Shown here one piece after another: positions 1 through 64,000 of a stretch of 64,000 nt of DNA. The notes below the pieces were generated by a model. That model did not search any database. It worked only from the letters and a program-made list of their open reading frames with translations, and was not told the origin of the DNA. The DNA lies in the NCBI RefSeq assembly GCF_000282035.1, contig NZ_AKKA01000072.1, forward strand, positions 124,001-188,000, written 5' to 3'. Numbering within the stretch: the stretch's first letter is position 1; each line of letters starts with the position of its first letter. The position numbers and the translations under genes are program-made. Origin of the DNA: Rhizobium sp. CF122 (GTDB lineage: Bacteria; Pseudomonadota; Alphaproteobacteria; Rhizobiales; Rhizobiaceae).

Positions 1-351
1 CAGCCGCCCGACGATATGTCCGGTCTTCTGGTTGTCGAAATAGCTGAAAGACAGCTTCTGCAGATGATTGAACGCCGCGCGGCGCATGTCTGTCTCGATA
101 TTGATACCAAGCATATGACCCCAATAGGTGACGACCGTCATCAGGCCGGTATTGACGACATAGATTGCAAGCAAAGCTGCCGACGCAAGCAGGATCAACA
201 GCCATTCATGGCTGAGCAGGAGCCTGTCGACGAACAGCTTGACGGCCATGGGAAAGCCAAGCTCCAACAGGCCTGACAGAATGGCGCAGGAAAAGTCGAG
301 AATGAAAAGGCCGCGATACGGCCGATAATAGGAGAAGAAGCGACGCAACAT
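1..351 (-). CDS. ABC exporter (permease-ATPase half-transporter), N-terminal part
   Basis: Reading the minus strand from the ATG at 351 gives 117 codons that stay open to the window edge, so the gene continues beyond base 1. The product starts with a basic MLRRFFSYYRPYRG stretch, then two hydrophobic segments (about residues 15-35 and 50-75), then a cytoplasmic loop containing LGINIETDMRRAAFNHLQ and LSFSYFDNQKTGHIVGRL. This loop is typical of type I ABC exporters of the MsbA/YknV kind, in which the permease is fused to an ATPase. The nucleotide-binding domain lies outside the window. Substrate unknown; lipid or drug export is the family default. The family call is firm, the function is not. 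Confidence 0.85.
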   Translation of the reverse strand, partial: MLRRFFSYYRPYRGLFILDFSCAILSGLLELGFPMAVKLFVDRLLLSHEWLLILLASAALLAIYVVNTGLMTVVTYWGHMLGINIETDMRRAAFNHLQKLSFSYFDNQKTGHIVGRL

Positions 352-770
352 TGAAGCACTCGAAATGAACAGGGGACGGCCGAATCCAATCAGCCCAAAA
401 TCCGCATTGGAGAAAATATGACTTGGCTTCTCCATATTCTGAAGCCGGCTGGATAGTGCGTTGCACGCCCAAATGCAACATCGTGCGGCTCGCGCCTTGA
501 AGGCTCGGATCGCAATGCTTGTTGGCGACGCCATAGCGGTGTCACCGGTTCAATTTCGCTCGCCTATGAAACGCGCGAACGTCAAACAGCATGCCGCCGC
601 TCACGAAGCGTGAGCACGCTTTGGAAGCAGGGCCAAAGACGCGATGCCTTTCTTCAAGAGCGCTGCAGGGTTAGACTTGGTTGTTGACCAGAGCGTCATC
701 CGACGGCTGACACGCTGGCGCAAGGCGTGAAACGAGCCGATTGATTATCGAGTTTGGCAAAGGGGCCGTG
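352..770. other. Intergenic region, 419 bp
   Basis: No convincing coding frame. It lies between two divergent genes and should hold both promoters. A short perfect hairpin (GCTCACG, AAG loop, CGTGAGC) sits at 599-615. Nothing else recognised. Confidence 0.5.
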
Positions 771-1079
771 ATGACTGCGAAAACAATCGTGACGCTTGCG
801 TTTGCCGCTCTTGCGGTATCGGCAAACAGTACGGTTGCCATCGAGGCACAATACGAATGCACCGCCGGCACACGTCTCCATGCAGCCTTTTCGTCACCCA
901 GTGGTTCGCCCGGAAGTGTCGTGCTTGTCTTCTCGGGTTCATCTAGCGAGATCAATCTGCCGCAGGTCGTTTCGGCCGACGGCGGCCGCTACGCCAACAG
1001 TGATATGGAGTTCTGGATCAAGGGCCGGGAAGCCACGCTGACGCGTGATGGGAAGAAGGAAACATGCCATACCAACTGA
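771..1079 (+). CDS. MliC-family (C-type lysozyme inhibitor-like) secreted protein
   Basis: A 102-residue protein. I chose the ATG at 771 rather than 741 because it gives a clean signal peptide (MTAKTIVTLAFAALAVSANS) with a purine-rich stretch upstream. The mature part has the MliC/PliC pattern: YECTAGTRL near the start, VVLVFSG, a central SADGGRYANSDMEFWIKG and a final LTRDGKKETC. The two cysteines (in YEC and ETC) fit the conserved disulfide. Members inhibit host or environmental C-type lysozymes in the periplasm. There is no lipobox, so it is probably soluble. It stands alone before the next small gene. Confidence 0.75.
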   Translation: MTAKTIVTLAFAALAVSANSTVAIEAQYECTAGTRLHAAFSSPSGSPGSVVLVFSGSSSEINLPQVVSADGGRYANSDMEFWIKGREATLTRDGKKETCHTN

Positions 1080-1169
1080 GCGAGTTGGTTGATACATCTA
1101 GGAAGCCCGTTGGCAACGCGACTTCGCTGGCTGACGAGAATGGAGCGGATATCCGGGAAAGGAGACATT

Positions 1170-1487
1170 GTGAGTCTGAGGCCACCACGATCACTCTCCG
1201 GCCAGTCGAGTGCCTTGAATCCATTGGAATATGAGCTTGCCTCAGCGCGAGCGGACGCTCTGGGCCGTCAGGGCAGGAAAGCGGAAGCCGCGTTGGCGAG
1301 GCTTGCAGCGTGGTCGGTAGACGACCGAAGAATTGACCGGCAAAGCCTTCTCGATGACGCCTCCGAAGCCGTTTGGGCGTTGTTTATTCAACGCGAGATC
1401 TGCGGGCTCCACAATGGGAGGGATGTCATCAAGCGCTACGAAATCCCCGACGAGGTTCTTGCAAGGCTTGGCGCGCTGCGCAAGTGA
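1170..1487 (+). CDS. DUF6665-family protein
   Basis: A 105-residue soluble protein of unknown function. The GTG at 1170 is preferred over the in-frame ATG at 1089 because AAGGAGA lies just upstream and the family motif begins at once (VSLRPPRSLSG). Other recognisable segments are LNPLEYELASARADALGRQGRKAEAALARL (given in part) and a C-terminal FIQREICG...VIKRYEIPDEVLARLG. This pattern recalls a short family common in rhizobia. No signal peptide or membrane segment. Mostly helical by appearance. Nothing in the context suggests a role. Confidence 0.7.
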   Translation: MSLRPPRSLSGQSSALNPLEYELASARADALGRQGRKAEAALARLAAWSVDDRRIDRQSLLDDASEAVWALFIQREICGLHNGRDVIKRYEIPDEVLARLGALRK

Positions 1488-1498
1488 TCGGAGCGCGA

Positions 1499-2329
1499 TC
1501 ATCGAAGCCTTGCGATCGACCGCAGGTCATCTGCCGTTGTCGTTGGAAATCCAAAGAATTCCAGATAGGCCGGGATCTGCTCGAACAACATATCCGTGCC
1601 AATCTGAAATGGGCATCCACGCGCGCGTGCCGCGGCCAGCAGCGGCGTGATTTCTTCCTTCATGACGACTTCGCCCACGAAAGTGGACGCAGACAGCCGA
1701 GACACATCAAGAGGCAACGGATCGTCTTTCCCCATTCCGAGCGGTGTCGCGTTGACGACGATATCGAAACCCGTCGGGTCATTCGAGCCAGCAGTCACTT
1801 CTGTCTTCGGATAGTGTGTCGTCAGACGGCTTCTAAGCCCATTGAGCGTGACAGCGTTGTCATCATGAAGCGCAATCCGGCGCACGCCAGCGCCTGCCAG
1901 TGACGCAGCGATCGCCGACCCAACACCGCCAGCACCGACGATCAATACCTGCGCCCCTGTTATCGTTTGTCCCTTGCGCAAGAGTCCCCTCACGAAACCC
2001 TCGCCGTCGAACATGTCGCCCATCAACCGTCCGTCCGGCGCGAGCCTGACCGCGTTGCAGGAGCCGGCCACCTTCGCATTCGTCGACACCTCGTCAATCA
2101 ACCCCATTGTCGTAATCTTGTGGGGCATCGTGACGAGGGCGCCGTGAATATTCGAAAGTCTGAAGACGAGCTTGAGGAATGACGGATAGTCTTCGGGCTT
2201 GCAACCCATTGGTACGACGACGGCGTCGATGCCATTCTTTTCGAAATAGGGATTGTAGATCAGGGGAGCCTTGAATGACTCTGTCGGATAGCCGAGATGA
2301 GCAATTAGCCGGGTGGTCCCAGTAATCAT
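1499..2329 (-). CDS. Shikimate/quinate dehydrogenase family protein (AroE-like)
   Basis: A 276-residue NAD(P)-dependent oxidoreductase of the AroE/YdiB/RifI family. The catalytic pair Lys71 (VTMPHK) and Asp108 (DMFDGEGF) is present, as are Asn92 (GSCNAVR) and the Rossmann motif GAGGVGSA at 132-139. The N-terminal substrate loop reads TESFKAP (16-22) where biosynthetic AroE has HSxSP, so only Thr16 and Ser18 are left to hold the carboxylate. This, and the lack of other aromatic-biosynthesis genes, points to a catabolic enzyme for quinate, shikimate or a relative. It is the last gene of a minus-strand operon; its ATG lies one base after the stop of the Gfo/Idh gene. Confidence 0.85.
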   Translation of the reverse strand: MITGTTRLIAHLGYPTESFKAPLIYNPYFEKNGIDAVVVPMGCKPEDYPSFLKLVFRLSNIHGALVTMPHKITTMGLIDEVSTNAKVAGSCNAVRLAPDGRLMGDMFDGEGFVRGLLRKGQTITGAQVLIVGAGGVGSAIAASLAGAGVRRIALHDDNAVTLNGLRSRLTTHYPKTEVTAGSNDPTGFDIVVNATPLGMGKDDPLPLDVSRLSASTFVGEVVMKEEITPLLAAARARGCPFQIGTDMLFEQIPAYLEFFGFPTTTADDLRSIARLR

Positions 2330-2330
2330 T

Positions 2331-3407
2331 TCAATGACCTCGTCGAACCTGGACTTTGTCCAGGTGGATCGTCTCGCCTGACCGCGCCGATGCCTTGATC
2401 GCCTCGATCACGCGCAGGGTCGCAAGACCTTCCTTGCCGCTGACAAGTGGCTCTGCTTCACGACGAATGACATCGCAGAAGTGTTGAAGCTGTAGCGCCA
2501 GTGGATCGGCCGGAGTGAAGGGCACGTGTTCCGTGACAAGCGGTTCAAGCCAATCTGGCTTCGACGCATTGGTCCAAAGCGCGAGTTGGGGAATGGCCAG
2601 CGATCCGCCCGTCCCCCCGATCTGGTAGCAAAATTGATCCTGGTGCGGAAACGCCGGGTTCTCCCCAGTCGTCATCTCCCAGCTCCAGGGAGAGGCGACG
2701 GCATCGGATGCATTCAACGTTGCGAGCACACCGCTCGCGAAACGGAGCAGGATGATGACGGTGTCCTCGACAAGGTGCTGGCGGGCCGAATTTGACTCCA
2801 TTGCATGGACGGCTTCGACCTCGCCGAAGAAATAGCGGAAGAGATCAACGTCATGGATCAGGTTGATGAAGGTCGGCCCCGCACCTTCCTGTCGGCGCCA
2901 ACCGATATTGAAGTAGCTTTCCGGCTTGGCGACCCAGAATGTCGCCTGGACAGTCAGGATCTTACCGAGCCGACCGCTGTCGAGAACGCGTTTTGCCGCC
3001 CGTATCATGGGATTATGACGGCGATGGTGACCAACCAGGATGGGGATGCCTGCCCTTGCGCCGGCGGCAACGAGGAGGGCCGCTGCTTGCGCATTATCGG
3101 CGATCGGCTTCTCGACAAGGACGGGAATTTCCGTTGCAATGGCCTCCAGGGCGTTGTCGACATGAAGTTGGTTCGGGGTGGCAACAATTACGCCGTCCGG
3201 GCGCTTGGCTGCTGTCGCCTCGGCAAGTGTGGAAAACCATGAAGCGCCCTTGCTTGCCGCAAAGTCACGCCCGGCATCAGAGGGATCGATGACGGCGGAA
3301 AGTATCGTGCGCGGCTCGGCCAGAATGCCTTCGATATGGCGCTGACCGATGAGACCGGCGCCCATCACCGCGATTTTCAAGGGGGCCGACTGCGATGGTG
3401 CTGACAT
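2331..3407 (-). CDS. Gfo/Idh/MocA-family oxidoreductase
   Basis: A 358-residue NAD(P)-dependent dehydrogenase. The ATG at 3407 follows GAGGGAATTTTC, and the longer upstream reading overlaps the ABC ATPase gene and is not protein-like. Residues 11-30 hold the nucleotide-binding motif (VMGAGLIGQRH) and near residue 95 is the family signature VLVEKPIAD, whose Lys is catalytic. The C-terminal half is the usual beta-sheet domain. Relatives oxidise polyols, inositols and sugars. Between transporter and AroE-like genes, it may oxidise a ring hydroxyl of a cyclitol-type acid. The exact substrate cannot be read from sequence. Confidence 0.85.
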   Translation of the reverse strand: MSAPSQSAPLKIAVMGAGLIGQRHIEGILAEPRTILSAVIDPSDAGRDFAASKGASWFSTLAEATAAKRPDGVIVATPNQLHVDNALEAIATEIPVLVEKPIADNAQAAALLVAAGARAGIPILVGHHRRHNPMIRAAKRVLDSGRLGKILTVQATFWVAKPESYFNIGWRRQEGAGPTFINLIHDVDLFRYFFGEVEAVHAMESNSARQHLVEDTVIILLRFASGVLATLNASDAVASPWSWEMTTGENPAFPHQDQFCYQIGGTGGSLAIPQLALWTNASKPDWLEPLVTEHVPFTPADPLALQLQHFCDVIRREAEPLVSGKEGLATLRVIEAIKASARSGETIHLDKVQVRRGH

Positions 3408-3426
3408 GAAAATTCCCTCAAAGGTC

Positions 3427-4191
3427 CTAGTTGCGCAGGATTTCGCCGAGGAATTTGCGTGTGCGCTCATGGCTGGGATTGGTGAAGAACTCCGCAGGAG
3501 GCGCCTCCTCGACGATCGCGCCGCTCGCCATGAAGATGACGCGGTTTGCGACCTGTCGGGCGAAGCCCATTTCATGCGTCACGCAGACCATCGTCATGCC
3601 TTCGTCGGCAAGGCTGATCATGGTATCGAGCACTTCCTTGACCATCTCGGGATCCAGAGCTGAGGTCGGCTCATCGAAGAGCATGACCTTCGGGCGCATG
3701 CAGAGCGCCCGCGCAATTGCGACGCGCTGCTGTTGGCCACCTGAAAGCTGCACAGGATATTTGCCTGCCTGTTCGAGGATCTTGACCCGGCCTAGCAGAG
3801 AACGTGCGCGGTCCTCTGCCTCCGCCCTTCCAACGCCAAGCGCGCGCATCGGCGCTAGCATGCAGTTCTGCAACACGGTCAGATGGGGAAAGAGATTGAA
3901 CTGCTGGAAGACCATGCCGACTTCGCGGCGGATCGCGTCGACTGCCTTCGCTTGGTTTCCGAGCAGGATGCCGCCGACGCGGATTTCCCCCTTCTGATAG
4001 GTCTCCAGATGATTGATGCAGCGGATCAGCGTCGATTTTCCGCTGCCGGACGGACCGCACAGCACAATCCTCTCGCCCTTGCGAACCGACAGGTTGACAT
4101 CGTGTAAGGCCTGAAAGGCGCCATACCACTTCTCCACGTGGTTCATGGTGATAATGGTTTCGGTGGTCGATGCGGGCAAAGGACTGTTCAT
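3427..4191 (-). CDS. Polar-amino-acid-type ABC transporter ATPase
   Basis: A 254-residue ATPase of the GlnQ/HisP class. Walker [10 protein letters not shown], signature [15 protein letters not shown], Walker [15 protein letters not shown] and the switch His in VTHEMGF are all present. I prefer the ATG at 4191 (MNSPLP) because the family domain begins soon after. A GTG at 4233 overlapping the permease stop (GTGA) would add 14 residues and is possible by translational coupling. It works with the two downstream-numbered permeases and the binding protein encoded at 6104-6934. The context suggests a shikimate/quinate-like solute instead of an amino acid. Confidence 0.92.
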
Positions 4192-4229
4192 GAGTTTAAT
4201 TCCGTCTCTTTCGTGGCAGGCGCCGGAGA

Positions 4230-4868
4230 TCACCGCGACGCGACGAACTTCCGTTCAAGACGGGCGCCGAAAATCGTCAACGGGCAGCACATCAGGAAAT
4301 ACAGCGCGCCCACGATCCCGAAGACCGTCAGCGGCTCGAAGATCTGGTTGGAAATGATGTTGCCGGCGCGGGTGAGTTCCGTGAAACCGACGATGGAGGC
4401 GAGCGAGGTTCCCTTGATCAACTGCACGAGGAAGCCGATCGTTGCCGGCAGTGAGATGCGCAGAGCCTGTGGCAGGATGACGTCCTTCATGCGCGAGACA
4501 TATTTGAGGCTGAGCGCTCTTGCGGCCTCGGTCTGGCCGTGCGGAACCGCTTCGATCGAGCCACGCCAGATTTCGCCGAGATAGGCGCTGGCATGCAGCG
4601 TCAGGCCGATGGCAACAGCCACCCAGGCATCGAGCTTGAAACCGATCAGGGCAAGTCCGTAATAGACCACGAAGAGCTGCATCAGCAGTGGTGTTCCCTG
4701 AAAGACCGCGATGTAGCCAGCCATCACTCGCTCCAGCAGCGGAATTTCCGAAGTGCGCGCGAGCGCCACACCGAGCCCGGCAATGCATCCGCAGACGAAG
4801 CCAACCGCGGACAAGACGACGGTCCATTTCAGACCGATCAGAAGGAAGACGAATTCTTCGCTGCCCAT
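4230..4868 (-). CDS. ABC transporter permease, polar-amino-acid type (second subunit)
   Basis: A 212-residue inner-membrane permease of the HisMQ/GlnP type with about five hydrophobic segments. The N-terminal membrane part is followed by [14 protein letters not shown], a family hallmark, and the EAA loop reads [24 protein letters not shown] in part (about residues 105-130). It starts nine bases after the stop of the first permease, and its stop overlaps a possible GTG start of the ATPase gene. It forms the channel with the 4878-5549 product. Confidence 0.9.
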
Positions 4869-4877
4869 CGATTGCTC

Positions 4878-5549
4878 CTACTTGACCGGATAGGCGAAAT
4901 AACGTGCCGAAAAGAACGCGAAGAGGCGCATCATCAGCCAAGAAATGACGAGGTAGAAAACCGTCACAGTGAAATAGACCTCGAAGCTGCGGAAACTCTC
5001 CGACTCGATGCGCTGCGAAACCGAGGTGAGCTCATAGGCCGAGATGGCCGAGGCAATGCTGGTCGATAGCGTCAGCAGCACGAACTGGCTGGTCAGCGAC
5101 GGATAGATCGCCCTCAGCGCCGGCTTGAGGATGATGAGGCGGAAAACCTGCGCCTTGTGCAGGCCGAGCGCGAGGCCGGCTTCCATCTGACCCTTCGAGA
5201 TCGACTGGACGCCGCCACGGATAATCTCGATGGCGTAGGCGCCGCCGTTGATCCCAAGAGCGATGATCGCCGTTGGCGTCGGATCCAGCCGGATGCCGGC
5301 AAGGGGGAGGGCGAAATACAGGAAGAAGATCTGAACCAGGAACGGCGTGTTGCGAATGAGCTCGACGAAGCCGATCACCAGCCAGCGCAGCGATTTGTAG
5401 CGCGAATCGCGCAATGCGACGCCGCCGATGCCAATCACGATTGCCAGCAGCATGCCGCAAATGGCAAGCAGCAACGTGCCGAGACAGCCGAGGAGCAGGC
5501 TCGGCAGGCCATCGATGACCGGCGTGAAATCCAACGTGTAGTTCATCAC
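4878..5549 (-). CDS. ABC transporter permease, polar-amino-acid type (first subunit)
   Basis: A 223-residue permease with the family segments VELIRNTPFLVQIFFLYF (about 67-85) and an EAA loop beginning GQMEAGLALGLHKAQVF. It pairs with the 4230-4868 product. The ATG lies six bases after the dehydroquinase stop, with GAGAGGTG upstream, so the two are co-translated. Its position between a dehydroquinase gene and the rest of the importer is the strongest hint to substrate class. Confidence 0.9.
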   Translation of the reverse strand: MMNYTLDFTPVIDGLPSLLLGCLGTLLLAICGMLLAIVIGIGGVALRDSRYKSLRWLVIGFVELIRNTPFLVQIFFLYFALPLAGIRLDPTPTAIIALGINGGAYAIEIIRGGVQSISKGQMEAGLALGLHKAQVFRLIILKPALRAIYPSLTSQFVLLTLSTSIASAISAYELTSVSQRIESESFRSFEVYFTVTVFYLVISWLMMRLFAFFSARYFAYPVK

Positions 5550-5555
5550 CTCTCC

Positions 5556-5999
5556 TCAGTCGCGTTCGACCATCCCGGCCATGGCTTGGATCGCCAATTC
5601 ATAGCCAGCTGCGCCAAACCCAATGATGATTGCCGTTGCTGCACGAGAGATAAGGGACTTGTGATAGATGCTCTCACGCGCATGCACGTTGGAGATATGC
5701 AGCTCGATTTTCGGCGGATCGAAAGTCTTCAGCGCGTCCAGTAGTGCAATCGACGTGAAGGTGTAGCCGGCCGGGTTGATGATGATGCCGCAGGCCTCGT
5801 TGCGTGCCTGGTGTACGCTCTCTACAAGCTCACCTTCGAAATTTGTCTGGCGAAAGTCGATGTCGAACCCAAGGTTATTTGCCTTGGCGAGGCATTTTTC
5901 CTTGATCTGCGCCAGTGTTGTCGCGCCGTAGATGGCGGGCTCCCGCTGGCCGAGCAGGTTCAGGTTGGGCCCGTTGAGCACAAATATCGTATTGTTCAT
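5556..5999 (-). CDS. aroQ: Type II 3-dehydroquinate dehydratase
   Basis: A 147-residue protein of the AroQ/QutE family, which interconverts 3-dehydroquinate and 3-dehydroshikimate. The ATG at 5999 follows CGAGGAGCGC. Visible are the N-terminal NGPNLNLLGQREP with Arg19, catalytic Tyr24, Asp88, and LHISNVHARE with His101. Position 81, a substrate-binding His in the usual YTHTS motif, is Phe here (YTFTS); the codon is TTC. The protein is normal in length. It is the second gene of the operon, after the binding protein, so a catabolic role in quinate/shikimate use is more likely than biosynthesis. The Phe81 change may shift substrate or activity. Confidence 0.88.
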   Translation of the reverse strand: MNNTIFVLNGPNLNLLGQREPAIYGATTLAQIKEKCLAKANNLGFDIDFRQTNFEGELVESVHQARNEACGIIINPAGYTFTSIALLDALKTFDPPKIELHISNVHARESIYHKSLISRAATAIIIGFGAAGYELAIQAMAGMVERD

Positions 6000-6103
6000 G
6001 ATCGCGCTCCTCGAAACGCGCAAAGCCGTGCTTTTCGGCGTCGCGACACCGTCGGCGGGCATCGCAACGCCCGCCAGTTTGCTTTTGCCAAGCGGTTAGT
6101 GGC

Positions 6104-6934
6104 TCAGTTGGCGGTGAACGGAATGCCGTCCAGGCTCTCGGGGAACTCGGGAACCGGCACTTTCATCCACTTGTCATAGATCTTTTTGAGCTCGCCATCG
6201 GCCTTGATCTTGTCGACGAAGGCGTTGATCGAGGCGTTGATCTCCTTCTCGCCAAGCCGTGTGCAAGCGCCATTGTAGAGCTTCTGGAACTCAAGCTTGT
6301 TTTCGAATTCGCCCGGACGGGCTTTCTCGACACGGTCCATGTAGAAGATGTTGCCGCCGAGCGCCTGCACCTGGCCGGACACCAGCGCCTGGACGCTGGG
6401 TGCATCGCCGTCGAAGCGGCGGATCGTAGCGCTCTGGGGTGCGTTCTTGGTGACCTGGGTATCTTGAGCCGCACCTTTCGCGACACCAATCGAAAGATTG
6501 GCCATGTCGTCATTCGTTTTGACCGACATGGACTTTGGCGCAATCAGCACGATGGCGTTGGCGACGTAAGGCTTGCTGAACTGAACGGCCTTGGCGCGCT
6601 CCGGCAGCATGGCCATCGTTGCGAAGAGAACGTCGACGCGGCCCGTGGTCAGGGCCGGAATGCGGTTGTTGACTTCCAGCGGCACGAATTCGACGGAAAC
6701 GCCCAGTTCCTTTGCGTAAAGCGTTGCAATATCGGCATCGAGGCCGTCCTGCTTGCCGCCGCTCGTCACAAAGCCCCACGGCGGGTTGTCGCCCTGGATG
6801 CCAACGATAAGCTTTCCTCTGGCTTTGATTTCTTCGGGCGTGACGGCGGCAGCCGGATTGGCAAGCCCGATGGCAGCTACGACAGCAGCGGCACCCAGCA
6901 TCGCATTTCGGCGCGTCAGCAGCGATTTGAACAT
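6104..6934 (-). CDS. ABC transporter periplasmic binding protein (family 3)
   Basis: A 276-residue secreted binding protein. The ATG at 6934 follows a strong AAAGGAGGAGG site. A signal peptide (MFKSLLTRRNAMLGAAAVVA, ending about AAA) is followed by GKLIVGIQGDNPPWGFV, a classic opening of the SBP_bac_3 family, and by ADIATLYAKELGVSVEFVP. The TRRNAML stretch resembles a Tat signal but lacks strict twin-Arg context. It is the first gene of the seven-gene minus-strand operon and would deliver substrate to the permease pair at 4230-5549. Confidence 0.9.
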   Translation of the reverse strand: MFKSLLTRRNAMLGAAAVVAAIGLANPAAAVTPEEIKARGKLIVGIQGDNPPWGFVTSGGKQDGLDADIATLYAKELGVSVEFVPLEVNNRIPALTTGRVDVLFATMAMLPERAKAVQFSKPYVANAIVLIAPKSMSVKTNDDMANLSIGVAKGAAQDTQVTKNAPQSATIRRFDGDAPSVQALVSGQVQALGGNIFYMDRVEKARPGEFENKLEFQKLYNGACTRLGEKEINASINAFVDKIKADGELKKIYDKWMKVPVPEFPESLDGIPFTAN

Positions 6935-7044
6935 TGATTCCTCCTCCTTTTTGGCGGTCGCTCGGGACCCAACAGTCATCCTCTCCCGACTGCATGACCA
7001 ACTTTTGCCAGAGGATCTGCTATAAATCAACATAGTTTTTAAAA

Positions 7045-7108
7045 ATCATATGATACTTTTGAGTTGACCAATTGATTTGAAATGTTCACGACATTTGGCA
7101 TAATGCCA
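7045..7108. promoter_or_regulatory. Candidate operators between the divergent shikimate-type operons
   Basis: The gap between the binding-protein gene and the quiC-like gene holds two perfect inverted repeats: ATCATATGAT at 7045-7054 and TGGCATAATGCCA at 7096-7108 (six-base arms around one central base). Short symmetric sites like these suit dimeric GntR regulators of the FCD class, two of which are encoded just downstream of quiC. Assignment of either repeat to either regulator is inference. Confidence 0.5.
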
Positions 7109-7183
7109 TGATCGAGAGTTGGCGCGTCAGGCAAAGTGGCCCATGGCGGCGCTCCGGTGCGCCGATGGAAAGGGTTTTGAATT

Positions 7184-9073
7184 ATGAAGACCTCGATTGC
7201 GACGGTAACGCTCAGCGGCGAATTACCCGACAAGCTTGAAGCCATTGCGCGCGCGGGCTTCGACGGTGTCGAGATTTTCGAGAACGACTTTCTGGCCTTT
7301 GACGGGAGCCCCGCCGACGTCGGCAAGATGGCGAACGATCTCGGGCTCAAGATAACGCTTTTCCAGCCCTTCCGCGACTTCGAAGGCATGCCGGATGGGC
7401 TTCGAAGCCGTACCTTCGACCGGGCTGAACGCAAGTTCGACGTCATGCAGGAGCTCGGAACCGACATGGTGCTTGTCTGCTCGAACGTCTCGCAGGCAGC
7501 GCTTGGAGGCATCGATCGCGCGGCTGCCGACTTTCACGAATTGGGTGAGCGCGCGGCCAAACGCGGCCTCAAGGTGGGTTATGAGGCGCTCGCCTGGGGC
7601 CGCTACGTCAACGACCACCGCGATGCCTGGGAGATCGTGCGTCGCGCTAATCATCCGAACGTCGGGCTTATCCTCGACAGCTTCCATTCGCTCTCGCGCA
7701 AGATTGATATCAACTCGATCCGGTCGATTCCAAAGGAGAGGATCTTCATCGTACAATTGGCCGATGCGCCGCTGATCGACATGGATCTGCTCTATTGGAG
7801 CCGCCATTTTCGCAACATGCCAGGCGAGGGCGATCTGCCGGTAACAGCGTTCACCGAGGCCGTGGCGTCGACCGGGTATGACGGCTATTTCTCGCTGGAG
7901 ATCTTCAATGACCAGTTTCGTGGCGGCTCCACGCGGGCGATCGCCGCGGATGGTCATCGTTCGCTGATCTATCTGGCCGACCAGGTTCGCCGCAATGTGC
8001 AGACGCCGATCGGCGTTCCCATGCCGGAACGTGCTGTCGTCAGGGGTATTGGCTTTGTTGAATTCGCCACCGATGAAGATGAGGCCGTCGAGCTGATTGC
8101 GCTCTTACAGGCCTTGGGTTTCCGCAAGAGGGCCATCCATCGATCTAAAAAGGTGACGTTGTTTGAACAGGGCAGCATCCGGATTCTGGTCAATGCCGAT
8201 CCGCTCGGTTTTGCAAGCGCTGCCTATGCAGTCCACGGCACATTCGCTTATGCTCTGGCGCTCGTTGTCGAGGATGCCACTGAAGCTTATCGGCGCGCTC
8301 TTGCGATGGATGCTGAGCCCTTCCAACAGGCCGTTGCCGATGGCGAACTCGAACTGCCGGCAATTCGCGGCGTCGGCGGCGGCTTGATCTACCTCATCGA
8401 CGACAAGAGCCCGCTCGGCCGTTTCTCGGAAATCGATTTCGAGCCGGTTTCAGAAGACGGCGGCAAGGCTGGCGCCGGACTGCTGCAGTTCGACCATATC
8501 GCCCAGACGGTCGCCTATGATGAAATGCTGACCTGGCTGCTCTTCTACACCTCAATTTTCGAGACCAGAAAGACGCCAATGGTTGATATCATCGATCCGA
8601 GCGGCGTTGTGCGCAGCCAGGTCGTTGAAAATGAAACCGGCAGGCTGCGCCTTACAATGAATGGCGCGGAGAACCGCCGCACGCTCGCCGGTCACTTCAT
8701 CGCCGAAAAATTCGGTTCGGGCATCCAGCATCTGGCCTTTTCGACCGACGACATTTTCGTCACCGCCAGATCGCTTCGCAAGCAAGGCTTCAAGCCGCTC
8801 CATATCTCACCGAACTATTATGACGATGTCGAAGCCCGCTTCGGTTTGGATGCCGATCTCACCGAGCGCCTGAAGGCAGAAAACATCCTTTATGACCGCG
8901 ATGAGCATGGAGAATATTTCCAGCTCTACAGCGGCACCTACGGCGAGGGGTTCTTCTTCGAAATCGTCGAACGACGCGGCTATCGGGGTTATGGCGCGCC
9001 GAACGCCATTTTCCGTATTGCTGCACTCAAGAGGCAGATGCGGCCCGAAGGTGTCCCGAAGGATGCCGTCTGA
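7184..9073 (+). CDS. quiC: QuiC-type 3-dehydroshikimate dehydratase fused to HPPD-like domain
   Basis: A 629-residue two-domain protein. Residues 1-270 form a sugar-phosphate-isomerase-like TIM barrel with the metal ligands Glu134 (VGYEALAWG), Asp165 (LILDSFHS), Gln191 (VQLADAP) and Glu239 (FSLEIFND). Residues about 285-620 form a 4-hydroxyphenylpyruvate-dioxygenase-like module keeping a possible 2-His-1-Glu set (FDHIAQ, IQHLAF, FFFEIVE). This architecture is that of bacterial QuiC1, which dehydrates 3-dehydroshikimate to protocatechuate. It is divergent from the importer/aroQ operon and would be the exit step of that pathway. The role of the C-terminal module in this family is not settled. 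Confidence 0.88.
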   Translation: MKTSIATVTLSGELPDKLEAIARAGFDGVEIFENDFLAFDGSPADVGKMANDLGLKITLFQPFRDFEGMPDGLRSRTFDRAERKFDVMQELGTDMVLVCSNVSQAALGGIDRAAADFHELGERAAKRGLKVGYEALAWGRYVNDHRDAWEIVRRANHPNVGLILDSFHSLSRKIDINSIRSIPKERIFIVQLADAPLIDMDLLYWSRHFRNMPGEGDLPVTAFTEAVASTGYDGYFSLEIFNDQFRGGSTRAIAADGHRSLIYLADQVRRNVQTPIGVPMPERAVVRGIGFVEFATDEDEAVELIALLQALGFRKRAIHRSKKVTLFEQGSIRILVNADPLGFASAAYAVHGTFAYALALVVEDATEAYRRALAMDAEPFQQAVADGELELPAIRGVGGGLIYLIDDKSPLGRFSEIDFEPVSEDGGKAGAGLLQFDHIAQTVAYDEMLTWLLFYTSIFETRKTPMVDIIDPSGVVRSQVVENETGRLRLTMNGAENRRTLAGHFIAEKFGSGIQHLAFSTDDIFVTARSLRKQGFKPLHISPNYYDDVEARFGLDADLTERLKAENILYDRDEHGEYFQLYSGTYGEGFFFEIVERRGYRGYGAPNAIFRIAALKRQMRPEGVPKDAV

Positions 9074-9079
9074 TCGGCG

Positions 9080-9754
9080 TCAGTCGATGCGACCGCTCTT
9101 CAGGACGTGCGCCACGCCGCTTTCTATATGCCGGGCAATGACGGCTCGAGCGCCCTCGATGTCGCGCTTCAAGGCAAGTTCGAAAAGTAGCTTGTGGTCG
9201 TCAACGACGGCCTGACCGCGAAAGCTCTGGGCTAGCATGTGATAGCGTAAAAACCTGTCGAACACAGAAGATAGCGCCGCCATGAGTGTTGCGGAATTGC
9301 AAGCCGATACGATCGCCTGGTGAAATTCCCAATCATAGCGAACCCAGTCGATGGTGCGTGATGTATCGCCTGCTAGCAGTTTCTTCTCCGCTGCCGCCAG
9401 CTTGTGGTGGGCGGCGACGATGCGTCCCTCCCACTCGAGATTTCCGGCCGAAAATGAAAGGTCGATCGCATGGGTTTCCAACACGGTACGCAGATCGGCG
9501 AGCTCCTCGAGCTCCTTGCGGGAGGCCGGGCTGACTTCAAAGCCGCGCTGGCCTTCCGCTAGCACCAGGTTCTCCGTGGTCAGGCGGCTGAGTATTTCGC
9601 GCAGCGACGATACGCTAATCGAATAGCGCTCCTTGGCTTGCTCAAGTTTGATTTTCGCACCAGGCGCCAAGGCGCCGGAAATGATGTCCTGACGGATCTG
9701 CCGGAAAACGACGTCGCCTACAGTCTCGGAAGGTTCACCGGCAATTTTGAGCAT
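9080..9754 (-). CDS. GntR-family regulator with FCD domain (copy 1)
   Basis: A 224-residue repressor-type protein. Residues 10-75 are a winged helix (VFRQIRQDIISGALAPG, SSLREILSRLTTENLV); residues 90-215 are an all-helical FCD ligand domain with candidate metal residues in WVRYDWEFHQAIV, DDHKLLFEL and ARHIESG. It ends convergent to quiC, six bases after that gene's stop. Its neighbour at 9797-10483 is a clear paralogue with the same gene order and length. Probable role: sensing an intermediate of the adjacent pathway. Confidence 0.9.
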   Translation of the reverse strand: MLKIAGEPSETVGDVVFRQIRQDIISGALAPGAKIKLEQAKERYSISVSSLREILSRLTTENLVLAEGQRGFEVSPASRKELEELADLRTVLETHAIDLSFSAGNLEWEGRIVAAHHKLAAAEKKLLAGDTSRTIDWVRYDWEFHQAIVSACNSATLMAALSSVFDRFLRYHMLAQSFRGQAVVDDHKLLFELALKRDIEGARAVIARHIESGVAHVLKSGRID

Positions 9755-9796
9755 GAGGTCCTCTGCTTTGCTCAGGCACTACGAGAGTGCCGACTA

Positions 9797-10483
9797 TCAC
9801 GATTGTCGTGGCACGGCGGATAACAGGCCTTTTCCAAGCGCATGCTCGACGCCTGCTTGTATATGACACTGCAGGACCTTCTTTGCGGTCTTGCTATCGC
9901 GTTGCAACGCGGCCTCCAGAAGTTGCCTATGTTCCTGTTCGGCAACGCTGCCGCGATAGGACAGCGCAACCATCTGATATCGCAGGTATTTGTCGAAAAC
10001 GGCCGAGTGGGTCTCCATCAGCAGACGCGATCCGCAGGCGGAAATCAGGGCCTGGTGAAACTCCCAGTCGTAGCGCTTCCAGTCTTCCGCTCTGCTTGTG
10101 TCGCCCGACGCCATGACCTGTTCCATCCGCGCAAGCTTGTAATGAGCAGACACCAGTCTTGCCTCCCACTCCACATCGCCCTGTTCGAAGGACTGTTCGA
10201 GCGCGTGCTCTTCGAGAAGCAGGCGCAGAGCTGCGATCTCTTTGAGGTCCGCAACGGATACTCGTGCAACCTCAAAGCCTCGCTGACCTTCAGCCACAAC
10301 GAGCCCTTCAGACGTCAGGCGGTTGAGAATTTCCCGGAGCGTACTGACGCTGGTCTCGTAAGCGCCTTTCAAATTCTCCAGCTTGAGCTTCTGGCCGGGC
10401 GCGAGGCGCCCGAATATTATGTCCGCCCTTATTTGCCGATAACCGCTCTCAGCGACAGTTTCCTCAATAATTTCCTGGCGCAC
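9797..10483 (-). CDS. GntR-family regulator with FCD domain (copy 2)
   Basis: A 228-residue paralogue of the preceding regulator: STLREILNRLTSEGLVVAEG against SSLREILSRLTTENLVLAEG, and DWKRYDWEFHQALI against DWVRYDWEFHQAIV. Both have N-terminal wHTH and C-terminal FCD domains. Only 42 bases separate the two genes, so they are probably one transcript, with this gene first. Divergence between copies is spread along the protein, so the duplication is not recent. They may form heterodimers or sense different pathway intermediates. Confidence 0.9.
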   Translation of the reverse strand: MRQEIIEETVAESGYRQIRADIIFGRLAPGQKLKLENLKGAYETSVSTLREILNRLTSEGLVVAEGQRGFEVARVSVADLKEIAALRLLLEEHALEQSFEQGDVEWEARLVSAHYKLARMEQVMASGDTSRAEDWKRYDWEFHQALISACGSRLLMETHSAVFDKYLRYQMVALSYRGSVAEQEHRQLLEAALQRDSKTAKKVLQCHIQAGVEHALGKGLLSAVPRQS

Positions 10484-10758
10484 GGTCTGTCTCCGAGATT
10501 TCTTCTTTCCTCCTATATATCCGGATAGCTAGGCCAAATTCAATAAGTAGCGCGGATTGGGCGCAGGATCATGAGTGGGAACGGGTCGCCGCCGATTCCA
10601 TCGCGTAGGAACCCCAAACCTGCGTCACAGCCTTGATAGAAATGCCGCCTTTCGCAGAGGCTGAGCAAGATCAGGCGGCCCCTCAGCGCCTCACCACGAC
10701 GCCGACCTTCGCTCGGAAGAGGCCTCCGGCGGTAACAGGAGATTCCGGGCCTAAGCGC

Positions 10759-10986
10759 TCAAGCCGACTTTGGCAATTTTGGACTTTCTGAAAGAATTCG
10801 CGCTTGGGCCACTGAAACGCCATAGGATGCCATCAGCCACAGACTGAGCGCAACGGCACGTGGGACCGGCTGCTCACCCGACGCCCACCGACGGCTAGCG
10901 AGTTCATCGACGCCAAAAAGCTCTGCGGCGACGCTTGCCGTCAATCCAGTGACAGCGAGCGCCGCCCTGAATTCGGACGGAGTCAT
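10759..10986 (-). CDS. Small XRE-like helix-turn-helix protein
   Basis: A 75-residue protein consisting almost only of a DNA-binding domain: FRAALAVTGLTASVAAELFG, then VDELASRRWASGEQPVPRAVA. This matches small Cro/C1-like proteins common in alphaproteobacteria. The ATG at 10986 starts at the domain edge and has GGGA nine bases upstream. An in-frame ATG at 11049 would add 21 unrelated residues and lacks a ribosome site. No neighbouring partner gene. Function unknown; likely a small transcription regulator. Confidence 0.6.
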   Translation of the reverse strand: MTPSEFRAALAVTGLTASVAAELFGVDELASRRWASGEQPVPRAVALSLWLMASYGVSVAQARILSESPKLPKSA

Positions 10987-11199
10987 TTGATGCGTTCCCG
11001 GCGCGCTTGGCGCGCGATTTATTTCGTTGTGACGCACATTAGCTTTCATTTAATTACGTGATATCGCATGTGCGACATTTTGTATGTTCTTTACGACTTG
11101 TGGCTTTTAGCTGCGGTTCGCGTATCGTTGCCGACAGCGTCGACTAAGCTGGTCCGTCACGCCAGGCCGAAAGGTGCCCAGCCAACCACTCGACGATTC

Positions 11200-11412
11200 C
11201 TTGTCTTCAACGAAGTTGACGTGCCACGACCCGTACCGAAATCAAGCGGCTGCACCGAGCCGTCGGCACAGCGATCATCGACGTGACCGACGACCAGGCC
11301 GAGGGAATGACGCTTGCGATCGCATCGTCATTCTCAAAGCCGGTGACATCCAGCAGGTCGGTACCTCCGACGAGATCTGTAAGCACCCTGACGAGCTTTT
11401 CGCCGGCGCTTT
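11200..11412 (+). pseudogene. Remnant of a sugar-type ABC transporter ATPase (MalK/UgpC class)
   Basis: Two frames together rebuild part of an ABC ATPase after the Walker B region. From 11232, one frame reads RTEIKRLHRAVGTAIIDVTDDQ and EGMTLA; the next frame, from 11318, reads DRIVILKAGDIQQVGTSDEI and CKHPDELF. These correspond to the switch-His (degraded: TDDQ for THDQ), D-loop and following segment of UgpC/MalK proteins. A one-base loss near 11315 causes the frame change. The Walker A, signature and C-terminal parts are absent. It is a dead fragment left by deletion. Confidence 0.7.
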
Positions 11413-11481
11413 GTCTGTTCTCCAGTCGATGACGGGAGAAAAGGGGCATCTTGGCGCCTGGCGCCGCCGCGATATCGGGGT

Positions 11482-12729
11482 TCAGCGCGGCACGATACCC
11501 GGCTGATCGGCAGGGAATTTCGCAATGTCGGCGACACTGACATTGAGATGCTGTGCCACAAGCGCTGCCGGCGTGTGCGTCAGCCAGGACGACAGGCCTA
11601 TCTCCTGATACTCAGCAACCTTGAAGACGGCCACGAATTGCAGATCCGTCTTGCCGGTGTTTTCGATGATGTGGCCCTGGCTTCTCTTTATGTATCCGAT
11701 ATCACCCGGCCGGAAGTCGGCCGTCTGGCTGCGCGGACCGGCGTCGAACACCGTCATTCGACCTTCCCCCTTGATCCAATACTGCCATTCGTCTGCATTC
11801 GGGTGCCAATGCATCTCCCGCACGGCTCCGGGCCTAATCGTCTCGATCGCCGCCGCAATGGTTTTGGACACCTTGAAGCTATTGCTGTCGGCAAGCTGGA
11901 TCGTGCCGGATGCGTTCTGCTTCAGTGGAGCCGAGGCCGTCAGCCTGTAGGTAAAGGGATACGGCGGCAGTCCAGCAGAAGCGACGGCCTCTTGGTCGGC
12001 CGAAAGCGGACCGGGCTCCTTGCCCTGGAAGATCCAGAGATCCTGCAACGGAATGTTCTTGAACGTCTCCTGCGGCACGCCGAAGTTCTTGGCCAGAAGT
12101 TCCGGCGATGTGTGCGCCAGCCAGTCCGTCAGAAGCAGCGTGCCATATTCGGATTGGTCGCCTTCGTCAAAGACGATCACGAATTCGCAGCCATCCGGCC
12201 CAAGTCCTTGCAGCGAATGAGGGAATCCGGCTGGAAAATACCAGAGATCGCCTGCCTCCACATCCTGCACATAGGCTCGCCCCTGGGGATCAAGAACCGT
12301 GACGCGGCAGCGCCCGTTGGTCATGATCGCCCATTCGGCGGCACGGTGCCAGTGCATCTCGCGGATGCCGCCGGGACCGAGCCGCATGTTGACGCCGGAA
12401 ACGGCCTCGGAGATCGCAAAATCCGACTTGGTGACCTGGCGCGCCCAGCCTCCATTCTGGATGCGCTTGGCGGCATTGTTGAACGATCCCCAAAACAGCT
12501 GCATGTCACCCACATCCGTTGCTGGCGGGTTTTGAAACGAGGGAAATTGCTCGTTGATCGCGGGGTTTTTCGGACCGGGATCCGAAAGGCCGGCACGATT
12601 GGCATTGATCGCGCCCTCGGCCGGCTGATCCGGATTGCCGAAGCTGGCGGCGTGGGCGGCACCCGCCGCGAGCGCCGTGCCTCCCATCGCTCCAAGGGCA
12701 AGCACTGTGCGTCTTGATAAGGGTTCCAT
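11482..12729 (-). CDS. Tat-exported bicupin, oxalate decarboxylase family
   Basis: A 415-residue protein. The ATG at 12729 opens a Tat-type signal (MEPLSRRTVLALGAMGGTAL). Two cupin domains follow, each with a manganese site: HWHRAAEW...FPAGFPH in the first and HWHPNADEWQYW...SQGH in the second. This is the pattern of OxdC (oxalate to formate and CO2). The lid over the first site, SENST in Bacillus OxdC as I recall, reads SEYGT here: the Glu proton donor remains but its neighbours differ. It acts in the periplasm if exported. It is the last gene of a long minus-strand block, 20 bases after the RND gene. Oxalate oxidase or another bicupin activity cannot be excluded. Confidence 0.85.
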   Translation of the reverse strand: MEPLSRRTVLALGAMGGTALAAGAAHAASFGNPDQPAEGAINANRAGLSDPGPKNPAINEQFPSFQNPPATDVGDMQLFWGSFNNAAKRIQNGGWARQVTKSDFAISEAVSGVNMRLGPGGIREMHWHRAAEWAIMTNGRCRVTVLDPQGRAYVQDVEAGDLWYFPAGFPHSLQGLGPDGCEFVIVFDEGDQSEYGTLLLTDWLAHTSPELLAKNFGVPQETFKNIPLQDLWIFQGKEPGPLSADQEAVASAGLPPYPFTYRLTASAPLKQNASGTIQLADSNSFKVSKTIAAAIETIRPGAVREMHWHPNADEWQYWIKGEGRMTVFDAGPRSQTADFRPGDIGYIKRSQGHIIENTGKTDLQFVAVFKVAEYQEIGLSSWLTHTPAALVAQHLNVSVADIAKFPADQPGIVPR

Positions 12730-12749
12730 GGCTGTCACTCCTGTTTGGA

Positions 12750-15700
12750 CTATTCCGCCGGCGCTGGAACACCGGGAACTGCAGGTCGCTTTCGACGGAT
12801 CAGTTCGCCGAGCTTTTCGAGGTAGAGGTAGACGACCGGTGTTGTGTAGAGTGTCATGACCTGGCTGATCAAAAGGCCGCCAACCATGGCGTAGCCGAGC
12901 GGTTGGCGAAGCTCCGAGCCGGTGCCGTGACCGACCATCAAAGGCATGCCGGCAAGCAGCGCCGCACAAGTTGTCATGATAATCGGACGGAAGCGCAGCA
13001 GGCAGGCCTGCCGGATCGCATCCTCCGGTGACAAGCCCTCTTCGCGCTGAGCCGCGATGGCGAAGTCGACGATCATGATGCCGTTCTTCTTCACGATCCC
13101 GATCAGGAGAATAACGCCGATCAGGGCGATTACGGTAAAGTCAAAGCCGAAGAGCCACAGCATCGCCAGCGCGCCGAGACCAGCGGAGGGAAGGGTCGAC
13201 AGGATAGTCAGCGGGTGGACGTAGCTCTCGTATAGCACGCCGAGGATGAGATAGATGACCGCGAGAGCAGCAAGTACCAGCAGCGGCTCGCTCGCCAGAG
13301 AGCTTTGATAGGCCTGGGCGTTACCCTGGAAACTGCCGATCAACGTCGCCGGCTTGCCCATCTCCACCTCGGCCTCGCCGATGGCTGCGACCGCCTGGCT
13401 CAACGCCACGCCCTTGGCTAGGTTGAAGGACAGCGTGACGGAGGGAAACTGGCTTTGATGATTGACCGCGAGAACCGCCGTCGGTTCGGTGGTCTGCCTG
13501 ACCAGCTGGTTGAGCGGCACCTGTTCGCCGGTCAGCGGCGACTCGATGTAGAGGCCATTGATCGCCAGCGGCGAATTCTGAAACTGCGGAGCCAACTCAA
13601 GGACGACATGATAGCTGTTCAAGTCGGTGAAATACTGTGTGACCTGGCGCTGACCAAAGGCATCGTAGAGCGTGTTGTCGATCGTCTGGGGGGATATGCC
13701 GAAGCGGGATGCCTGATCGCGATCGATTGCCAGGGTGACGGTAGCGCCACCATTTTGCTGGTCCGTGGCGACGTCGGTCAGCTCAGGCAGGGTCTTGAAC
13801 TTGGCCAGCAGCCTGTTTGACCAGTCGTCGAGCTCGTCAGCGTCGCCATCCTGCAGCGTGTATTGGAACTGCGTGGCCGAACTCCTGCCGCCGACATTGA
13901 TGTCCTGCGCCGGCTGTAGAAAAAGCTGCGCGCCCTGCATCTGTGCCAGCTTCGTGCGCAGCCGGTTGATGATCTCGCTCGCCGATGCGTCTCGCTCATC
14001 GCGCGGCCTGAGTGTGATGAACATGCGGCCCGTGTTAACCGTCAGCCCCGAGCCGCCGCCGACAGCCATGCCGATTGTCGCAACGCCTGGATCGCTCGCG
14101 ACAATATTGCCTGCTTCCACCTGATGCCGTGCCATTTCGGCAAACGAGATATCCTGGGAAGATTCCAGGATGCCGGTGATCAGGCCCGTATCTTGCGTCG
14201 GGAAGAAGCCTTTCGGAATGTTGACGAAGAGGATGCCAGTTGCTGCGAGCGAGGCAAGGAATGCGACCATCGTCAGGCGATGGTGGCGCAGCGCGACGTC
14301 GAGTGTGCGCCGATAGACGTCAAGCATGAGGTCGAAGATGCGCTCGGATGCAACATAGAGCTTTCCATGGCCGGACGCCTCGTCAGGTTTCAGGAACCGG
14401 GCGGCCATCATCGGCGTAATGGTCAGCGAGACGAGTGCGGAAACGCCGATTGTCATCGTCACGGTAATGGCGAACTCGCGAAACAATCTTCCGACAATGC
14501 CACCCATTAGAAGCAGCGGTATGAAGACCGCGACCAGAGAGATGCTGATCGAGATGATGGTGAAGCCGATCTCGCGGGCACCATCGATGGCAGCCTGCTT
14601 CGGCGTCTTGCCCATCTCCATGTGGCGATGAATGTTCTCCACCATGACGATCGCGTCATCGACGACGAAGCCGACAGCTATGCTCAATCCCATCAGCGAC
14701 AGGTTGTCGAGGCTGAATCCGGCGAGATACATCAAAGCCAGCGTCGCCAGGAGCGCCAACGGCACTGTAATGCTTGGGATGACGGTTGCCCAGAGAGTGC
14801 GCAGGAAGACGAAGATGACCGTGACCACCAGCGCGATGGTGATCATTAGTGTCGTCTCGACGTCGAGCACCGACGCACGGATTGTCTCGGTCCGGTCGCT
14901 GAGGATCGAAAGATGAATGGCTGCGGGCGCGATCGCCTGGAGCAGAGGCAGCGTCGCCTTGATCTGATCGACGGTTTCGACGACATTGGCGCCCGGCAGC
15001 TTGAAGATCGGCAGCAAAATCGCGTGCTTGCCATTCGCCCAGGCGGCGAGCTGGGTGTTCTCCGGTCCATCAACCGCCTGACCTATATCGCGGATGCGAA
15101 CCGGCGCACCGTCCCGGTAGGCAACGATCGCATCGTTCCAGGGCGCTGCATCCAGCAATTGGTCGTTGTCGTAGATGGTGTACGTACGCTCTGCTCCCTG
15201 AACGGAGCCCTTCGGGGCGTTGCTGGTGATGCCGGTGACAGCGGTCCTGACGTCTTCGAGCGACAGCCCCATGTTCGCGATTTTACGAGGATCGATCTGT
15301 AGGCGTACGGCGGGTTTCTGCTGGCCGAAGATCAGGACTTGGGAAACGCCATTGAGCTGGCTGACATGCTGGGCGAGAACGCTCTCGGCATAGTCATCAA
15401 CCTGGGTGAGCGGCAGCGTGTCCGATGTTAGTGCCAACACCATGACGGGCGGGTCCGCCGGGTTGACTTTTCGGTAGGTCGGCGGCGACGGCAGGCCTGT
15501 CGGCAGTTGCCCGCCGGCGGCGTTGATCGCTGTCTGAACGTCCTGTGCAGCGCCGTCCACATCGCGTGACAGATCGAACTGAAGCGTAATCGAGCTGCTG
15601 CCGAGCGTGCTCGTCGACGTCATCTGCGTAACGCCGGGAATCTGACCGAACTGTCGCTCGAGCGGCTGCGTGACGGATGAGGCCATTGTTTTCGGATCGG

Positions 15701-15860
15701 CGCCCGGGAACTGCGTCGACACCTGGATCGTAGGGAAGTCGACCTGAGGCAACGGCGCGACAGGCAGGAGCGGGTAGGCAACGACCCCGATTGCAAACAA
15801 CGCCGCCATCAGCAAAGAGGTGGCGATCGGTCTTTGAATGAACCACGAGGAGATAGACAC
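12750..15860 (-). CDS. RND-family efflux pump, inner-membrane transporter
   Basis: A 1036-residue pump of the hydrophobe/amphiphile efflux class (AcrB/MdtB/MuxB). I start it at the GTG at 15860, seven bases after AAGGAG that overlaps the adaptor gene's end. The protein opens with SISSWFIQRPIATSLLM, the usual first membrane helix, and holds the proton-relay Asp pair in SIAVGFVVDDAIVMVENIHR (near residue 400). Twelve membrane segments and two large periplasmic loops fit the length. The adaptor gene is directly upstream; no TolC-like gene is in the window, so a shared outer-membrane channel is probable. Confidence 0.95.
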   Translation of the reverse strand: MSISSWFIQRPIATSLLMAALFAIGVVAYPLLPVAPLPQVDFPTIQVSTQFPGADPKTMASSVTQPLERQFGQIPGVTQMTSTSTLGSSSITLQFDLSRDVDGAAQDVQTAINAAGGQLPTGLPSPPTYRKVNPADPPVMVLALTSDTLPLTQVDDYAESVLAQHVSQLNGVSQVLIFGQQKPAVRLQIDPRKIANMGLSLEDVRTAVTGITSNAPKGSVQGAERTYTIYDNDQLLDAAPWNDAIVAYRDGAPVRIRDIGQAVDGPENTQLAAWANGKHAILLPIFKLPGANVVETVDQIKATLPLLQAIAPAAIHLSILSDRTETIRASVLDVETTLMITIALVVTVIFVFLRTLWATVIPSITVPLALLATLALMYLAGFSLDNLSLMGLSIAVGFVVDDAIVMVENIHRHMEMGKTPKQAAIDGAREIGFTIISISISLVAVFIPLLLMGGIVGRLFREFAITVTMTIGVSALVSLTITPMMAARFLKPDEASGHGKLYVASERIFDLMLDVYRRTLDVALRHHRLTMVAFLASLAATGILFVNIPKGFFPTQDTGLITGILESSQDISFAEMARHQVEAGNIVASDPGVATIGMAVGGGSGLTVNTGRMFITLRPRDERDASASEIINRLRTKLAQMQGAQLFLQPAQDINVGGRSSATQFQYTLQDGDADELDDWSNRLLAKFKTLPELTDVATDQQNGGATVTLAIDRDQASRFGISPQTIDNTLYDAFGQRQVTQYFTDLNSYHVVLELAPQFQNSPLAINGLYIESPLTGEQVPLNQLVRQTTEPTAVLAVNHQSQFPSVTLSFNLAKGVALSQAVAAIGEAEVEMGKPATLIGSFQGNAQAYQSSLASEPLLVLAALAVIYLILGVLYESYVHPLTILSTLPSAGLGALAMLWLFGFDFTVIALIGVILLIGIVKKNGIMIVDFAIAAQREEGLSPEDAIRQACLLRFRPIIMTTCAALLAGMPLMVGHGTGSELRQPLGYAMVGGLLISQVMTLYTTPVVYLYLEKLGELIRRKRPAVPGVPAPAE

Positions 15861-15864
15861 CACG

Positions 15865-17049
15865 CTACTCCTTCTGCGCCGTGTTTGATGAGCCTTGCTC
15901 GACAGACACATGTGTGCCCACATCGAGCCGGTACTGGCCGGCGGTCACCACCTGCTCGTTGCCGGCAAGCCCGTTTGTGATGACGGCCCGGCCTTTCTCG
16001 ATCGGCCCGGGAACAACTTTGCGGACCGCGGTAGTGCCGTTGCCATCGACGACGTAGACGAAGAAGCCATCCGCGCCCCGCTGTAGCGCCGCCGACGGGA
16101 TCGTGATCGCCTGATGAAGCGTCTTCTGCCTGAGCCGCAGCAGCACAAATTGTCCCGGCCACAGAGCGTCGTCTTGGTTCTCGAACGTGGACTTGATGCG
16201 GATGGTGCCGCTGTTTTGATCGATCACGTTGTCGATCAGGGAAAGGCTGCCGGTCGCCAGCGTTCTGGACTGGTCCATCGCGAGCGCATCGACTGCAACG
16301 GGACCCGACTTCATCGCATCCCGAACAGCGCCGAGATCGTCTTCGCGAAGCGTCGATACCACAGAAATCGGTTGCGTTTGCGTAATCGTCACGATCGGCG
16401 TGGTGTCTGTCGTGTGGACCTGGTTTCCCGCGTCGACGCGGCGGATACCGGTGCGCCCGTCAATCGGTGATCGGATCTGCGTATAGGAGAGCGAGACGTC
16501 GGCGGCTTCCTTGGCCGCCTGATCCTCGGCAAGCTGGGCCGTGAAACTCGCCACCTGGCTCTGTTGTTGCTCGACGGTCTCTTGGGTGGCAATCTGCTGT
16601 TGGGAGAGCTTTTGGTCTTTTGCGAGCAGATACTGCGCATTGGCAAGATCGGCTTGATCTTGCTGGATCTTTGCAGCCGCCTGATCGGCCGCGGCCTGAT
16701 AGGGACGGGGGTCGATGACGGCGAGAAGATCGCCCTTCTTGACCGCCTGTCCTTCCGTAAAGAGGACGTTCTGAAGCTCGCCGTCGACGCGGGTCGTGAT
16801 GTTGACCGTGTAATTCGCCTGCACAGTGCCGAGGCCATTGAGATAAACCGGCACCTCTTGCATCGACGGTGCGGCAACCTGGACCGGCACTGCCGGAGCG
16901 CCGGCCTCAGGTGCTGCTGCGGTCGGCCCGGTTCCCGCGACCCAGAACGACGCTGCCGACACACCCGCGACCACGAGCACAACGATAGCGGCGGCTGCGG
17001 CAGATCGCCTGTGTTTCGGAGGGGTAGCAATGGTTCGGATGGTTGTCAT
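15865..17049 (-). CDS. RND efflux periplasmic adaptor (membrane fusion protein)
   Basis: A 394-residue MdtA-like adaptor. The ATG at 17049 has GGAG six bases upstream. Residues 12-35 form a membrane anchor; then come the beta-barrel/lipoyl start (VPVYLNGLGTVQANYTVNI), a coiled-coil hairpin rich in Gln and Ala (about 110-185), the second lipoyl half (LSYTQIRSPIDGRTGIRRVD) and the barrel. The stop codon precedes the RND gene by four bases, so the two are translationally coupled. Confidence 0.93.
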   Translation of the reverse strand: MTTIRTIATPPKHRRSAAAAAIVVLVVAGVSAASFWVAGTGPTAAAPEAGAPAVPVQVAAPSMQEVPVYLNGLGTVQANYTVNITTRVDGELQNVLFTEGQAVKKGDLLAVIDPRPYQAAADQAAAKIQQDQADLANAQYLLAKDQKLSQQQIATQETVEQQQSQVASFTAQLAEDQAAKEAADVSLSYTQIRSPIDGRTGIRRVDAGNQVHTTDTTPIVTITQTQPISVVSTLREDDLGAVRDAMKSGPVAVDALAMDQSRTLATGSLSLIDNVIDQNSGTIRIKSTFENQDDALWPGQFVLLRLRQKTLHQAITIPSAALQRGADGFFVYVVDGNGTTAVRKVVPGPIEKGRAVITNGLAGNEQVVTAGQYRLDVGTHVSVEQGSSNTAQKE

Positions 17050-17096
17050 TCCGGGCTCCAGAAATGTAGATCGAACCATTGTGTTGAGATGCGGCA

Positions 17097-17312
17097 TCAG
17101 CCGATTGATGATCGATCGCGGTGATAGGAAGCCGTGCGCCGGCTTGCGTCCGCGCGGACGCGGACAGGAAGGTATTGAGGCTGCATCCAGAGACCCTCAG
17201 GACGGCGTGCTGCCGCCTCGATGGCGTCTTCAAATCGGATCGAGATTGACTTGACGATGTCGTCCAATAGCCGGGCCAGGACGGTTGGCTTGTTTTTGAA
17301 CCTGGACATCAT
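17097..17312 (-). CDS. Small hypothetical protein upstream of the RND operon
   Basis: A 71-residue reading frame whose double ATG follows AGGAGGAC, one of the strongest ribosome sites in the window. The first half (NKPTVLARLLDDIVKSISIR and FEDAIEAAARRPEGLW) is amphipathic and plausible as protein; the basic tail (RVRADASRRTASYHRDRSS) is less so. It ends 47 bases before the adaptor gene on the same strand and may be co-transcribed with it. I do not recognise the family. Confidence 0.5.
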   Translation of the reverse strand: MMSRFKNKPTVLARLLDDIVKSISIRFEDAIEAAARRPEGLWMQPQYLPVRVRADASRRTASYHRDRSSIG

Positions 17313-17503
17313 GTCCTCCTGTCAATGAATGTGATGACAGAAGGCTACAACTGGATGGGCATCGGCACATCTATACGCAGGTCTAGTCGGATCTCGCAAA
17401 AGGTATGAGCGTGATGCCAGGCGCCGATGTCGCCACCAATGCGCCAATGACCTCGGCCGGCTGTTGGACCGCTGCGGCGTGCGTCTAGGGCGATTGTTCC
17501 CGA

Positions 17504-17655
17504 TTAGATCAGCCGAAGACAGCACGTGGCAGCGACCGCCTGGATCTGATTGACCACGTCCAGCCTCCCATGGCAGAGCGCAGATAGGTATTGACAGGGT
17601 GACTGCTCAAACCGCGGATGAGCGCGATTTCCTGGCTGCTCTTGCCGGCGGTAAA
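17504..17655 (-). pseudogene. Remnant of a LuxR-family HTH regulator (C-terminal domain)
   Basis: Two minus-strand frames together give a LuxR DNA-binding domain: FTAGKSSQEIALIRGLSSH and PVNTYLRSAM in one, then RLDVVNQIQAVAATCCLRLI followed by TAA (17504-17506) in another. The frame change lies near 17570, one base away from the expected path. A few upstream codons resemble the start of the domain in a third frame. The ligand-binding half is missing. It is a decayed regulator between two intact small genes. Confidence 0.72.
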
Positions 17656-17737
17656 CGATCTCGAGCATTGACCTGTTCGCTTGGCGATCGGCTGACAGGG
17701 GTAGACGGATGTCGATTCATGGAAGGTTGTGCGGCGG

Positions 17738-17950
17738 TCAATTGCCGGAAAAGGAGTTGTCGATCGACCGGCGGAGCGATTGAAGCCGCTCGTCGAAACG
17801 TGCCGCGTCAATCGTGTGGCCAGGCTCGTCGCGCCGCAGTTCGCACCGCAACGTATATGATCGACGCGAGACGTGATTGACCAGGCTGACACTCAGGGAC
17901 AGCAAGCCGTCTCGCTCTGACAGCTGGGTGTTCGTGAATGAGAACATCAT
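17738..17950 (-). CDS. Small hypothetical protein
   Basis: A 70-residue product starting with a double ATG after CAAGGAGACAAG, a strong ribosome site. The N-terminal half looks like a small beta-sheet domain (MMFSFTNTQLSERDGLLSLS, VSLVNHVSRRSYTLRCELRR) and the C-terminal half a helix (RFDERLQSLRRSIDNSF). No signal peptide or membrane segment. It shares strand, size and start arrangement with the 17097-17312 gene but no clear sequence similarity. Unknown function. Confidence 0.6.
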   Translation of the reverse strand: MMFSFTNTQLSERDGLLSLSVSLVNHVSRRSYTLRCELRRDEPGHTIDAARFDERLQSLRRSIDNSFSGN

Positions 17951-18154
17951 CTTGTCTCCTTGTGCATATTGCTTCGGGTATGTCTGGGCAAGCACCACGG
18001 GACCGCGTGCCCAGACGGTGTCGTCAGGGCATGTCCCGGTGAAGTACCGATTTGAGATGCGCCCATTGGCTTTCGCCAGGCGGGCCGTTTTTTATAGGCG
18101 ATAATCCGACGCGCTAAAGCCTCGTCAATCGAAGCCGCGGCGCGTCAATCCGAC

Positions 18155-18523
18155 CTAGTGCGCGAGCGCCTGCTCGAGGCAAACGATCAGCTTTTCGATA
18201 TCGACCGGCTTGCCAAGAAAGGCGAATGCGCCACCGTTCATTGCCCTGCTGCGCGTCCGCTCGTCCTTGTACGACGTGACAAAGATCATCGGGGGACGCT
18301 GCGAATGCTTGTTCAACTCTGCCTGCAGTTCGATTCCGCTGAGGCCGGGCATCTTCACGTCGACGAGCATGCAATCGATCGCTGATCGCGGTTCGAAGAC
18401 GAGGAATTCTTCCGCCGAGGCGAACAAACGGCACTCGTAACCGCAGGACTTGACGAGATCATCCATAGCTTCACGGATGGCCTGGTCGTCGTCGACGACG
18501 GCTATGGTAGGGACTGAGGGCAA
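18155..18523 (-). CDS. Single-domain response regulator (CheY/FixJ receiver)
   Basis: A 122-residue protein made of one receiver domain: acidic pair in VVDDDQA, phospho-acceptor Asp in CMLVDVKMPG (near residue 54), switch Thr in IFVTSYKD and Lys in FLGKPVDI. It has no output domain. The start is a TTG at 18523 behind AAAGGTCGG. It follows the FixJ-like gene by 68 bases on the same strand, so it may act as a phosphate sink or second target of the same kinase. Confidence 0.88.
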   Translation of the reverse strand: MPSVPTIAVVDDDQAIREAMDDLVKSCGYECRLFASAEEFLVFEPRSAIDCMLVDVKMPGLSGIELQAELNKHSQRPPMIFVTSYKDERTRSRAMNGGAFAFLGKPVDIEKLIVCLEQALAH

Positions 18524-18591
18524 TGAACCGACCTTTTCTGACTGCTTTCACATTCTTGTTATGCGCTCACGCCCCATTCAAAGATATCATA

Positions 18592-19248
18592 CTAAGATAC
18601 AGGTGGTCGTACTCCTTCGCCCAGCATTTCTGTCTTCCTCACGAGCTCGGCGACCGAGCGAACTTCCATTTTCCGCATGACGTTGCCGCGGTGTAGCTTC
18701 ACCGTGACCTCGCTGATACCGAGCTCATAGGCGATCTGCTTGTTCATCAGCCCCTTGACCACCGCCTCCATGACCTCGCGCTCGCGCGGGGTAAGGCTTC
18801 CCGCCAGCGAAGCGACCGCTTCGCTTTGCGCATTTTGCCGGCGGCGCGCAGCGTCACGTTCCATCGCCGCTGCAACGGCGTCGAGAATATCCTGGTCCTT
18901 GAAGGGCTTGGTCAGAAAATCGACGGCGCCGGCCTTCATTGCTCGCACGCTCATCGGAATGTCACCAAACCCCGTCATGAAGACGATCGGCATCTTGCTG
19001 CCGATGCGCTCCAGCTGCGTCTGGAAGTCCAAACCGCTGACACCTGGCAAGCGGACATCGAGGAGGATGCAGCCCGGACGGTTGAAGTTCGCGGTTTCCA
19101 GAAAGGCCGTCGCGCTCTCGAATGCCTCAGCGTCGAATTTCATCGATCGGAACAAGTCCGTCAGCGCTTCTCGCATCGAGAGATCGTCATCGACGATAAA
19201 GACCACAGGTTCAGGCGGCTCCTTTTGCAGCCTACGTGTATCAGGCAT
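18592..19248 (-). CDS. FixJ/TodT-type response regulator with LuxR output
   Basis: A 218-residue transcription regulator. The receiver (15-130) has VDDDLS, Asp in ILLDVRLPG, MTGFGDIPMSV and FLTKPF; the NarL/FixJ HTH (about 150-210) has LTPREREVMEAVVKGLMNKQ and VKLHRGNVMRKM. Its start overlaps the end of the sensor kinase gene by eight bases, which shows the pair is translated together. Targets unknown; the efflux and small-protein genes downstream are candidates. Confidence 0.93.
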   Translation of the reverse strand: MPDTRRLQKEPPEPVVFIVDDDLSMREALTDLFRSMKFDAEAFESATAFLETANFNRPGCILLDVRLPGVSGLDFQTQLERIGSKMPIVFMTGFGDIPMSVRAMKAGAVDFLTKPFKDQDILDAVAAAMERDAARRRQNAQSEAVASLAGSLTPREREVMEAVVKGLMNKQIAYELGISEVTVKLHRGNVMRKMEVRSVAELVRKTEMLGEGVRPPVS

Positions 19249-20821
19249 GTTCCACCTCCGGCTTAATCAGCAGGCTCATCTCGAAGATCGCGCCACCGTC
19301 GTGATGATTGGTCCCATCCAGCTTTCCACCACGGGCTTCCAATGTAGTGCGGCAAATAGACAGGCCCATACCCATGCCGGCCGCCTTGGTCGTGAAGAAG
19401 GGGGCAAACAGTTTGTCCTTCACATCGTCGGTGATCCCGGGTCCGGTGTCACGCACAGCAATACTAACATGCTCAATATCCGGCCGCGCTGTCGCTATCT
19501 TGATGATCCTCTGCGGGCTGCTGGCCTCATCCATTGCCTGAATGGCGTTGGTAAGCAGATTGATCAGTACCTGTTGCAGCTCGATCTTTACGGCTGAGAC
19601 GGGCGGAATGTGAGCCTTCCGTTCGATATGCACGGTCGTCCCACTCCGCTGTAGCTCGTGCTCCATAAGAGCCATGGTCTCGTCGATCAACCTGTCCAGG
19701 CTGATACTCTCGAGCTTGTTGTTCGACGGAGAAAGAAGGCCGCGGGTGTTCTGGATAATGTCGCTGGCGCGCTGGCTGTCGCGGATCATTCGTTCGGCCG
19801 AGCGGCGCACAGCCGCGAGATCTGGCGGATCGCGATCAAGCCACCTCAAGAGCGTCTGAGAGTTTACCACGATCGCACCAAGCGGCTGGTTGAGTTCATG
19901 TGCCAGCGATGCCGACATTGCGCCGACCGTTGCGGCCTTCGATGCCATCGTCAACTCAGCCTGTGCTTCGGCCAAGGCCTTAAGGGCCATTTCGCGCTGT
20001 GTGATATCGACCATGCTGACAACCACACGGTTGAATGCGGCCGGATCCTCGGGAAATGCGATACTGAGCAGCACGAGTTTGTCTTCGCCATTGTCCGCGC
20101 GTACCTCGGCCTTGTCTTCAAAGACCCTCTCGCCGTCCATGATTGCCTGCACTACGTCGAGAAACCGTTCCTGCCCGGTGATGAAGGATCGACGCAGGCT
20201 GCCGACTGCGGAAGATTCTGGCCCCAGCATCTCGCGTGCCGCTTCATTGGCCGCGACAACCTTGATAAGGCCGATGCAATGATCGACGAAGGTCGGGTTG
20301 GTGCGCGCATGGGTCTTGATGTCGGTAACGCCCTGCGCCCTGACATCCATCAGATAACTCCGCAACTTCGAATAGTCTCGCTCCCAGAGCGCGACGCGCG
20401 TACGATCGAAAATCGAACGGTATCTTGCCTCGCTCTCTTTCAAGGCAGAATTGATTGAAAGCAGCGTAAGGCGCGCTGTCTCCGTTTTCACCAACAGCAT
20501 CGTCGTTACGAACAGCGCCGCGAGAGCGACGATCAGGCGGGTGGTAGACTGAAGGTCAGCATTGTCCCCATGCGTCATGGCGTAGGAAAGGAGCGTGAGA
20601 GCGGCACATGCAGCCGCAATCACAAACAGGCCGACGCGCGTGGTGGCCTGGGCGGCAAGCAGCATGATGACGACATAGAGCACCGCGATGGCGCCCTCGA
20701 TGTCGGTGTACGTATCGACATAAAAGACGGCCGCGGCGAGCCCGACGGCAATCAAGCCGAAGGCCACGTTGTGGCCTCCTTCAGCATCGCGGGCGCGAAG
20801 TAAAGTTGACACTATAGACAT
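19241..20821 (-). CDS. FixL-like membrane sensor histidine kinase
   Basis: A 526-residue kinase. Four hydrophobic segments (about 20-105) form a short-loop membrane sensor. A PAS-like region (about 135-280, RYRSIFDRTRVALWERDYSK) comes next, then HisKA with phospho-acceptor His in SASLAHELNQPLGAIV (near 313) and an ATPase domain with N box (LINLLTNAIQAMDEA) and G boxes (DTGPGI, GMGMGLSI). The PAS segment shows no evident heme His, so oxygen sensing is not implied. It starts the three-gene signalling unit. Confidence 0.92.
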   Translation of the reverse strand: MSIVSTLLRARDAEGGHNVAFGLIAVGLAAAVFYVDTYTDIEGAIAVLYVVIMLLAAQATTRVGLFVIAAACAALTLLSYAMTHGDNADLQSTTRLIVALAALFVTTMLLVKTETARLTLLSINSALKESEARYRSIFDRTRVALWERDYSKLRSYLMDVRAQGVTDIKTHARTNPTFVDHCIGLIKVVAANEAAREMLGPESSAVGSLRRSFITGQERFLDVVQAIMDGERVFEDKAEVRADNGEDKLVLLSIAFPEDPAAFNRVVVSMVDITQREMALKALAEAQAELTMASKAATVGAMSASLAHELNQPLGAIVVNSQTLLRWLDRDPPDLAAVRRSAERMIRDSQRASDIIQNTRGLLSPSNNKLESISLDRLIDETMALMEHELQRSGTTVHIERKAHIPPVSAVKIELQQVLINLLTNAIQAMDEASSPQRIIKIATARPDIEHVSIAVRDTGPGITDDVKDKLFAPFFTTKAAGMGMGLSICRTTLEARGGKLDGTNHHDGGAIFEMSLLIKPEVEHA

Positions 20822-20924
20822 TGTTCCCCCAGTCTATTTGGGCGCGAGCATATCCTGTTGCAGACGCAATCTAACCTATACATAGGTGTGGCCCGATGCG
20901 ACCATATCGTTGGCAGCCCGCCGA

Positions 20925-22544
20925 TCAAGCGGCCTTCTCCTGTGCTGCCGGGGCGGCTTGAGGCGCATTGTGTTCAAAATCGGGGTGCAATGGGCCGAAT
21001 GGCATAGCCCCCATGAACACCACCAGCAACAGGCCGGCCATCGCGAACCAGAATGACAGCACAAAGCCATCGGCATAGGCAAGCACATAGGCCTGCGCCC
21101 GGACCTGCGACGCGACTGCCGACAAGGCTTCCAGGCTTCCCCGCGGAGAGGTCCCAAACAGCGTCTCCAGTTTGTTGATCACGCCATGGAGATCGCGCGA
21201 CGAAGCCGCAATCGGGCCGCCCAGTATGTTGGAGTGAAACTGCTCGCGCTGCCGCAGCCATGTGTTCAATATGCTGACAGCCAGCTCCGCACTGCCGAGC
21301 CGGATGACCTGGATATAGGCGGACGACGCCGTCGCGCGCTTCGGATCGGTGTTCGCCAGCAGATAGACGACGGTCGAAAAGAAGGTAAATGACTGGCCAG
21401 CTGTGAACAAGAGAACGACCGGCAGGAAACTCCACGGCGACCATTCAATCGTCAACCTCGAACCGATCAAGGATCCAAGGGCCATCGCCACGAGACCGAT
21501 GAGGATGCACAATCGCGAATCCACCCGACGCTGCAGGTAGACGGCCAGGGTAATGAACACGAAGACCGGAATGACAGCACCAACAACGTAGAGTTCCGAA
21601 ATCGCGATCGGCCGTAACCCTGCGACGTTTTGCAGGAACGACGGTATGACAATCGATCCGCCCGAGCTCGAGAATGTGAAGGCAACGATAATGCCGTAGC
21701 CAATTCCGATATTGCGCGACAGGATGACGCTCGCATGAGCCCAGGGACGTTTTACCACGCTCTCGTTGATAAAAAATCCAATGGCTAGAATACCGCCGCC
21801 CACAACAAGCGACGTGACGATGCCTGACTGGAACCAGTCGAGCCGGTTTCCCTGGTCAAGCGCGACATAGAGCATTGTCATTGACGAACCGAGCAGGAGC
21901 ATGCCGCCCCAATCGGCAGTTTCAAGCAGGCTGACGTTGAGCTCTTCCTTGGGAGCAGCTACGATGAGCAATAGCGCGATGAGTGGCGCGACGATCACGT
22001 CCTGCCAATACAGCCATTGCCAGCCGATATAATCCCCATAGACACCGACGAGGACAAAACCGAGACTTTGCGAGAGCGGAACGCGAAGCGCGTAGATCGC
22101 AATTCCGATCAGCCAGTATTTCATGTCGAGGTTCCGGAAGATCACCATGATCGTTGCCGGAATGAACACGCCGAGCAAAAGCGCTCTTACGGCATGAAGG
22201 GCAAACAGTGCCGAGCCGTCATGGAGGAGTGGGATCGCCAACGAGATGCAAGCGTAGATAAGGCTCGAAGGGATCATCACGCGGCGGATGCCGAACACCG
22301 TGGCGAGCCATGCCACGGCCGACGAGACGAGAATTTGCGGTGCGTTGGCGATGGTGCTCAGCCACGAGGCCTCGTCGATTCCCAACGAGTAGGCGCCCCG
22401 GAGATCCGGAAGGCCTACGCTAAATACTCTGGTGTCGAAGCCTACCACGAAGGAGGCGAGCAATAGCGCAGCGACGATAAGGTGAGGGCGGCTCGCCGTC
22501 GTGCCGCTGGTCACCGGGCCAAAGGCGCTCGGTGCGACACTCAT
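20925..22544 (-). CDS. MFS multidrug exporter, DHA2 (EmrB) family
   Basis: A 539-residue transporter with about 14 hydrophobic segments, matching DHA2 drug:proton antiporters. Typical early segments include FDTRVFSVGLPDLRGAY and EASWLSTIANAPQILVSSAV. Its ATG overlaps the stop of the adaptor gene (ATGA, 22541-22544). It pairs with that adaptor as an EmrAB-like tripartite pump. Substrate unknown. Confidence 0.92.
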   Translation of the reverse strand: MSVAPSAFGPVTSGTTASRPHLIVAALLLASFVVGFDTRVFSVGLPDLRGAYSLGIDEASWLSTIANAPQILVSSAVAWLATVFGIRRVMIPSSLIYACISLAIPLLHDGSALFALHAVRALLLGVFIPATIMVIFRNLDMKYWLIGIAIYALRVPLSQSLGFVLVGVYGDYIGWQWLYWQDVIVAPLIALLLIVAAPKEELNVSLLETADWGGMLLLGSSMTMLYVALDQGNRLDWFQSGIVTSLVVGGGILAIGFFINESVVKRPWAHASVILSRNIGIGYGIIVAFTFSSSGGSIVIPSFLQNVAGLRPIAISELYVVGAVIPVFVFITLAVYLQRRVDSRLCILIGLVAMALGSLIGSRLTIEWSPWSFLPVVLLFTAGQSFTFFSTVVYLLANTDPKRATASSAYIQVIRLGSAELAVSILNTWLRQREQFHSNILGGPIAASSRDLHGVINKLETLFGTSPRGSLEALSAVASQVRAQAYVLAYADGFVLSFWFAMAGLLLVVFMGAMPFGPLHPDFEHNAPQAAPAAQEKAA

Positions 22545-23689
22545 GGCGTCGTGTCCGCCAATGTATCGACGTTAACGATGGCCGACATTCCAGGCCGGAG
22601 CTGATCGATCAGCGGTTGGCCGGGATCGAGATCGATCCTGACCGGAATGCGCTGCACAACCTTGGTGTAATTGCCGGTCGCGTTGTCAGGCGGCAGCAGC
22701 GCGAATATGGAGCCGCTTGCAGGCGACAGCCGGGAGACTTTGCCGTGGAGCGTCTGACCCGGAAATGTATCAATGGTGATCTCGGCCGTGCGGCCCGGGG
22801 TCATCCGCGCAAGCTGGGTCTCTTTGAAGTTTGCTGTCACATAGACGCTAGGAAGCGGGACCTCCGAATTGACGCTGGTTCCGGCCGCAACAAAATCGCC
22901 TTCGTGGACGAGTTTGCGACCAAGGACGCCATCAAAGGGCGCATAGATCCTGGTGTAGCCCTGACGGATCAGCGCCGTGTCGAGGTTTGCCTGTGCGGCG
23001 CCGATTTGCGCGCGCAACAACGGCTCTTGCCCGTCGAGCACCTTGAACTGCGCTTCTTGCTGATCGATCGCGGCAGCGGTCGATTTGACGGCAGCTTGCG
23101 CCTGGAGATAGGACGACTGCGCCTGCTGAAGCTGCTGCTGCGACGTGGCATCGCCCAGGCTGGTCTGCCGATGAAACTCAAGCTCGGTCTGCGTCTGCTG
23201 GGCAAGCGCCGATGCGTTCTGCGCTTCGGCGGCCTCAATGACAGCCTTCTGCAATTCGATCTGGTTCGCAAGGTTTGCGAGCGAGGCGTTGGCAGATGCC
23301 AGGTTTGCCGTCGCCACCTCGACGGCGGCATCGTACTCGCGAGGATCGATCTGCGCGAGCAATTGGCCTTTCGTTACCCGCTGATAGTCGCCAATCGGCG
23401 TGCTCCGTATCGTGCCGCTAACCTGCGCGCTGAGGGCGGAGACATCGGCGTTGATGACGGCGTCATCGGTCGCTTGCCGGGCAGCACCCGCTACCCATCG
23501 GTTCCAATCTGCCATGACCAGAGCCACGCTGCCGCCAACGATGACGACTGCAAGAACCGGAATAGCGAGGCGCCGGATTGTCGCCACGGTCGTCGAAGGC
23601 TGCGCGATCGGCTTGGGCGCCTCTGCGGCCGGTGCTCGACTGGTCGCAGGCGACGGGCTGAGATTTGTGATACGAAGCTGGTCGGCCAT
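22541..23689 (-). CDS. EmrA-like membrane fusion (HlyD-family) adaptor
   Basis: A 382-residue protein starting at the ATG at 23689 behind GTGAGGGTCGTC. A cytoplasmic tail of about 45 residues precedes one membrane anchor (LAIPVLAVVIVGGSVALVM). Then come lipoyl half (DVSALSGQVSGTIRSTPIGD is close to this segment), a long coiled coil (about 120-225) and second lipoyl half (GYTRIYAPFDGVLGRKLVHE). The long coiled coil is typical of EmrA. It starts eight bases after the FNT channel gene, so the channel, adaptor and MFS pump are one transcript. Confidence 0.9.
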   Translation of the reverse strand: MADQLRITNLSPSPATSRAPAAEAPKPIAQPSTTVATIRRLAIPVLAVVIVGGSVALVMADWNRWVAGAARQATDDAVINADVSALSAQVSGTIRSTPIGDYQRVTKGQLLAQIDPREYDAAVEVATANLASANASLANLANQIELQKAVIEAAEAQNASALAQQTQTELEFHRQTSLGDATSQQQLQQAQSSYLQAQAAVKSTAAAIDQQEAQFKVLDGQEPLLRAQIGAAQANLDTALIRQGYTRIYAPFDGVLGRKLVHEGDFVAAGTSVNSEVPLPSVYVTANFKETQLARMTPGRTAEITIDTFPGQTLHGKVSRLSPASGSIFALLPPDNATGNYTKVVQRIPVRIDLDPGQPLIDQLRPGMSAIVNVDTLADTTP

Positions 23690-23697
23690 GACGACCC

Positions 23698-24531
23698 TCA
23701 CTTGTCGTTCCGGTTGGCGGAAATCTTTGCGCGGACAGTCGCGGGTGCCGGAACAAATGAAACGTGCCCGCTGCTGTGGAACTGCGCCCAATAGCCCAGT
23801 GCCATGAAGACCGAGCCGCCGATCAGATTGCCAAACGTAACCCAGACCAGATTGTGGATCGCACCGGCAAGTGTGATATTTGCGGGATGATCGCCGATCA
23901 GCGCCATGGAGAAGGTGAACATGTTGGCGACGGAGTGCTCATATCCGGCCGCGACAAAGATCGTGATCGGCCAGAATATCAGCATGATCTTGGCCGCGGC
24001 GTTATCGGTGCGCCCGGCCATCCAGATTGCCAGGCAGACCAGCCAGTTGCACAGGATTCCGCGGGCAAAAAGCTCTTCGGAGCTTGCCGACATCTTTGCC
24101 GAAACGGCTGAAAAGAACGCCTGGCTTCCATCGCCCAGCAGTACGCCGCCGCCTGCCATGTGGAAGAGGGCGGCGAGGATCACCGCACCGATCAGGTTGC
24201 CAATCCACGCGCTACACCAGACGAGCAGCACGTCCGAAAGGCGCGCGCGTCCCGTCAGCACCGCGAGCGGCATATACATGGCCGTTCCGGTGAAGAGTTC
24301 GGAGCCTGCAAACACGACGATCGTCAGGGCCGAGGAGAAGACCACGCCCATAACGAGATGGGCCCAGGCAGGATCGGCATGCGCACCGGCGGTGTACATG
24401 AGGATGTCGCCGAAGCCGATATAGGCACCGGCCATCGCCGCTCCAATCAGGAACGCGAAGAACTGCGTACGGACAATGAGCGCCTTGTGTTCGCCTGACT
24501 CGGCGAAATTTGTGATGGAATCCTGGTACAT
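23698..24531 (-). CDS. Formate/nitrite transporter family channel (NirC/FocA-like)
   Basis: A 277-residue membrane protein with six hydrophobic helices. Family motifs are MAGAYIGFGDILMYTAG, SELFTGTAM, ILCNWLVCLAIWMA and GYEHSVANM. These align by memory more closely with NirC than FocA, so nitrite, formate or another small anion may be carried. The ATG follows GCGAGGATTTC. It lies between the YdeP-type oxidoreductase gene (upstream, same strand) and the EmrAB genes. With a formate-producing enzyme family in the block, formate is attractive but unproven. Confidence 0.9.
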   Translation of the reverse strand: MYQDSITNFAESGEHKALIVRTQFFAFLIGAAMAGAYIGFGDILMYTAGAHADPAWAHLVMGVVFSSALTIVVFAGSELFTGTAMYMPLAVLTGRARLSDVLLVWCSAWIGNLIGAVILAALFHMAGGGVLLGDGSQAFFSAVSAKMSASSEELFARGILCNWLVCLAIWMAGRTDNAAAKIMLIFWPITIFVAAGYEHSVANMFTFSMALIGDHPANITLAGAIHNLVWVTFGNLIGGSVFMALGYWAQFHSSGHVSFVPAPATVRAKISANRNDK

Positions 24532-24772
24532 GACGAAATCCTCGCATCCTGCCCGGACCGGGCCGAGCGCTTCGCTGGTTGATGGAGGAAGGCTAGTCGC
24601 ACGCGGCGCAGCGTTGAACCATACGTAAGTGTAGGTGGGTGAGAGGAAGGTCTAGCCTAGGCCAGCGTCACAGCCGCGAAAGGCAGAGCGAAGGCGGCGT
24701 GTCGCCGCCGGTCGGCAACAGTCCCCCGGCATCTGCGACGCCGGAGTTGGATCTGGCAAAGTCGGTGATGGG

Positions 24773-27067
24773 TCAGCTGTTGCTAGCGGTGACCATCACA
24801 GGCACACCCTTGTAGGACGGTGTTCCCGAGAGCCGGTCATAGTGGCGCAGAGACATGACCGCATTCATCTCCGGGTAGTAACCGGCAGCCGACCCCTTCG
24901 GGATGTTGTATTCCACCGCCGTGAAGCCACGCACGAGGTGCGTTGCTTGGCCAGCCCCGACGAGGCCGCGAATGTCGATCCGGTCACCGTCCTTGAGACC
25001 AAGACGGGCGAGATCATCCCTGTTCATGAAGATCACGTCGCGGCGACCAAAGACACCGCGATAGCGATCGTTCAGGCCATAGACCGTGGTGTTGTACTGG
25101 TCGTGGCTGCGGATCGTCGTCAGGACCAGAGCGTCCGGGTTCTTGATCAGCGGATCTTCGTCAAGACCTGGGGCGACAAGGAAGTTTGCCTTACCGCTTT
25201 TCGTGTTCCATCGACGGAAGGAGGCGGCGACATCAAGGCGGAACCCCCCGCGCGCACGCACACGCTTATTGAAGTCGTGGAAGTCGGGGAAGACCACCTC
25301 GATCTTCTCACGGATCCGGTCATAGTCTGCAATCAGCCCGTTCCAGTCGATGCCGTACCGATCGCCGAGCGTCGCCTTGGCGATGTTGGCGACGATGGCG
25401 GGCTCGGATTTCAAAGCCTCGCTCGGGGGTTTCAGGAAGCCTCGAGAGGCGTGCACCATCGACATGGAATCTTCGACGGTCACCGCCTGCGGGCCGGAGG
25501 CCTGCGTGTCGAGGTCGGTCCTGCCGAGGCAGGGCAGGACGAGCGACGTCTTTGCCGTCAGGAGATGCGAGCGGTTCAACTTGGTGGCAATATGGACTGC
25601 AAGATCGAGCTTGCGCATTCCCCGCCAGGTGGATTCCGGATCGGACATGGCGACGGCGAGATTGCCGCCGAGGCAAATCAGCGCCTTCGATTCACCGGCG
25701 ATGATCGCTTCCACCGCCTCGATCGCATTGTGGCCCTTCTCCCCGGATGGACGAAAACCGAATGCCCGCTCCATCCCGTCAAGCAACGCCTTGTTTGGAA
25801 TTTCGGTGATCCCGACAGTGCGGTCGCCCTGGACGTTGGAATGGCCACGGATCGGTGCAATCCCGGCTCCTTGCCGGCCAATATTGCCACGCAGCAGCAG
25901 CAGATTGGCAATCTGCTGCACGTTGCCCGTGCCGTTGGCATGCTGGGTGATGCCCATGCCATAGCAGACGATCACATTCTTGGCTTTCACGTAGACGTCG
26001 GCCGCACTCTCGATCGCATTCTTCGTAAGGCCGCTGACAGCGACGATCTGGCCCCAGCTGGTGGCATCGACATCCGCGCGCATGACGTCGAAGCCGACTG
26101 TGTGCTCCTTGATGAAACTACGGTCGAGCACACCGGAGCCGCCAGCAGCGATGTCGGCGGCATCGCGCTCGAACACCGCCTTCATCATGCCCTTCAGCGC
26201 CGCAAGGTCACCTCCGGTGCGCAGTTGGTGATAGGCGGAGGCAATCGGCGTGGAGGACAGCGTCACCATCTCGACCGGATCCTGTGGCGCGGCGAAGCGC
26301 TCCAATGCGCGTTCTTTCAGCGGATTGAAGACGACGATCGGCACGCCGCGACGCGACGCATTGTGCAGCGTCGTCATCATGCGCGGATGGTTGGTACCGG
26401 GATTATGACCGAAGCTGAAGATCGCATCGGCGTCGTCGAAATCCTCCAACGTCACGGTGCCCTTGCCGACACCGATCGACATTGGAAGCCCGACGCTGGT
26501 TGCCTCGTGGCACATGTTGGAACAGTCGGGAAAGTTGTTGGTGCCAAAGGCGCGGACGAAGAGCTGGTAGAGGAAAGCCGCTTCATTTGAGGTGCGACCG
26601 GATGTGTAGAACTCGGCCTTGTTGGGGTCGTCGAGTTTGTTCAGTTCAGCCGCAATCAGCTTGAAGGCTTCATCCCACTCGATCGGCTCGTAGCGATCGG
26701 TTTGGCTGTTATAGTGCAGCGGCGCTGTTAGCCGCCCGGCATCTTCTAGTTCATGGTCCGTCCACTTCCAAAGCTGCGAGACCGTATTGTTTTCGAAGAG
26801 CTCCGGCCCTGAGCGCTTGGCCGTGGATTCCCAGGTGATCGCCTTGGCGCCGTTCTCACAGAACTCGAATGACGAAGTGTGCTTAGGATCCGGCCAGGCG
26901 CAGCCGGGGCAATCGAACCCTTCCGGCTGATTGGCCTTCAGCAGCGTCATGGTGCCTTGCGCCACGACTTGCTGATGCGCAAGCGTCTTGGCAACCGCCT
27001 TGAGCGCGCCCCAGCCGCCGGCCGGCTGATCATATTGCTCGATGCCTTCTGGACGCTGATCCTTCAT
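24773..27067 (-). CDS. FdhF/YdeP-family molybdopterin oxidoreductase
   Basis: A 764-residue enzyme that follows E. coli YdeP along its whole length. The N-terminus has PAGGWGALKAV and GFDCPGCAWPDPKH with ENGAKAITWE; further on are FYTSGRTSNEAAFLYQLFVR, GHNPGTNHPRM and GHSNVQGDRTVGI, then the C-terminal dinucleotide-binding part (IRSHDQYNTTVYGLNDRYRG). The Cys pattern near residue 54 is not the CxxCxxxC of respiratory formate dehydrogenases. YdeP is linked to acid resistance in E. coli and its substrate is not firmly known. ATG follows GAAGGAGC. A separate unit from the FNT gene is possible, given the 241-base gap. Confidence 0.92.
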   Translation of the reverse strand: MKDQRPEGIEQYDQPAGGWGALKAVAKTLAHQQVVAQGTMTLLKANQPEGFDCPGCAWPDPKHTSSFEFCENGAKAITWESTAKRSGPELFENNTVSQLWKWTDHELEDAGRLTAPLHYNSQTDRYEPIEWDEAFKLIAAELNKLDDPNKAEFYTSGRTSNEAAFLYQLFVRAFGTNNFPDCSNMCHEATSVGLPMSIGVGKGTVTLEDFDDADAIFSFGHNPGTNHPRMMTTLHNASRRGVPIVVFNPLKERALERFAAPQDPVEMVTLSSTPIASAYHQLRTGGDLAALKGMMKAVFERDAADIAAGGSGVLDRSFIKEHTVGFDVMRADVDATSWGQIVAVSGLTKNAIESAADVYVKAKNVIVCYGMGITQHANGTGNVQQIANLLLLRGNIGRQGAGIAPIRGHSNVQGDRTVGITEIPNKALLDGMERAFGFRPSGEKGHNAIEAVEAIIAGESKALICLGGNLAVAMSDPESTWRGMRKLDLAVHIATKLNRSHLLTAKTSLVLPCLGRTDLDTQASGPQAVTVEDSMSMVHASRGFLKPPSEALKSEPAIVANIAKATLGDRYGIDWNGLIADYDRIREKIEVVFPDFHDFNKRVRARGGFRLDVAASFRRWNTKSGKANFLVAPGLDEDPLIKNPDALVLTTIRSHDQYNTTVYGLNDRYRGVFGRRDVIFMNRDDLARLGLKDGDRIDIRGLVGAGQATHLVRGFTAVEYNIPKGSAAGYYPEMNAVMSLRHYDRLSGTPSYKGVPVMVTASNS

Positions 27068-27327
27068 GTCGAAGCTCCTTCGATCCTGCGCGGCGACCAG
27101 GACGCCGCAGATGAGTGCACATCAGCCGAGAACCTAGCAACGCGTGCGAACGTTGCACACTATACAGAGGCATAGGGCGCCGATCGTTGGCCCGGTATCC
27201 GCACATGAAAATAGCGCAGGCCCCAGCTATCTGGTGCGCGATATCGCTCCGTGCGCCTGCCTTGGCCGGATACGAGCCATGTCTGTTCTTCTATCGCTTG
27301 AATCCGATGCGGCTCTCACAAGGGGAG

Positions 27328-27359
27328 AAGGCCGTCTCCGGGCGGATGGAGACGGCCTT
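27328..27359. terminator. Perfect 12-bp hairpin in the ydeP-uxuA gap
   Basis: AAGGCCGTCTCC at 27328-27339 and its exact complement at 27348-27359 enclose an eight-base loop. Only a short T run follows on either strand. It lies downstream of the mannonate dehydratase gene (minus strand), so it probably ends that transcript before the ydeP-like gene. The rest of the 479-base gap (27068-27546) shows no coding frame I believe. Confidence 0.65.
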
Positions 27360-27546
27360 TAGCGGACCTTGGGAGGATCCGCGGCCTCGGCGGAGGGGAG
27401 GGACACCGAAGCCGGTAGCAGCGAGGACGCTACCCGCCTCATCGAGGGGTTGAGGCGACGGGTGAAAGGTAGCCCCGTCCGGCAGGCCGCGTAACTAAAC
27501 TTAGGTATTGGCCGGACTAGACCAGCAGGTAATTCCAGTCCACGGT

Positions 27547-28734
27547 TCATGTCGGCGGCGCGCCCAGCGCGTAGAGTATGCCGCGAAGCTCCGCCAGGCC
27601 GCGCAGACGCCCGATCGCGGGATAGCCTGGCGTCACGTTCTTGTTGAGATCATCGAGCATGCGATGGCCGTGGTCCGAGCGGAACACGATGGTCTCGTTT
27701 GCCTGACGCCGGCGGTCTTCGGCGACAAGCTCCTTCAGAACCGCAACCATATCGACGTCGCCCTCAAGGTGCGCGCTTTCATGGAAAGTACGGCCGTCGC
27801 CCTCGCGCTTGGTTGCACGCAGATGCGCGAAATGGATACGCGACGCGAAACGGCGAGCGATTGCCGGCAAGTCATTGTCGGCGCGCACGCCAAGGCTGCC
27901 AGTGCAGTAGCACATGCCGTTTGCCTCAGAGGGTACCGCCTCGAAGAGTGCGGCATAGTCGTCCGCAGTCGACGCGATGCGCGGCAGACCGAAGAGTGAG
28001 CGCGGCGGATCGTCCGGATGCAGCGTCAGCTTGACACCGCGAGCTTCCGCAGCCGGGGTCACTGCCTGGAGAAATTCGATCAGATGCTGGCGCAGCTTGG
28101 CGGCATCGATGCCGGCGTAGGCGGCAAGCTTTTCACGAAACTGCGGGATCGTCAGCGGCTCGGTTGTCGAGCCAGGCAGCGCGGACGTTATGATCCGGGT
28201 GATCTCCGCGACTTCCTCTTCGCTCATCGCATCGAACACGTCGCGCGCACGCGCCATGTCCTCAGGGGTGTATTGCTGCTCGGCGCCGGCACGCTGGAGT
28301 ACGAAAAGATCGAAGGCGGCGAACGTCTCATGATCGAAACGCATGGCGGTGGCACCGGTATCGATCACATGGTCAAGGTCCGTGCGCGTCCAATCGACGA
28401 CGGGCATGAAGTTGTAGCAGACGATCGGAATCCCGCAGGCGGCCACAGCTTCAAGGCTGGCGATCCAGGCCTCGATTTCGGCCTTGGCGCGTCCGCCATT
28501 GCGCTTGACGGCATCGGGGATCGGGATGCTCTCGACCACCGACCAGGCGAGGCGCGAGCGCCCGGGCGGTGTCGTTTCGATCATGGCCTGTCGCTCGCGC
28601 ACCTCGCCTTCAGTCCAGGCGCGGCCGATCGGAACCTGGTGCAGTGACGAAACGATATTGGTGGCTCCGGTCTGGCGCACCTCATCAAGCGTGACAGGTG
28701 CCTCCGGCCCGAACCATCTCCAACCTTGGCGCAT
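27547..28734 (-). CDS. uxuA: Mannonate dehydratase
   Basis: A 395-residue enzyme converting D-mannonate to 2-keto-3-deoxygluconate in glucuronate breakdown. The start MRQGWRWFGPEAPVTLDEVR is the standard UxuA N-terminus, and IVCYNFMPVVDWTRTDL (about 105-122) is a family hallmark; LTLHPDDPPRSLFGLPR and FRSDHGHRMLDD carry likely metal ligands. Length matches the family. It is divergent from nothing and sits 44 bases downstream of a same-strand GntR regulator gene. The uronate isomerase and mannonate oxidoreductase genes are not in the window. Confidence 0.95.
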   Translation of the reverse strand: MRQGWRWFGPEAPVTLDEVRQTGATNIVSSLHQVPIGRAWTEGEVRERQAMIETTPPGRSRLAWSVVESIPIPDAVKRNGGRAKAEIEAWIASLEAVAACGIPIVCYNFMPVVDWTRTDLDHVIDTGATAMRFDHETFAAFDLFVLQRAGAEQQYTPEDMARARDVFDAMSEEEVAEITRIITSALPGSTTEPLTIPQFREKLAAYAGIDAAKLRQHLIEFLQAVTPAAEARGVKLTLHPDDPPRSLFGLPRIASTADDYAALFEAVPSEANGMCYCTGSLGVRADNDLPAIARRFASRIHFAHLRATKREGDGRTFHESAHLEGDVDMVAVLKELVAEDRRRQANETIVFRSDHGHRMLDDLNKNVTPGYPAIGRLRGLAELRGILYALGAPPT

Positions 28735-28778
28735 GTGTACCTCCTTGGGGTCTTCTTTGGCGTTGTCGGCTGATCGGC

Positions 28779-29501
28779 TCAGCGGAAATAATCTGGATAT
28801 TGGCTGCGAAGCTCGGCGACATCGGGAACGACGGCACTGAGGTGCTGCATCATCGCCGCGCGCGCTATCTCAGCGTCATGGGCTGCAATCGCGTCGCGAA
28901 TGAGCCCGTGTTCGTGCAAGACGTTGTCCATGCGGCCAAGAACCGGCAGCGTCAGACGCCGCGCCCTGTCGATTTGCACCTTGACGGTCTTTAGAATTGT
29001 CCAGATGCCGGGATAGCCGGCAATGCTGGCGATGGCCTCGTGGAAGGCCTCGTCCTCTTCGTGAAAGGCCGAGGTATCACCAAGGGCGGCAAGCGATCTC
29101 TGTCGCGAAATAATGGAATCCAGGCGGGCGATATCGGCTGCCGTTGCAATCTCGGCCGCGCGCTCCACCGTTGTGCCCTCAAGCGACTTTCGAACGACCA
29201 CGGCCTCGGGGATCGCCGAGACCGGCACCTGCGACACCACGGTACCGGATTGCGGGTAAATATCAACAAGCCCGCCCTCGGACAGCCGCAGCAACGCTTC
29301 GCGCACCGGCGTGCGGCTGACGTTGAATTCTTCCGCAATCCGCTTTTCCTGCAACTGCATTCCGGGCGGCATCCGGAGAGCGAGAATGTCCGCGTAGAGC
29401 CGATCGTAGATGGCGTCGGCAGTTGTCACGCGGCGGATCTTCACCGGCCTGTCGGCTTCGGAAGCCATGGCTGCCGGGACGGAAACAACTGCTGCCTGCA
29501 T
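28779..29501 (-). CDS. GntR-family regulator with FCD domain (hexuronate-type)
   Basis: A 240-residue protein. A 25-residue N-terminal tail precedes the winged helix (AIYDRLYADILALRMPPG, EEFNVSRTPVREALLRLSEG), then the FCD domain (90-230) with EEDEAFHEAIASIAGYPGI and the last His set. This FadR-type layout resembles UxuR/ExuR relatives. A start at 29468 (MASEAD) is also possible. It shares its strand with uxuA and is divergent from the ABC importer genes, so it probably controls both from the 29502-29708 gap, likely sensing a hexuronate or its product. Confidence 0.9.
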   Translation of the reverse strand: MQAAVVSVPAAMASEADRPVKIRRVTTADAIYDRLYADILALRMPPGMQLQEKRIAEEFNVSRTPVREALLRLSEGGLVDIYPQSGTVVSQVPVSAIPEAVVVRKSLEGTTVERAAEIATAADIARLDSIISRQRSLAALGDTSAFHEEDEAFHEAIASIAGYPGIWTILKTVKVQIDRARRLTLPVLGRMDNVLHEHGLIRDAIAAHDAEIARAAMMQHLSAVVPDVAELRSQYPDYFR

Positions 29502-29708
29502 AACGTACCCTGACGTTGACTTGATCGTGCATACTAGTATATCAATTTATTGCGACTGCCAAGGCACGCCGAGGAGGAACGGTGTTTTTGGCAATCATTT
29601 CAGGAGGTTTCACACATTTAAAGACAAGGTTCCGGTCCCGCAGCGACTGGCCCGTGGACGCCTAGCACCGTATTTGCAGCGTCCCGCAACGAGAGGAGGA
29701 GAAACACT

Positions 29709-30884
29709 ATGAAAGTCACCCGCAGAACATTTGTCGGCACCGCGGCAGGCGCCGCCGTCGCAACCATGTTGCCGCTGAAAGTCTTTGCCCAGGCCAAGAA
29801 GCCGGCAAGCCCCGTCACCATCACGATCGCGGACGTCGCCGGCAACTTGGCGCTGACGCAGGGCATGTTCGAGGCCTATGCCTCGGAAAAGGCCGACTGG
29901 GTCTCCAGCTTTGCCTTCACGAAGGCGCCGGCACCGGAACTGCCCGGCAAGATCAAGGCGCAGCAGGCGGCCGGCAAGGTCGACATCGATCTCGTTTTGA
30001 CCGGCACGGACGCGCTTTCGGCCGGTCTTGATCAGGGCCTTTGGATCGATCTTACGGCACATAAGTCTAAGCTTCCCAACCTCGAGCAGATCCTGCAGCC
30101 GCAAGCCTTCAAGATGCAGGCTCTTGCGAAGGATCAGGGCGTCGTCATCACCTATTACCCGTCCGGTCCGCTCATCGAATACATGCCCGACAAGGTGCCT
30201 ACGCCACCGAAGTCCGCGCAGGAACTGCTCGACTGGGCGAAGGCAAACAAGAACCGCTTCATTTATGCCCGACCGGCCAATTCCGGTCCTGGCCGTACCT
30301 TCCTGATGGGCCTGCCCTACCTCCTTGGTGACAGTGACCCACGCGATCCCGCTAAGGGCTGGGCAAAGACGTGGGACTATCTCGCGGCGCTCGGCGAACA
30401 CATCGAGTACTATCCGACCGGCACCGGCCAGGTGATGAAGGAGCTTGGCGAAGGGACGCGCGACATCGTCGTTTCGACGACCGGTTGGGACATCAATCCA
30501 CGTGCGCTCGGCATCGTGCCGGCTGAGGCGAAGGTGCAGAAGCTCGATGGCTTCCATTGGGTCACCGATGCCCATTACGCCGTGATCCCGAAGGGCGTGT
30601 CGGACGAGAAGATCGGCGTGCTGATCGACGTCCTCAACTACATCCTGCAACCAAAGCAGCAGGCGATCGCCTACGATGCTGGCTATTTCTACCCAGGTCC
30701 TGCCGTCAAGGACGTCACCCTCGAAATGGCGCCGCAGGAAAGCCAGGACACGATCAAGGAATTCGGCCGGCCGGAATATGCCGAATGGATCGCCAACAAT
30801 CCCCTGGAGGTTCCGCTGGAACCGAAGCAGCTGGTTGAAGCCTTCCGCATCTGGGACGAGAAGATCGGCGCCAAGAAGGGCTGA
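29709..30884 (+). CDS. ABC transporter extracellular solute-binding protein (family 1)
   Basis: A 391-residue binding protein with a Tat-like signal (MKVTRRTFVGTAAGAAVATM, cleavage near VFAQA). GAGAGGAGGAGAAAC upstream is an excellent ribosome site. The mature sequence has the SBP_bac_1/PotD-type fold features (DIDLVLTGTDALSAGLDQGL, YYPSGPLIEYMPDKVPTPPK). First gene of a four-gene importer. Next to uxuA and its regulator, its substrate may be a uronate or uronate-containing sugar; the family itself spans iron, polyamines and sugars. Confidence 0.9.
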   Translation: MKVTRRTFVGTAAGAAVATMLPLKVFAQAKKPASPVTITIADVAGNLALTQGMFEAYASEKADWVSSFAFTKAPAPELPGKIKAQQAAGKVDIDLVLTGTDALSAGLDQGLWIDLTAHKSKLPNLEQILQPQAFKMQALAKDQGVVITYYPSGPLIEYMPDKVPTPPKSAQELLDWAKANKNRFIYARPANSGPGRTFLMGLPYLLGDSDPRDPAKGWAKTWDYLAALGEHIEYYPTGTGQVMKELGEGTRDIVVSTTGWDINPRALGIVPAEAKVQKLDGFHWVTDAHYAVIPKGVSDEKIGVLIDVLNYILQPKQQAIAYDAGYFYPGPAVKDVTLEMAPQESQDTIKEFGRPEYAEWIANNPLEVPLEPKQLVEAFRIWDEKIGAKKG

Positions 30885-30941
30885 TCGAAAGAAATCAGCC
30901 GGCCCGGGATCGCGTCTTGGGCCGGCAACCTCATTCTGCAG

Positions 30942-32042
30942 ATGGAGATTGGTTTGACCTCGGTTTCGAATGCCGCCGCACCGACGCGCAAGAACGCACG
31001 CCTGGAACTCGATGGGATGCGTCGCGCTTTTGGAACGTTCAACGCCTTGAACGGCATAGATCTTGCGATCGAGCCGGGAGAGTTCGTGGCCCTGCTTGGT
31101 CCATCCGGCTGCGGCAAGTCGACCGCGCTGAACTGCATTGCCGGCCTGCTGGCACTGACGGGCGGCGAAATTCGCCTTGGCGGCACACGCATTGACCAGC
31201 TCGAACCCGAGCGTCGTGGCTTTGGCATGGTCTTCCAGAGCTACGCGCTGTTTCCACATATGAGCGTTCGCAAGAACGTCGGATTCGGTCTTGCCATGCA
31301 GGGCATAAAGGGCCCGCAAGCCGACCAGCGTATCCGCGATGCCCTGGCGCTGGTGCGTCTCGAAAGCCAGGCCGACAAGTTGCCGGGCCAGCTCTCCGGC
31401 GGCCAACAGCAGCGCGTCGCGATCGCCCGCGCCATCGTCATTCGCCCCCCGATCGTGTTGATGGACGAGCCGCTCTCCAATCTCGATGCGAAACTAAGGC
31501 TAGAGATGCGCGCCGAAATTCGCGGCATCCACGACCAGATCGGCTCCACGACCATTTATGTTACGCATGACCAGGACGAGGCGCTGTCGCTTGCCGACCG
31601 TATCGTCGTCATGAGCCAAGGCAATATCGAACAGATCGGCTCACCGCAGGATCTCTACCAGCGCCCCGTGAACGTCGAGGTCGCGGATTTCATGGGCTTC
31701 CGGACACGCGTTGCGGGCCGCATTACACGCGTATCAACCGATGAGGCCGAGATTGAGGTCGCCGGCGCGCGGCTCGTCGGCACCATGCGGTCGCCGCTCA
31801 GCGTTGGCGACGCAGCCATTCTGTCTGTCCGGCCGGAAGATCTTGTCGCATCAAGTGGCGAGGGAATCGCCGCAACCGTCAGCAGCATGGAATATCGCGG
31901 TCGTGCTTTCTTTGGCATGGCGCGGGCAACGGACGGTTCGGAACTCTATTTCCGGGCAGATGAGCCGTTGGCGCGCGGAGCGTCAACAAGGCTGCAACCG
32001 GCTGCCGGCCGGGCGCTGGTCTTTGCGGGAGCGGCGCAATGA
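30942..32042 (+). CDS. ABC transporter ATPase (sugar/polyamine type)
   Basis: A 366-residue ATPase: Walker [10 protein letters not shown], signature [14 protein letters not shown], Walker [15 protein letters not shown], switch His in VTHDQDEA, and a C-terminal TOBE domain (about 285-360). A TTG at 30954 behind GGAGATTGG is a credible alternative start. The stop overlaps the ATG of the first permease (ATGA, 32039-32042), showing coupling. Confidence 0.93.
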
Positions 32043-32917
32043 GCGGACCGTCGTTGCAAATACGGCTTGCCGCCCGGGGGCTCGATGGCACGACGCTCCT
32101 GCTGTTGCCGGGGCTGTTCTTCATGATCGCGCTGTTTGTCTATCCGTTTCTTTATGGGGTGGCCGATTCTCTCGTGCCGAAAGAGGGCGCGTGGTACGCC
32201 AACTATGCAAAGTTCTTTAGTGACCCATTCCAGTACCAGACCATCGCTGCAACCATGTGGCTGGCGCTACCGGTGACCGTCATCAACCTCGCCTTCGCCG
32301 TGCCGGTCGCGCTACGTGTGCGCCTGATGCGCAGACAGCGGCTGTTAACCACCATTCTTGTCCTGCCGATCACCCTTGGTACTGTCTTCGTCGCGGACGG
32401 CCTGTTGACGTTTCTCGGGCCGCGCGGCTGGTTCAATCACACGCTATTGATGTTCGGCATTCTCGACGCACCGGTGAAGCTGACCAACAATTACTGGGGC
32501 GTGTTTGCCTCGCTGTTGATCACCGGCTTTCCCTTCGCGTTCCTTTTGACGCTGTCCTACGTGACCGGCATCGACCCGGCCATCGAGCAGGCCGCGGCGA
32601 CGCTGGGCGCGGGACCGCGCCAACGGTTCTTCCGTGTCTTTCTGCCGCTTCTCGTCCCTGGGCTTGCAGTCACCTTCTGCCTGGCCTTTGTGCAGGCCTT
32701 CGCAGTGTTCCCCTCCGCCGTTCTTCTTGGGGCGCCTGCAGGCCCAACGCGCGTCATTTCGATTGCCGCCTATCAGGCAGCCTTCGAGCAATATGATCAT
32801 TCCCTCGGTTCGGCGATCGCGCTCATCATGGGCGGCGTGGAGCTGGTCGTCGTGCTCGCCGTTTTGGCCACACGCTCACTCTTCTACCGCGGCCCGACCG
32901 GCGGCACGAAAGGCTAG
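32039..32917 (+). CDS. ABC transporter permease (first)
   Basis: A 292-residue inner-membrane protein with six hydrophobic segments. The EAA loop reads IEQAAATLGAGPRQRFFRVF and LPLLVPG (about 185-210). Closely resembles PotB/ThiP-type permeases. It pairs with the next gene, which starts two bases after its stop. Confidence 0.92.
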   Translation: MSGPSLQIRLAARGLDGTTLLLLPGLFFMIALFVYPFLYGVADSLVPKEGAWYANYAKFFSDPFQYQTIAATMWLALPVTVINLAFAVPVALRVRLMRRQRLLTTILVLPITLGTVFVADGLLTFLGPRGWFNHTLLMFGILDAPVKLTNNYWGVFASLLITGFPFAFLLTLSYVTGIDPAIEQAAATLGAGPRQRFFRVFLPLLVPGLAVTFCLAFVQAFAVFPSAVLLGAPAGPTRVISIAAYQAAFEQYDHSLGSAIALIMGGVELVVVLAVLATRSLFYRGPTGGTKG

Positions 32918-32919
32918 TC

Positions 32920-33762
32920 ATGATCCGAGATCAGGGCCTCACCTCGAAGATCTGGCGCTTTGCCATTTGGGCGCTGGCCATCCTCTTTGTCCTCAATCTG
33001 CTTGCTGTCATCGCGGCCGTCATCGTCAACTCCTTGGCGACGCGCTGGCTTGGCACATGGCTACCGGTCGGCTGGACGACACGCTGGTATTTCAGTGCCT
33101 GGAAGGAATTCCAGCTCTCCAGCGTGGTTCTTGTCACGTTCGAGATAGTCTTCACCGTCGTCATCATGTCCGGAATCTTGGGCATCACGGCCGCCTATGC
33201 ACTGGCGCGGCGCGACTTTCCCGGAAAGCGTCTGGTCGTGCTTTTGTTCTTGCTGCCTCTGCTTATCCCGCCGCTGACTTACGGCATTCCGCTCGCAACC
33301 GTCCTTTATCAGCTTGGGCTCGGCGGCACGTTTTGGGGCGTCGTGCTGATCAACGTTGTCCCGTCTCTGCCCTTCGTCGTGCTGGTGATGATCCCCTTCA
33401 TCGAACAGATCGACCCGCGTATCGAAGCGGCCGCACGGGTATTTGGTGCAGGAACGACGAGCCTCTTCCTGCGCATCTTGCTACCGTTGCTTCTGCCGGG
33501 GATGCTGGCTGCACTGCTGCTTGTGTTGGTGCGCACCATCGCAATGTTCGAGCTGACCTTCCTGATTGCCGGGCCGACGACGCAAACGCTGGTGGTGTCG
33601 CTCTACTACGCCGTCTTTGCGTCGGGCGTTCGCGCGGGTCAGTCGATTGATGCGATGGCGGTGGTCTACATGATCACGACATTGTTCTGGCTGGTTCTCG
33701 CTTTGCAGTTCGTGAACCCGACGCAGATCGTAGCGAGGGCGAAACAGCAAAGCGCCCACTAG
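32920..33762 (+). CDS. ABC transporter permease (second)
   Basis: A 280-residue permease, six hydrophobic segments, EAA loop EAAARVFGAGTTSLFLRILL (about 168-190). PotC/family 1 type. Last gene of the importer operon; a hairpin follows at 33783-33807. Confidence 0.92.
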   Translation: MIRDQGLTSKIWRFAIWALAILFVLNLLAVIAAVIVNSLATRWLGTWLPVGWTTRWYFSAWKEFQLSSVVLVTFEIVFTVVIMSGILGITAAYALARRDFPGKRLVVLLFLLPLLIPPLTYGIPLATVLYQLGLGGTFWGVVLINVVPSLPFVVLVMIPFIEQIDPRIEAAARVFGAGTTSLFLRILLPLLLPGMLAALLLVLVRTIAMFELTFLIAGPTTQTLVVSLYYAVFASGVRAGQSIDAMAVVYMITTLFWLVLALQFVNPTQIVARAKQQSAH

Positions 33763-33782
33763 TTCAAAATCTCAAGGAATTA

Positions 33783-33807
33783 GACCGCCTCTTGCAACGA
33801 GGCGGTC
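33783..33807. terminator. Hairpin between convergent genes
   Basis: GACCGCCTC (33783-33791), a seven-base loop, and GAGGCGGTC (33799-33807) form a perfect nine-base stem. It lies between the converging ends of the importer operon and the glycine-zipper gene and can serve both. No long T tract on the plus side. Confidence 0.65.
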
Positions 33808-33822
33808 GGTTGGCGGCTCCGG

Positions 33823-34077
33823 CTATCGGCAGCGCGCCTCATAGGTGCGGCCATATCGGTCACGATAAACACAATAGCCACGACGTTCGGTTGAGCGTCC
33901 AATCAGAGCGCCTGCAACACCGCCCGCCACGGCGCCAATGGCTGCGCCTCCCCAGCTGTTGCTGACGGCGCCGCCGATGATGGCGCCGGTACCGGCACCG
34001 ATTGCGGTTCCCTTTTCGGTGGCTGTGCATGACGCCAATGCACCCATAAATGCGCCAACTAGAATAATTTTTCTCAT
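33823..34077 (-). CDS. Glycine-zipper lipoprotein (YMGG-like)
   Basis: An 84-residue precursor with a lipoprotein signal (MRKIILVGAFMGALASC; lipobox Cys17). The middle is a Gly/Ala-rich zipper (KGTAIGAGTGAIIGGAVSN and GGAAIGAVAGGVAGALIG), followed by a short basic tail with two Cys. Such proteins sit in the outer membrane or envelope and are common in rhizobia. Monocistronic. Confidence 0.85.
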   Translation of the reverse strand: MRKIILVGAFMGALASCTATEKGTAIGAGTGAIIGGAVSNSWGGAAIGAVAGGVAGALIGRSTERRGYCVYRDRYGRTYEARCR

Positions 34078-34115
34078 CCGCTACTCCTGCGATTGTATTA
34101 TTGGTTTGCCGGGTA

Positions 34116-34158
34116 GGAACTAAGTCCGCTGCCCCAAGGTTCCATCGGACTTAGGTCC
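34116..34158. repeat. Inverted repeat upstream of pepT
   Basis: GGAACTAAGTCCG (34116-34128) pairs with CGGACTTAGGTCC (34146-34158) with one mismatch over 13 bases. The right arm is itself a palindrome (TCGGAC TTAG GTCCGA). It lies in the gap between two divergent genes and could be an operator or a transcript-end structure. Confidence 0.55.
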
Positions 34159-34326
34159 GACGTGGCCCTCCCTCCGGCGGCCGCTTCGTCACCTTGGCTT
34201 CACACGGGACCGCGCAAAGACAACCATTTGTTGTTAAATGCGCTCGTCAGCGCCCGAATACTTCTGTTCACAACGCGTCCTCGACGGCTATACCGGGGCG
34301 ACGCAAAAACATTGAATGGACCTGCC

Positions 34327-35559
34327 ATGACCGAAACCGTCCTCGATCGCTTTCTTCGCTATGTCGTCATCGATACCCAGTCGGATTCGGCATCATCGAC
34401 ACAGCCGTCGACCATGAAACAGAAGGACCTGGGGCGTTTGCTGGTCGACGAATTGTTGGCAATCGGCCTATCCGATGCTCATCTCGACGAGCATGGCTAC
34501 GTTTATGCGACCGTTCCCTCGAATGTCGATAAAGCGGTTCCGGTCATATGCTTCTGCTCGCACATGGACACCGCTCCCGACTTCACCGGGACGAACGTGA
34601 AGCCGCAGATCGTGCACAACTATCAGGGTGGCGACATTCAGCTTTCCGGTGACAGGAAGCAGGTCATTCGGGTCAGTGACAATCCAGCTCTCAATGACCA
34701 GATTGGCAACGACATCGTGACTACCGACGGAACGACGCTGCTCGGCGCTGACGACAAGGCAGGCATTGCCGAGATCATGACGGCAGCGCAAATCCTCGTG
34801 GACGATCCCGACATCAGGCACGGAACCATCAAGCTGCTTTTCACGCCGGACGAGGAGATCGGCCGTGGCGTCGACAAGGTCGATCTGGCGAAGCTTGGCG
34901 CGCAGTTTGCCTATACGATGGACGGCGAAACCGCCGGGCACATCGAAGACGAGACATTTTCGGCCGATGGCGTCGAGATCACCATTGAGGGCGTCGCCAT
35001 CCATCCGGGCTTTGCGAAGGGTAAGATGGAGAATGCGATCAAGATCGCAGGCGCCATCATCGACCGGTTGCCGAGGAATGCCGCACCAGAGACGACCGAA
35101 GGACGAGAAGGCTTCATTCATCCGACCGGCGTCACCGGCTCGATGGAAAGGGCGGCTGTCAGCCTCATTGTCCGCGACTTTGAGGAAGCCGGTCTCATCG
35201 ACAAGGAGAAACATCTCGAAGCACTGGTGCGCGAGATCATGACTGACTATCCCGGTTCTTCCTATACCTTTCTCGTCAAGCAGACGTACCGCAATATGAA
35301 GGTCATGCTCGATCGCCACCCTCAGATTGTCGAGAACGCTGTGGAAGCTATTCGGCGAGCCGGCATGTCGCCAGTCCGGGGCAGTATCCGAGGCGGAACC
35401 GACGGTTCCCGTCTATCCTTCATGGGATTGCCATGCCCGAACATCTTTGCTGGCGGCCATGCCTTTCACTCGCCGCGCGAATGGATCAGCAGGCAGGACA
35501 TGGAGAAGGCCGTAGCCACGCTCGTCGAACTCGCGAAGGTATGGGAGGAGCGGGCGTAA
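34327..35559 (+). CDS. pepT: Peptidase T (aminotripeptidase)
   Basis: A 410-residue M20 metallopeptidase that releases N-terminal residues from tripeptides in the cytoplasm. The ATG at 34327 (MTETVLDRFLRYVVIDTQSD) is the family start; the upstream extension is not protein-like. Zinc and catalytic motifs are visible: FCSHMDTAPDFTG, LGADDKAGIAEI, FTPDEEIGRG, GGTDGSRLSF and GHAFHSPREW. Length fits the family. Monocistronic. Confidence 0.96.
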   Translation: MTETVLDRFLRYVVIDTQSDSASSTQPSTMKQKDLGRLLVDELLAIGLSDAHLDEHGYVYATVPSNVDKAVPVICFCSHMDTAPDFTGTNVKPQIVHNYQGGDIQLSGDRKQVIRVSDNPALNDQIGNDIVTTDGTTLLGADDKAGIAEIMTAAQILVDDPDIRHGTIKLLFTPDEEIGRGVDKVDLAKLGAQFAYTMDGETAGHIEDETFSADGVEITIEGVAIHPGFAKGKMENAIKIAGAIIDRLPRNAAPETTEGREGFIHPTGVTGSMERAAVSLIVRDFEEAGLIDKEKHLEALVREIMTDYPGSSYTFLVKQTYRNMKVMLDRHPQIVENAVEAIRRAGMSPVRGSIRGGTDGSRLSFMGLPCPNIFAGGHAFHSPREWISRQDMEKAVATLVELAKVWEERA

Positions 35560-35625
35560 GCGGCGCAGAAGACTGTACGCTTACAACCAGCGGGTCGCAA
35601 TCTCACCCGTGCGGCAGTATCCCAC

Positions 35626-36078
35626 TCAGGCGAAAGTCTCGCCCGGTTTCGACCGCCCCGTCGCAATGTCGCGTCCTTCCTGAGCCTGCGCCATCGCCTT
35701 GACCAAGGCGACAATCTTTTCGCGCAGTTGAGTATCGGTGATTTGCAGGAAAGCGCGGTTGAGGGCGAGGCCTTCCTTCGAATGCAGGAATTCGGCAACG
35801 GGGTCGGCCGCGACAGTCATTTCAGATCCGGCCAAGCTCCGTGGCTCGGAGTCGTCCTTTTGAAAGAAGAAGCTCGGAGACGTGCTCAGTACCTCGGCAA
35901 TCCGTTGCAGTCGGCTGGCACCGATCCGGTTCAGACCTTTTTCGTATTTCTGCACCTGTTGGAATGTAACACCTATCTGATCGGCCAGTTTTTCCTGGCT
36001 AAGACCAAGCAGTTGTCTGCGCATCCTCACGCGAGAACCGACATAGGTATCGATGGCATTCGGCGTCTTTGCATTCAT
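35626..36078 (-). CDS. XRE-family regulator (rhizobial PraR-like)
   Basis: A 150-residue protein. The HTH (about 10-68) reads VGSRVRMRRQLLGLSQEKLA, IGVTFQQVQKYEKGLNRIGA, SRLQRIAEVL. The C-terminal half (EFLHSKEGLALNRAFLQI, LREKIVALVKAM) resembles PraR/PhrR regulators of rhizobia. The ATG at 36078 has GGAAA seven bases upstream; an ATG at 36093 would add five residues. Role unknown here; PraR relatives act in attachment and stress. Confidence 0.82.
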   Translation of the reverse strand: MNAKTPNAIDTYVGSRVRMRRQLLGLSQEKLADQIGVTFQQVQKYEKGLNRIGASRLQRIAEVLSTSPSFFFQKDDSEPRSLAGSEMTVAADPVAEFLHSKEGLALNRAFLQITDTQLREKIVALVKAMAQAQEGRDIATGRSKPGETFA

Positions 36079-36306
36079 CGTCAATGTTTCCATGAGCCGG
36101 GCTGGTGTCGCGATCATCGCTCGACCTCCGGTATACAGCACTCTCATGAAATGTGTATTAGCCGTCGACCAAATTCAATTGTTAGTTCATACGACCTGCG
36201 TAATATCATCTGGCAGAAATCAGACACTCACCGCAACAAGGTAGAACAGCACTGCAACCAGACCTTAGGTCGACGGCGACCGTGCTGGATGCGCCGAAGC
36301 ACTCGG

Positions 36307-36579
36307 TCAACGCTTGAAGCGAATTGGCCGGATTTCCCTGTGCACGATCTTCAGCGACCTGTCAGGTTGTATCATGTAGGTCTCATCGATCTGCCGGCCC
36401 CACTGATCAATGAAGTTGTGCGGGAAGGTCGACCCGGGCGGGGACTTCGTCAACTTGGTGCGCGGCTGGCCGCCATAGGTGACGCTGCCCGGGATCGGAT
36501 CGAGACCCGGCGAAGAAAAGTCCTTCGTCGTGCACCCGACAAGTGCGAGGACACCAATCAACGCAAGGGCCTTCTTCAT
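36307..36579 (-). CDS. Small lipoprotein
   Basis: A 90-residue precursor with lipobox LVGC (Cys16) after MKKALALIGVLALVG, and GAGGG upstream of the ATG. The mature chain is hydrophilic with PGSVTYGGQPRTKLTKSPPG and a C-terminal DETYMIQPDRSLKIVHREIR. I recall this as a conserved small rhizobial lipoprotein but know no function. Confidence 0.72.
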   Translation of the reverse strand: MKKALALIGVLALVGCTTKDFSSPGLDPIPGSVTYGGQPRTKLTKSPPGSTFPHNFIDQWGRQIDETYMIQPDRSLKIVHREIRPIRFKR

Positions 36580-36693
36580 GGTACCCTCGACCGTTTTGTT
36601 TCATTCCTGAAGCATATATGCAATCAATCGGGCCGGAACAGATGCCGTCTGGCGCAAGAATTCAGCAGGTCCGCCGCAACGCTTGCCCAACGC

Positions 36694-37854
36694 CTATAAC
36701 AGGCCCCGCTTTGCAAGATTTGCCATCAGCGCGGTGATACCGAAAGTCCAGGGAGAGCACTCGGTCGAGAGCCGCACGGTATTGACGAGCGAGCCGAGGC
36801 CCGCCGACGAAATTTCGACGACATCGCCCACCTTGTGGGTAAACCCCTGGTTTGGTGCGTCACGATCCTGTGTCGGGGCAAACAGCGTCCCCAAGAACAG
36901 CATGAAGCCATCGGGGTACTGATGGTGAGGCCCGCAGGTCTGCTTGACGAGGTCGCACGGATCTCGGCTGATCTTCGACATCGAACTCTTTCCGTGAAGG
37001 ATGAATCCATCTGTCCCAGTAACCTTGAGATCGAGTTCCGCCCTGCGGACCTCATCGAGGCTATAGCTCTCATCAAAGAGGCGAATGAATGGACCGATCG
37101 AGCACGACGCATTGTTGTCCTTTGCCTTGCCGAGGAGCAGCGCCGAACGGCCTTCGACGTCACGCAGATTGACGTCGTTGCCAAGCGTTGCACCCTTGAT
37201 CTCGCCGCGGCTGTTGACGGCAAGCACGATCTCGGGCTCCGGGTTGTTCCAGCTCGAGATCGGATGCAGGCCGACATCGGCGCCCCAGCCGACAGACGAG
37301 AGCACCGGTGACTTCGTGAACACCTCGGCGTCCGGTCCGATGCCAACCTCGAGATATTGAGACCACATGCCTTCCTCGATCAGCGCCTGCTTGACCTTCA
37401 AGGCTTCCGGCGAGCCTGCCTTCAGGTTGTTGAGGCTACCGCCGATCAGCGTACTGACGCGCTCGCGGATCGCGGCGGCGCGATCTGGATTTCCGGCCGC
37501 CTTCTCTTCGATCACGCGTTCGATCATCGACTGAGCGAATGTCACCCCACAGGCCTTGATCGCCTGGAGGTCGGCCGGAGCAAGCAGATGGACGCGAGAC
37601 GGGTCAGGCGTTCCGATACCAACGGCGTCGACTTCCTTGAGCGCGCCGAGCACAGGACCGCGCGCAGCGCGCACGAAGGCAGCCGGGTCGACCTGCTCCA
37701 GCAGTGCGCTCAACGTCGGCACGGTCTTGGAGGTGATGTCGACCAGATGGCCATCCCGAACCACCACGACGCATGGACCTCGGACAGCAGGGTTCCAGGC
37801 ACGACCGATAAACAAGCCGCCAGCGGCGACAGCGTCCAGAAGAGTGTAAGACAT
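36694..37854 (-). CDS. xylX: FAH-family sugar-acid dehydratase (XylX-like)
   Basis: A 386-residue protein of the fumarylacetoacetate hydrolase fold. It follows the Caulobacter XylX pattern nearly throughout: SQYLEVGIGPDAEVFTK, SSWNNPEPEIVLAV, LGNDVNLRDVEGRSALLLGK, AKDNNASCSIGPF and the end KPWTFGI-like SPWTFGITALMANLAKRGLL. XylX dehydrates 2-keto-3-deoxy-D-xylonate to alpha-ketoglutarate semialdehyde in the Weimberg pathway. The L-arabinose branch uses a similar step, so the sugar is uncertain. It lies downstream of the xylD-like gene on the same strand, but a terminator separates them. Confidence 0.85.
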   Translation of the reverse strand: MSYTLLDAVAAGGLFIGRAWNPAVRGPCVVVVRDGHLVDITSKTVPTLSALLEQVDPAAFVRAARGPVLGALKEVDAVGIGTPDPSRVHLLAPADLQAIKACGVTFAQSMIERVIEEKAAGNPDRAAAIRERVSTLIGGSLNNLKAGSPEALKVKQALIEEGMWSQYLEVGIGPDAEVFTKSPVLSSVGWGADVGLHPISSWNNPEPEIVLAVNSRGEIKGATLGNDVNLRDVEGRSALLLGKAKDNNASCSIGPFIRLFDESYSLDEVRRAELDLKVTGTDGFILHGKSSMSKISRDPCDLVKQTCGPHHQYPDGFMLFLGTLFAPTQDRDAPNQGFTHKVGDVVEISSAGLGSLVNTVRLSTECSPWTFGITALMANLAKRGLL

Positions 37855-38000
37855 CGATGTGTTCCGTCACGCGAGCGATGGAGGCGCTCAAAATCAAAAC
37901 GAACCAGCCGCCCTCCAACCCGACGGCGCGGGGAAATCGACCACAATAGATGCCCGTCGGCAAGGTCAAAACCAATCAATCTCGACCTCGTTTCGAAAAT

Positions 38001-38036
38001 GAAAAAGGGCGCGGTGCCGGAGTTGGCAACGCGCCC
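38001..38036 (-). terminator. Rho-independent terminator after the xylD-like gene
   Basis: On the minus strand GGGCGCG (38036-38030) pairs with CGCGCCC (38013-38007), with a second inner stem (TGCC/GGCA), and TTTTTC follows directly. This is a complete intrinsic terminator 55 bases after the dehydratase stop. The xylX-like gene therefore needs its own promoter or read-through. Confidence 0.8.
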
Positions 38037-38090
38037 ATTGTGCATGATCAGCCGTGGCTCACGTAACGTGCACTACTGCACGCCGGCGGC

Positions 38091-39965
38091 TTAGTGGTTG
38101 TCGCGCGGGATACCCTTGGTCTGTGCGATGCGCTGGTACTTGACGGCGGGCTCGAGCACGGCGCCGGTTTCCATCTGACCGACATAGGTACGCTGGATTT
38201 CCTGCCAGGGCGTCTGGCTCTCCGGATAGACATAACCACCGGCTGCCTCGAGCGCCTTGCGCCGTTCGGCAAGCTCCTCGTTGCTGATGAGGATGTCGGC
38301 CGTCCCCTTCTTGAGGTCGATGCGAACCTGGTCGCCGGTCTTCAGCAGCGCGAGCCCACCGCCAGCTGCCGCTTCCGGCGAAGCGTTGAGGATGGAGGGG
38401 GAGCCAGAGGTGCCGGACTGACGACCGTCACCGATGCAGGGCAGCGCGGTGATGCCCTGCTTCAAGAGGTAGTCGGGGGCGCGCATGTTGACGACCTCGG
38501 CTGCACCCGGATAGCCGATCGGGCCGGCTCCGCGCATGAAGAGGATCGTCGAGGCGTCAATCGCCAGCGACGGGTCGTCGATGCGGTGATGGTAATCTTC
38601 CGGTCCGTCGAAGACGACCGCGCGGCCAACGAAGGCTTCTGGATCGTTCGGGTTGGAGAGGTAACGCTGACGGAATTCAGGCGAGATCACGCTCGTCTTC
38701 ATGATTGCGGACGAGAAGAGATTGCCGCGCAGGACGCGGAAGCCGGCACGCTCCTTCAGCGGTCGCTCGAACGGGCGAATGACCTTGTCGTCTTCGATCG
38801 TCGCCGTTGTGTAGTTCTCGCCGACAGTCTTGCCGTTGACGGTCATCGCACTTGTATTGAGGAGATCATGCTTGATCAGTTCGCCCATCACGGCAGGAAC
38901 GCCACCGGCATGGTAGTAGTCCTCGCCGAGATATTCGCCGGCCGGCTGCAAGTTGACGAGGAGCGGAATTTCCTCGCCGTAGGTCTGCCAGTCGTCGACC
39001 GTCAGTTCAACGCCGACATGGCGTGCCAGAGCGTTCAGGTGGATCGGCGCGTTGGTGGAACCACCGATTGCGGAGTTGACCTTGATCGCGTTGATGAAGG
39101 CTTCCTTGGTCAGGATGTCGGACGGCTTCAGGTCTTCGCGCACCATCTCGACGATGCGAAGGCCGGTTTCATAGGAAACTTCCTGACGGTCGCGGTAGGG
39201 GGCCGGAATTGCCGCGCCACCCGGCAGTTGCATGCCCAGCGCTTCGGCAAGCGAGTTCATTGTCGTCGCCGTGCCCATCGTGTTGCAGTAGCCGGTCGAG
39301 GGTGCGGAGGATGCGACGAGCTTGACGAAGCCCTGATAGTCGATTTCGCCGCGCGCCATCATTTCGCGGGCCTTCCAGACAATTGTGCCGGAGCCCGTAC
39401 GCTCGCCGCGGAACCAGCCGTTCAGCATAGGACCGACCGAGAGCGCGATCGCCGGAATGTTGACGGTGGCCGCGGCCATGAGACAGGCCGGCGTCGTCTT
39501 GTCGCAACCGATCGTCAGGACTACGCCGTCGAGCGGATAGCCGTAGAGAACCTCGACAAGGCCGAGATAGGAGAGGTTGCGGTCGAGACCGGCGGTCGGG
39601 CGCTTGCCGGTTTCCTGGATCGGATGCACCGGGAATTCAATGGCGATACCGCCAGCGTCACGAATGCCTTCGCGAACGCGCTTGGCAAGCTCGATATGGT
39701 GACGATTGCACGGCGACAGGTCCGAGCCAGTCTGTGCGATACCGATGATCGGCCTTCCCGACTGCAGCTCTTCCTGGCTCAGACCGAAGTTCATGTAACG
39801 CTCCAGGTAGAGCGCGGTCATGTCGGGGTTTGCCAGATTGTCGAACCAGGCCTTGGAGCGAAGCTGGCGCGATCCGTCCTGCTCTTGAACTGCGTTCTGA
39901 TTCGGGGAGGGATTTTTCTCAACCACGATGAATTTCCTTGCTTTGAAGCCGCTGTTGTCATGCAC
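38091..39965 (-). CDS. xylD: IlvD/Edd-family sugar-acid dehydratase (D-xylonate/L-arabinonate type)
   Basis: A 624-residue iron-sulfur dehydratase. Cys86 (SPCNRHH), Cys154 ([10 protein letters not shown]) and Cys227 (GYCNTMGTA) are the usual cluster ligands; GGSTNAPIH carries the catalytic Ser. [20 protein letters not shown] and the C-terminal PRDNH match Caulobacter XylD (end PRHNH). The first 30 residues are an unconserved extension, so an internal start near residue 15 (GTG codons) is possible. It removes water from a C5 aldonate to give the 2-keto-3-deoxy acid used by the XylX-like enzyme. Confidence 0.88.
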
Positions 39966-40043
39966 TTAGCTGATCGATACAGGAATGTATAATCAGTCTT
40001 TCGCATTTTGATATGCAAATATCTTATATCGAGTGAGGCAATC

Positions 40044-40952
40044 GTGGGATTAGATGGTTTCAGACTGCGGCACCTGAAGATGCTCGTGGCGCTCAGCGAG
40101 CACGGCAAGCTCGGCGTCGTTGCCGAAATGTTTGGCATCTCGCAACCGGCCCTGTCGAGAACCCTCAATGAGCTGGAGCAAATGTCTGGGCACCAGCTCT
40201 TCGAACGACACAATCGTGGCCTCGTCCCCACCCCTCAGGGCGAAGTGATCGTTCGCCACGCCAAAATGCTGATCTCCGAAGCACAACGCGCAGAATATGA
40301 AATGGTTGTCGCAGCTGCCGGGCAGGGCGGCAGCGTGGCATTCGGCACGATCATGACGCCGGCAGCCGATTACGTTGCCCCTGCGCTGAAACGGATCTTC
40401 GAAACCCACCCGACGATCGACATCAGCATCTCCGTTGGCAGCAGCGACGTGCTTCTCGAGGATGTGCTGAACAGAAGGCTCGACTTTGCCGTCTGCCGCA
40501 TTCCAAGTGGCATGAACCCACTCTGGTTCGACTATCTGCCGGTCGGCCAGGAGACGCTGCGTGTCATCGTGGCCGTGGATCACCCGCTCTCGGCCAAGCC
40601 TGTCGTCACCGAGGACGATCTCAGGCACCTGAGCTGGGTGCTCCAGCCGCATGGCTCGTTCCTTCGACAGGTCATCGATGATTTCATCCGTCGTCACGGC
40701 ATCGTGCCAGCAAGCGTCGTTTCGACTTCCGATGCGCTTTTGACCATGTTGCTGATATTGCAGAGCCAGCGGCTCGGCATCTTTGCCGAGCCCGTGGCAG
40801 CCCTGCTCGAGCGGCATGGTCTCGTTAAGGCGCTGCAGATAGAGGGCGATATCTCCGTCCCAGGTTTTGGCCTCGTCAAACTCAAGGAACGCGAACTGTC
40901 TGCCTCCGCCGAGCTTGTCTACAATGTGTTTGCCACAACGCGAAACCCTTAA
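40044..40952 (+). CDS. LysR-family regulator (GbpR-like)
   Basis: A 302-residue regulator divergent from the xylD-like gene. I start at the GTG at 40044 behind GTGAGG; an ATG at 40008 would add 12 residues. The HTH (about 5-62) reads LRHLKMLVALSEHGKLGVVA, FGISQPALSRTLNELEQ, and the periplasmic-binding-like effector domain fills the rest. It resembles GbpR-class LysR proteins, which control sugar-uptake genes in Agrobacterium. It probably controls the xylD-like gene from the 78-base shared gap. Confidence 0.9.
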   Translation: MGLDGFRLRHLKMLVALSEHGKLGVVAEMFGISQPALSRTLNELEQMSGHQLFERHNRGLVPTPQGEVIVRHAKMLISEAQRAEYEMVVAAAGQGGSVAFGTIMTPAADYVAPALKRIFETHPTIDISISVGSSDVLLEDVLNRRLDFAVCRIPSGMNPLWFDYLPVGQETLRVIVAVDHPLSAKPVVTEDDLRHLSWVLQPHGSFLRQVIDDFIRRHGIVPASVVSTSDALLTMLLILQSQRLGIFAEPVAALLERHGLVKALQIEGDISVPGFGLVKLKERELSASAELVYNVFATTRNP

Positions 40953-40973
40953 TGCGGCGCCGCCTCCAACAGC

Positions 40974-41882
40974 CTAAGGCGCATACTGCGTGACCATGCG
41001 CGCATCGCGGCGGAAATCGGAAGGTGACATGCCCGCAATATGGCGAAACGACTTGTTGAAGGCGCTGATCGAGCCGAATCCGCTGTCCATTGCGACCTGC
41101 AACACGTTTGCCTCGTCGTTCATCAACATCGCTTGCGCGCGCGACAGGCGCAGCAGATTGACATATTTGCTGAGCGTCATGCCGGTCGTCTTCTTGAACA
41201 GGTTCATCGCATATTTCGGGTGAAGGTCGGCCGCACGAGCGATATCGACCGAATCAATTTCCTGTAGGAAGTTGACGGCGATGAAGTCGCACATGCGCGC
41301 CACACTGCGCGAGGATTGCGGATAGCACTGCTCGATATCGTCAGCATCGGTCGGCCCGAGTGTCGGAATCATGGAATAGGGCTCCAGTGCGATTCGCTCC
41401 ACCCGCAACATCATCTCGTCGACGGCGTGCTGCGCCTTGGCAGGGTCGCCTGACTTGGCGTAGCGCACCCAGCGTGGAAAGTTTTCCCGGTCGGCGGCGT
41501 CGGTTGCCGAGGTGAACAGGATCTCGCCCTTCATCAGGCGGCTGGAAATGTTGATCGGCAGGCGCATGCGGAAGAAGTAGACGAGCGGAAGATGCCCGCC
41601 GGCATAGATCGCGTCCTCGGAGCAATCGTCCATCTGGTGCGGCTGCCCGCCCCAGAACAGGCACATGTCGCCCGCCCGCATGGTGATTTCGCAACCATTC
41701 ACGCGATAGTGGACGCTCCCCTGCATGATGTAGTTCACTTCAACCTGTACATGCCAATGCGGCATCAACATGACTGGCGGGTGGTTGTGAAACATCTGAA
41801 GGGCCGTCGGCAACCCTTCGATACTGCTTGCTCCCGGCTGATAGACAGCCCGCCTTACGATCTTACTTTCCGCCAAATCCAT
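40974..41882 (-). CDS. AraC-family regulator with cupin sensor domain
   Basis: A 302-residue regulator. The N-terminal cupin (about 30-110: PHWHVQVEVNYIMQGSVHYR, GDMCLFWGGQPHQ) is followed by the double HTH (about 195-295: LHPKYAMNLFKKTTGMTLSK, DSGFGSISAFNKSFRHIAGM). The layout is MelR/AgpT-like. It is divergent from the CUT1 sugar importer, with an 86-base gap that must hold both promoters, so it is the likely activator of that operon. Confidence 0.9.
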   Translation of the reverse strand: MDLAESKIVRRAVYQPGASSIEGLPTALQMFHNHPPVMLMPHWHVQVEVNYIMQGSVHYRVNGCEITMRAGDMCLFWGGQPHQMDDCSEDAIYAGGHLPLVYFFRMRLPINISSRLMKGEILFTSATDAADRENFPRWVRYAKSGDPAKAQHAVDEMMLRVERIALEPYSMIPTLGPTDADDIEQCYPQSSRSVARMCDFIAVNFLQEIDSVDIARAADLHPKYAMNLFKKTTGMTLSKYVNLLRLSRAQAMLMNDEANVLQVAMDSGFGSISAFNKSFRHIAGMSPSDFRRDARMVTQYAP

Positions 41883-41968
41883 GTTCCCTTTTTAGGAGAC
41901 AGCGGCTCCCTTCCAGATAGTCTAGCCGCGTTCACTAAGGGACGGCAATTGAAAAGGGAGGATTTTCA

Positions 41969-43246
41969 ATGCGCTTCAAACTTATCGGTGCGACCGCTGT
42001 TGTCGCGCTGCTTGCTTCCGGTTCTGCGTTCGCGCAGCAGTCGGGCAATCTCACCATCTGGAGCTGGAATATCGCCGCATCGGCGCTGAAGTCCACGCTC
42101 GAGGGCTTCAACAAGCAGCATCCGGACATCAAGGTCACGGTCGAGGACCTCGGCAACCAGCAGGTGTTCGACAAGATGCTGGCTGCCTGCGCTGCCGGCG
42201 GCGAAGGACTGCCGGACATCGTCAGCGTCGAGAATTTCGAAGCGGAAATCTTCTGGAGCCGCTTTCCCGACTGCTTCGCCAACCTGAAAGAGCTGGGCTA
42301 CACCCCAGAAATTCAGGCAAAGTTCCCAGACTTCAAGCGCACCGAGCTAGAAGTCGGGGATGTTGCCTACGCCATGCCCTGGGATTCGGGCCCGGTCGCT
42401 GTCTTTTATCGCCGCGACTTCTATGAAAAGGCAGGCGTTGATCCGTCGACCATCAAGACCTGGGACGATTTCATTGCAGCCGGCAAGAAGATCTCCGCAG
42501 CCAATCCGGGCGTCGTCATGGCGCAAGCTGACTTCAACGGCGACAGCGAATGGTTCCGCATGATTTCCAACGAGCAGGGCTGCGGCTACTTCTCGACGGA
42601 TGGCCAGACGATTACCATCAATCAGCCGGCCTGCGTTGCGACGCTCGAAAAGGTCAAGCAGATGAAGGACGCCGGCACGCTGACGGCAGCCATCTGGGAT
42701 GAGAAGATCCAGGCCAATACGGCAGGAAAGGCGGCCAGCCAGATGTATGGCGGCTGGTACGAAGGCACGATCAGGTCCGGCTCCCCCGATCTTTCCGGCA
42801 AGTGGGGCGTCTACACGATGCCAAGCCTGACGGCCGATGGCCCGCATGCGGCAAACCTTGGTGGTTCGTCGCTCGCAATCGCTGCCAACTCGCAGAACAA
42901 GGAAGCCGCCTGGACCTACATCAACTACGCTCTTGGCACCAATGAGGGCCAGGTGACGATGCTGAAGTCCTTCGGTCTCGTTCCGTCGCTTTTGACCGCC
43001 GTTCAGGACCCGTTCGTCAACGAGCCGCAACCTTTCTGGGGCGGGCAGAAGGTCTGGGTCGATATCCTGTCGACCCTCCCGAAGATCGTTCCGAGCCGCG
43101 GCACGGCTTTCCAGACGGACGCCGACTCGATCTACAGGGCAGCGCAGACGAAGTACTTCGCCGGCGGCTACCCCGACGCGAAGGCCGCGCTCGATGACGC
43201 CGCAAACCAGATCGCCACGGCGACAGGTCTTCCCATTGCGAAATGA
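41969..43246 (+). CDS. Sugar ABC transporter substrate-binding protein (CUT1)
   Basis: A 425-residue secreted protein: signal MRFKLIGATAVVALLASGSA cleaved near AFAQ, AAAGGGAGGA upstream. The mature part has LTIWSWNIAASALKSTLEGF, LPDIVSVENFEAEIFWSRFP and YAMPWDSGPVAVFYRRDFYE, all typical of family 1 sugar-binding proteins; three further segments with Cys suggest a disulfide. First gene of an operon of four transporter genes and one fusion enzyme. Sugar not identifiable; an alpha- or beta-galactoside or modified disaccharide would fit the AraC partner. Confidence 0.92.
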   Translation: MRFKLIGATAVVALLASGSAFAQQSGNLTIWSWNIAASALKSTLEGFNKQHPDIKVTVEDLGNQQVFDKMLAACAAGGEGLPDIVSVENFEAEIFWSRFPDCFANLKELGYTPEIQAKFPDFKRTELEVGDVAYAMPWDSGPVAVFYRRDFYEKAGVDPSTIKTWDDFIAAGKKISAANPGVVMAQADFNGDSEWFRMISNEQGCGYFSTDGQTITINQPACVATLEKVKQMKDAGTLTAAIWDEKIQANTAGKAASQMYGGWYEGTIRSGSPDLSGKWGVYTMPSLTADGPHAANLGGSSLAIAANSQNKEAAWTYINYALGTNEGQVTMLKSFGLVPSLLTAVQDPFVNEPQPFWGGQKVWVDILSTLPKIVPSRGTAFQTDADSIYRAAQTKYFAGGYPDAKAALDDAANQIATATGLPIAK

Positions 43247-43254
43247 GTAACGGT

Positions 43255-43278
43255 GCCGGGCGTGGCAACGCGCCCGGC
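43255..43278 (+). terminator. Intra-operon hairpin after the binding-protein gene
   Basis: GCCGGGCG (43255-43262) and CGCCCGGC (43271-43278) form an eight-base perfect stem with an eight-base loop, eight bases after the binding-protein stop. There is no T tract. Such hairpins often stabilise the binding-protein mRNA or reduce downstream expression, giving excess binding protein. Confidence 0.6.
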
Positions 43279-43322
43279 CTCCATCCTGAGGGGTGGCTCG
43301 TCTCGTCTGTGAGGAGAATACA

Positions 43323-44183
43323 ATGCCGATCCGCAACCGAAACGCTTACGCCTTTCTTGCGCCCTACCTCTTGATCTTTGCCACCTTCTGGATCTGGCCG
43401 ATCATCAGTTCGTTTCTGACCTCGTTTCAGAATACCCGCGTCAATCCATGGAAATTCAGTCTTTCCATTAACTGGGGTCGTCTCATCGGCGATCCGGCCT
43501 TTTATAACGCGCTCTACAACACGCTGATCATCCTGGTCATCCAGGTCCCGGTCATGATCATGCTCGCCACCGTAATGGCGGTGCTGTTGAACTCGCCGCT
43601 TTTAAAGGCGCGGCCGCTGTTCCGCTTCGCCTTTTTCGCGCCCGTCGTCGTTGGCGAGGTGGCCTATTCTGCGGTCTTCCGCCTGATGTTCAGTTTCGAT
43701 TTCGGGATCGTCAACAAGATCATCACCTTGGTCGGTCTTCCAGCCGTTTCCTGGTTCGACAATGCCAACGCTGCCATGACCCTGATCATCATTGCGGTGA
43801 CCTGGCGCTGGGCGGGATATAACGCGATCATCATTCTCGCCGGCCTGCAATCCATTCCTGACGACGTCTACGAGGCGGCAACGCTCGATCGCGTCAGCAA
43901 GACACAGCAGTTCTTCCACATCACGCTGCCGCTCTTGAAGCCGATCATCCTGTTTTGCGTCATCCTGTCGGTCATCGGCACCATGCAGCTCTTTACCGAA
44001 CCATTCCTCATCACCAATCGCGGCGGTCCGGGAGGTGGAACGGAAACGCTTGGCCTTCTCCTTTATCGCGAGGGCTTCCGCTCGCTCAATTTCGGCTATG
44101 CCTCGGCTGTCGCCTACACGATGGCGGCGCTGGCGGTCGCGATCTCACTCTTCAACCTCTGGATCGGAAGGGAGCCCAAATGA
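43323..44183 (+). CDS. Sugar ABC transporter permease (CUT1, MalF-like)
   Basis: A 286-residue permease with six hydrophobic segments. ATG at 43323 follows GTGAGGAGAATACA; the earlier in-frame ATG at 43293 lacks a ribosome site. EAA loop: DDVYEAATLDRVSKTQQFFH, ITLPLLKP. The stop overlaps the next start (ATGA). Confidence 0.93.
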   Translation: MPIRNRNAYAFLAPYLLIFATFWIWPIISSFLTSFQNTRVNPWKFSLSINWGRLIGDPAFYNALYNTLIILVIQVPVMIMLATVMAVLLNSPLLKARPLFRFAFFAPVVVGEVAYSAVFRLMFSFDFGIVNKIITLVGLPAVSWFDNANAAMTLIIIAVTWRWAGYNAIIILAGLQSIPDDVYEAATLDRVSKTQQFFHITLPLLKPIILFCVILSVIGTMQLFTEPFLITNRGGPGGGTETLGLLLYREGFRSLNFGYASAVAYTMAALAVAISLFNLWIGREPK

Positions 44184-45016
44184 GATCGAAGTCTCAATCG
44201 CTGCTGCTCCGGCAGATCGCCCTCCACGCCGTCCTGACGCCGCTGGCCATAATCTGGCTGTTTCCGCTCTGGATGATGTTCGTCTTCTCGACGATGTCGG
44301 ACTTCGGCATATTCAGCCCCGAGATCGTGCTCTGGCCGTCGACCAACTTCGTCGAGAATTTCAAGAACCTGCAGGCCGATACCGACTTCATACGCGCCAT
44401 GTTCATCTCCATCGGCGTTGCGGTGATCTACACGTTCCTGTCGGTGCTTCTGACCTCGATGGCCGGCTGGGCGCTGGCCCGCTATCGCTTCGTCGGGCGG
44501 TCGATCGTCATTGGCATCATTCTCGGGACGATCACGCTGCCCTTTGCCGTCGTTGTCATTCCGCAGTTCATCATGGTGGCCCGCGAATTCAGGCTGGCTA
44601 ATACCTGGATTGCGCTGATTGTCCCACCGCTCTTCAACTCGCTCGGAGTGCTGTTCATGCGTCAGGCCTTCTCGATGATGCCTGGGGAACTCTTCGATGC
44701 CGCGCGTGTCGAAGGCGTCAAGGAATGGCAGATCTTCCTTCGGATCGCACTGCCCCTCGCAAGGCCGACGATGGCGGCGCTTGCCATCATCCTCTTCCTG
44801 CACTCCTGGAACAATTACCTCTGGCCGCTGCTCATCAACTCCAAGCCGGGGATGATGACGGCACCGGTGGCGCTTGGCACGCTGATTGGTCTGACCAAGG
44901 TATCGTGGGGAGGGATCATGGCGGGAGCAATAATGCTGACGGCGCCGATCCTTGTCGTCTTCGTGCTCCTGCAGCGCCACTTCATCGCCGGCATCGCGGC
45001 CGGCGCAGTCAAATAA
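44180..45016 (+). CDS. Sugar ABC transporter permease (CUT1, MalG-like)
   Basis: A 278-residue permease beginning MRSKSQSLLLRQIALHAVLT. EAA loop: GELFDAARVEGVKEWQIFLR, IALPLARPT; late segment LHSWNNYLWPLLI is a MalG-family hallmark. Translationally coupled to the preceding permease. Confidence 0.93.
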   Translation: MRSKSQSLLLRQIALHAVLTPLAIIWLFPLWMMFVFSTMSDFGIFSPEIVLWPSTNFVENFKNLQADTDFIRAMFISIGVAVIYTFLSVLLTSMAGWALARYRFVGRSIVIGIILGTITLPFAVVVIPQFIMVAREFRLANTWIALIVPPLFNSLGVLFMRQAFSMMPGELFDAARVEGVKEWQIFLRIALPLARPTMAALAIILFLHSWNNYLWPLLINSKPGMMTAPVALGTLIGLTKVSWGGIMAGAIMLTAPILVVFVLLQRHFIAGIAAGAVK

Positions 45017-45030
45017 TCGGAAAACGCCTG

Positions 45031-46116
45031 ATGTCTGAACTTTCGTTGAAAAATGTCGTCAAGCGCTTCGGCGCGCTGGCAATCATCCATGGCGCCAATC
45101 TTGAGGTAAAGGACGGCGAGTTTGTCGTCTTCGTCGGCCCCTCCGGTTGCGGCAAGTCGACACTGCTTCGCATGATCGCCGGTCTTGAGGACATCTCGGG
45201 CGGCGAGATCAACATTGGCGGCACGGTCGTCAACGATGTCGAGCCGGCCGATCGCGGCATCGCCATGGTCTTCCAGTCCTACGCTCTCTACCCGCACATG
45301 ACGGTCGAGGAGAACCTGAGCTTCGGTCTGCGCATGAACGGCAACCCGAAACAGGACACGGAAAAGCGCGTCAAGCATGCAGCCAACATTCTGCAGATCA
45401 ATGAGCTGATGCATCGCCGCCCGAAGCAACTATCAGGCGGCCAGCGCCAGCGCGTTGCGATTGGCCGCGCCATCGTGCGCGAACCACAGGTTTTCCTCTT
45501 CGACGAGCCGTTGTCGAACCTCGATGCGGAATTGCGCGTGCAGATGCGTGTCGAGATCTCCCGCCTTCACAAGCAGCTTGGCACGACAATGATCTATGTC
45601 ACGCATGACCAAACGGAGGCGATGACGCTCGCCGACAAGATCGTCGTCCTCCGTGCAGGCAATATCGAGCAGGTCGGTGCGCCGCTCGACCTCTACGATG
45701 ATCCCGCCAACCAGTTCGTCGCCGGCTTCGTCGGTTCGCCGAAGATGAACTTCCTCGAAGCAGAGATCATCGAAAAGGACGGTGCAACCGCGACGATTGC
45801 GCTTGCGGGTGACAGGAATGTCCGCCTGAACATGCCCGTGAGCAGCTCGGTCATGCCCGGCACACAGGTGACGCTCGGCATCCGGCCGGAGCATTTTGTC
45901 GACGCCGGGCAGGGTGAGGCAGATCTCACCGTGACGATCGACGTCGCCGAGCATCTTGGCAACACAAGCTACATCTATGCGACCACGGCAGGCGGCGAGC
46001 CGCTCATTATCGAGCGCCCGGAATCGCGCGCTGCCGGCAATCGCGACACACTGACCGTCGGCCTGAGCGCCCATCGCATCTTTCTGTTCGATGGCGACGG
46101 CAACCGCCTGCGCTGA
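45031..46116 (+). CDS. Sugar ABC transporter ATPase (UgpC/MsmK type)
   Basis: A 361-residue ATPase: Walker [10 protein letters not shown], signature LSGGQRQRVAIGRAIVR, Walker [15 protein letters not shown], switch His VTHDQTEAMTL, and a C-terminal TOBE/OB region (about 240-355) with LGIRPEHF. Full length and intact. The start MSELSLKNVVKRFG is canonical; it follows the MalG-like gene by 14 bases. Confidence 0.94.
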   Translation: MSELSLKNVVKRFGALAIIHGANLEVKDGEFVVFVGPSGCGKSTLLRMIAGLEDISGGEINIGGTVVNDVEPADRGIAMVFQSYALYPHMTVEENLSFGLRMNGNPKQDTEKRVKHAANILQINELMHRRPKQLSGGQRQRVAIGRAIVREPQVFLFDEPLSNLDAELRVQMRVEISRLHKQLGTTMIYVTHDQTEAMTLADKIVVLRAGNIEQVGAPLDLYDDPANQFVAGFVGSPKMNFLEAEIIEKDGATATIALAGDRNVRLNMPVSSSVMPGTQVTLGIRPEHFVDAGQGEADLTVTIDVAEHLGNTSYIYATTAGGEPLIIERPESRAAGNRDTLTVGLSAHRIFLFDGDGNRLR

Positions 46117-46161
46117 CTGTAAACCTCATCCCAAGATTTATGCAATGAAGAGGAATTCCCT

Positions 46162-48165
46162 ATGAGCACAGACCAACCGATCCGTTGGGGCATTATCGGC
46201 CCGGGCACGATCGCCCGCACCTTTGCGGACGGCATCGCGCATTCGCGCACAGGAAAACTCGTCGCCATTGCCACCCGCAACCCGCAAAAGCCCGGACTCG
46301 GCGAGAACTTCCCCGGCGCCCGCATCGTCAATGGGTATGATGCGCTGCTGGCGGACGCAGAAATCGACGCGATCTATATCGCAACCCCACATACCGGTCA
46401 TGCCGAATGGGCAATCAAGGCTATCCGCGCCGGCAAGCACGTTCTTGTCGAAAAGCCGATTGCACTTTCCGCGTTCGACGCCGATGCGATCTATCACGAA
46501 GCCAAGAAGGCCGGCGTCTTTGCAGGCGAGGCCTTCATGTATCGCGTTCACCCGCAAACGGCCAAGATCGTCGAACTGATCAAAGGCGGTGTCATCGGCA
46601 GCGTGCGCATCATCCGCTCGAGCTTCGGTTTCAACATGGGCTCGTTCAAGCCCGAGCATCGGCTTTTTGCCAACGAGACGGCCGGCGGCGGTATCCTCGA
46701 TGTCGGAGGCTATCCGGTCTCCATGGCACGGTTGATCGCAGGAACTGTCGAAGGCAAGCCGTTCCTCGAGCCGGAAAGGGTCTCAGGCGTCGGTCACCTC
46801 GGTCAATCGGGGGTGGATGAGTGGGCGTCCGCCGTTTTGAAATTTCAAAACGGCGTCATCGCCGAAGTGTCCTGCTCGATCATGGCGCAGCAAGACAATA
46901 CGCTGCGCATCATCGGTTCGGAAGGGCGCATCGAGGTCAAGGATTTCTGGTTTGCCTCCGGCCACAAGGGCGGCACTGGCAGGATCGAGATCTTCAAGGG
47001 CAACGAGCAGCAGACGATCGAGGTCAAGGAAGACCGCTGGCTCTATTCCTTTGAGGTCGATGCAGCCGGCGATGCGATCCGCGCCGACGAAAAGGAATTC
47101 CGCGCACCCGGCATGAGCTGGGCCGACTCGGTCGGAAACCTGCGTGTTCTTGATCAATGGCGTGCCTCGATTGGTCTGGAATACGGCGTCGAGAAGGCAG
47201 ACAAGCGAACCGCGAACATCGCAGGTGGTGCGGTTCGGCGCGGAAACAGCATCCCGCAGCGCCAGATTCCCGGCATTTCGAAGCCGGCTTCGGTCGTCAC
47301 GCTCGGCTTCGAATTCTTCCCGAACTTTGCTGCGGCGTCTCTGACCCTCGACGCATTCTACGAGGCGGGCGGCAATGTCTTCGACACGGCCTTCGTCTAT
47401 GGTGGGGGCAAGACCGAGAGCATCTTTGGCGACTGGCAAACCAGCCGTAAGGTGCCGCGCGAGGAGATCGTACTGATCGGCAAGGGCGTCCATTCCCCGC
47501 TCTGCTATCCCGATGTCATCGCCAAGCAGCTCGACCAGTCGCTGAACCGTCTGAAGACCGACTATGTCGATATCTACTTCATGCATCGAGACAATACCGA
47601 TATTCCGGTTGGCGAGTTCGTCGATGCCATGGACGCAGAGGTCAAGCGCGGTCGAATTCGTGGCATCTTCGGCGGATCGAACTGGACGCGCGAGCGCGTG
47701 GACGAAGCCGCAGCCTACGCCGCCAAGAATGGCAAGATGGCGCCGGCTGCCCTTTCCAACAACTTCTCGCTTGCCGAGATGCTCGATCCGATCTGGGCTG
47801 GATGCGTGGCGGCTTCCGATGACGACTGGAAGAAATGGCTGAATGCCAAGCAGATCCCGAACTTTGCATGGTCGAGCCAGGGACGCGGCTTCTTTACGGA
47901 GCGCGCCGGACGCGACAAGCGCGACGATGAGGAAATTGTCCGTTGCTGGTATTCGGATCGCAATTTCGAGCGCCGGGACCGGGCAATCGAGCTCGCAAAC
48001 AAGCTCGGACGCAGCCCGATCCACATCGCGCTCGCCTATGTAATCGCCCAGCCGTTCCCGGTCATTCCGCTGATCGGACCGCGCACCATCGCCGAGTTGG
48101 AAGACAGCCTCTCGGCGCTCGACATCAAGCTGACACCGGAACAGGTGAAGTGGCTGGAAGCGTGA
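46162..48165 (+). CDS. Gfo/Idh/MocA dehydrogenase fused to aldo/keto reductase
   Basis: A 667-residue two-enzyme protein. Residues 1-345 are a Gfo/Idh/MocA oxidoreductase (WGIIGPGTIARTFADGI, IYIATPHTGHAEWAIKAI, HVLVEKPIALS). Residues about 365-667 are an aldo/keto reductase with the tetrad Asp and Tyr in VFDTAFVYGGGKTE, Lys in VLIGKGVH and His in YFMHRDN, then GIFGGSNWT and a late PLIGPRTIAELEDS. The reading frame is continuous, with no stop between modules. It is the last gene of the sugar-importer operon. The two domains could run an oxidation and a reduction on one sugar, for example epimerisation through a keto intermediate with cofactor recycling; that is inference. Confidence 0.9.
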   Translation: MSTDQPIRWGIIGPGTIARTFADGIAHSRTGKLVAIATRNPQKPGLGENFPGARIVNGYDALLADAEIDAIYIATPHTGHAEWAIKAIRAGKHVLVEKPIALSAFDADAIYHEAKKAGVFAGEAFMYRVHPQTAKIVELIKGGVIGSVRIIRSSFGFNMGSFKPEHRLFANETAGGGILDVGGYPVSMARLIAGTVEGKPFLEPERVSGVGHLGQSGVDEWASAVLKFQNGVIAEVSCSIMAQQDNTLRIIGSEGRIEVKDFWFASGHKGGTGRIEIFKGNEQQTIEVKEDRWLYSFEVDAAGDAIRADEKEFRAPGMSWADSVGNLRVLDQWRASIGLEYGVEKADKRTANIAGGAVRRGNSIPQRQIPGISKPASVVTLGFEFFPNFAAASLTLDAFYEAGGNVFDTAFVYGGGKTESIFGDWQTSRKVPREEIVLIGKGVHSPLCYPDVIAKQLDQSLNRLKTDYVDIYFMHRDNTDIPVGEFVDAMDAEVKRGRIRGIFGGSNWTRERVDEAAAYAAKNGKMAPAALSNNFSLAEMLDPIWAGCVAASDDDWKKWLNAKQIPNFAWSSQGRGFFTERAGRDKRDDEEIVRCWYSDRNFERRDRAIELANKLGRSPIHIALAYVIAQPFPVIPLIGPRTIAELEDSLSALDIKLTPEQVKWLEA

Positions 48166-48180
48166 CGCGATAGCAACGAT

Positions 48181-48211
48181 CGCCCGGGGCTGGGGGCGCC
48201 AGTCCCGGGCG
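48181..48211 (+). terminator. Hairpin after the fusion gene
   Basis: CGCCCGGG (48181-48188) and CCCGGGCG (48204-48211) form an eight-base perfect stem 16 bases past the fusion-gene stop. No clear T run follows. Likely the end of the sugar operon. Confidence 0.65.
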
Positions 48212-48340
48212 TGTGGCTTCACTTCCCTCCTGCACAAAGGACCACTGGACGCTGGAGCAGGACACCTTCGGGGCGTATAGTTGAGAGCTTTAGGTCGGAC
48301 CAGCGGCCTCACCCTGACTGTCAATAGGGGAGCGAAAACG

Positions 48341-48679
48341 ATGAAACGGCTGGTATTGACCACGGCGTCGATGACGCTCGTGGCCTTCAGTGTTTTGGCT
48401 CAAGAGCCTGTCGTCGGCACCTGGAAGACTCAAGTCGGCACCACTGCGGCCATCGATGAATGCGCGCAGGGCTACTGCATCACGATGAAGACGGGCAACA
48501 ATGCGGGCAAGCGCATCGGCTCGTTCCAGGGCAGTAACGGTAACTTCACCGGAACCATCGTTGAGCCGGAGAGCAAAAAGACTTTCACGGGAGTGCTCAC
48601 ACTCAGTGGCGACACGGTGCACATGCGCGGCTGCACGATGAAGGTGATCTGCGTCTCGCTGATCTGGACGCGGTTGTAA
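48341..48679 (+). CDS. DUF2147-family secreted protein
   Basis: A 112-residue precursor, starting at MKRLVLTTASMTLVAFSVLA (signal peptide, cut near AQ) with GGGAGCG upstream. The mature part is a DUF2147-type beta barrel: VVGTWKTQ, YCITMKTGNNAGKRIGSF, KTFTGVLTLSGDTVHMRGC, and a final LIWTRL. Four Cys may form two disulfides. The family is envelope-located and of unknown role. Confidence 0.82.
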   Translation: MKRLVLTTASMTLVAFSVLAQEPVVGTWKTQVGTTAAIDECAQGYCITMKTGNNAGKRIGSFQGSNGNFTGTIVEPESKKTFTGVLTLSGDTVHMRGCTMKVICVSLIWTRL

Positions 48680-48716
48680 CAGGCGAGTGGAACTATGCCG
48701 GCTGCTTTGTGCGCTG

Positions 48717-49028
48717 CTAGTTCCGGCGCTTCAGCCCGTCGATAACCTGTCGGTATTCCTCGGCGATGGAGATTGCCGCTTTTGCGACCACCGGACTGAT
48801 CGATTTGCGGTCAATGGCGTCCGAGCAGGCTTCGAATACACCGCGCAGCTCGCGTTCGATCCACGACAGCTCCGGGTATTGCTCCACCAATACCTGCGGA
48901 AGAAATTTTGCCTTTGCTTTCATTGACTTGGAGCTAACGATGATGCTGGGATCTGCAGCCGTGACATCGAGAATGGCTGCTTCGAGTTGTCCAGTGGCGC
49001 TGACGATATCGGTAACCAAGGCCGTCAT
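48717..49028 (-). CDS. Hypothetical helical protein
   Basis: A 103-residue soluble protein, ATG behind AGGAGGGAAAA. It appears all-helical (MTALVTDIVSATGQLEAAIL, ELSWIERELRGVFEACSDAI, VAKAAISIAEEYRQVIDGLK). No signal or membrane segment. I do not recognise the family. Convergent to the DUF2147 gene. Confidence 0.65.
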   Translation of the reverse strand: MTALVTDIVSATGQLEAAILDVTAADPSIIVSSKSMKAKAKFLPQVLVEQYPELSWIERELRGVFEACSDAIDRKSISPVVAKAAISIAEEYRQVIDGLKRRN

Positions 49029-49245
49029 TTTTCCCTCCTAACAAAGGAACCCCTGAAAAATGCCATGCATTCCTCGTGCCAAACTGGTGACCGGAAGGTT
49101 TTGCGACTGCTAACGTTAGTCTGGTGGCAGAAGGTTGCCATTGGCAGCCATCGATGACGAAGTATTGATGGCACACGCTGTTTTCCCAGTCTCACCGGGA
49201 CCTAGTTTCTGTCCAGTTGGTGGCAAACTATGTCGTGAGGATGAA

Positions 49246-49437
49246 ATGAAAACGCTTCGCAAGATGATGTGCCTCGGGATGGTCGTTGCAATCGCGGGCG
49301 TCGCAACAGCGTGTTCGACAAGCTCAGACGCTCCTCGAACAACGGGGTCGGTTGGGTATGGCGCTCACAACGCAGACGTTGCATTGCGGCCAGCGTGCAG
49401 CGGTGGATTTGGTAATGATCGTCCCTGTAGCTACTAA
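49246..49437 (+). CDS. Very small lipoprotein
   Basis: A 63-residue precursor: MKTLRKMMCLGMVVAIAGVA then TAC, a lipobox-like site. The ribosome site is GAGGATGA. The 40-residue mature part is Ser/Gly-rich with two further Cys (RPACSGGFGNDRPCSY). Possibly an envelope lipoprotein; family unknown. Confidence 0.55.
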   Translation: MKTLRKMMCLGMVVAIAGVATACSTSSDAPRTTGSVGYGAHNADVALRPACSGGFGNDRPCSY

Positions 49438-49675
49438 GCGTTGGGCGCGGTGCTTCGCCCAGGCTTGTTCGACTGCAAGCCGTCGAGAACCTCGAGTATT
49501 TGAAGCCCTACCGCAACGCCACGACAACACACGTCGTCGACGATGGCTCACTTCAGCCCGGGGGAGAAAAATTGTTGTGGGGAAAGTTTCAATGGAAATG
49601 TCGGGCGAAATGAAAAACTGACCCCCCCTAACGAAGCGAAGAACTGCCCCCTCGTATCAAGACGAGGAGTGATAG

Positions 49676-49859
49676 ATGACGATCGAGATTTCAGGGCATC
49701 CTGCATTGTCGCGAACGATGCAGGGCGGGGATATGCTTCAGGCTGATGAGGTGGTGGCGATGTTGCGGCTGCACGAGCTTGGTTGGGGTGCCAAACGTTT
49801 ATCCAAGAAATTTGGATGGGCGCGGAATACGGTTCGCCGATATCTTCGAGAGGGCGGAT
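49676..49859 (+). mobile_element. IS21-family transposase (IstA) N-terminal fragment
   Basis: Codons from 49676 give 61 residues ending in the IstA helix-turn-helix: MLQADEVVAMLRLHELGWGA then KRLSKKFGWARNTVRRYLRE. After 49859 the frame no longer resembles IstA, and IS110 sequence begins on the opposite strand. The catalytic domain and IstB partner are missing, so it is a dead fragment. Confidence 0.78.
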
Positions 49860-49869
49860 CTGCACCATT

Positions 49870-50046
49870 AAGCAGCTTGCGGGCGAGCGCGACAACCGTC
49901 GTCTTCTTGAGACGGCCACCATTCTTCTTAACTCGATCTCTAAACCACAAGGTGAGCGCCGCGTGCGGTTGATGACGCACCCAAAACCAAGCCGTCTGGA
50001 TCAACGTCGTTCGGAGCCTCGGATTGCCGGACTTCGAAACCCCTTG
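49870..50046 (-). mobile_element. IS110-family transposase C-terminal fragment
   Basis: Minus-strand codons give QGVSKSGNPRLRTTLIQTAW, FWVRHQPHAALTLWFRDRVK and GGRLKKTTVVALARKLL, the C-terminal Transposase_20 region of IS110/IS116/IS902 elements. The N-terminal DEDD domain is absent and the end is cut at 49870, next to the IS21 fragment. One element probably landed in another and both decayed. Confidence 0.78.
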
Positions 50047-50223
50047 GTCGTGATGGAAGTCAGGGAGATACACAATCTGATGCACCGCTCACTAGATAGG
50101 TGCTGTTGTTTCCTCAGAAAGTCATCGCCTGGCGCGACCTGCACCTAGCTGTGTACGACAACGAACGTCTGGTGTTCTAATTTGCCACCGAGACGCGACT
50201 GATGCGGCACGTCTCGACAGCTT

Positions 50224-51215
50224 CTAGAGGTCGAATTGATAGCTAGCTGGAATAAATCGGTAGCCATCGGTGCTCGTTTCCAGGAAGCCCAGCGACGGGT
50301 GGGCCATGTGGTAGCCGATGAAGGGCACCCGATCCGTCGCGAGCATATCCAAAATCTTCTTGCGGGTGCCAGCGGCTGCGGTCTTGTCCACGTCGAAACG
50401 GACCTCCCAGTTGGGCCGCTGGAAACCGAGTGCGTAGTGCACGACCGTGTCAGCAGAGATCACGAGGCGGCGTCCCTCGGACTCGACAAACAAGATCATC
50501 TGTCCGGGCGAATGACCAGGTGCTGATACTGCCGTGATGCCAGGAGCGATGGTCTGCTGGTCGGAGACGAACCTCGTCTTCGGAGCGACGGGCTTCACGC
50601 ACTCCAACACCTGAAAATGGTTGCCGTCTGCAGCTGTGCCCCTCGTGCATCGGAAACCCAGAAATCATACTCAGTCGCATTAACAGCATATCTGGCTTTG
50701 GCGAATGTTTCTGCACCCGCCTCGCGGAGTCCGCCAATGTGATCCCGGTGAAGGTGGGTCAAGAAGACCATTGTAATCTGATCTGGCGAGTAACCAGCTG
50801 CCTGCAGAGCTCCCAGCATTTTGCCTGCGCCGTTCGACCGGCCGTCTTCACCGAATCCGGTATCGACAAGGATGACCTCCGTTCCGGTATCGATGATGAT
50901 CGGCGCGTAGCTAAGGACGAACTGTTCGGTAGGTAGAAAATTCTGCTGTAAGAGCGTCTTCACTTCTTCGGGCGGGCGATCCGTTCCAAACGTCGCCCAT
51001 GGACGGTTCTGGATCGTGTCGCCGTCGCTGACGATTACAATTTTCATCGCGCCCAACTGAATCTTGCTCACGCGATAGCTCTCGCGCTGGCTAACTGAGT
51101 CCTTGGCCTAAGCATCGGGAGCTACGAGGTTCGAAGAAAGCAGGTAGGGGGATGCGAGACCGATTGTCGCCGCTCCGAGAAGTTTGCGCCGAGTAGTCAA
51201 ATGATTTCCGAGCAT
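50224..51215 (-). pseudogene. Exported MBL-fold metallo-hydrolase, broken by a stop and a frameshift
   Basis: From the ATG at 51215 (behind AAGGAGGAC) the sequence reads a Tat signal (LTTRRKLLGAATIGLASPYL). An in-frame TAG at 51110-51108 then interrupts it. The same frame continues with the MBL fold: VSDGDTIQNRPWATFG, VILVDTGFG and the zinc motif LTHLHRDHIGGL. At a run of four Cs (50639-50642, plus strand) the frame shifts by one; the rest continues as NHFQVLECVKP, APGHSPGQMILFV and ISADTVVHYAL to 50224. Repairing both sites gives one normal-length enzyme. Stop read-through or sequence error is possible for one lesion, less so for both. Confidence 0.82.
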
Positions 51216-51306
51216 AGTCCTCCTTGCCGGATGAATGATCACATCCAGATTGCTGCCTTGTCACGGTGAAGGGTGACGGGGCTACTATTCTGCCCCGTCC
51301 AGTTCC

Positions 51307-52044
51307 TTACTGGCCGATGCGCTCGTTGAAGAGCTGCAAGAGGCGCGACCAGTGGCGTTTGGCACCTCTCTCGTCATAGACACCATCTCGATCTGGAACT
51401 GTCCATCCGTGGGCCATTCCGACGTAATTCTCGATAGCGAAATCGGCACCAGCCTGGCGGAACGCGTCCGTAAAGCGCGTCGATTGCTCGGGCGGGAAGC
51501 TCTGATCCTCGCCAGCCATTCCGATGTAGACGCGTGCTTTAATGTCGGCCGCTAACAGGTGGGGACTGTTCGGAGCGTCGCTTGCCAGGTTGCCGCCGTG
51601 GAAGCTTGCAGCGGCTGCAATCTGTTCAGGGTAGCGAGCTGCGACGGTCAAAGCGCGGCTGCCACCCATGCAGTAGCCAACGACACCATAAGGACCGGCA
51701 ACCTTCTCCTTGTCGAACACCGCGAGGAAGGCTTCGGCATCTCTCGCGGTCATCTCCTGGGTCGTCTTAGTGATCATTTTGATCAAGTTATTGCGAGAGG
51801 TTTCATGTGCAAAAGATGAACCGGAAAATGGACCGTATTCCCCAAATCGATAGAACAGGTCCGGGAGCAGTACGAGATAGCCGTCCTCGGCAAGCAATTG
51901 TGCCATGACATCCATAGATGGGCGCGGTCCCATTGCATCCATGAAAAACAGGATGCCGCCTTTAATCTTCTGGCTGCCATGCGGGGAATAGAGCCATGCG
52001 GGTGCGGCACCGTCCTGCGTGGTGATCGTAATGTCGCGTTTCAA
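51307..52044 (-). CDS. Dienelactone hydrolase family protein
   Basis: A 245-residue alpha/beta hydrolase. I chose the TTG at 52044, eight bases after GGAG, because the family fold starts there (KRDITITTQDGAAPAWLYSP); longer readings run into the opposite gene's leader. The catalytic triad is Cys in GVVGYCMGGSRAL, Asp in GMAGEDQSFP and His in GMAHGWTVPDR. Cys as nucleophile is typical of dienelactone hydrolase. It is divergent from the Kelch gene. Substrate unknown. Confidence 0.87.
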   Translation of the reverse strand: MKRDITITTQDGAAPAWLYSPHGSQKIKGGILFFMDAMGPRPSMDVMAQLLAEDGYLVLLPDLFYRFGEYGPFSGSSFAHETSRNNLIKMITKTTQEMTARDAEAFLAVFDKEKVAGPYGVVGYCMGGSRALTVAARYPEQIAAAASFHGGNLASDAPNSPHLLAADIKARVYIGMAGEDQSFPPEQSTRFTDAFRQAGADFAIENYVGMAHGWTVPDRDGVYDERGAKRHWSRLLQLFNERIGQ

Positions 52045-52257
52045 AGGCGCGTCTCCAATTCGATGTGTTAATTTATGAAGATATGTCTCAGTCACATCAA
52101 GACACGTCTTTGTGAAATTTTCTTTGATGGAGCTGAACAGGCTATTTCGAAGGTCGTCATTCTCTTTGGCGGCGATCCAAGGCTTTCTCCAAGGCGGCAA
52201 CAAGCTTCGTCTCTGAGATTTGAGCAAGCTTGCCTTAACAAACCAGGAGTGAATCCT

Positions 52258-53301
52258 ATGAAGGCCTCATGGATTTTGGCGACGCTGATCGTTGTGGCGT
52301 CGTCCTTTTCCTCTGTTCGTGCCGAAGATGGCGCATGGAGGATGGCAAAGCCTATGCCGGTCGCTCAGAGCGAAAATTCAAGCGCCGTTACTGGTGACAG
52401 GTGGTACATCATTGGCGGGATTAACGTCCCTCTGACTGCACCCGTCGGTTCCGTCGTCGTTTATGATGCAAAGGCCGATAGCTGGTCGCAAGTCAAAGAC
52501 ATGCCGATGCCCGCGCACCATACCGCAACCGTCGGCCTGGACGGCAAGATTTACGTTTTCGGCGGCTTCGTTGGCACCCCTGGAGCGAGACAATGGCAGC
52601 CAATCGCGGATGCATTTTCCTACGATCCGAAGAATGACACATGGGCAAAACTAGCGCCAATGCCGACGGCTCGTGGCTCTGCACAAGCAGTTGCATTGAA
52701 CGGCAAGATCTATGTGCTCGGTGGAGCACACACACACGACCATGGTCGTGAGATGAAGGAGCCCCTTTGGGCAGGCGTCCCGAACATTGTTGGCACGACC
52801 GCGGAAGAGTACGACCCCGCTACGAACACCTGGCGCGAGTGTGCACCGATGCAGGTTGAACGCAACCACTTCTTGGCGGCCGCAGTAAACGGTGAAATAT
52901 ATGCCATTGACGGCCGGGTAGGGCTGCCCTTCGTCACCAAGAGTGATGTCACCGATCTTGTGGAGGCCTATAATCCCAAGACCGACAGCTGGACGTTCAA
53001 GTCCCGCTCTCCCACCCGCCGGGGCGGCGTTTCCGGTGCGGCCTATAACGGGAAAATCTACGTGACGGGCGGCGAGTATCAGGACCCGGAAGGCAAGCAC
53101 ACGTTCTGGGCATTTGAATCTTACGACCCGGCAACAGACACTTGGCAAACTCTGCCACATATGCAGATCGCTCGACACGGATTTGTGGCTGGCTTCATCG
53201 GCAACGAGTTCCATGTGGCCGGTGGATCGTTCCAGTCAGACGGGATGCCGGGGATCAACGCGCAAATGGATACTCACGAAGTCTTCGCCGTCGCAAAATA
53301 G
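52258..53301 (+). CDS. Secreted Kelch-repeat protein
   Basis: A 347-residue precursor with signal MKASWILATLIVVASSFSSV (cut near RAE) and CCAGGAGTG upstream. About six Kelch blades follow, each with the GKIYVFGG-type motif: RWYIIGGIN, GKIYVFGGF, GKIYVLGGAH, GEIYAIDGRV, GKIYVTGGEY, NEFHVAGGSF, with DPKNDTW/DPATNTW/DPATDTW between them. It should fold into a periplasmic beta propeller. NanM-like mutarotases share this fold; no catalytic assignment is possible here. Confidence 0.88.
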   Translation: MKASWILATLIVVASSFSSVRAEDGAWRMAKPMPVAQSENSSAVTGDRWYIIGGINVPLTAPVGSVVVYDAKADSWSQVKDMPMPAHHTATVGLDGKIYVFGGFVGTPGARQWQPIADAFSYDPKNDTWAKLAPMPTARGSAQAVALNGKIYVLGGAHTHDHGREMKEPLWAGVPNIVGTTAEEYDPATNTWRECAPMQVERNHFLAAAVNGEIYAIDGRVGLPFVTKSDVTDLVEAYNPKTDSWTFKSRSPTRRGGVSGAAYNGKIYVTGGEYQDPEGKHTFWAFESYDPATDTWQTLPHMQIARHGFVAGFIGNEFHVAGGSFQSDGMPGINAQMDTHEVFAVAK

Positions 53302-53344
53302 CGTCCGGCGGCGTGGGTGTGGCCGAGCTATACATACTCTCAAG

Positions 53345-53470
53345 TTACCGCCCCTTTGCGCCTACATTCATCAGGTCCTTTACTTTGGAAACGATATCGT
53401 CATCGGGATCGATACTAAGCGGAAAGCCTGCAATATCCAGGATCCGGCTTTTGAGCTCAACGACCAGCAT
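53345..53470 (-). CDS. Possible 41-residue protein in the Kelch-PadR gap
   Basis: On the minus strand, ATG at 53470 behind AGGACGAG gives 41 residues with a balanced, protein-like composition (MLVVELKSRILDIAGFPLSI, DPDDDIVSKVKDLMNVGAK). It may be a real small gene or the tail of a decayed larger one. The rest of 53302-53773 shows nothing convincing. Confidence 0.3.
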   Translation of the reverse strand: MLVVELKSRILDIAGFPLSIDPDDDIVSKVKDLMNVGAKGR

Positions 53471-53773
53471 CTCGTCCTGCGAAGAAGTTTGGCAGTTCCC
53501 AGTTCACCTTGAACGGGCAAGGTGAAGGAAAAGCTGAAATTCGGGTGGTGCAACGCTGTCATCGGTGACCTGATGGCAAAGAATCAACAACGCCGACGCT
53601 ATCTCAAGGCAGAGCGCATGTAACTGAGTTCTGTGTTGACATGCGCGGCGGGAGTTTGAAGGGCGTGATCGGTGTGCTGGCGTCATTGACACCTGCGCCG
53701 ACCATGCCCTGTCCGGCAGCAATCAGTTGCAAACTCGTTAGCTTGCTGGTGGCTTAGGCTCTCGCGACTGTCG

Positions 53774-54271
53774 TCAAAGTCGCTCGATCTTCCGGACCGC
53801 TTCGTCAATAATATCCGCAACATCCAACTGAAGTTCACGGGTAGGGTCTCCCGCCAACTTTTGCCCCAGGGCAGTCTTCAACCCTTGCATAGCGCGTCCC
53901 ACAGGACCGGCCGACACATCAGTGCCACGAAAACGCAACGCCTCAATCCTTGCCAGCACACCCTGAGCCTCCGCGCGATGCTCATCGAGGTAGCGTTTTC
54001 CCTCCGCGTTCAGCACATACGCACGTTTCTGATCGCTGGGCCCCGGCGACGATAGGAGCTTTTGATCCATCATCGTGGCGAGCTTTGGATAAACGATCCC
54101 CGAACTGGGCGCGTAATTTCCCCCTGAACGCGTTTTGATCTCTTTGATCAGGTCATACCCGTGGCGCGGCACTTCGCCTTCAATTAACAGCAATAAAAGA
54201 TATCCCAACTCGTCGCCGTCGAGCATTCGACGTCCAGCGGGGACTTCAGCATAGATACCATTCTTCATCAT
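53774..54271 (-). CDS. PadR-family regulator
   Basis: A 165-residue regulator. The winged helix (about 17-90) reads LDGDELGYLLLLLIEGEVPR, HGYDLIKEIKTRSGGNYAPS, SGIVYPKLATMMDQKLLSS; a helical C-terminal domain (105-165) follows. It is divergent from the flavin-reductase gene and very likely represses it and itself through the palindrome at 54292-54303. Confidence 0.9.
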   Translation of the reverse strand: MMKNGIYAEVPAGRRMLDGDELGYLLLLLIEGEVPRHGYDLIKEIKTRSGGNYAPSSGIVYPKLATMMDQKLLSSPGPSDQKRAYVLNAEGKRYLDEHRAEAQGVLARIEALRFRGTDVSAGPVGRAMQGLKTALGQKLAGDPTRELQLDVADIIDEAVRKIERL

Positions 54272-54291
54272 GTTTGCTCTAAGCCATCTCT

Positions 54292-54329
54292 AAGATATAT
54301 CTTGACATTGATCTATCACATTCTATACA
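54292..54329 (+). promoter_or_regulatory. Promoter with overlapping palindromic operator (PadR/flavin reductase)
   Basis: TTGACA at 54302-54307 and TATACA at 54324-54329, 16 bases apart, form a good sigma-70-type promoter for the plus-strand flavin-reductase gene. The perfect 12-base palindrome AAGATATATCTT (54292-54303) overlaps the -35 box. Its place between a PadR gene and its divergent neighbour makes it the likely repressor site. Confidence 0.6.
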
Positions 54330-54385
54330 TGACGCCAACGCCGCGCTCGATTGTCAATGCGGCTCATTCAAGCGTGAGAGCGAAG

Positions 54386-54940
54386 ATGAAGAAAGTTGCA
54401 GTCATAGTTGGCTCGCTGCGTCGCGAGTCCATCAACAAAAAATTCGCGAGGGTTCTTGGTCACCTAGCCAAGGATCGCCTTCAGTTTGATATCATCGATC
54501 TCAGCAACGTCCCGCTTTACAACGATGACCTCTGGGAGAATGTACCGGAATCCATCGTGGAGCTTAAGCAGCGTATCTCCGAAGCCGATGGCGTGCTCTT
54601 TGCGTCTCCCGAATACAATCGCTCCTTCACACCAGTTCTCAAAAACGCCATCGACTGGGGCACGCGCCCGTATGGGAAGAATGTTTTCTCGAACAAGCCT
54701 GGCGCCGTGGTTGGCACGTCGCCCGGCGCAATCGGGTCGGCTGTCGGCCAAAGCCAGTTGCGAACAGTCCTGGCTTCCATTCACGTCGTCACGATGGGGC
54801 AGCCCGAAGTTTACCTCTCTTGGAAGGAGGATTTGTTCGATGCTGACCTAAACATCGTCAACGAGTCCACGCGGAGCTTCCTGGAGAACTGGGTGGATCA
54901 TTTTGCCCGTTGGATTGACCGCATGGGTCCGGAGAATTGA
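54386..54940 (+). CDS. NADPH-dependent FMN reductase
   Basis: A 184-residue flavodoxin-fold protein starting MKKVAVIVGSLRRESINKKF with a purine-rich site upstream. Flavin-binding motifs: GSLRRESIN near the N-terminus and SPEYNRSFTPVLKNAIDWG (about 75-95). Close to the NQO/azoreductase-like group (ChrR/YieF), which reduces quinones and some metals. Controlled probably by the divergent PadR. Confidence 0.9.
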   Translation: MKKVAVIVGSLRRESINKKFARVLGHLAKDRLQFDIIDLSNVPLYNDDLWENVPESIVELKQRISEADGVLFASPEYNRSFTPVLKNAIDWGTRPYGKNVFSNKPGAVVGTSPGAIGSAVGQSQLRTVLASIHVVTMGQPEVYLSWKEDLFDADLNIVNESTRSFLENWVDHFARWIDRMGPEN

Positions 54941-54991
54941 TCAACTCGTGATGCCGTCGCGCTACTGCGGCGGCCTACAAGGAAGTTCGTG

Positions 54992-55273
54992 ATGCCCCAC
55001 AAGTACAGGGTCGCGGTGGAAGAGATCGGCGATGAAGTCGACACCAAGGAGCCTCTGGTCTTCGAAGTGACCAATCATGATAACCTGATGCATATCCTGA
55101 AACTAGTTCAGGAAAAGACAGTGGTTCCACCTGAAGAGGCGGCCGAGCTGACGGTCGGGCTCAAGTTATTCGCTGAGGTGCTGTTGCGTCATCGCGCCAA
55201 GCCGCTGTTTGCAGACTTCTTCCCGCACGTCAAAGAATTCATGCTACAGTTGAAGCGCTACCAACCTCAGTAG
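54992..55273 (+). CDS. DUF3861-family protein
   Basis: A 93-residue soluble protein: MPHKYRVAVEEIGDEV, FEVTNHDNLMHILKLVQEK, ELTVGLKLFAEVLLRHRAKP. This is the DUF3861 pattern, often found beside flavin reductases. AAGGAAG precedes the start; a GTG at 54989 directly before the ATG is equivalent. Probably co-transcribed with the FMN reductase. Function unknown. Confidence 0.8.
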   Translation: MPHKYRVAVEEIGDEVDTKEPLVFEVTNHDNLMHILKLVQEKTVVPPEEAAELTVGLKLFAEVLLRHRAKPLFADFFPHVKEFMLQLKRYQPQ

Positions 55274-55301
55274 CGCTCTATGCCTTCTCAGAAAGCTTTC
55301 G

Positions 55302-55484
55302 ATGACGACCGACCAGGATCTGTTGATCGCCGTACACGCCATCGTAGGCGTTGATGGGAAACTGAATAGCCGCGACCCTTCTGAACTGAGAAGGATCGCA
55401 GAATCCTTGCATCAGCGGTATCCGCATCGAACATCCGACGAAATCGAAGAGCGCATGAAGAGCATCTTGCGTCACAAGCGCTGA
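55302..55484 (+). CDS. Small conserved-looking protein (60 residues)
   Basis: A 60-residue frame 28 bases after the DUF3861 stop: MTTDQDLLIAVHAIVGVDGK, LNSRDPSELRRIAESLHQRY, DEIEERMKSILRHKR. The composition is that of a folded helical protein, but the ribosome site is weak. It may be the last gene of the flavin-reductase operon. Confidence 0.5.
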   Translation: MTTDQDLLIAVHAIVGVDGKLNSRDPSELRRIAESLHQRYPHRTSDEIEERMKSILRHKR

Positions 55485-55597
55485 GCTTCTCCCATGGCCA
55501 TCGGCCGTGAACGCGAGCGGGATCACATTGCTCAGGCTCTCGGGCAATGTGTCTTGACCAACGAAGAACAGGGGGCTGCTGTTTGCATAGACCTGAA

Positions 55598-56503
55598 ATG
55601 CGCGAGCTGGTGGCTTTCGTAGAAGTAGCGCGCCAGCTCAACTTCACGCGGGCTGCCGCGAATGTGGGCGTCTCGGTCCCGACTTTTAGTCAAACTCTAC
55701 GCGGCCTTGAAGAGAAGCTCGGCGTCCGCCTTCTTACACGGACCACCCGGAGCGTCTCGCTGACAGATGCGGGAGACGAGTTCCTGAAATCATTGGAGCC
55801 GCTGCTCGAAAGCCTTGATGTGGCGCTGGACGGCCTAAACCGGTTCCGCAGTGAGACCGGTGGACGCCTTCGGATCATTGGTTCGCGAACTGCTGCGACA
55901 CTGCTTGCAGCGCCACTGATCGGCCAGTTCTTGTCTACCCATCCGGATATCGAGGTTGAAATGCTGGTTGACGATCTTCACGTCGATCTCGTTGAAAACC
56001 GGATCGACGCGGGGATTCAGGTTGGAGAACGCATTGAAAAGGACATGGTCGCCGTTCGATTGGTCGATGCGTTCGAAGAGGTTTTGATGGCATCGCCCGA
56101 CTACCTCCGAAATCGCGAGGCTCCTTCCACGCCGTCCGATCTGAGCCAACATTGGTGCATCCGCTTGCGGTCCTCCTGGGACGGAGTTGTTCGTCCTTGG
56201 GTACTGACAAATGGCAACGAGAAAGCTGAACCGGCGATCGGTATGCATTTCGTGGCAAACGACCTTCGCGTCCTAGCCTCAGCCATTCGCGGCGGAGGTG
56301 GGATCGGTCTGGTCCCGAAGGTGCTGGTGAAGGATGCGCTAGCCTCTGGCGAACTTGTCCAGGTTCTCGACGGTTGGAGCTTCTGGGTATCGGGTATTTA
56401 CCTGTTTTACCCAAGCAAGCGGCAGATGCCTGCCACCCTCAGTGCTTTCATCAAGTTTATGCGGGAGAACAAGCCGGGTCCCGAGTGGTTATCAGCCCAA
56501 TGA
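55598..56503 (+). CDS. LysR-family regulator
   Basis: A 301-residue regulator starting MRELVAFVEVARQLNFTRAA; HTH to about residue 60 (VGVSVPTFSQTLRGLEEKLG, VRLLTRTTRSVSLTDAG), effector domain beyond. Belongs to the AaeR/DmlR-like LysR group. Its 3' end overlaps the convergent MFS gene by 12 bases. Its targets may be the MFS exporter or the flavin-reductase operon. Confidence 0.92.
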   Translation: MRELVAFVEVARQLNFTRAAANVGVSVPTFSQTLRGLEEKLGVRLLTRTTRSVSLTDAGDEFLKSLEPLLESLDVALDGLNRFRSETGGRLRIIGSRTAATLLAAPLIGQFLSTHPDIEVEMLVDDLHVDLVENRIDAGIQVGERIEKDMVAVRLVDAFEEVLMASPDYLRNREAPSTPSDLSQHWCIRLRSSWDGVVRPWVLTNGNEKAEPAIGMHFVANDLRVLASAIRGGGGIGLVPKVLVKDALASGELVQVLDGWSFWVSGIYLFYPSKRQMPATLSAFIKFMRENKPGPEWLSAQ

Positions 56504-57685
56504 CAGGCGTTTGTGATGATGCCGCTCAATCTTGAGCGAGACCGAAAACACAACTAACGCCGCGATACCGAGACCGACACCCACGACACCTGTCGATGCA
56601 GGCCCAAATTTGGTCGTGATGAGCGCTCCGCCAAGCGACGCTCCAACTGCATTGGCAACGTTGATCGCGCAGCCATTAAGCATCGCACCCAAGCTCTGAG
56701 CGTGTCCGGCCACATCCATCAGTCGCGCCTGTAACGGGGCCACGAGGGCAAGAGCAGAAAATCCTGCGAGGAACGCAGCACCGGCAATCAAAACGGCGCT
56801 GTGAACGCTGACCAGAAACAAGGCAAAAGCGATGACATTTAGGGCCAGCAGAAGGCCAATCGCTCGCATTACGCCCTTATCTGCCAACCAACCTCCGAAG
56901 AAATTGCCGACAACCATGCCGCAGCCGATGATGACGAGAAACAGCGGCGCCTTCTGCTCACCAATCCCAGTCACCGAGATCAACGTCGGCACGAGGTACG
57001 TGTAGACTGCGAAAAGACCAGACAGGCCAAGGGAGCCGATCGCAAAGGTTAACCAAACCTGTGGCCTTGCCAGAGCACCCATTTCCTTGGCTGCGCCCGA
57101 ACCCTCCGCAGCAGGCATCTTTGGTACCGTTAAGTGACATCCCAAGGCCGCTACGAGGGCAACCGCTCCGATAAGGAAATAGGGAATTCGCCAGTTTGTG
57201 CCTTCGCCAATGAAAGTGGCAATAGGCGATCCAAGGAGGTTGGCGACACTCAGTCCCATCATGACGCGAGCGACAGCCTGTGCCCGTCTGCCGTGCCCAG
57301 CCATTGCGGCTGCGATCAGCGCAGCGATGCCAAAATACGCCCCGTGCGGCAGTCCGGAAACGAACCGAGCAACGATGAGCATGGGGAAGTTTCCAGTCAG
57401 GGAAGTCAGGATGTTCCCGACAGCGCCAATGGCGAGGAGTATCAGGATAGATAAGTGTCTCGGCGTCCGGGCCGAAACGATTGCGATCAGGGGAGCGCCG
57501 AAGACCACTCCCAGGGCATAGGATGTGACAGACGCTCCAGCGACATCGATGGCCACACCGTTTGCCTTGGCCATTTCGGGAAGGAGACCCATTGCCGCAA
57601 ATTCTGATGTCCCGAAGATGAAGCCGCCAAGGATCATTGCCGCTTCTGCCGCAAGCGTTCGAAATTTTTGACGATGGTGGGTCAT
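56492..57685 (-). CDS. MFS exporter, DHA1 (AraJ/YdhP) family
   Basis: A 397-residue transporter with 12 hydrophobic segments. N-terminal LGGFIFGTSEFAAMGLLPEM and VTSYALGVVFGAPLIAIVSA are typical of the AraJ/PbuE/YdhP group, with GLPHGAYFGIAALIAA after. Efflux of sugars, purines or drugs is known in the group; substrate unknown here. Confidence 0.92.
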   Translation of the reverse strand: MTHHRQKFRTLAAEAAMILGGFIFGTSEFAAMGLLPEMAKANGVAIDVAGASVTSYALGVVFGAPLIAIVSARTPRHLSILILLAIGAVGNILTSLTGNFPMLIVARFVSGLPHGAYFGIAALIAAAMAGHGRRAQAVARVMMGLSVANLLGSPIATFIGEGTNWRIPYFLIGAVALVAALGCHLTVPKMPAAEGSGAAKEMGALARPQVWLTFAIGSLGLSGLFAVYTYLVPTLISVTGIGEQKAPLFLVIIGCGMVVGNFFGGWLADKGVMRAIGLLLALNVIAFALFLVSVHSAVLIAGAAFLAGFSALALVAPLQARLMDVAGHAQSLGAMLNGCAINVANAVGASLGGALITTKFGPASTGVVGVGLGIAALVVFSVSLKIERHHHKRLSLG

Positions 57686-57830
57686 CGTGCCTTCTCGTCC
57701 ATGGTTGGAGACAGGTTGGCCGCAGGCCGGACATGGGGGTATTGTCGGGCCTGCGGCTCTTAAGGCGGTCGCGGTCAGTGTTTTAGGGAAGCCAAACTGA
57801 CGTACGAGGGTAGGACCGCCAGCATTTTCG

Positions 57831-58613
57831 TCATGACGTAGGGACGAAAATGTCTCGGGAGTAAACGGGAAGTGACGTGACCGAGATTAGGTTTTCCGAT
57901 CCATCGAAGACCGCGGCGAGTTTGCTGCCGGTTGCCTTGAAGGTGTAGGAATGAAGACGATCACTCTTTGAGCCCGCTGCCTGAACCACGTCGGCTGCTT
58001 CGTTGTAGCGGTAGATGCGAGAGAAGCTCGGCTTCAGCTGCGAATAGACGTGGCTGTCAGCCTTCTCGGTGTGCAGCGGACCACGTTCGAATTCGGTCTC
58101 CAGTGAAACCATCTCACCACCGCCTTCGAAGGTCCACGCCTCTTTCACCACGGTTGGGGCAGCGCTGTACTGGACGGAGCGATAAACATTGTCCGTTGCC
58201 TGTTCAGCAATTCCATAGGGGCCAGCGCCACCACGGGAGAGGCCGTCGAAAAGCATGAGCACATCTTGATCGCTGCCCTTCTGATGGACCGGGAAGCCGA
58301 AGAGCACGTACCGGTAGGGTGCACCCACCTTGCCATCGGTTCCGACGGCGAAAAGTTGGTCGACGAACTCGACTTGTAGATTTGCGCCTGCTGAGGCCCC
58401 CTCTTTAAAGGTGCTGAGTTCCCAGCCTTCGGGAACAAATTTTCGAAGTGCGGTATCCGACGCCTTATAGGCGAGGATCGTACGAACGTCGGTGTTACTT
58501 CCGCTGAACGTTTCTGTGGCTTGTGCGGGCAGGGGCATTGGCAGCATTGTCACTATCGGGGCTGCCAGAGCCGCGATCAGCAACGCCGCATCCAAGTGAT
58601 GATACTTGAACAT
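57831..58613 (-). CDS. Secreted hypothetical protein
   Basis: A 260-residue precursor starting MFKYHHLDAALLIAALAAPI with AGAGGAAAATTATC upstream; signal cut near AQA. The mature protein is beta-rich without clear motifs: FVPEGWELSTFKEGASAGAN, YRYVLFGFPVHQKGSDQDVL, AWTFEGGGEMVSLETEFERG. It may belong to an acetoacetate-decarboxylase-like or lipocalin-like fold but I cannot name the family. It follows the GlcG/HbpS-like gene (46 bases) and may be co-transcribed. Confidence 0.75.
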   Translation of the reverse strand: MFKYHHLDAALLIAALAAPIVTMLPMPLPAQATETFSGSNTDVRTILAYKASDTALRKFVPEGWELSTFKEGASAGANLQVEFVDQLFAVGTDGKVGAPYRYVLFGFPVHQKGSDQDVLMLFDGLSRGGAGPYGIAEQATDNVYRSVQYSAAPTVVKEAWTFEGGGEMVSLETEFERGPLHTEKADSHVYSQLKPSFSRIYRYNEAADVVQAAGSKSDRLHSYTFKATGSKLAAVFDGSENLISVTSLPVYSRDIFVPTS

Positions 58614-58659
58614 GATAATTTTCCTCTGAATGAAAACAGATCTTCGCTGCTCCCGCGAT

Positions 58660-59136
58660 TTACGTCGCGGCGAGGCCAGCCTTTGCGCAGACGTCGTCCT
58701 GGTCGCCCGTGCCACCGCTCGCTGCCAGAGCGCCAATGATCTTGCCGTCCTTGACCACTGGCCAAGCGCCAGGCGCGGCGAGTACGCCGGGCATCGTCAG
58801 CATGAACGGACCGGCCTTTGCCGTAACATCATAAAAGGCGCGGGTCGGACGCTTGTAGAGCGCGGCTGCCGCAGCTTTTTCCTGAGCGGCCTGTGCGCTG
58901 CCGAGTTCGGTATCGTCCATCTTTTCGTAGTAGACGAGAGCGCCGTGCGTATCGGTCACGGCGATGGCCATCGGCCATTTGTGAGCGGCACATTCTTTGA
59001 CCGCAGCGGCGGCGATGACTTTCGCAGTGTCGACAGAGATGTCTGTGCCGTACTTCAGCTCATCCTCGGCATGCGCCAGGGACGACATGGAAAGAAGGCC
59101 AATCGCAGCAGCGACAGTCCATTTGGAAATCGACAT
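58660..59136 (-). CDS. GlcG/HbpS-family secreted protein
   Basis: A 158-residue precursor with signal MSISKWTVAAAIGLLSMSSL (cut near AHA). The mature part is a GlcG/HbpS domain: AAAVKECAAHKWPMAIAVTD, THGALVYYEKMDDTELGSAQ, and a C-terminal KDGKIIGALAASGGTGDQDD. HbpS proteins bind heme or sense redox stress. Gene neighbours (flavin reductase, exporter) suit a stress role. Confidence 0.85.
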   Translation of the reverse strand: MSISKWTVAAAIGLLSMSSLAHAEDELKYGTDISVDTAKVIAAAAVKECAAHKWPMAIAVTDTHGALVYYEKMDDTELGSAQAAQEKAAAAALYKRPTRAFYDVTAKAGPFMLTMPGVLAAPGAWPVVKDGKIIGALAASGGTGDQDDVCAKAGLAAT

Positions 59137-59684
59137 GGGTGTGTCCCTTCGTTCTTCGCATTGATCGGCCCGCGTTCTACGAGCGTTCGATCCGGTTCTT
59201 GGAGGGCCGAGCAGGATGGGAAGTCTGGGTCCCTTTACCCGCTGGTCTTGAACACAGAATTACCCCTGAGGCTGGCCGTTCTGAATGTCGAAGAGTGAAA
59301 TGGACTATTAGGTCCCGCCTAAGAAACGGCGCGTGCGATCGAAAGGATAGAGCGGGCGCTTACCCGGGCACACCGGTTTGAATGCGTGGAGCAAACAGAT
59401 GCGAACCGGCTAGAGACGGCGACCCAACCGGAGAAGTGCGTTTCACCACCGAGCCACGGTCCTAGGTGATTGCTGGAAGGCTGTCTGAGTGCAAGCCGAG
59501 CGCGGCATGCGTGCGCAAGTTTCGCAGTTTCGAGCTCTATAGACGAAACCTGTTGAGGCCGGAAATCATCGCGTTCGACGAACTGTATCAGCGTGCGCGT
59601 CATATCGTTGATGCTGAAGCGCGTGAGTGATTTGGCGAGCGGTCACCATCAAAATTGCCGATGACCACATAGCCCTAGACTACG
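59137..59684. other. Intergenic region, about 550 bp
   Basis: No convincing gene. A minus-strand frame at 59319-59603 is open for 94 codons but is Arg/Ser-rich in its second half and has no ribosome site or recognisable motif; it could be decayed sequence. The right end merges into the promoter of the FAH-family gene. Confidence 0.45.
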
Positions 59685-59719
59685 TTGACGAGATCGGCCC
59701 GTTTGCGCTAACGTTAGCA
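59685..59719 (+). promoter_or_regulatory. Promoter and LacI-type operator A (FAH gene)
   Basis: A palindrome GCTAACGTTAGC is at 59707-59718 (14-base site 59706-59719). TTGACG at 59685-59690 may be the -35 box, putting the operator over the -10 region. The same motif recurs at 60807, 62656 and 62935. Confidence 0.65.
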
Positions 59720-59736
59720 ACAAAATGGAGATTGAA

Positions 59737-60510
59737 ATGAAAATAGTGCGATACCAGTGCGTCGATGGAATTCACTACGGGATCGAGAGCGGTGGCGACA
59801 TTGAACGTATCGCAGGCGATCCCTTCAACGCGATACGCCGGACCGGAGAGGTAGATCACCTGTCCAATGTTCGCCTGCTGTGCCCAGTCGAGCGTCCCCG
59901 CATTTTTGGGGTGGCATATAATTACCGAGAGCACACAAACGAATCCGGCAAGGAGCAGCCTACGCTGCCAGTTTTGTTCATGAAGCCCAGCACAGCAGCG
60001 AGCGGCAATGGCGATGCGATCGAGTACCCGTCAGACGGTGAAATCGTTCACTATGAAGCTGAGTTGGTCGCGATCATTGGCAAGGGTGGTCGCCACATCG
60101 GCAAATCGGCGGCACTCGACCATGTCCTCGGCTACACATGCGGCAACGACATTAGCGATCGCATTATCCAGCGTCAGGAAAGCAAATTCGGCTGCCTGCT
60201 TGCGGGGAAGGGCTACGACACGTTTGCGCCAATGGGCCCGGCAATCGTGACCGACCTCGATCCGACAAATCTCGACGTCATCCTTCGCCAAAACGGGACC
60301 GTCAAACAGTCGGGGAATACGCGTGATCTCGTCCACTCCGTAGCTGATATCGTTGCATATCTCAGTCGCTTCATGACGCTTTTGCCAGGTGATGTGATCA
60401 TGACCGGCACTCCAGCTGGTGTGGGCTCGATCACTCCGGGCGACGACCTCGAAGTTGAAATTCCGGGCATCGGCATCTTGAAGAATCCGGTTGTCGCTGC
60501 CGCGCATTGA
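59737..60510 (+). CDS. Fumarylacetoacetate hydrolase family protein
   Basis: A 257-residue enzyme; the ATG at 59737 sits behind ATGGAGATTGAA (the earlier ATG at 59725 is part of the ribosome site). FAH-fold motifs: FGVAYNYREHTNESG, VLFMKPSTAASGNGDAIEYP, VHYEAELVAIIGK (metal Glu pair), GYTCGNDISDR, MTGTPAGVG. Related enzymes hydrolyse acylpyruvates or decarboxylate/isomerise aromatic meta-cleavage products. First enzyme of the LacI-type regulon; it differs in length and type from the XylX-like FAH protein at 36694. Confidence 0.9.
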   Translation: MKIVRYQCVDGIHYGIESGGDIERIAGDPFNAIRRTGEVDHLSNVRLLCPVERPRIFGVAYNYREHTNESGKEQPTLPVLFMKPSTAASGNGDAIEYPSDGEIVHYEAELVAIIGKGGRHIGKSAALDHVLGYTCGNDISDRIIQRQESKFGCLLAGKGYDTFAPMGPAIVTDLDPTNLDVILRQNGTVKQSGNTRDLVHSVADIVAYLSRFMTLLPGDVIMTGTPAGVGSITPGDDLEVEIPGIGILKNPVVAAAH

Positions 60511-60778
60511 GGTTCGCGCAGCCGGCGTTAGCGTCATGTTTTCGGCGCTCAAGTCGCTTGTCAGTAACGCGTCTAAAGATTGTTGAGGCGCATTATTTCA
60601 CACATGGCGACACGAGGGGTGCTCCTGAAACTAACGGTTTGAGCGAGGAGACAGACGCCTGGAGAGAAGCTGTGCAGCCCTCAGCGCCATCTTAGTGCAG
60701 TGGGTTCGGAAAAATTTTTGCCCGGAAACTGCTATCCCGGAGGCCTCGATTTGCATTTGTGCGGGGATAAAAATTCAG
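60511..60778. other. Intergenic region before operator B
   Basis: No credible gene. With the promoter that follows it separates the FAH-family and carboxymuconolactone-family genes by 390 bases, so they are separate transcripts under like control. Confidence 0.45.
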
Positions 60779-60820
60779 TTGACCTTCCGGTTTTGGATGA
60801 TATCAATGCCAACGTTAGCA
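60779..60820 (+). promoter_or_regulatory. Promoter and LacI-type operator B
   Basis: TTGACC (60779-60784) and TATCAA (60801-60806), 16 bases apart, are followed directly by TGCCAACGTTAGCA (60807-60820), a palindrome with one mismatched pair. A repressor there would block transcription start of the 60901 gene. Confidence 0.65.
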
Positions 60821-60900
60821 CATATTCGAGTTTTCGCCACCGTCTGAGCTGGGGCACTCGAACGATGGGAATTTGCGGACGACAACCTGAGGGTGGAGAA

Positions 60901-61443
60901 ATGGCACGAGTTAGATATGTTCCGACTGCGGAACTGGCAGAAACGCAAGCGGCGCTTAATGAGCGCCTGCAGAAGGAACGAAAGGTGCCAACAGGAAACA
61001 TTTTCCTTGCGCTCGCAAACGCGCCAGCGATTTTGAATGACTTCCTGACCTATGCCAATGCTGTTCGAGCTGCTGACCTCAGCCCGAAGCTGAGAGAGAT
61101 GGCCATCCTCACGGTGGGTTACTGCACCAACTCGGAGTACGAGATTGTCCACCACCATTCGCACGGCCTGAAGGCTGGGCTCACTGAGGATCAGCTAAAA
61201 GCTATTCCTGAGTTCGAGACGTCCGACCTCTTCAGCGAAGAAGAAAAGGCGGTCATGGCTTTCGCCAAAGACTCGACCCTCAATGTCAACGTCTCCGACG
61301 AGGTATGGAGCGGTATCGCCAAATTCCTTTCCGAGAAACAATTGGTCGAATTGGCGATCAACGTCGCCTGGTACAATTCCGGCGTACGTCTGATGGGCGC
61401 ATTGAAAGTCGATCTTGAGGACTCATACAAAAAGAGCGCGTGA
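60901..61443 (+). CDS. Carboxymuconolactone decarboxylase family protein
   Basis: A 180-residue helical protein. ATG at 60901 behind GAGGGTGGAGAA. The CMD core (about 55-105) reads LSPKLREMAILTVGYCTNSE and YEIVHHHSHGLKAGLTEDQL, with Glu and His of the family signature; AhpD's CxxC is absent (only CTNS), so it is unlikely to be a thiol peroxidase. A C-terminal LVELAINVAWYNSGVRLMGA completes the fold. Probably a lactone decarboxylase-like enzyme in the same catabolic route as the FAH protein. Confidence 0.87.
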   Translation: MARVRYVPTAELAETQAALNERLQKERKVPTGNIFLALANAPAILNDFLTYANAVRAADLSPKLREMAILTVGYCTNSEYEIVHHHSHGLKAGLTEDQLKAIPEFETSDLFSEEEKAVMAFAKDSTLNVNVSDEVWSGIAKFLSEKQLVELAINVAWYNSGVRLMGALKVDLEDSYKKSA

Positions 61444-61548
61444 TATCACGATCGTCGCCTTTAGCCTGGCCCTTGTGTCTGCCCCATTATTTCGAGTTGA
61501 TTGCGTCCAACTATCGGAATCATGGTGGCGAACCGAAGGTAGGCGGAG

Positions 61549-61588
61549 AAAAGAGGTGTCGCCCCAGGGCGGACACCTCTTTCTTTTT
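61549..61588. terminator. Strong bidirectional terminator
   Basis: AAAGAGGTGTC (61550-61560) pairs with GACACCTCTTT (61572-61582) around an inner GCCC/GGGC stem; CTTTTT follows on the plus strand and TTTTC on the minus. It lies between the convergent CMD-family and LacI-family genes and can end both. Confidence 0.88.
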
Positions 61589-61617
61589 GGCGCCTTGAGG
61601 ATCGGAAAATTACGCCC

Positions 61618-62628
61618 TTAACGCTTGGATGGGGCGGCGGTGCTGCCACGAACGACCACCTGGGGCGGAGAAACGAAGCTGTACGGCTTGCTGAGGTCGC
61701 CCTTGTTCTGCAGATGGTGCAAGAACCAAAGTCCACAAGCGGTCGCAAGCTCTGAAACAGGAAGCTGCACGGTGGTCAATCCTGGGCCCCACCACCGATA
61801 GCCAAGCTCATCTCCGAACCCGACGACCGAAATATCTCGGGGCACGCTCAGGGCTTGATCCTGGATTTCATCGATGACGCCGGACGTATTCTGTACGGCA
61901 CCAATAACGAGGGCAGTGGGCCGTTCTTTCAACGAGAGTAGCCGACGTACGGCTTCCCTACCGAACTCGGGCGAAGAGGGAGCTCCGAGCTCCTCATAGA
62001 TTTCGACTTGATCACCCGAGGCTTTGACTGCTTCTCGGAAACCTTGAACGCGAGCCGCGCCTGTTGGCAATTCTTCTGTCCCGCCGATGTATGCGATCCG
62101 TCGGTGACCTTCATTTAAGATGTGCGTCGTGCTCTCGAATAGTGCCCGCCTATCATCGATGCCGAACCACTGCTCCCCAAGCAGTTGCTGCTTGCGAAGC
62201 AGTTGAATGTGCGGGGTCATTTTCAGAATTCGAGCGGAATCGGGGTGAGGCTTAGCGCTTGGCACCAATATTATCCCGGCTACGTTGACACTAGTGAGCT
62301 CCTTTATGTGACGAAGCTCAAGCATCCGATCGTCATCGGTCTCGCACAAGGTTAGCTGGTAATTTGCAGAGAGAAGGCAGCGCGAGAGCGCGTGTGCAAT
62401 TGTTGAATAAAAGCTGTTCCGAATATCTGGAACTATCAGACCCACCAGATTGCTTTGGATTCCGCGCATCATGCGAGCCGCACGATTGGCGACGTACCCT
62501 GCTTCAGCTGCCGCGTCGTTCACCTTGCGTTTCATGTCGGCACTGATACGCCGATCATCAGCGAGAGCACGTCCTACAGTGGACGGTGAAACTTGCAGTA
62601 TTGCTGCGATGTCTTTAATTGTTACCAT
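61618..62628 (-). CDS. LacI-family transcription regulator
   Basis: A 336-residue repressor. HTH: VTIKDIAAILQVSPSTVGRA then LADDRRISADMKRKVNDAAA EAGY; the hinge region (RAARMMRGIQSNLVGLIVPD) leads to a periplasmic-binding-like effector domain with LALVIGAV-type and ISVVGFGDELGYRWWGPGLT segments. It is divergent from the LIV-type importer. A site like the operators of the neighbouring genes (62656-62669) overlaps its own promoter, so it is probably the regulator of the whole right-end cluster and of itself. Confidence 0.93.
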   Translation of the reverse strand: MVTIKDIAAILQVSPSTVGRALADDRRISADMKRKVNDAAAEAGYVANRAARMMRGIQSNLVGLIVPDIRNSFYSTIAHALSRCLLSANYQLTLCETDDDRMLELRHIKELTSVNVAGIILVPSAKPHPDSARILKMTPHIQLLRKQQLLGEQWFGIDDRRALFESTTHILNEGHRRIAYIGGTEELPTGAARVQGFREAVKASGDQVEIYEELGAPSSPEFGREAVRRLLSLKERPTALVIGAVQNTSGVIDEIQDQALSVPRDISVVGFGDELGYRWWGPGLTTVQLPVSELATACGLWFLHHLQNKGDLSKPYSFVSPPQVVVRGSTAAPSKR

Positions 62629-62655
62629 AGCGGTCGGCTCGATTGGTTTCCCCTA

Positions 62656-62688
62656 AGCCAACGATAGCATTGACTTGGCGGTTGTCAA
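62656..62688 (-). promoter_or_regulatory. LacI-gene promoter with operator D
   Basis: On the minus strand TTGACA (62688-62683) and TATCGT (62666-62661) are 16 bases apart. The degenerate operator AGCCAACGATAGCA (62656-62669, plus strand) covers the -10 box, consistent with autoregulation. Confidence 0.6.
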
Positions 62689-62903
62689 AGCACTCAAATC
62701 ACAAACAGTTTTCCATGATCCCGCTGGGCTCAACTGATGAAGCGATCGCAACTGATCGCACCATCGGTTCCGAGCTCTTTCCAAAAGAGACAGCTATGCC
62801 AGCGAGATAGCTATTATTGCTAAATTACGAGCCCATAAGTAACTGGCGTCAAAAGGATTGTTGAGCCGCGGATCCTCGTGACAGTCAAAAACCGTTGATG
62901 ACG

Positions 62904-62948
62904 TTGACAACAATCGTCTCTTGTGGGAGATTTGTGCGAACGTTAGCG
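62904..62948 (+). promoter_or_regulatory. Promoter region and operator C of the LIV-type importer
   Basis: TTGACA at 62904-62909 is a candidate -35 box with a weak -10 near 62928. TGCGAACGTTAGCG (62935-62948) is a third close copy of the operator. A related half-site-like ATGACGTTGACA overlaps the -35 box. Confidence 0.58.
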
Positions 62949-62969
62949 CAATGGGAGGAGACATAGCGC

Positions 62970-63032
62970 ATGGATGTCGTAGTCTTGCTGGTGTCGGTTA
63001 TCGTGTCCATCGAGGGGCACAGAACCTCATGA
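62970..63032 (+). CDS. Possible 20-residue leader peptide coupled to the importer
   Basis: ATG at 62970, nine bases after GGAGGAG, opens a 20-codon frame of hydrophobic residues (MDVVVLLVSVIVSIEG...). Its TGA at 63030-63032 overlaps the ATG of the permease (ATGA). The best ribosome site here belongs to this short frame, not the permease, so it may couple translation. It could also be a chance frame or the real N-terminus in another reading. Confidence 0.4.
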   Translation: MDVVVLLVSVIVSIEGHRTS

Positions 63033-63874
63033 CCGCTACTCTTTTCTTGCAGTCCGCTGTTGGCGGCATTTTGCTCGGTGGAATTTACGGTCTTCTGGCT
63101 ATGGGACTCAGCCTGAGCTGGGGTCTGCTGAAGCTCGTGAACCTCAGTCACTTTGCTCTGGCTTTCCTTGGCGCATACCTGACCTATCAGCTTGGAACCG
63201 TTCACGGGGTGCCTGCGTATTTCAGTGCTCTTTTGATAGTTCCACTGTTTTTCGCACTCGGTGTTGCTCTTCACAGCGTGTTCGTACGCTTCAAGGTGAA
63301 AGAGTTCGCGTCGCTACTCGTTACCTTTGGCGTCACGATCCTGATTGAATCGCTAATCCAGTGGATCTGGTCGGCGGATTTTCTCCGGTACGAGACACCT
63401 TATGCTCAGACCACAGTTCGAATCGGCTCGATCTTCGTGCCCGTGCTGGATTTGTCAGCGTTCATCTGTGCGGCACTGTTGGCAGGAGCTGCCTGGTTCG
63501 CACTGAACAAGACCATGCTCGGCAAGGCATTGCGTGCTGCCGCCCAAGACGCCTCCATCGCGTCAGCATTCGGGATCAATTCTACCCGTGTGTCATACAT
63601 CCTGGCCGGTCTTTGCTCGGCAACTGCCGGTATTGCGGGTGTCTTCATTGCCCTGATCGGTACGTTGGCTCCTTCCCAGATCGAATCCTGGATCGGGGTT
63701 GTCTTTGCTGTCGCTATTATTGGAGGATTGGGTAGCCCCGCCGGTGCATTGGCCGCTGGAATGCTGATCGGCCTGGCCGAGAGCCTCACGATGACTGTGG
63801 TGAATCCTGCCTGGGCGCCACTCGTGGCATTCAGCGTGCTCATTGTCATCCTCCTGCGTAAACCGGTGATATGA
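63029..63874 (+). CDS. Branched-chain-type ABC transporter permease (LivH-like)
   Basis: A 281-residue permease with about eight hydrophobic segments. Family marks: LQSAVGGILLGGIYGLLAMG, SLSWGLLKLVNLSHFALAFL, and the EAA-like ALRAAAQDASIASAFGIN, then AIIGGLGSPAGALAAGMLIG. The stop overlaps the next start (ATGA at 63871). Under a LacI-type regulator with FAH and CMD enzymes, the substrate is more likely an aromatic or keto acid than an amino acid. Confidence 0.9.
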   Translation: MTATLFLQSAVGGILLGGIYGLLAMGLSLSWGLLKLVNLSHFALAFLGAYLTYQLGTVHGVPAYFSALLIVPLFFALGVALHSVFVRFKVKEFASLLVTFGVTILIESLIQWIWSADFLRYETPYAQTTVRIGSIFVPVLDLSAFICAALLAGAAWFALNKTMLGKALRAAAQDASIASAFGINSTRVSYILAGLCSATAGIAGVFIALIGTLAPSQIESWIGVVFAVAIIGGLGSPAGALAAGMLIGLAESLTMTVVNPAWAPLVAFSVLIVILLRKPVI

Positions 63875-64000
63875 CTATGAAAAAGCTTTTGCTCACAGCG
63901 CCGGTACTGGCGGTCTTGGTCTCGCTGCCCTATCTTGGACTGGCTGACTATTACCTTTCATACCTGTACATCGTTTTCTTCTGGGTCGTCCTGGCAACGA
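63871..64000 (+). CDS. Branched-chain-type ABC transporter permease (LivM-like), N-terminal part
   Basis: The frame from ATG 63871 (or 63877) stays open to the window end: MKKLLLTAPVLAVLVSLPYL then ADYYLSYLYIVFFWVVLA, a typical LivM start. The ATPases and binding protein probably follow outside the window. Confidence 0.8.
   Translation, partial: MTMKKLLLTAPVLAVLVSLPYLGLADYYLSYLYIVFFWVVLAT

Follow-up and report, generated by a model that had tools for sequence, protein, structure and literature searches.

A Gfo/Idh/MocA dehydrogenase-aldo/keto reductase fusion at the end of a sugar-import operon in Rhizobiaceae: a candidate NADP(H)-dependent oxidoreductase with a possible link to galactosides

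The window analyzed here, a stretch of 64,000 nucleotides from Rhizobium sp. CF122, contains a unit of six genes: an AraC-type regulator, a solute-binding protein (SBP), two permeases, an ATPase and, in last position, a fusion between a Gfo/Idh/MocA dehydrogenase and an aldo/keto reductase (AKR) (Table 1). The starts of the two permease genes and of the ATPase gene were moved to inner ATGs, as the mechanical list of open reading frames made these genes too long. The motif GAGGAA lies ahead of the ATG of the fusion, inside the 45-nt gap that follows the ATPase gene. A previous sequence-only reading of this DNA had placed the fusion at the end of a sugar-import operon. This is indeed the arrangement found, since the SBP, the permeases, and the ATPase precede the fusion and the next gene on the plus strand, encoding a DUF2147 protein, has its likely ATG (assigned by eye) at 48341, 175 nt past the stop of the fusion.

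Table 1. Features of the importer unit and of the fusion gene (window coordinates)
Feature	Position	Strand	Basis
Divergent AraC-family regulator	40974..41882	-	NCBIfam, MelR closest, 163.5 bits vs cut-off 253; conserved position
Solute-binding protein (SBP), 425 aa	41969..43246	+	NCBIfam; best solved relatives 6q5g, 6h0h (sugar-binding proteins)
ABC permease 1, 286 aa	43323..44183	+	NCBIfam; inner-ATG start
ABC permease 2, 278 aa, 4-nt overlap with permease 1	44180..45016	+	Homology and position
ABC importer ATPase (MalK/UgpC type), 361 aa	45031..46116	+	NCBIfam from 45124 onward; inner-ATG start
Gfo/Idh/MocA dehydrogenase-aldo/keto reductase fusion, 667 aa	46162..48165	+	Open frame; Pfam; 131 distinct fusions aligned
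Gfo/Idh/MocA half, residues 1-334 (R39, E97-K98-P99, D180, Y184)	46162..47163	+	Pfam; invariance; motif counts
Linker, residues 335-381 (47 residues)	47164..47304	+	Fusion alignment; dN comparison
Aldo/keto reductase half, residues 382-667 (tetrad D408, Y413, K441, H475)	47305..48162	+	Pfam; invariance

The fusion is a single frame, open from its ATG over 667 codons, in which three Pfam domains match above their cut-offs: GFO_IDH_MocA (PF01408, residues 7-120, 4.4e-22), GFO_IDH_MocA_C3 (PF22725, residues 135-258, 4.5e-20), and Aldo_ket_red (PF00248, residues 390-666, 1.3e-47). The first half has both the Rossmann NAD(P)-binding domain and the C-terminal domain of the Gfo family. The second is nearly full length, because its match spans profile positions 19-287 of 291. 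We collected 162 fusion ORFs (loci L001-L110, L120-L128, L135-L139, and L144-L188; ORFs of at least 250 aa in which each half reached E 1e-30 or better; genes truncated at a contig end are absent) and aligned them as 131 distinct rows, the window included. With 131 distinct fusions, an assembly artefact, a chance frame, or a frameshift can be ruled out. The Gfo family is recognized by E-K-P plus a catalytic Asp and a Tyr or His in D-x-G-x-(H/Y), and the AKR superfamily by an Asp-Tyr-Lys-His tetrad. The catalytic residues of the Gfo half, where the motif is of the Tyr type, D-(V/I)-G-x-Y, and the tetrad of the AKR half (residues in Table 1) are unchanged in 131/131 fusions. In 12 pairwise comparisons the Gfo half gave dN/dS values of 0.05-0.20 and the AKR half values of 0.02-0.19; with dS close to or above 1 in most of them, these values are rough. 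Both halves look to be under selection and apparently complete and active, in line with the sequence-only reading, which had described one uninterrupted frame uniting two complete oxidoreductases with their catalytic residues.

The motifs also bear on the cofactor. Position 39, after the second Rossmann strand, is Arg in all 131 fusions (position 38 is Thr, Ser, or Ala), which we take to be the signature of NADP(H)-type Gfo enzymes. Close to the C-terminus of the AKR half there is a G-P-R motif in which G639-P640 is invariant and R641 is found in at least 97% of the aligned fusions. Both halves thus look NADP(H)-type, which favors chemistry with a shared cofactor and no net redox change. The earlier suggestion that one cofactor pool might feed another fits poorly with the invariant R39 and the NADP-type motif of the AKR half, an argument from motifs rather than from measurement.

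The stretch between R334 and G382 measures 46-51 residues in all 131 fusions, and 47 in 103 of them. It includes the least conserved segment of the protein: residues 340-372 drift more than either domain, and dN is raised at residues 346-372 in most of the 12 comparisons. That the length of this linker is almost constant, despite identities to the window falling to 35% (Gfo half) and 45% (AKR half) across the 131 fusions, suggests that the spacing may matter for the fusion. An AlphaFold2 model of the protein, computed from 24 of 81 sequences (the window and the 80 closest loci), had a mean pLDDT of 55.6 and a poor AKR half. A long frame on the opposite strand (46783-48363, minus) was judged spurious because the plus-strand protein is conserved.

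We compared the window with its closest relatives, the best 80 of 338 confirmed in a search of genome contigs. These loci, 85-94% identical to the window, come from Rhizobium, from Rhizobiales isolates, and from one Rhizobiaceae MAG. The whole order AraC-SBP-permease-permease-ATPase-fusion is kept in 78 of them, and the other two are short contigs where the ATPase is still present. The IlvD-type dehydratase gene of the window is found upstream in 19 of the 80 (some contigs being short). Given surroundings that vary in this way, the six genes are a discrete unit. As for its cargo, the best solved matches of the SBP (6q5g and 6h0h) are presumably beta-1,6-galactobiose-binding proteins, and the MelR-like model of the regulator points weakly to galactosides. 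The fusion, like the SBP, the regulator, and the GH2 enzyme described below, has only NCBIfam matches under the threshold, and the SBP and MelR-type matches are therefore leads only. In Rhizobium johnstonii 3841 the homologue of the fusion is WP_011649798.1, and its operon lies on pRL9.

The fusion is rare outside Rhizobiaceae in the Pseudomonadota surveyed. Counting the window's, it is intact at 38 places in 37 of 297 Rhizobiaceae genomes. In 385 genomes of the class it is intact in 9 besides that of the window; in another genome (G523) its parts lie on separate contigs, one of them at a contig end, and the assembly may have cut the gene. The phylum sample gave 11 of 398 genomes with an intact fusion: nine from Rhizobiaceae, that of the window among them, one from elsewhere in the class, and one from outside the class. 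The three samples overlap. Among plasmid records, 196 match at 1e-100, from Rhizobium, Sinorhizobium, Phyllobacterium, Neorhizobium, Pararhizobium, and Martelella. When the AKR half was searched alone (E 1e-35 or better), it was found in 8 of 240 class genomes, as six intact fusions, the cut gene of G523, and one separate gene (G457); in 249 phylum genomes all 6 matches fell within fusions already counted in the phylum survey. AKR relatives encoded as separate genes were found in G606, G225, and G164. According to these counts, this AKR subfamily usually occurs in fused form within the sampled genomes.

Of the 38 Rhizobiaceae places, 36 were inspected (all but those of G147 and G227), many of them with just 1.5 kb of upstream sequence, and in 34 the fusion is preceded by an importer gene on the same strand. 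The two exceptions are G287, where an AraC regulator is present and no importer gene occurs within 7.8 kb, and G057, where no importer is found upstream and a different binding protein gene lies downstream. In S. medicae, too, the regulator and the fusion form a pair to which the importer is not adjacent, so that two loci (G287 and S. medicae) have regulator and fusion without importer. Outside Rhizobiaceae, an importer was upstream in none of the 9 loci checked among 11, one of which offered 818 bases. The sequence-only reading had asked whether the fusion stays with the importer: it mostly does at the places inspected within the family, and no upstream importer accompanies it at the loci checked outside. 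In one genome from outside the family (G985), importer genes lie downstream on the same strand together with another Gfo gene and with two xylose-isomerase-like genes (AP_endonuc_2) beside the fusion. Other neighbors annotated outside the family are, for the most part, uninformative on sugars; among them are SelO, a nuclease, a P450, fatty-acid enzymes, an amidohydrolase, and an isochorismatase-like gene. At another locus (L152), a GH3 glycosidase adjoins the fusion.

To place the relatives that carry the halves apart, we built a tree of each half from 33 of the 131 fusions and from single-domain genes (52 and 42 rows; the fusions of G278, G224, G011, and G287 were left out). In these trees a single group, separate from other paralogues, unites the fusions with the single-half genes closest to them (SH-aLRT 92 and 94, unstarred). 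In G457 the halves are two adjacent genes beside importer genes, with a stop/start overlap of 4 nt, and both group with the fusions of G959 and G291 (100, starred, in both trees). The AKR-only gene of G606 belongs with them. In the Gfo tree, the genes of G002 and of a Martelella plasmid, which encode the Gfo half only, are nested among the fusions, and the AKR genes of G225 and G164 are outside the fusion group. We did not find a close counterpart of the missing half in G606, where the best Gfo match has at most 37% identity, or in G002, where the best AKR match has at most 32%, nor any AKR candidate on the Martelella plasmid, the only replicon of that strain searched. The Martelella operon lacking the AKR carries a zinc alcohol dehydrogenase and a gene annotated as D-lactate dehydrogenase and, speculatively, these could replace the AKR half. 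The simplest reading of this history would be a single fusion event, after which the gene split once and lost one of its halves a few times. Relatives that are split or have a single half are evidence against obligatory covalent coupling. The sequence-only reading had asked whether the halves stay joined in relatives: they usually do in the sampled AKR subfamily, with the split G457 and the single-half genes of G002, Martelella, and G606 as exceptions, and the pairing is apparently old but not compulsory.

A clue to the substrate class comes from other operons that end in the fusion. In five relatives (G278, G224, G084, G011, and G103) an operon of the type SBP-permease-permease-GH2-ATPase, matching lacEFGZ1K1 of S. 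meliloti, directly precedes it. Pfam identified the GH2 gene in G224 and G103, in the other three it was recognized from a similarity of 74-96%, and a LacI gene was checked in three of the five (G224, G011, and G103). Gene by gene, the lac-linked operon is 63-76% identical to that of pSymB in S. meliloti R28, the regulator 55%. In S. meliloti 1021 the GH2 gene matches pSymB at 3089-5302, and the lacF site reported at 1266-1449 in PMC3687685 lies just ahead of it; the accessible part of that paper describes lacFGZ1K as a lactose ABC transporter and beta-galactosidase. Likewise, the accessible part of PMC5342196 mentions a lacEFGZ1K1 strain as the host in a screen for Lac+ clones. The operon of the window differs from this type in having an AraC instead of a LacI regulator and in lacking GH2. 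A different beta-galactosidase family is involved in G050 (second copy) and in Rhizobium tumorigenes, where an operon ROK-SBP-permease-permease-ATPase-GH42 ends in the fusion. S. meliloti and G257 have a ROK-type importer and the fusion without GH42, and G088 has AraC-SBP-permease-permease-fusion and then a more distant GH42. GH2 or GH42 genes resembling these were found in 8 of 120 loci (tblastn 1e-15; the 120 include L163 and L187, which have no intact fusion), and all 8 are operon partners of the fusion.

We then mapped these operon types on a tree of 40 fusions, 35 of them labeled Rhizobiaceae. The labels were fixed from operon type before the tree was built, although earlier identities had hinted at scatter. 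The five lac-linked fusions are not one clade (monophyly rejected, AU p 0.0005), and the linkage needs three changes on the tree. The link was thus gained more than once, or gained early and then lost in between; the three changes are compatible with separate gains and also with a single gain followed by two losses. For the window itself, a role in galactoside use is by association, because neither its 64 kb nor the 80 closest loci contain GH2 or GH42 genes like those above (tblastn 1e-15). Elsewhere in its genome there is a GH2 gene, not beside lacEFG-like genes, and an operon ROK-SBP-permease-permease-ATPase-GH42 with an AraC-type gene at its end. Two operons count against the galactoside reading, as they lack the fusion: this GH42 operon and the lac operon of S. 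meliloti pSymB. The latter stops, in strain R28, after the ATPase and is followed by a pyrroline-5-carboxylate reductase gene.

Taking these observations together, we tentatively propose, with a little less than even confidence, that the fusion is a bifunctional NADP(H)-dependent sugar oxidoreductase for the catabolism of imported galactose-containing sugars, likeliest beta-galactosides. The ABC importer would carry the sugar in; whole or after cleavage, it would be oxidized by the Gfo half, which would pass a hydride from one carbon to NADP+; and the AKR half would use the NADPH to reduce a carbonyl, in the simplest case that of the keto sugar just made. The sugar would be changed at no net redox cost. 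The coupling of oxidation and reduction and the class of substrate are what we infer here, and the chemistry is probably redox-neutral. Reduction of the same keto sugar would give an epimer, reduction of another sugar a dismutation, and unrelated steps would amount to co-production; motifs and neighbors cannot choose between these outcomes. A more specific form of the proposal, which we consider unlikely, is a single-chain epimerase that recycles NADP(H), in which the Gfo half would make a keto-galactoside and the AKR half would reduce it to the opposite epimer. Such an enzyme would be an add-on to operons of beta-galactoside import and hydrolysis, apparently recruited on more than one occasion, and would convert the galacto configuration at no net redox cost and with no need for UDP-sugars.

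Known systems resemble the fusion in part. Among the solved relatives of the Gfo half are a sugar 3-ketoreductase, dimeric dihydrodiol dehydrogenase, 1,5-anhydrofructose reductase, aldose-aldose oxidoreductase, and glucose-fructose oxidoreductase, and they do not settle which carbon this half would oxidize. The best match is the sugar 3-ketoreductase of PDB 3rbv (E 1.8e-29), which we take to be KijD10; its native substrate is a nucleotide sugar and, unlike the fusion, its chain of 350 residues has no AKR. Glucose-fructose oxidoreductase is a single-domain enzyme whose tightly bound NADP(H) cycles between two sugars. With it and with aldose-aldose oxidoreductase, the fusion shares the Gfo family, the Tyr-type motif, the NADP(H)-type signature, and possibly redox-neutral sugar chemistry; both of these enzymes lack an AKR domain and work with one catalytic site, whereas the fusion has a second enzyme domain. 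The AKR half matches IolS and DepB (8hwn). DepB takes part with DepA in the epimerization of deoxynivalenol, in which oxidation is followed by AKR reduction to the epimer. DepA and DepB are separate proteins, however, and their oxidation step is performed by a PQQ enzyme, not by a Gfo enzyme. A precedent for an ABC importer beside two sugar dehydrogenases acting around a keto sugar is the ycj cluster of E. coli (YcjS, YcjQ, YcjR), which handles 3-keto-glucosides, according to the accessible part of PMC11543891. In contrast to the fusion, its enzymes are encoded by separate genes and accompanied by the isomerase YcjR and by phosphorylases (PMC11543891, same part). None of the six genes of the window's unit is YcjR-like or xylose-isomerase-like.

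Other explanations must be weighed against this proposal. The two halves might catalyze chemically separate steps of one route and be joined for production in a fixed ratio, with no redox loop; gene fusions are able to link non-consecutive steps of one pathway, and the Gfo-only genes of the Martelella plasmid and G002, the AKR-only gene of G606, and the separate genes of G457 indicate that the covalent link is not essential. We regard this as possible but rather doubtful: both halves look NADP(H)-type, the linker keeps a near-constant length over deep divergence, and the single-half genes look like late losses because they are nested in the fusion group (several forks being below 95). It is distinctly unlikely, in our view, that the fusion works by dismutation in the manner of glucose-fructose oxidoreductase, the Gfo half using NADP+ to oxidize C1 of an aldose such as galactose, and the AKR half using the NADPH to form an alditol or alcohol from a second sugar or carbonyl. 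The Tyr-type motif and the matches to aldose-aldose oxidoreductase, glucose-fructose oxidoreductase, and dimeric dihydrodiol dehydrogenase would suit it. However, the top solved match is the sugar 3-ketoreductase, so that C1 chemistry is not favored over ring-ketone chemistry, and enzymes of the glucose-fructose oxidoreductase type run both half-reactions in a single site and need no AKR.

The link to galactosides could also be incidental, the fusion acting on a widespread sugar or on a non-sugar carbonyl and hitch-hiking with the importers of Rhizobiaceae. The absence of an upstream importer at the 9 loci checked outside the family, the mostly non-sugar annotated neighbors there, and the two loci with an AraC regulator and the fusion only would all agree with this. 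Yet the fusion is terminal in the operons of two unrelated beta-galactosidase families, the lac-linked fusions are scattered on the tree, every GH2 or GH42 gene detected in the 120 loci is an operon partner, and in G985, a genome from outside the family, importer genes and enzymes of sugar type lie downstream of the fusion. We therefore think an incidental link improbable, and retain the NADP(H)-dependent sugar oxidoreductase as our tentative reading.

The Gfo/Idh/MocA and AKR families are individually textbook, and public annotation calls this protein 'aldo/keto reductase', 'Gfo/Idh/MocA family oxidoreductase', or 'probable oxidoreductase protein'. We found no description of the fusion among the papers listed in the literature searches, judged by titles and the starts of abstracts, with subscription papers mostly outside the searched library and uncertain indexing of the slashes in 'Gfo/Idh/MocA'. 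The accessible parts of PMC3333776 and PMC6421345 contain nothing on an operon of the window's type. If cofactor-neutral epimerization proves true, the fusion would be a ready-made, self-recycling biocatalyst, and Rhizobiaceae would have a route for galactose units besides the De Ley-Doudoroff and Leloir pathways. Many rhizobial sugar importers have no known cargo, and a conserved fusion that is tied to galactoside operons in several relatives would narrow the cargo of one of them and provide a testable reaction.

Past the divergent AraC-family regulator beside the importer operon lies a set of genes (Table) for a putative IlvD-type dehydratase, GguC-like protein and LysR regulator. The set looks like an arabinose/galactose acid pathway. 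Among the best 80 of the 338 confirmed relatives of the fusion locus, some of them on short contigs, 19 have the dehydratase gene upstream.

In the window, two short frames at 50224-51071 look, by eye, like a single metallo-beta-lactamase-fold protein broken by a frameshift, and a Pfam search of the second frame alone gave no match. The long antisense frame was not taken as a gene but read as a side effect of the GC-rich coding sequence opposite it.

The neighbours of the fusion in other genomes include a regulator-ParE toxin pair and, in an alphaproteobacterium with a small genome (L152), a GH3 glycosidase gene, with a P450 and fatty-acid enzymes close by. The genome of Rhizobium sp. CF122 itself also encodes, on another contig (C30), distant paralogues of the two fusion halves, with a second aldo/keto reductase (AKR) gene close to the divergent pair. 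On the Martelella mediterranea plasmid, the importer operon also includes the gene for a zinc alcohol dehydrogenase and one whose annotation reads D-lactate dehydrogenase. Finally, the two-gene arrangement of genome G457 is a natural split form, of use for testing the halves apart.

Table. Features in the window and in related loci (L, numbered in each locus's own coordinates)
Feature	Position	Strand	Context
Separate Gfo and AKR genes, 4-nt overlap	L147 8605-10658		G457
Gfo half without AKR half, ending importer operon	L187 4014-10056		M. mediterranea plasmid
Lone Gfo gene adjoining lone AKR gene, divergent	L215 6114-11372		CF122, contig C30
Dehydratase/GguC-like/LysR set	window 36694-40952		beyond AraC regulator; putative assignments
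Two short overlapping frames, 158 and 128 aa	window 50224-51071	-	read by eye
Antisense frame, 526 codons	window 46783-48363	-	opposite fusion gene
Regulator-ParE toxin pair	L111 12415-13028		R. johnstonii 3841; convergent to fusion gene, at its 3' end
Fusion convergent with GH3 glycosidase gene	L152 6233-10623		small-genome alphaproteobacterium
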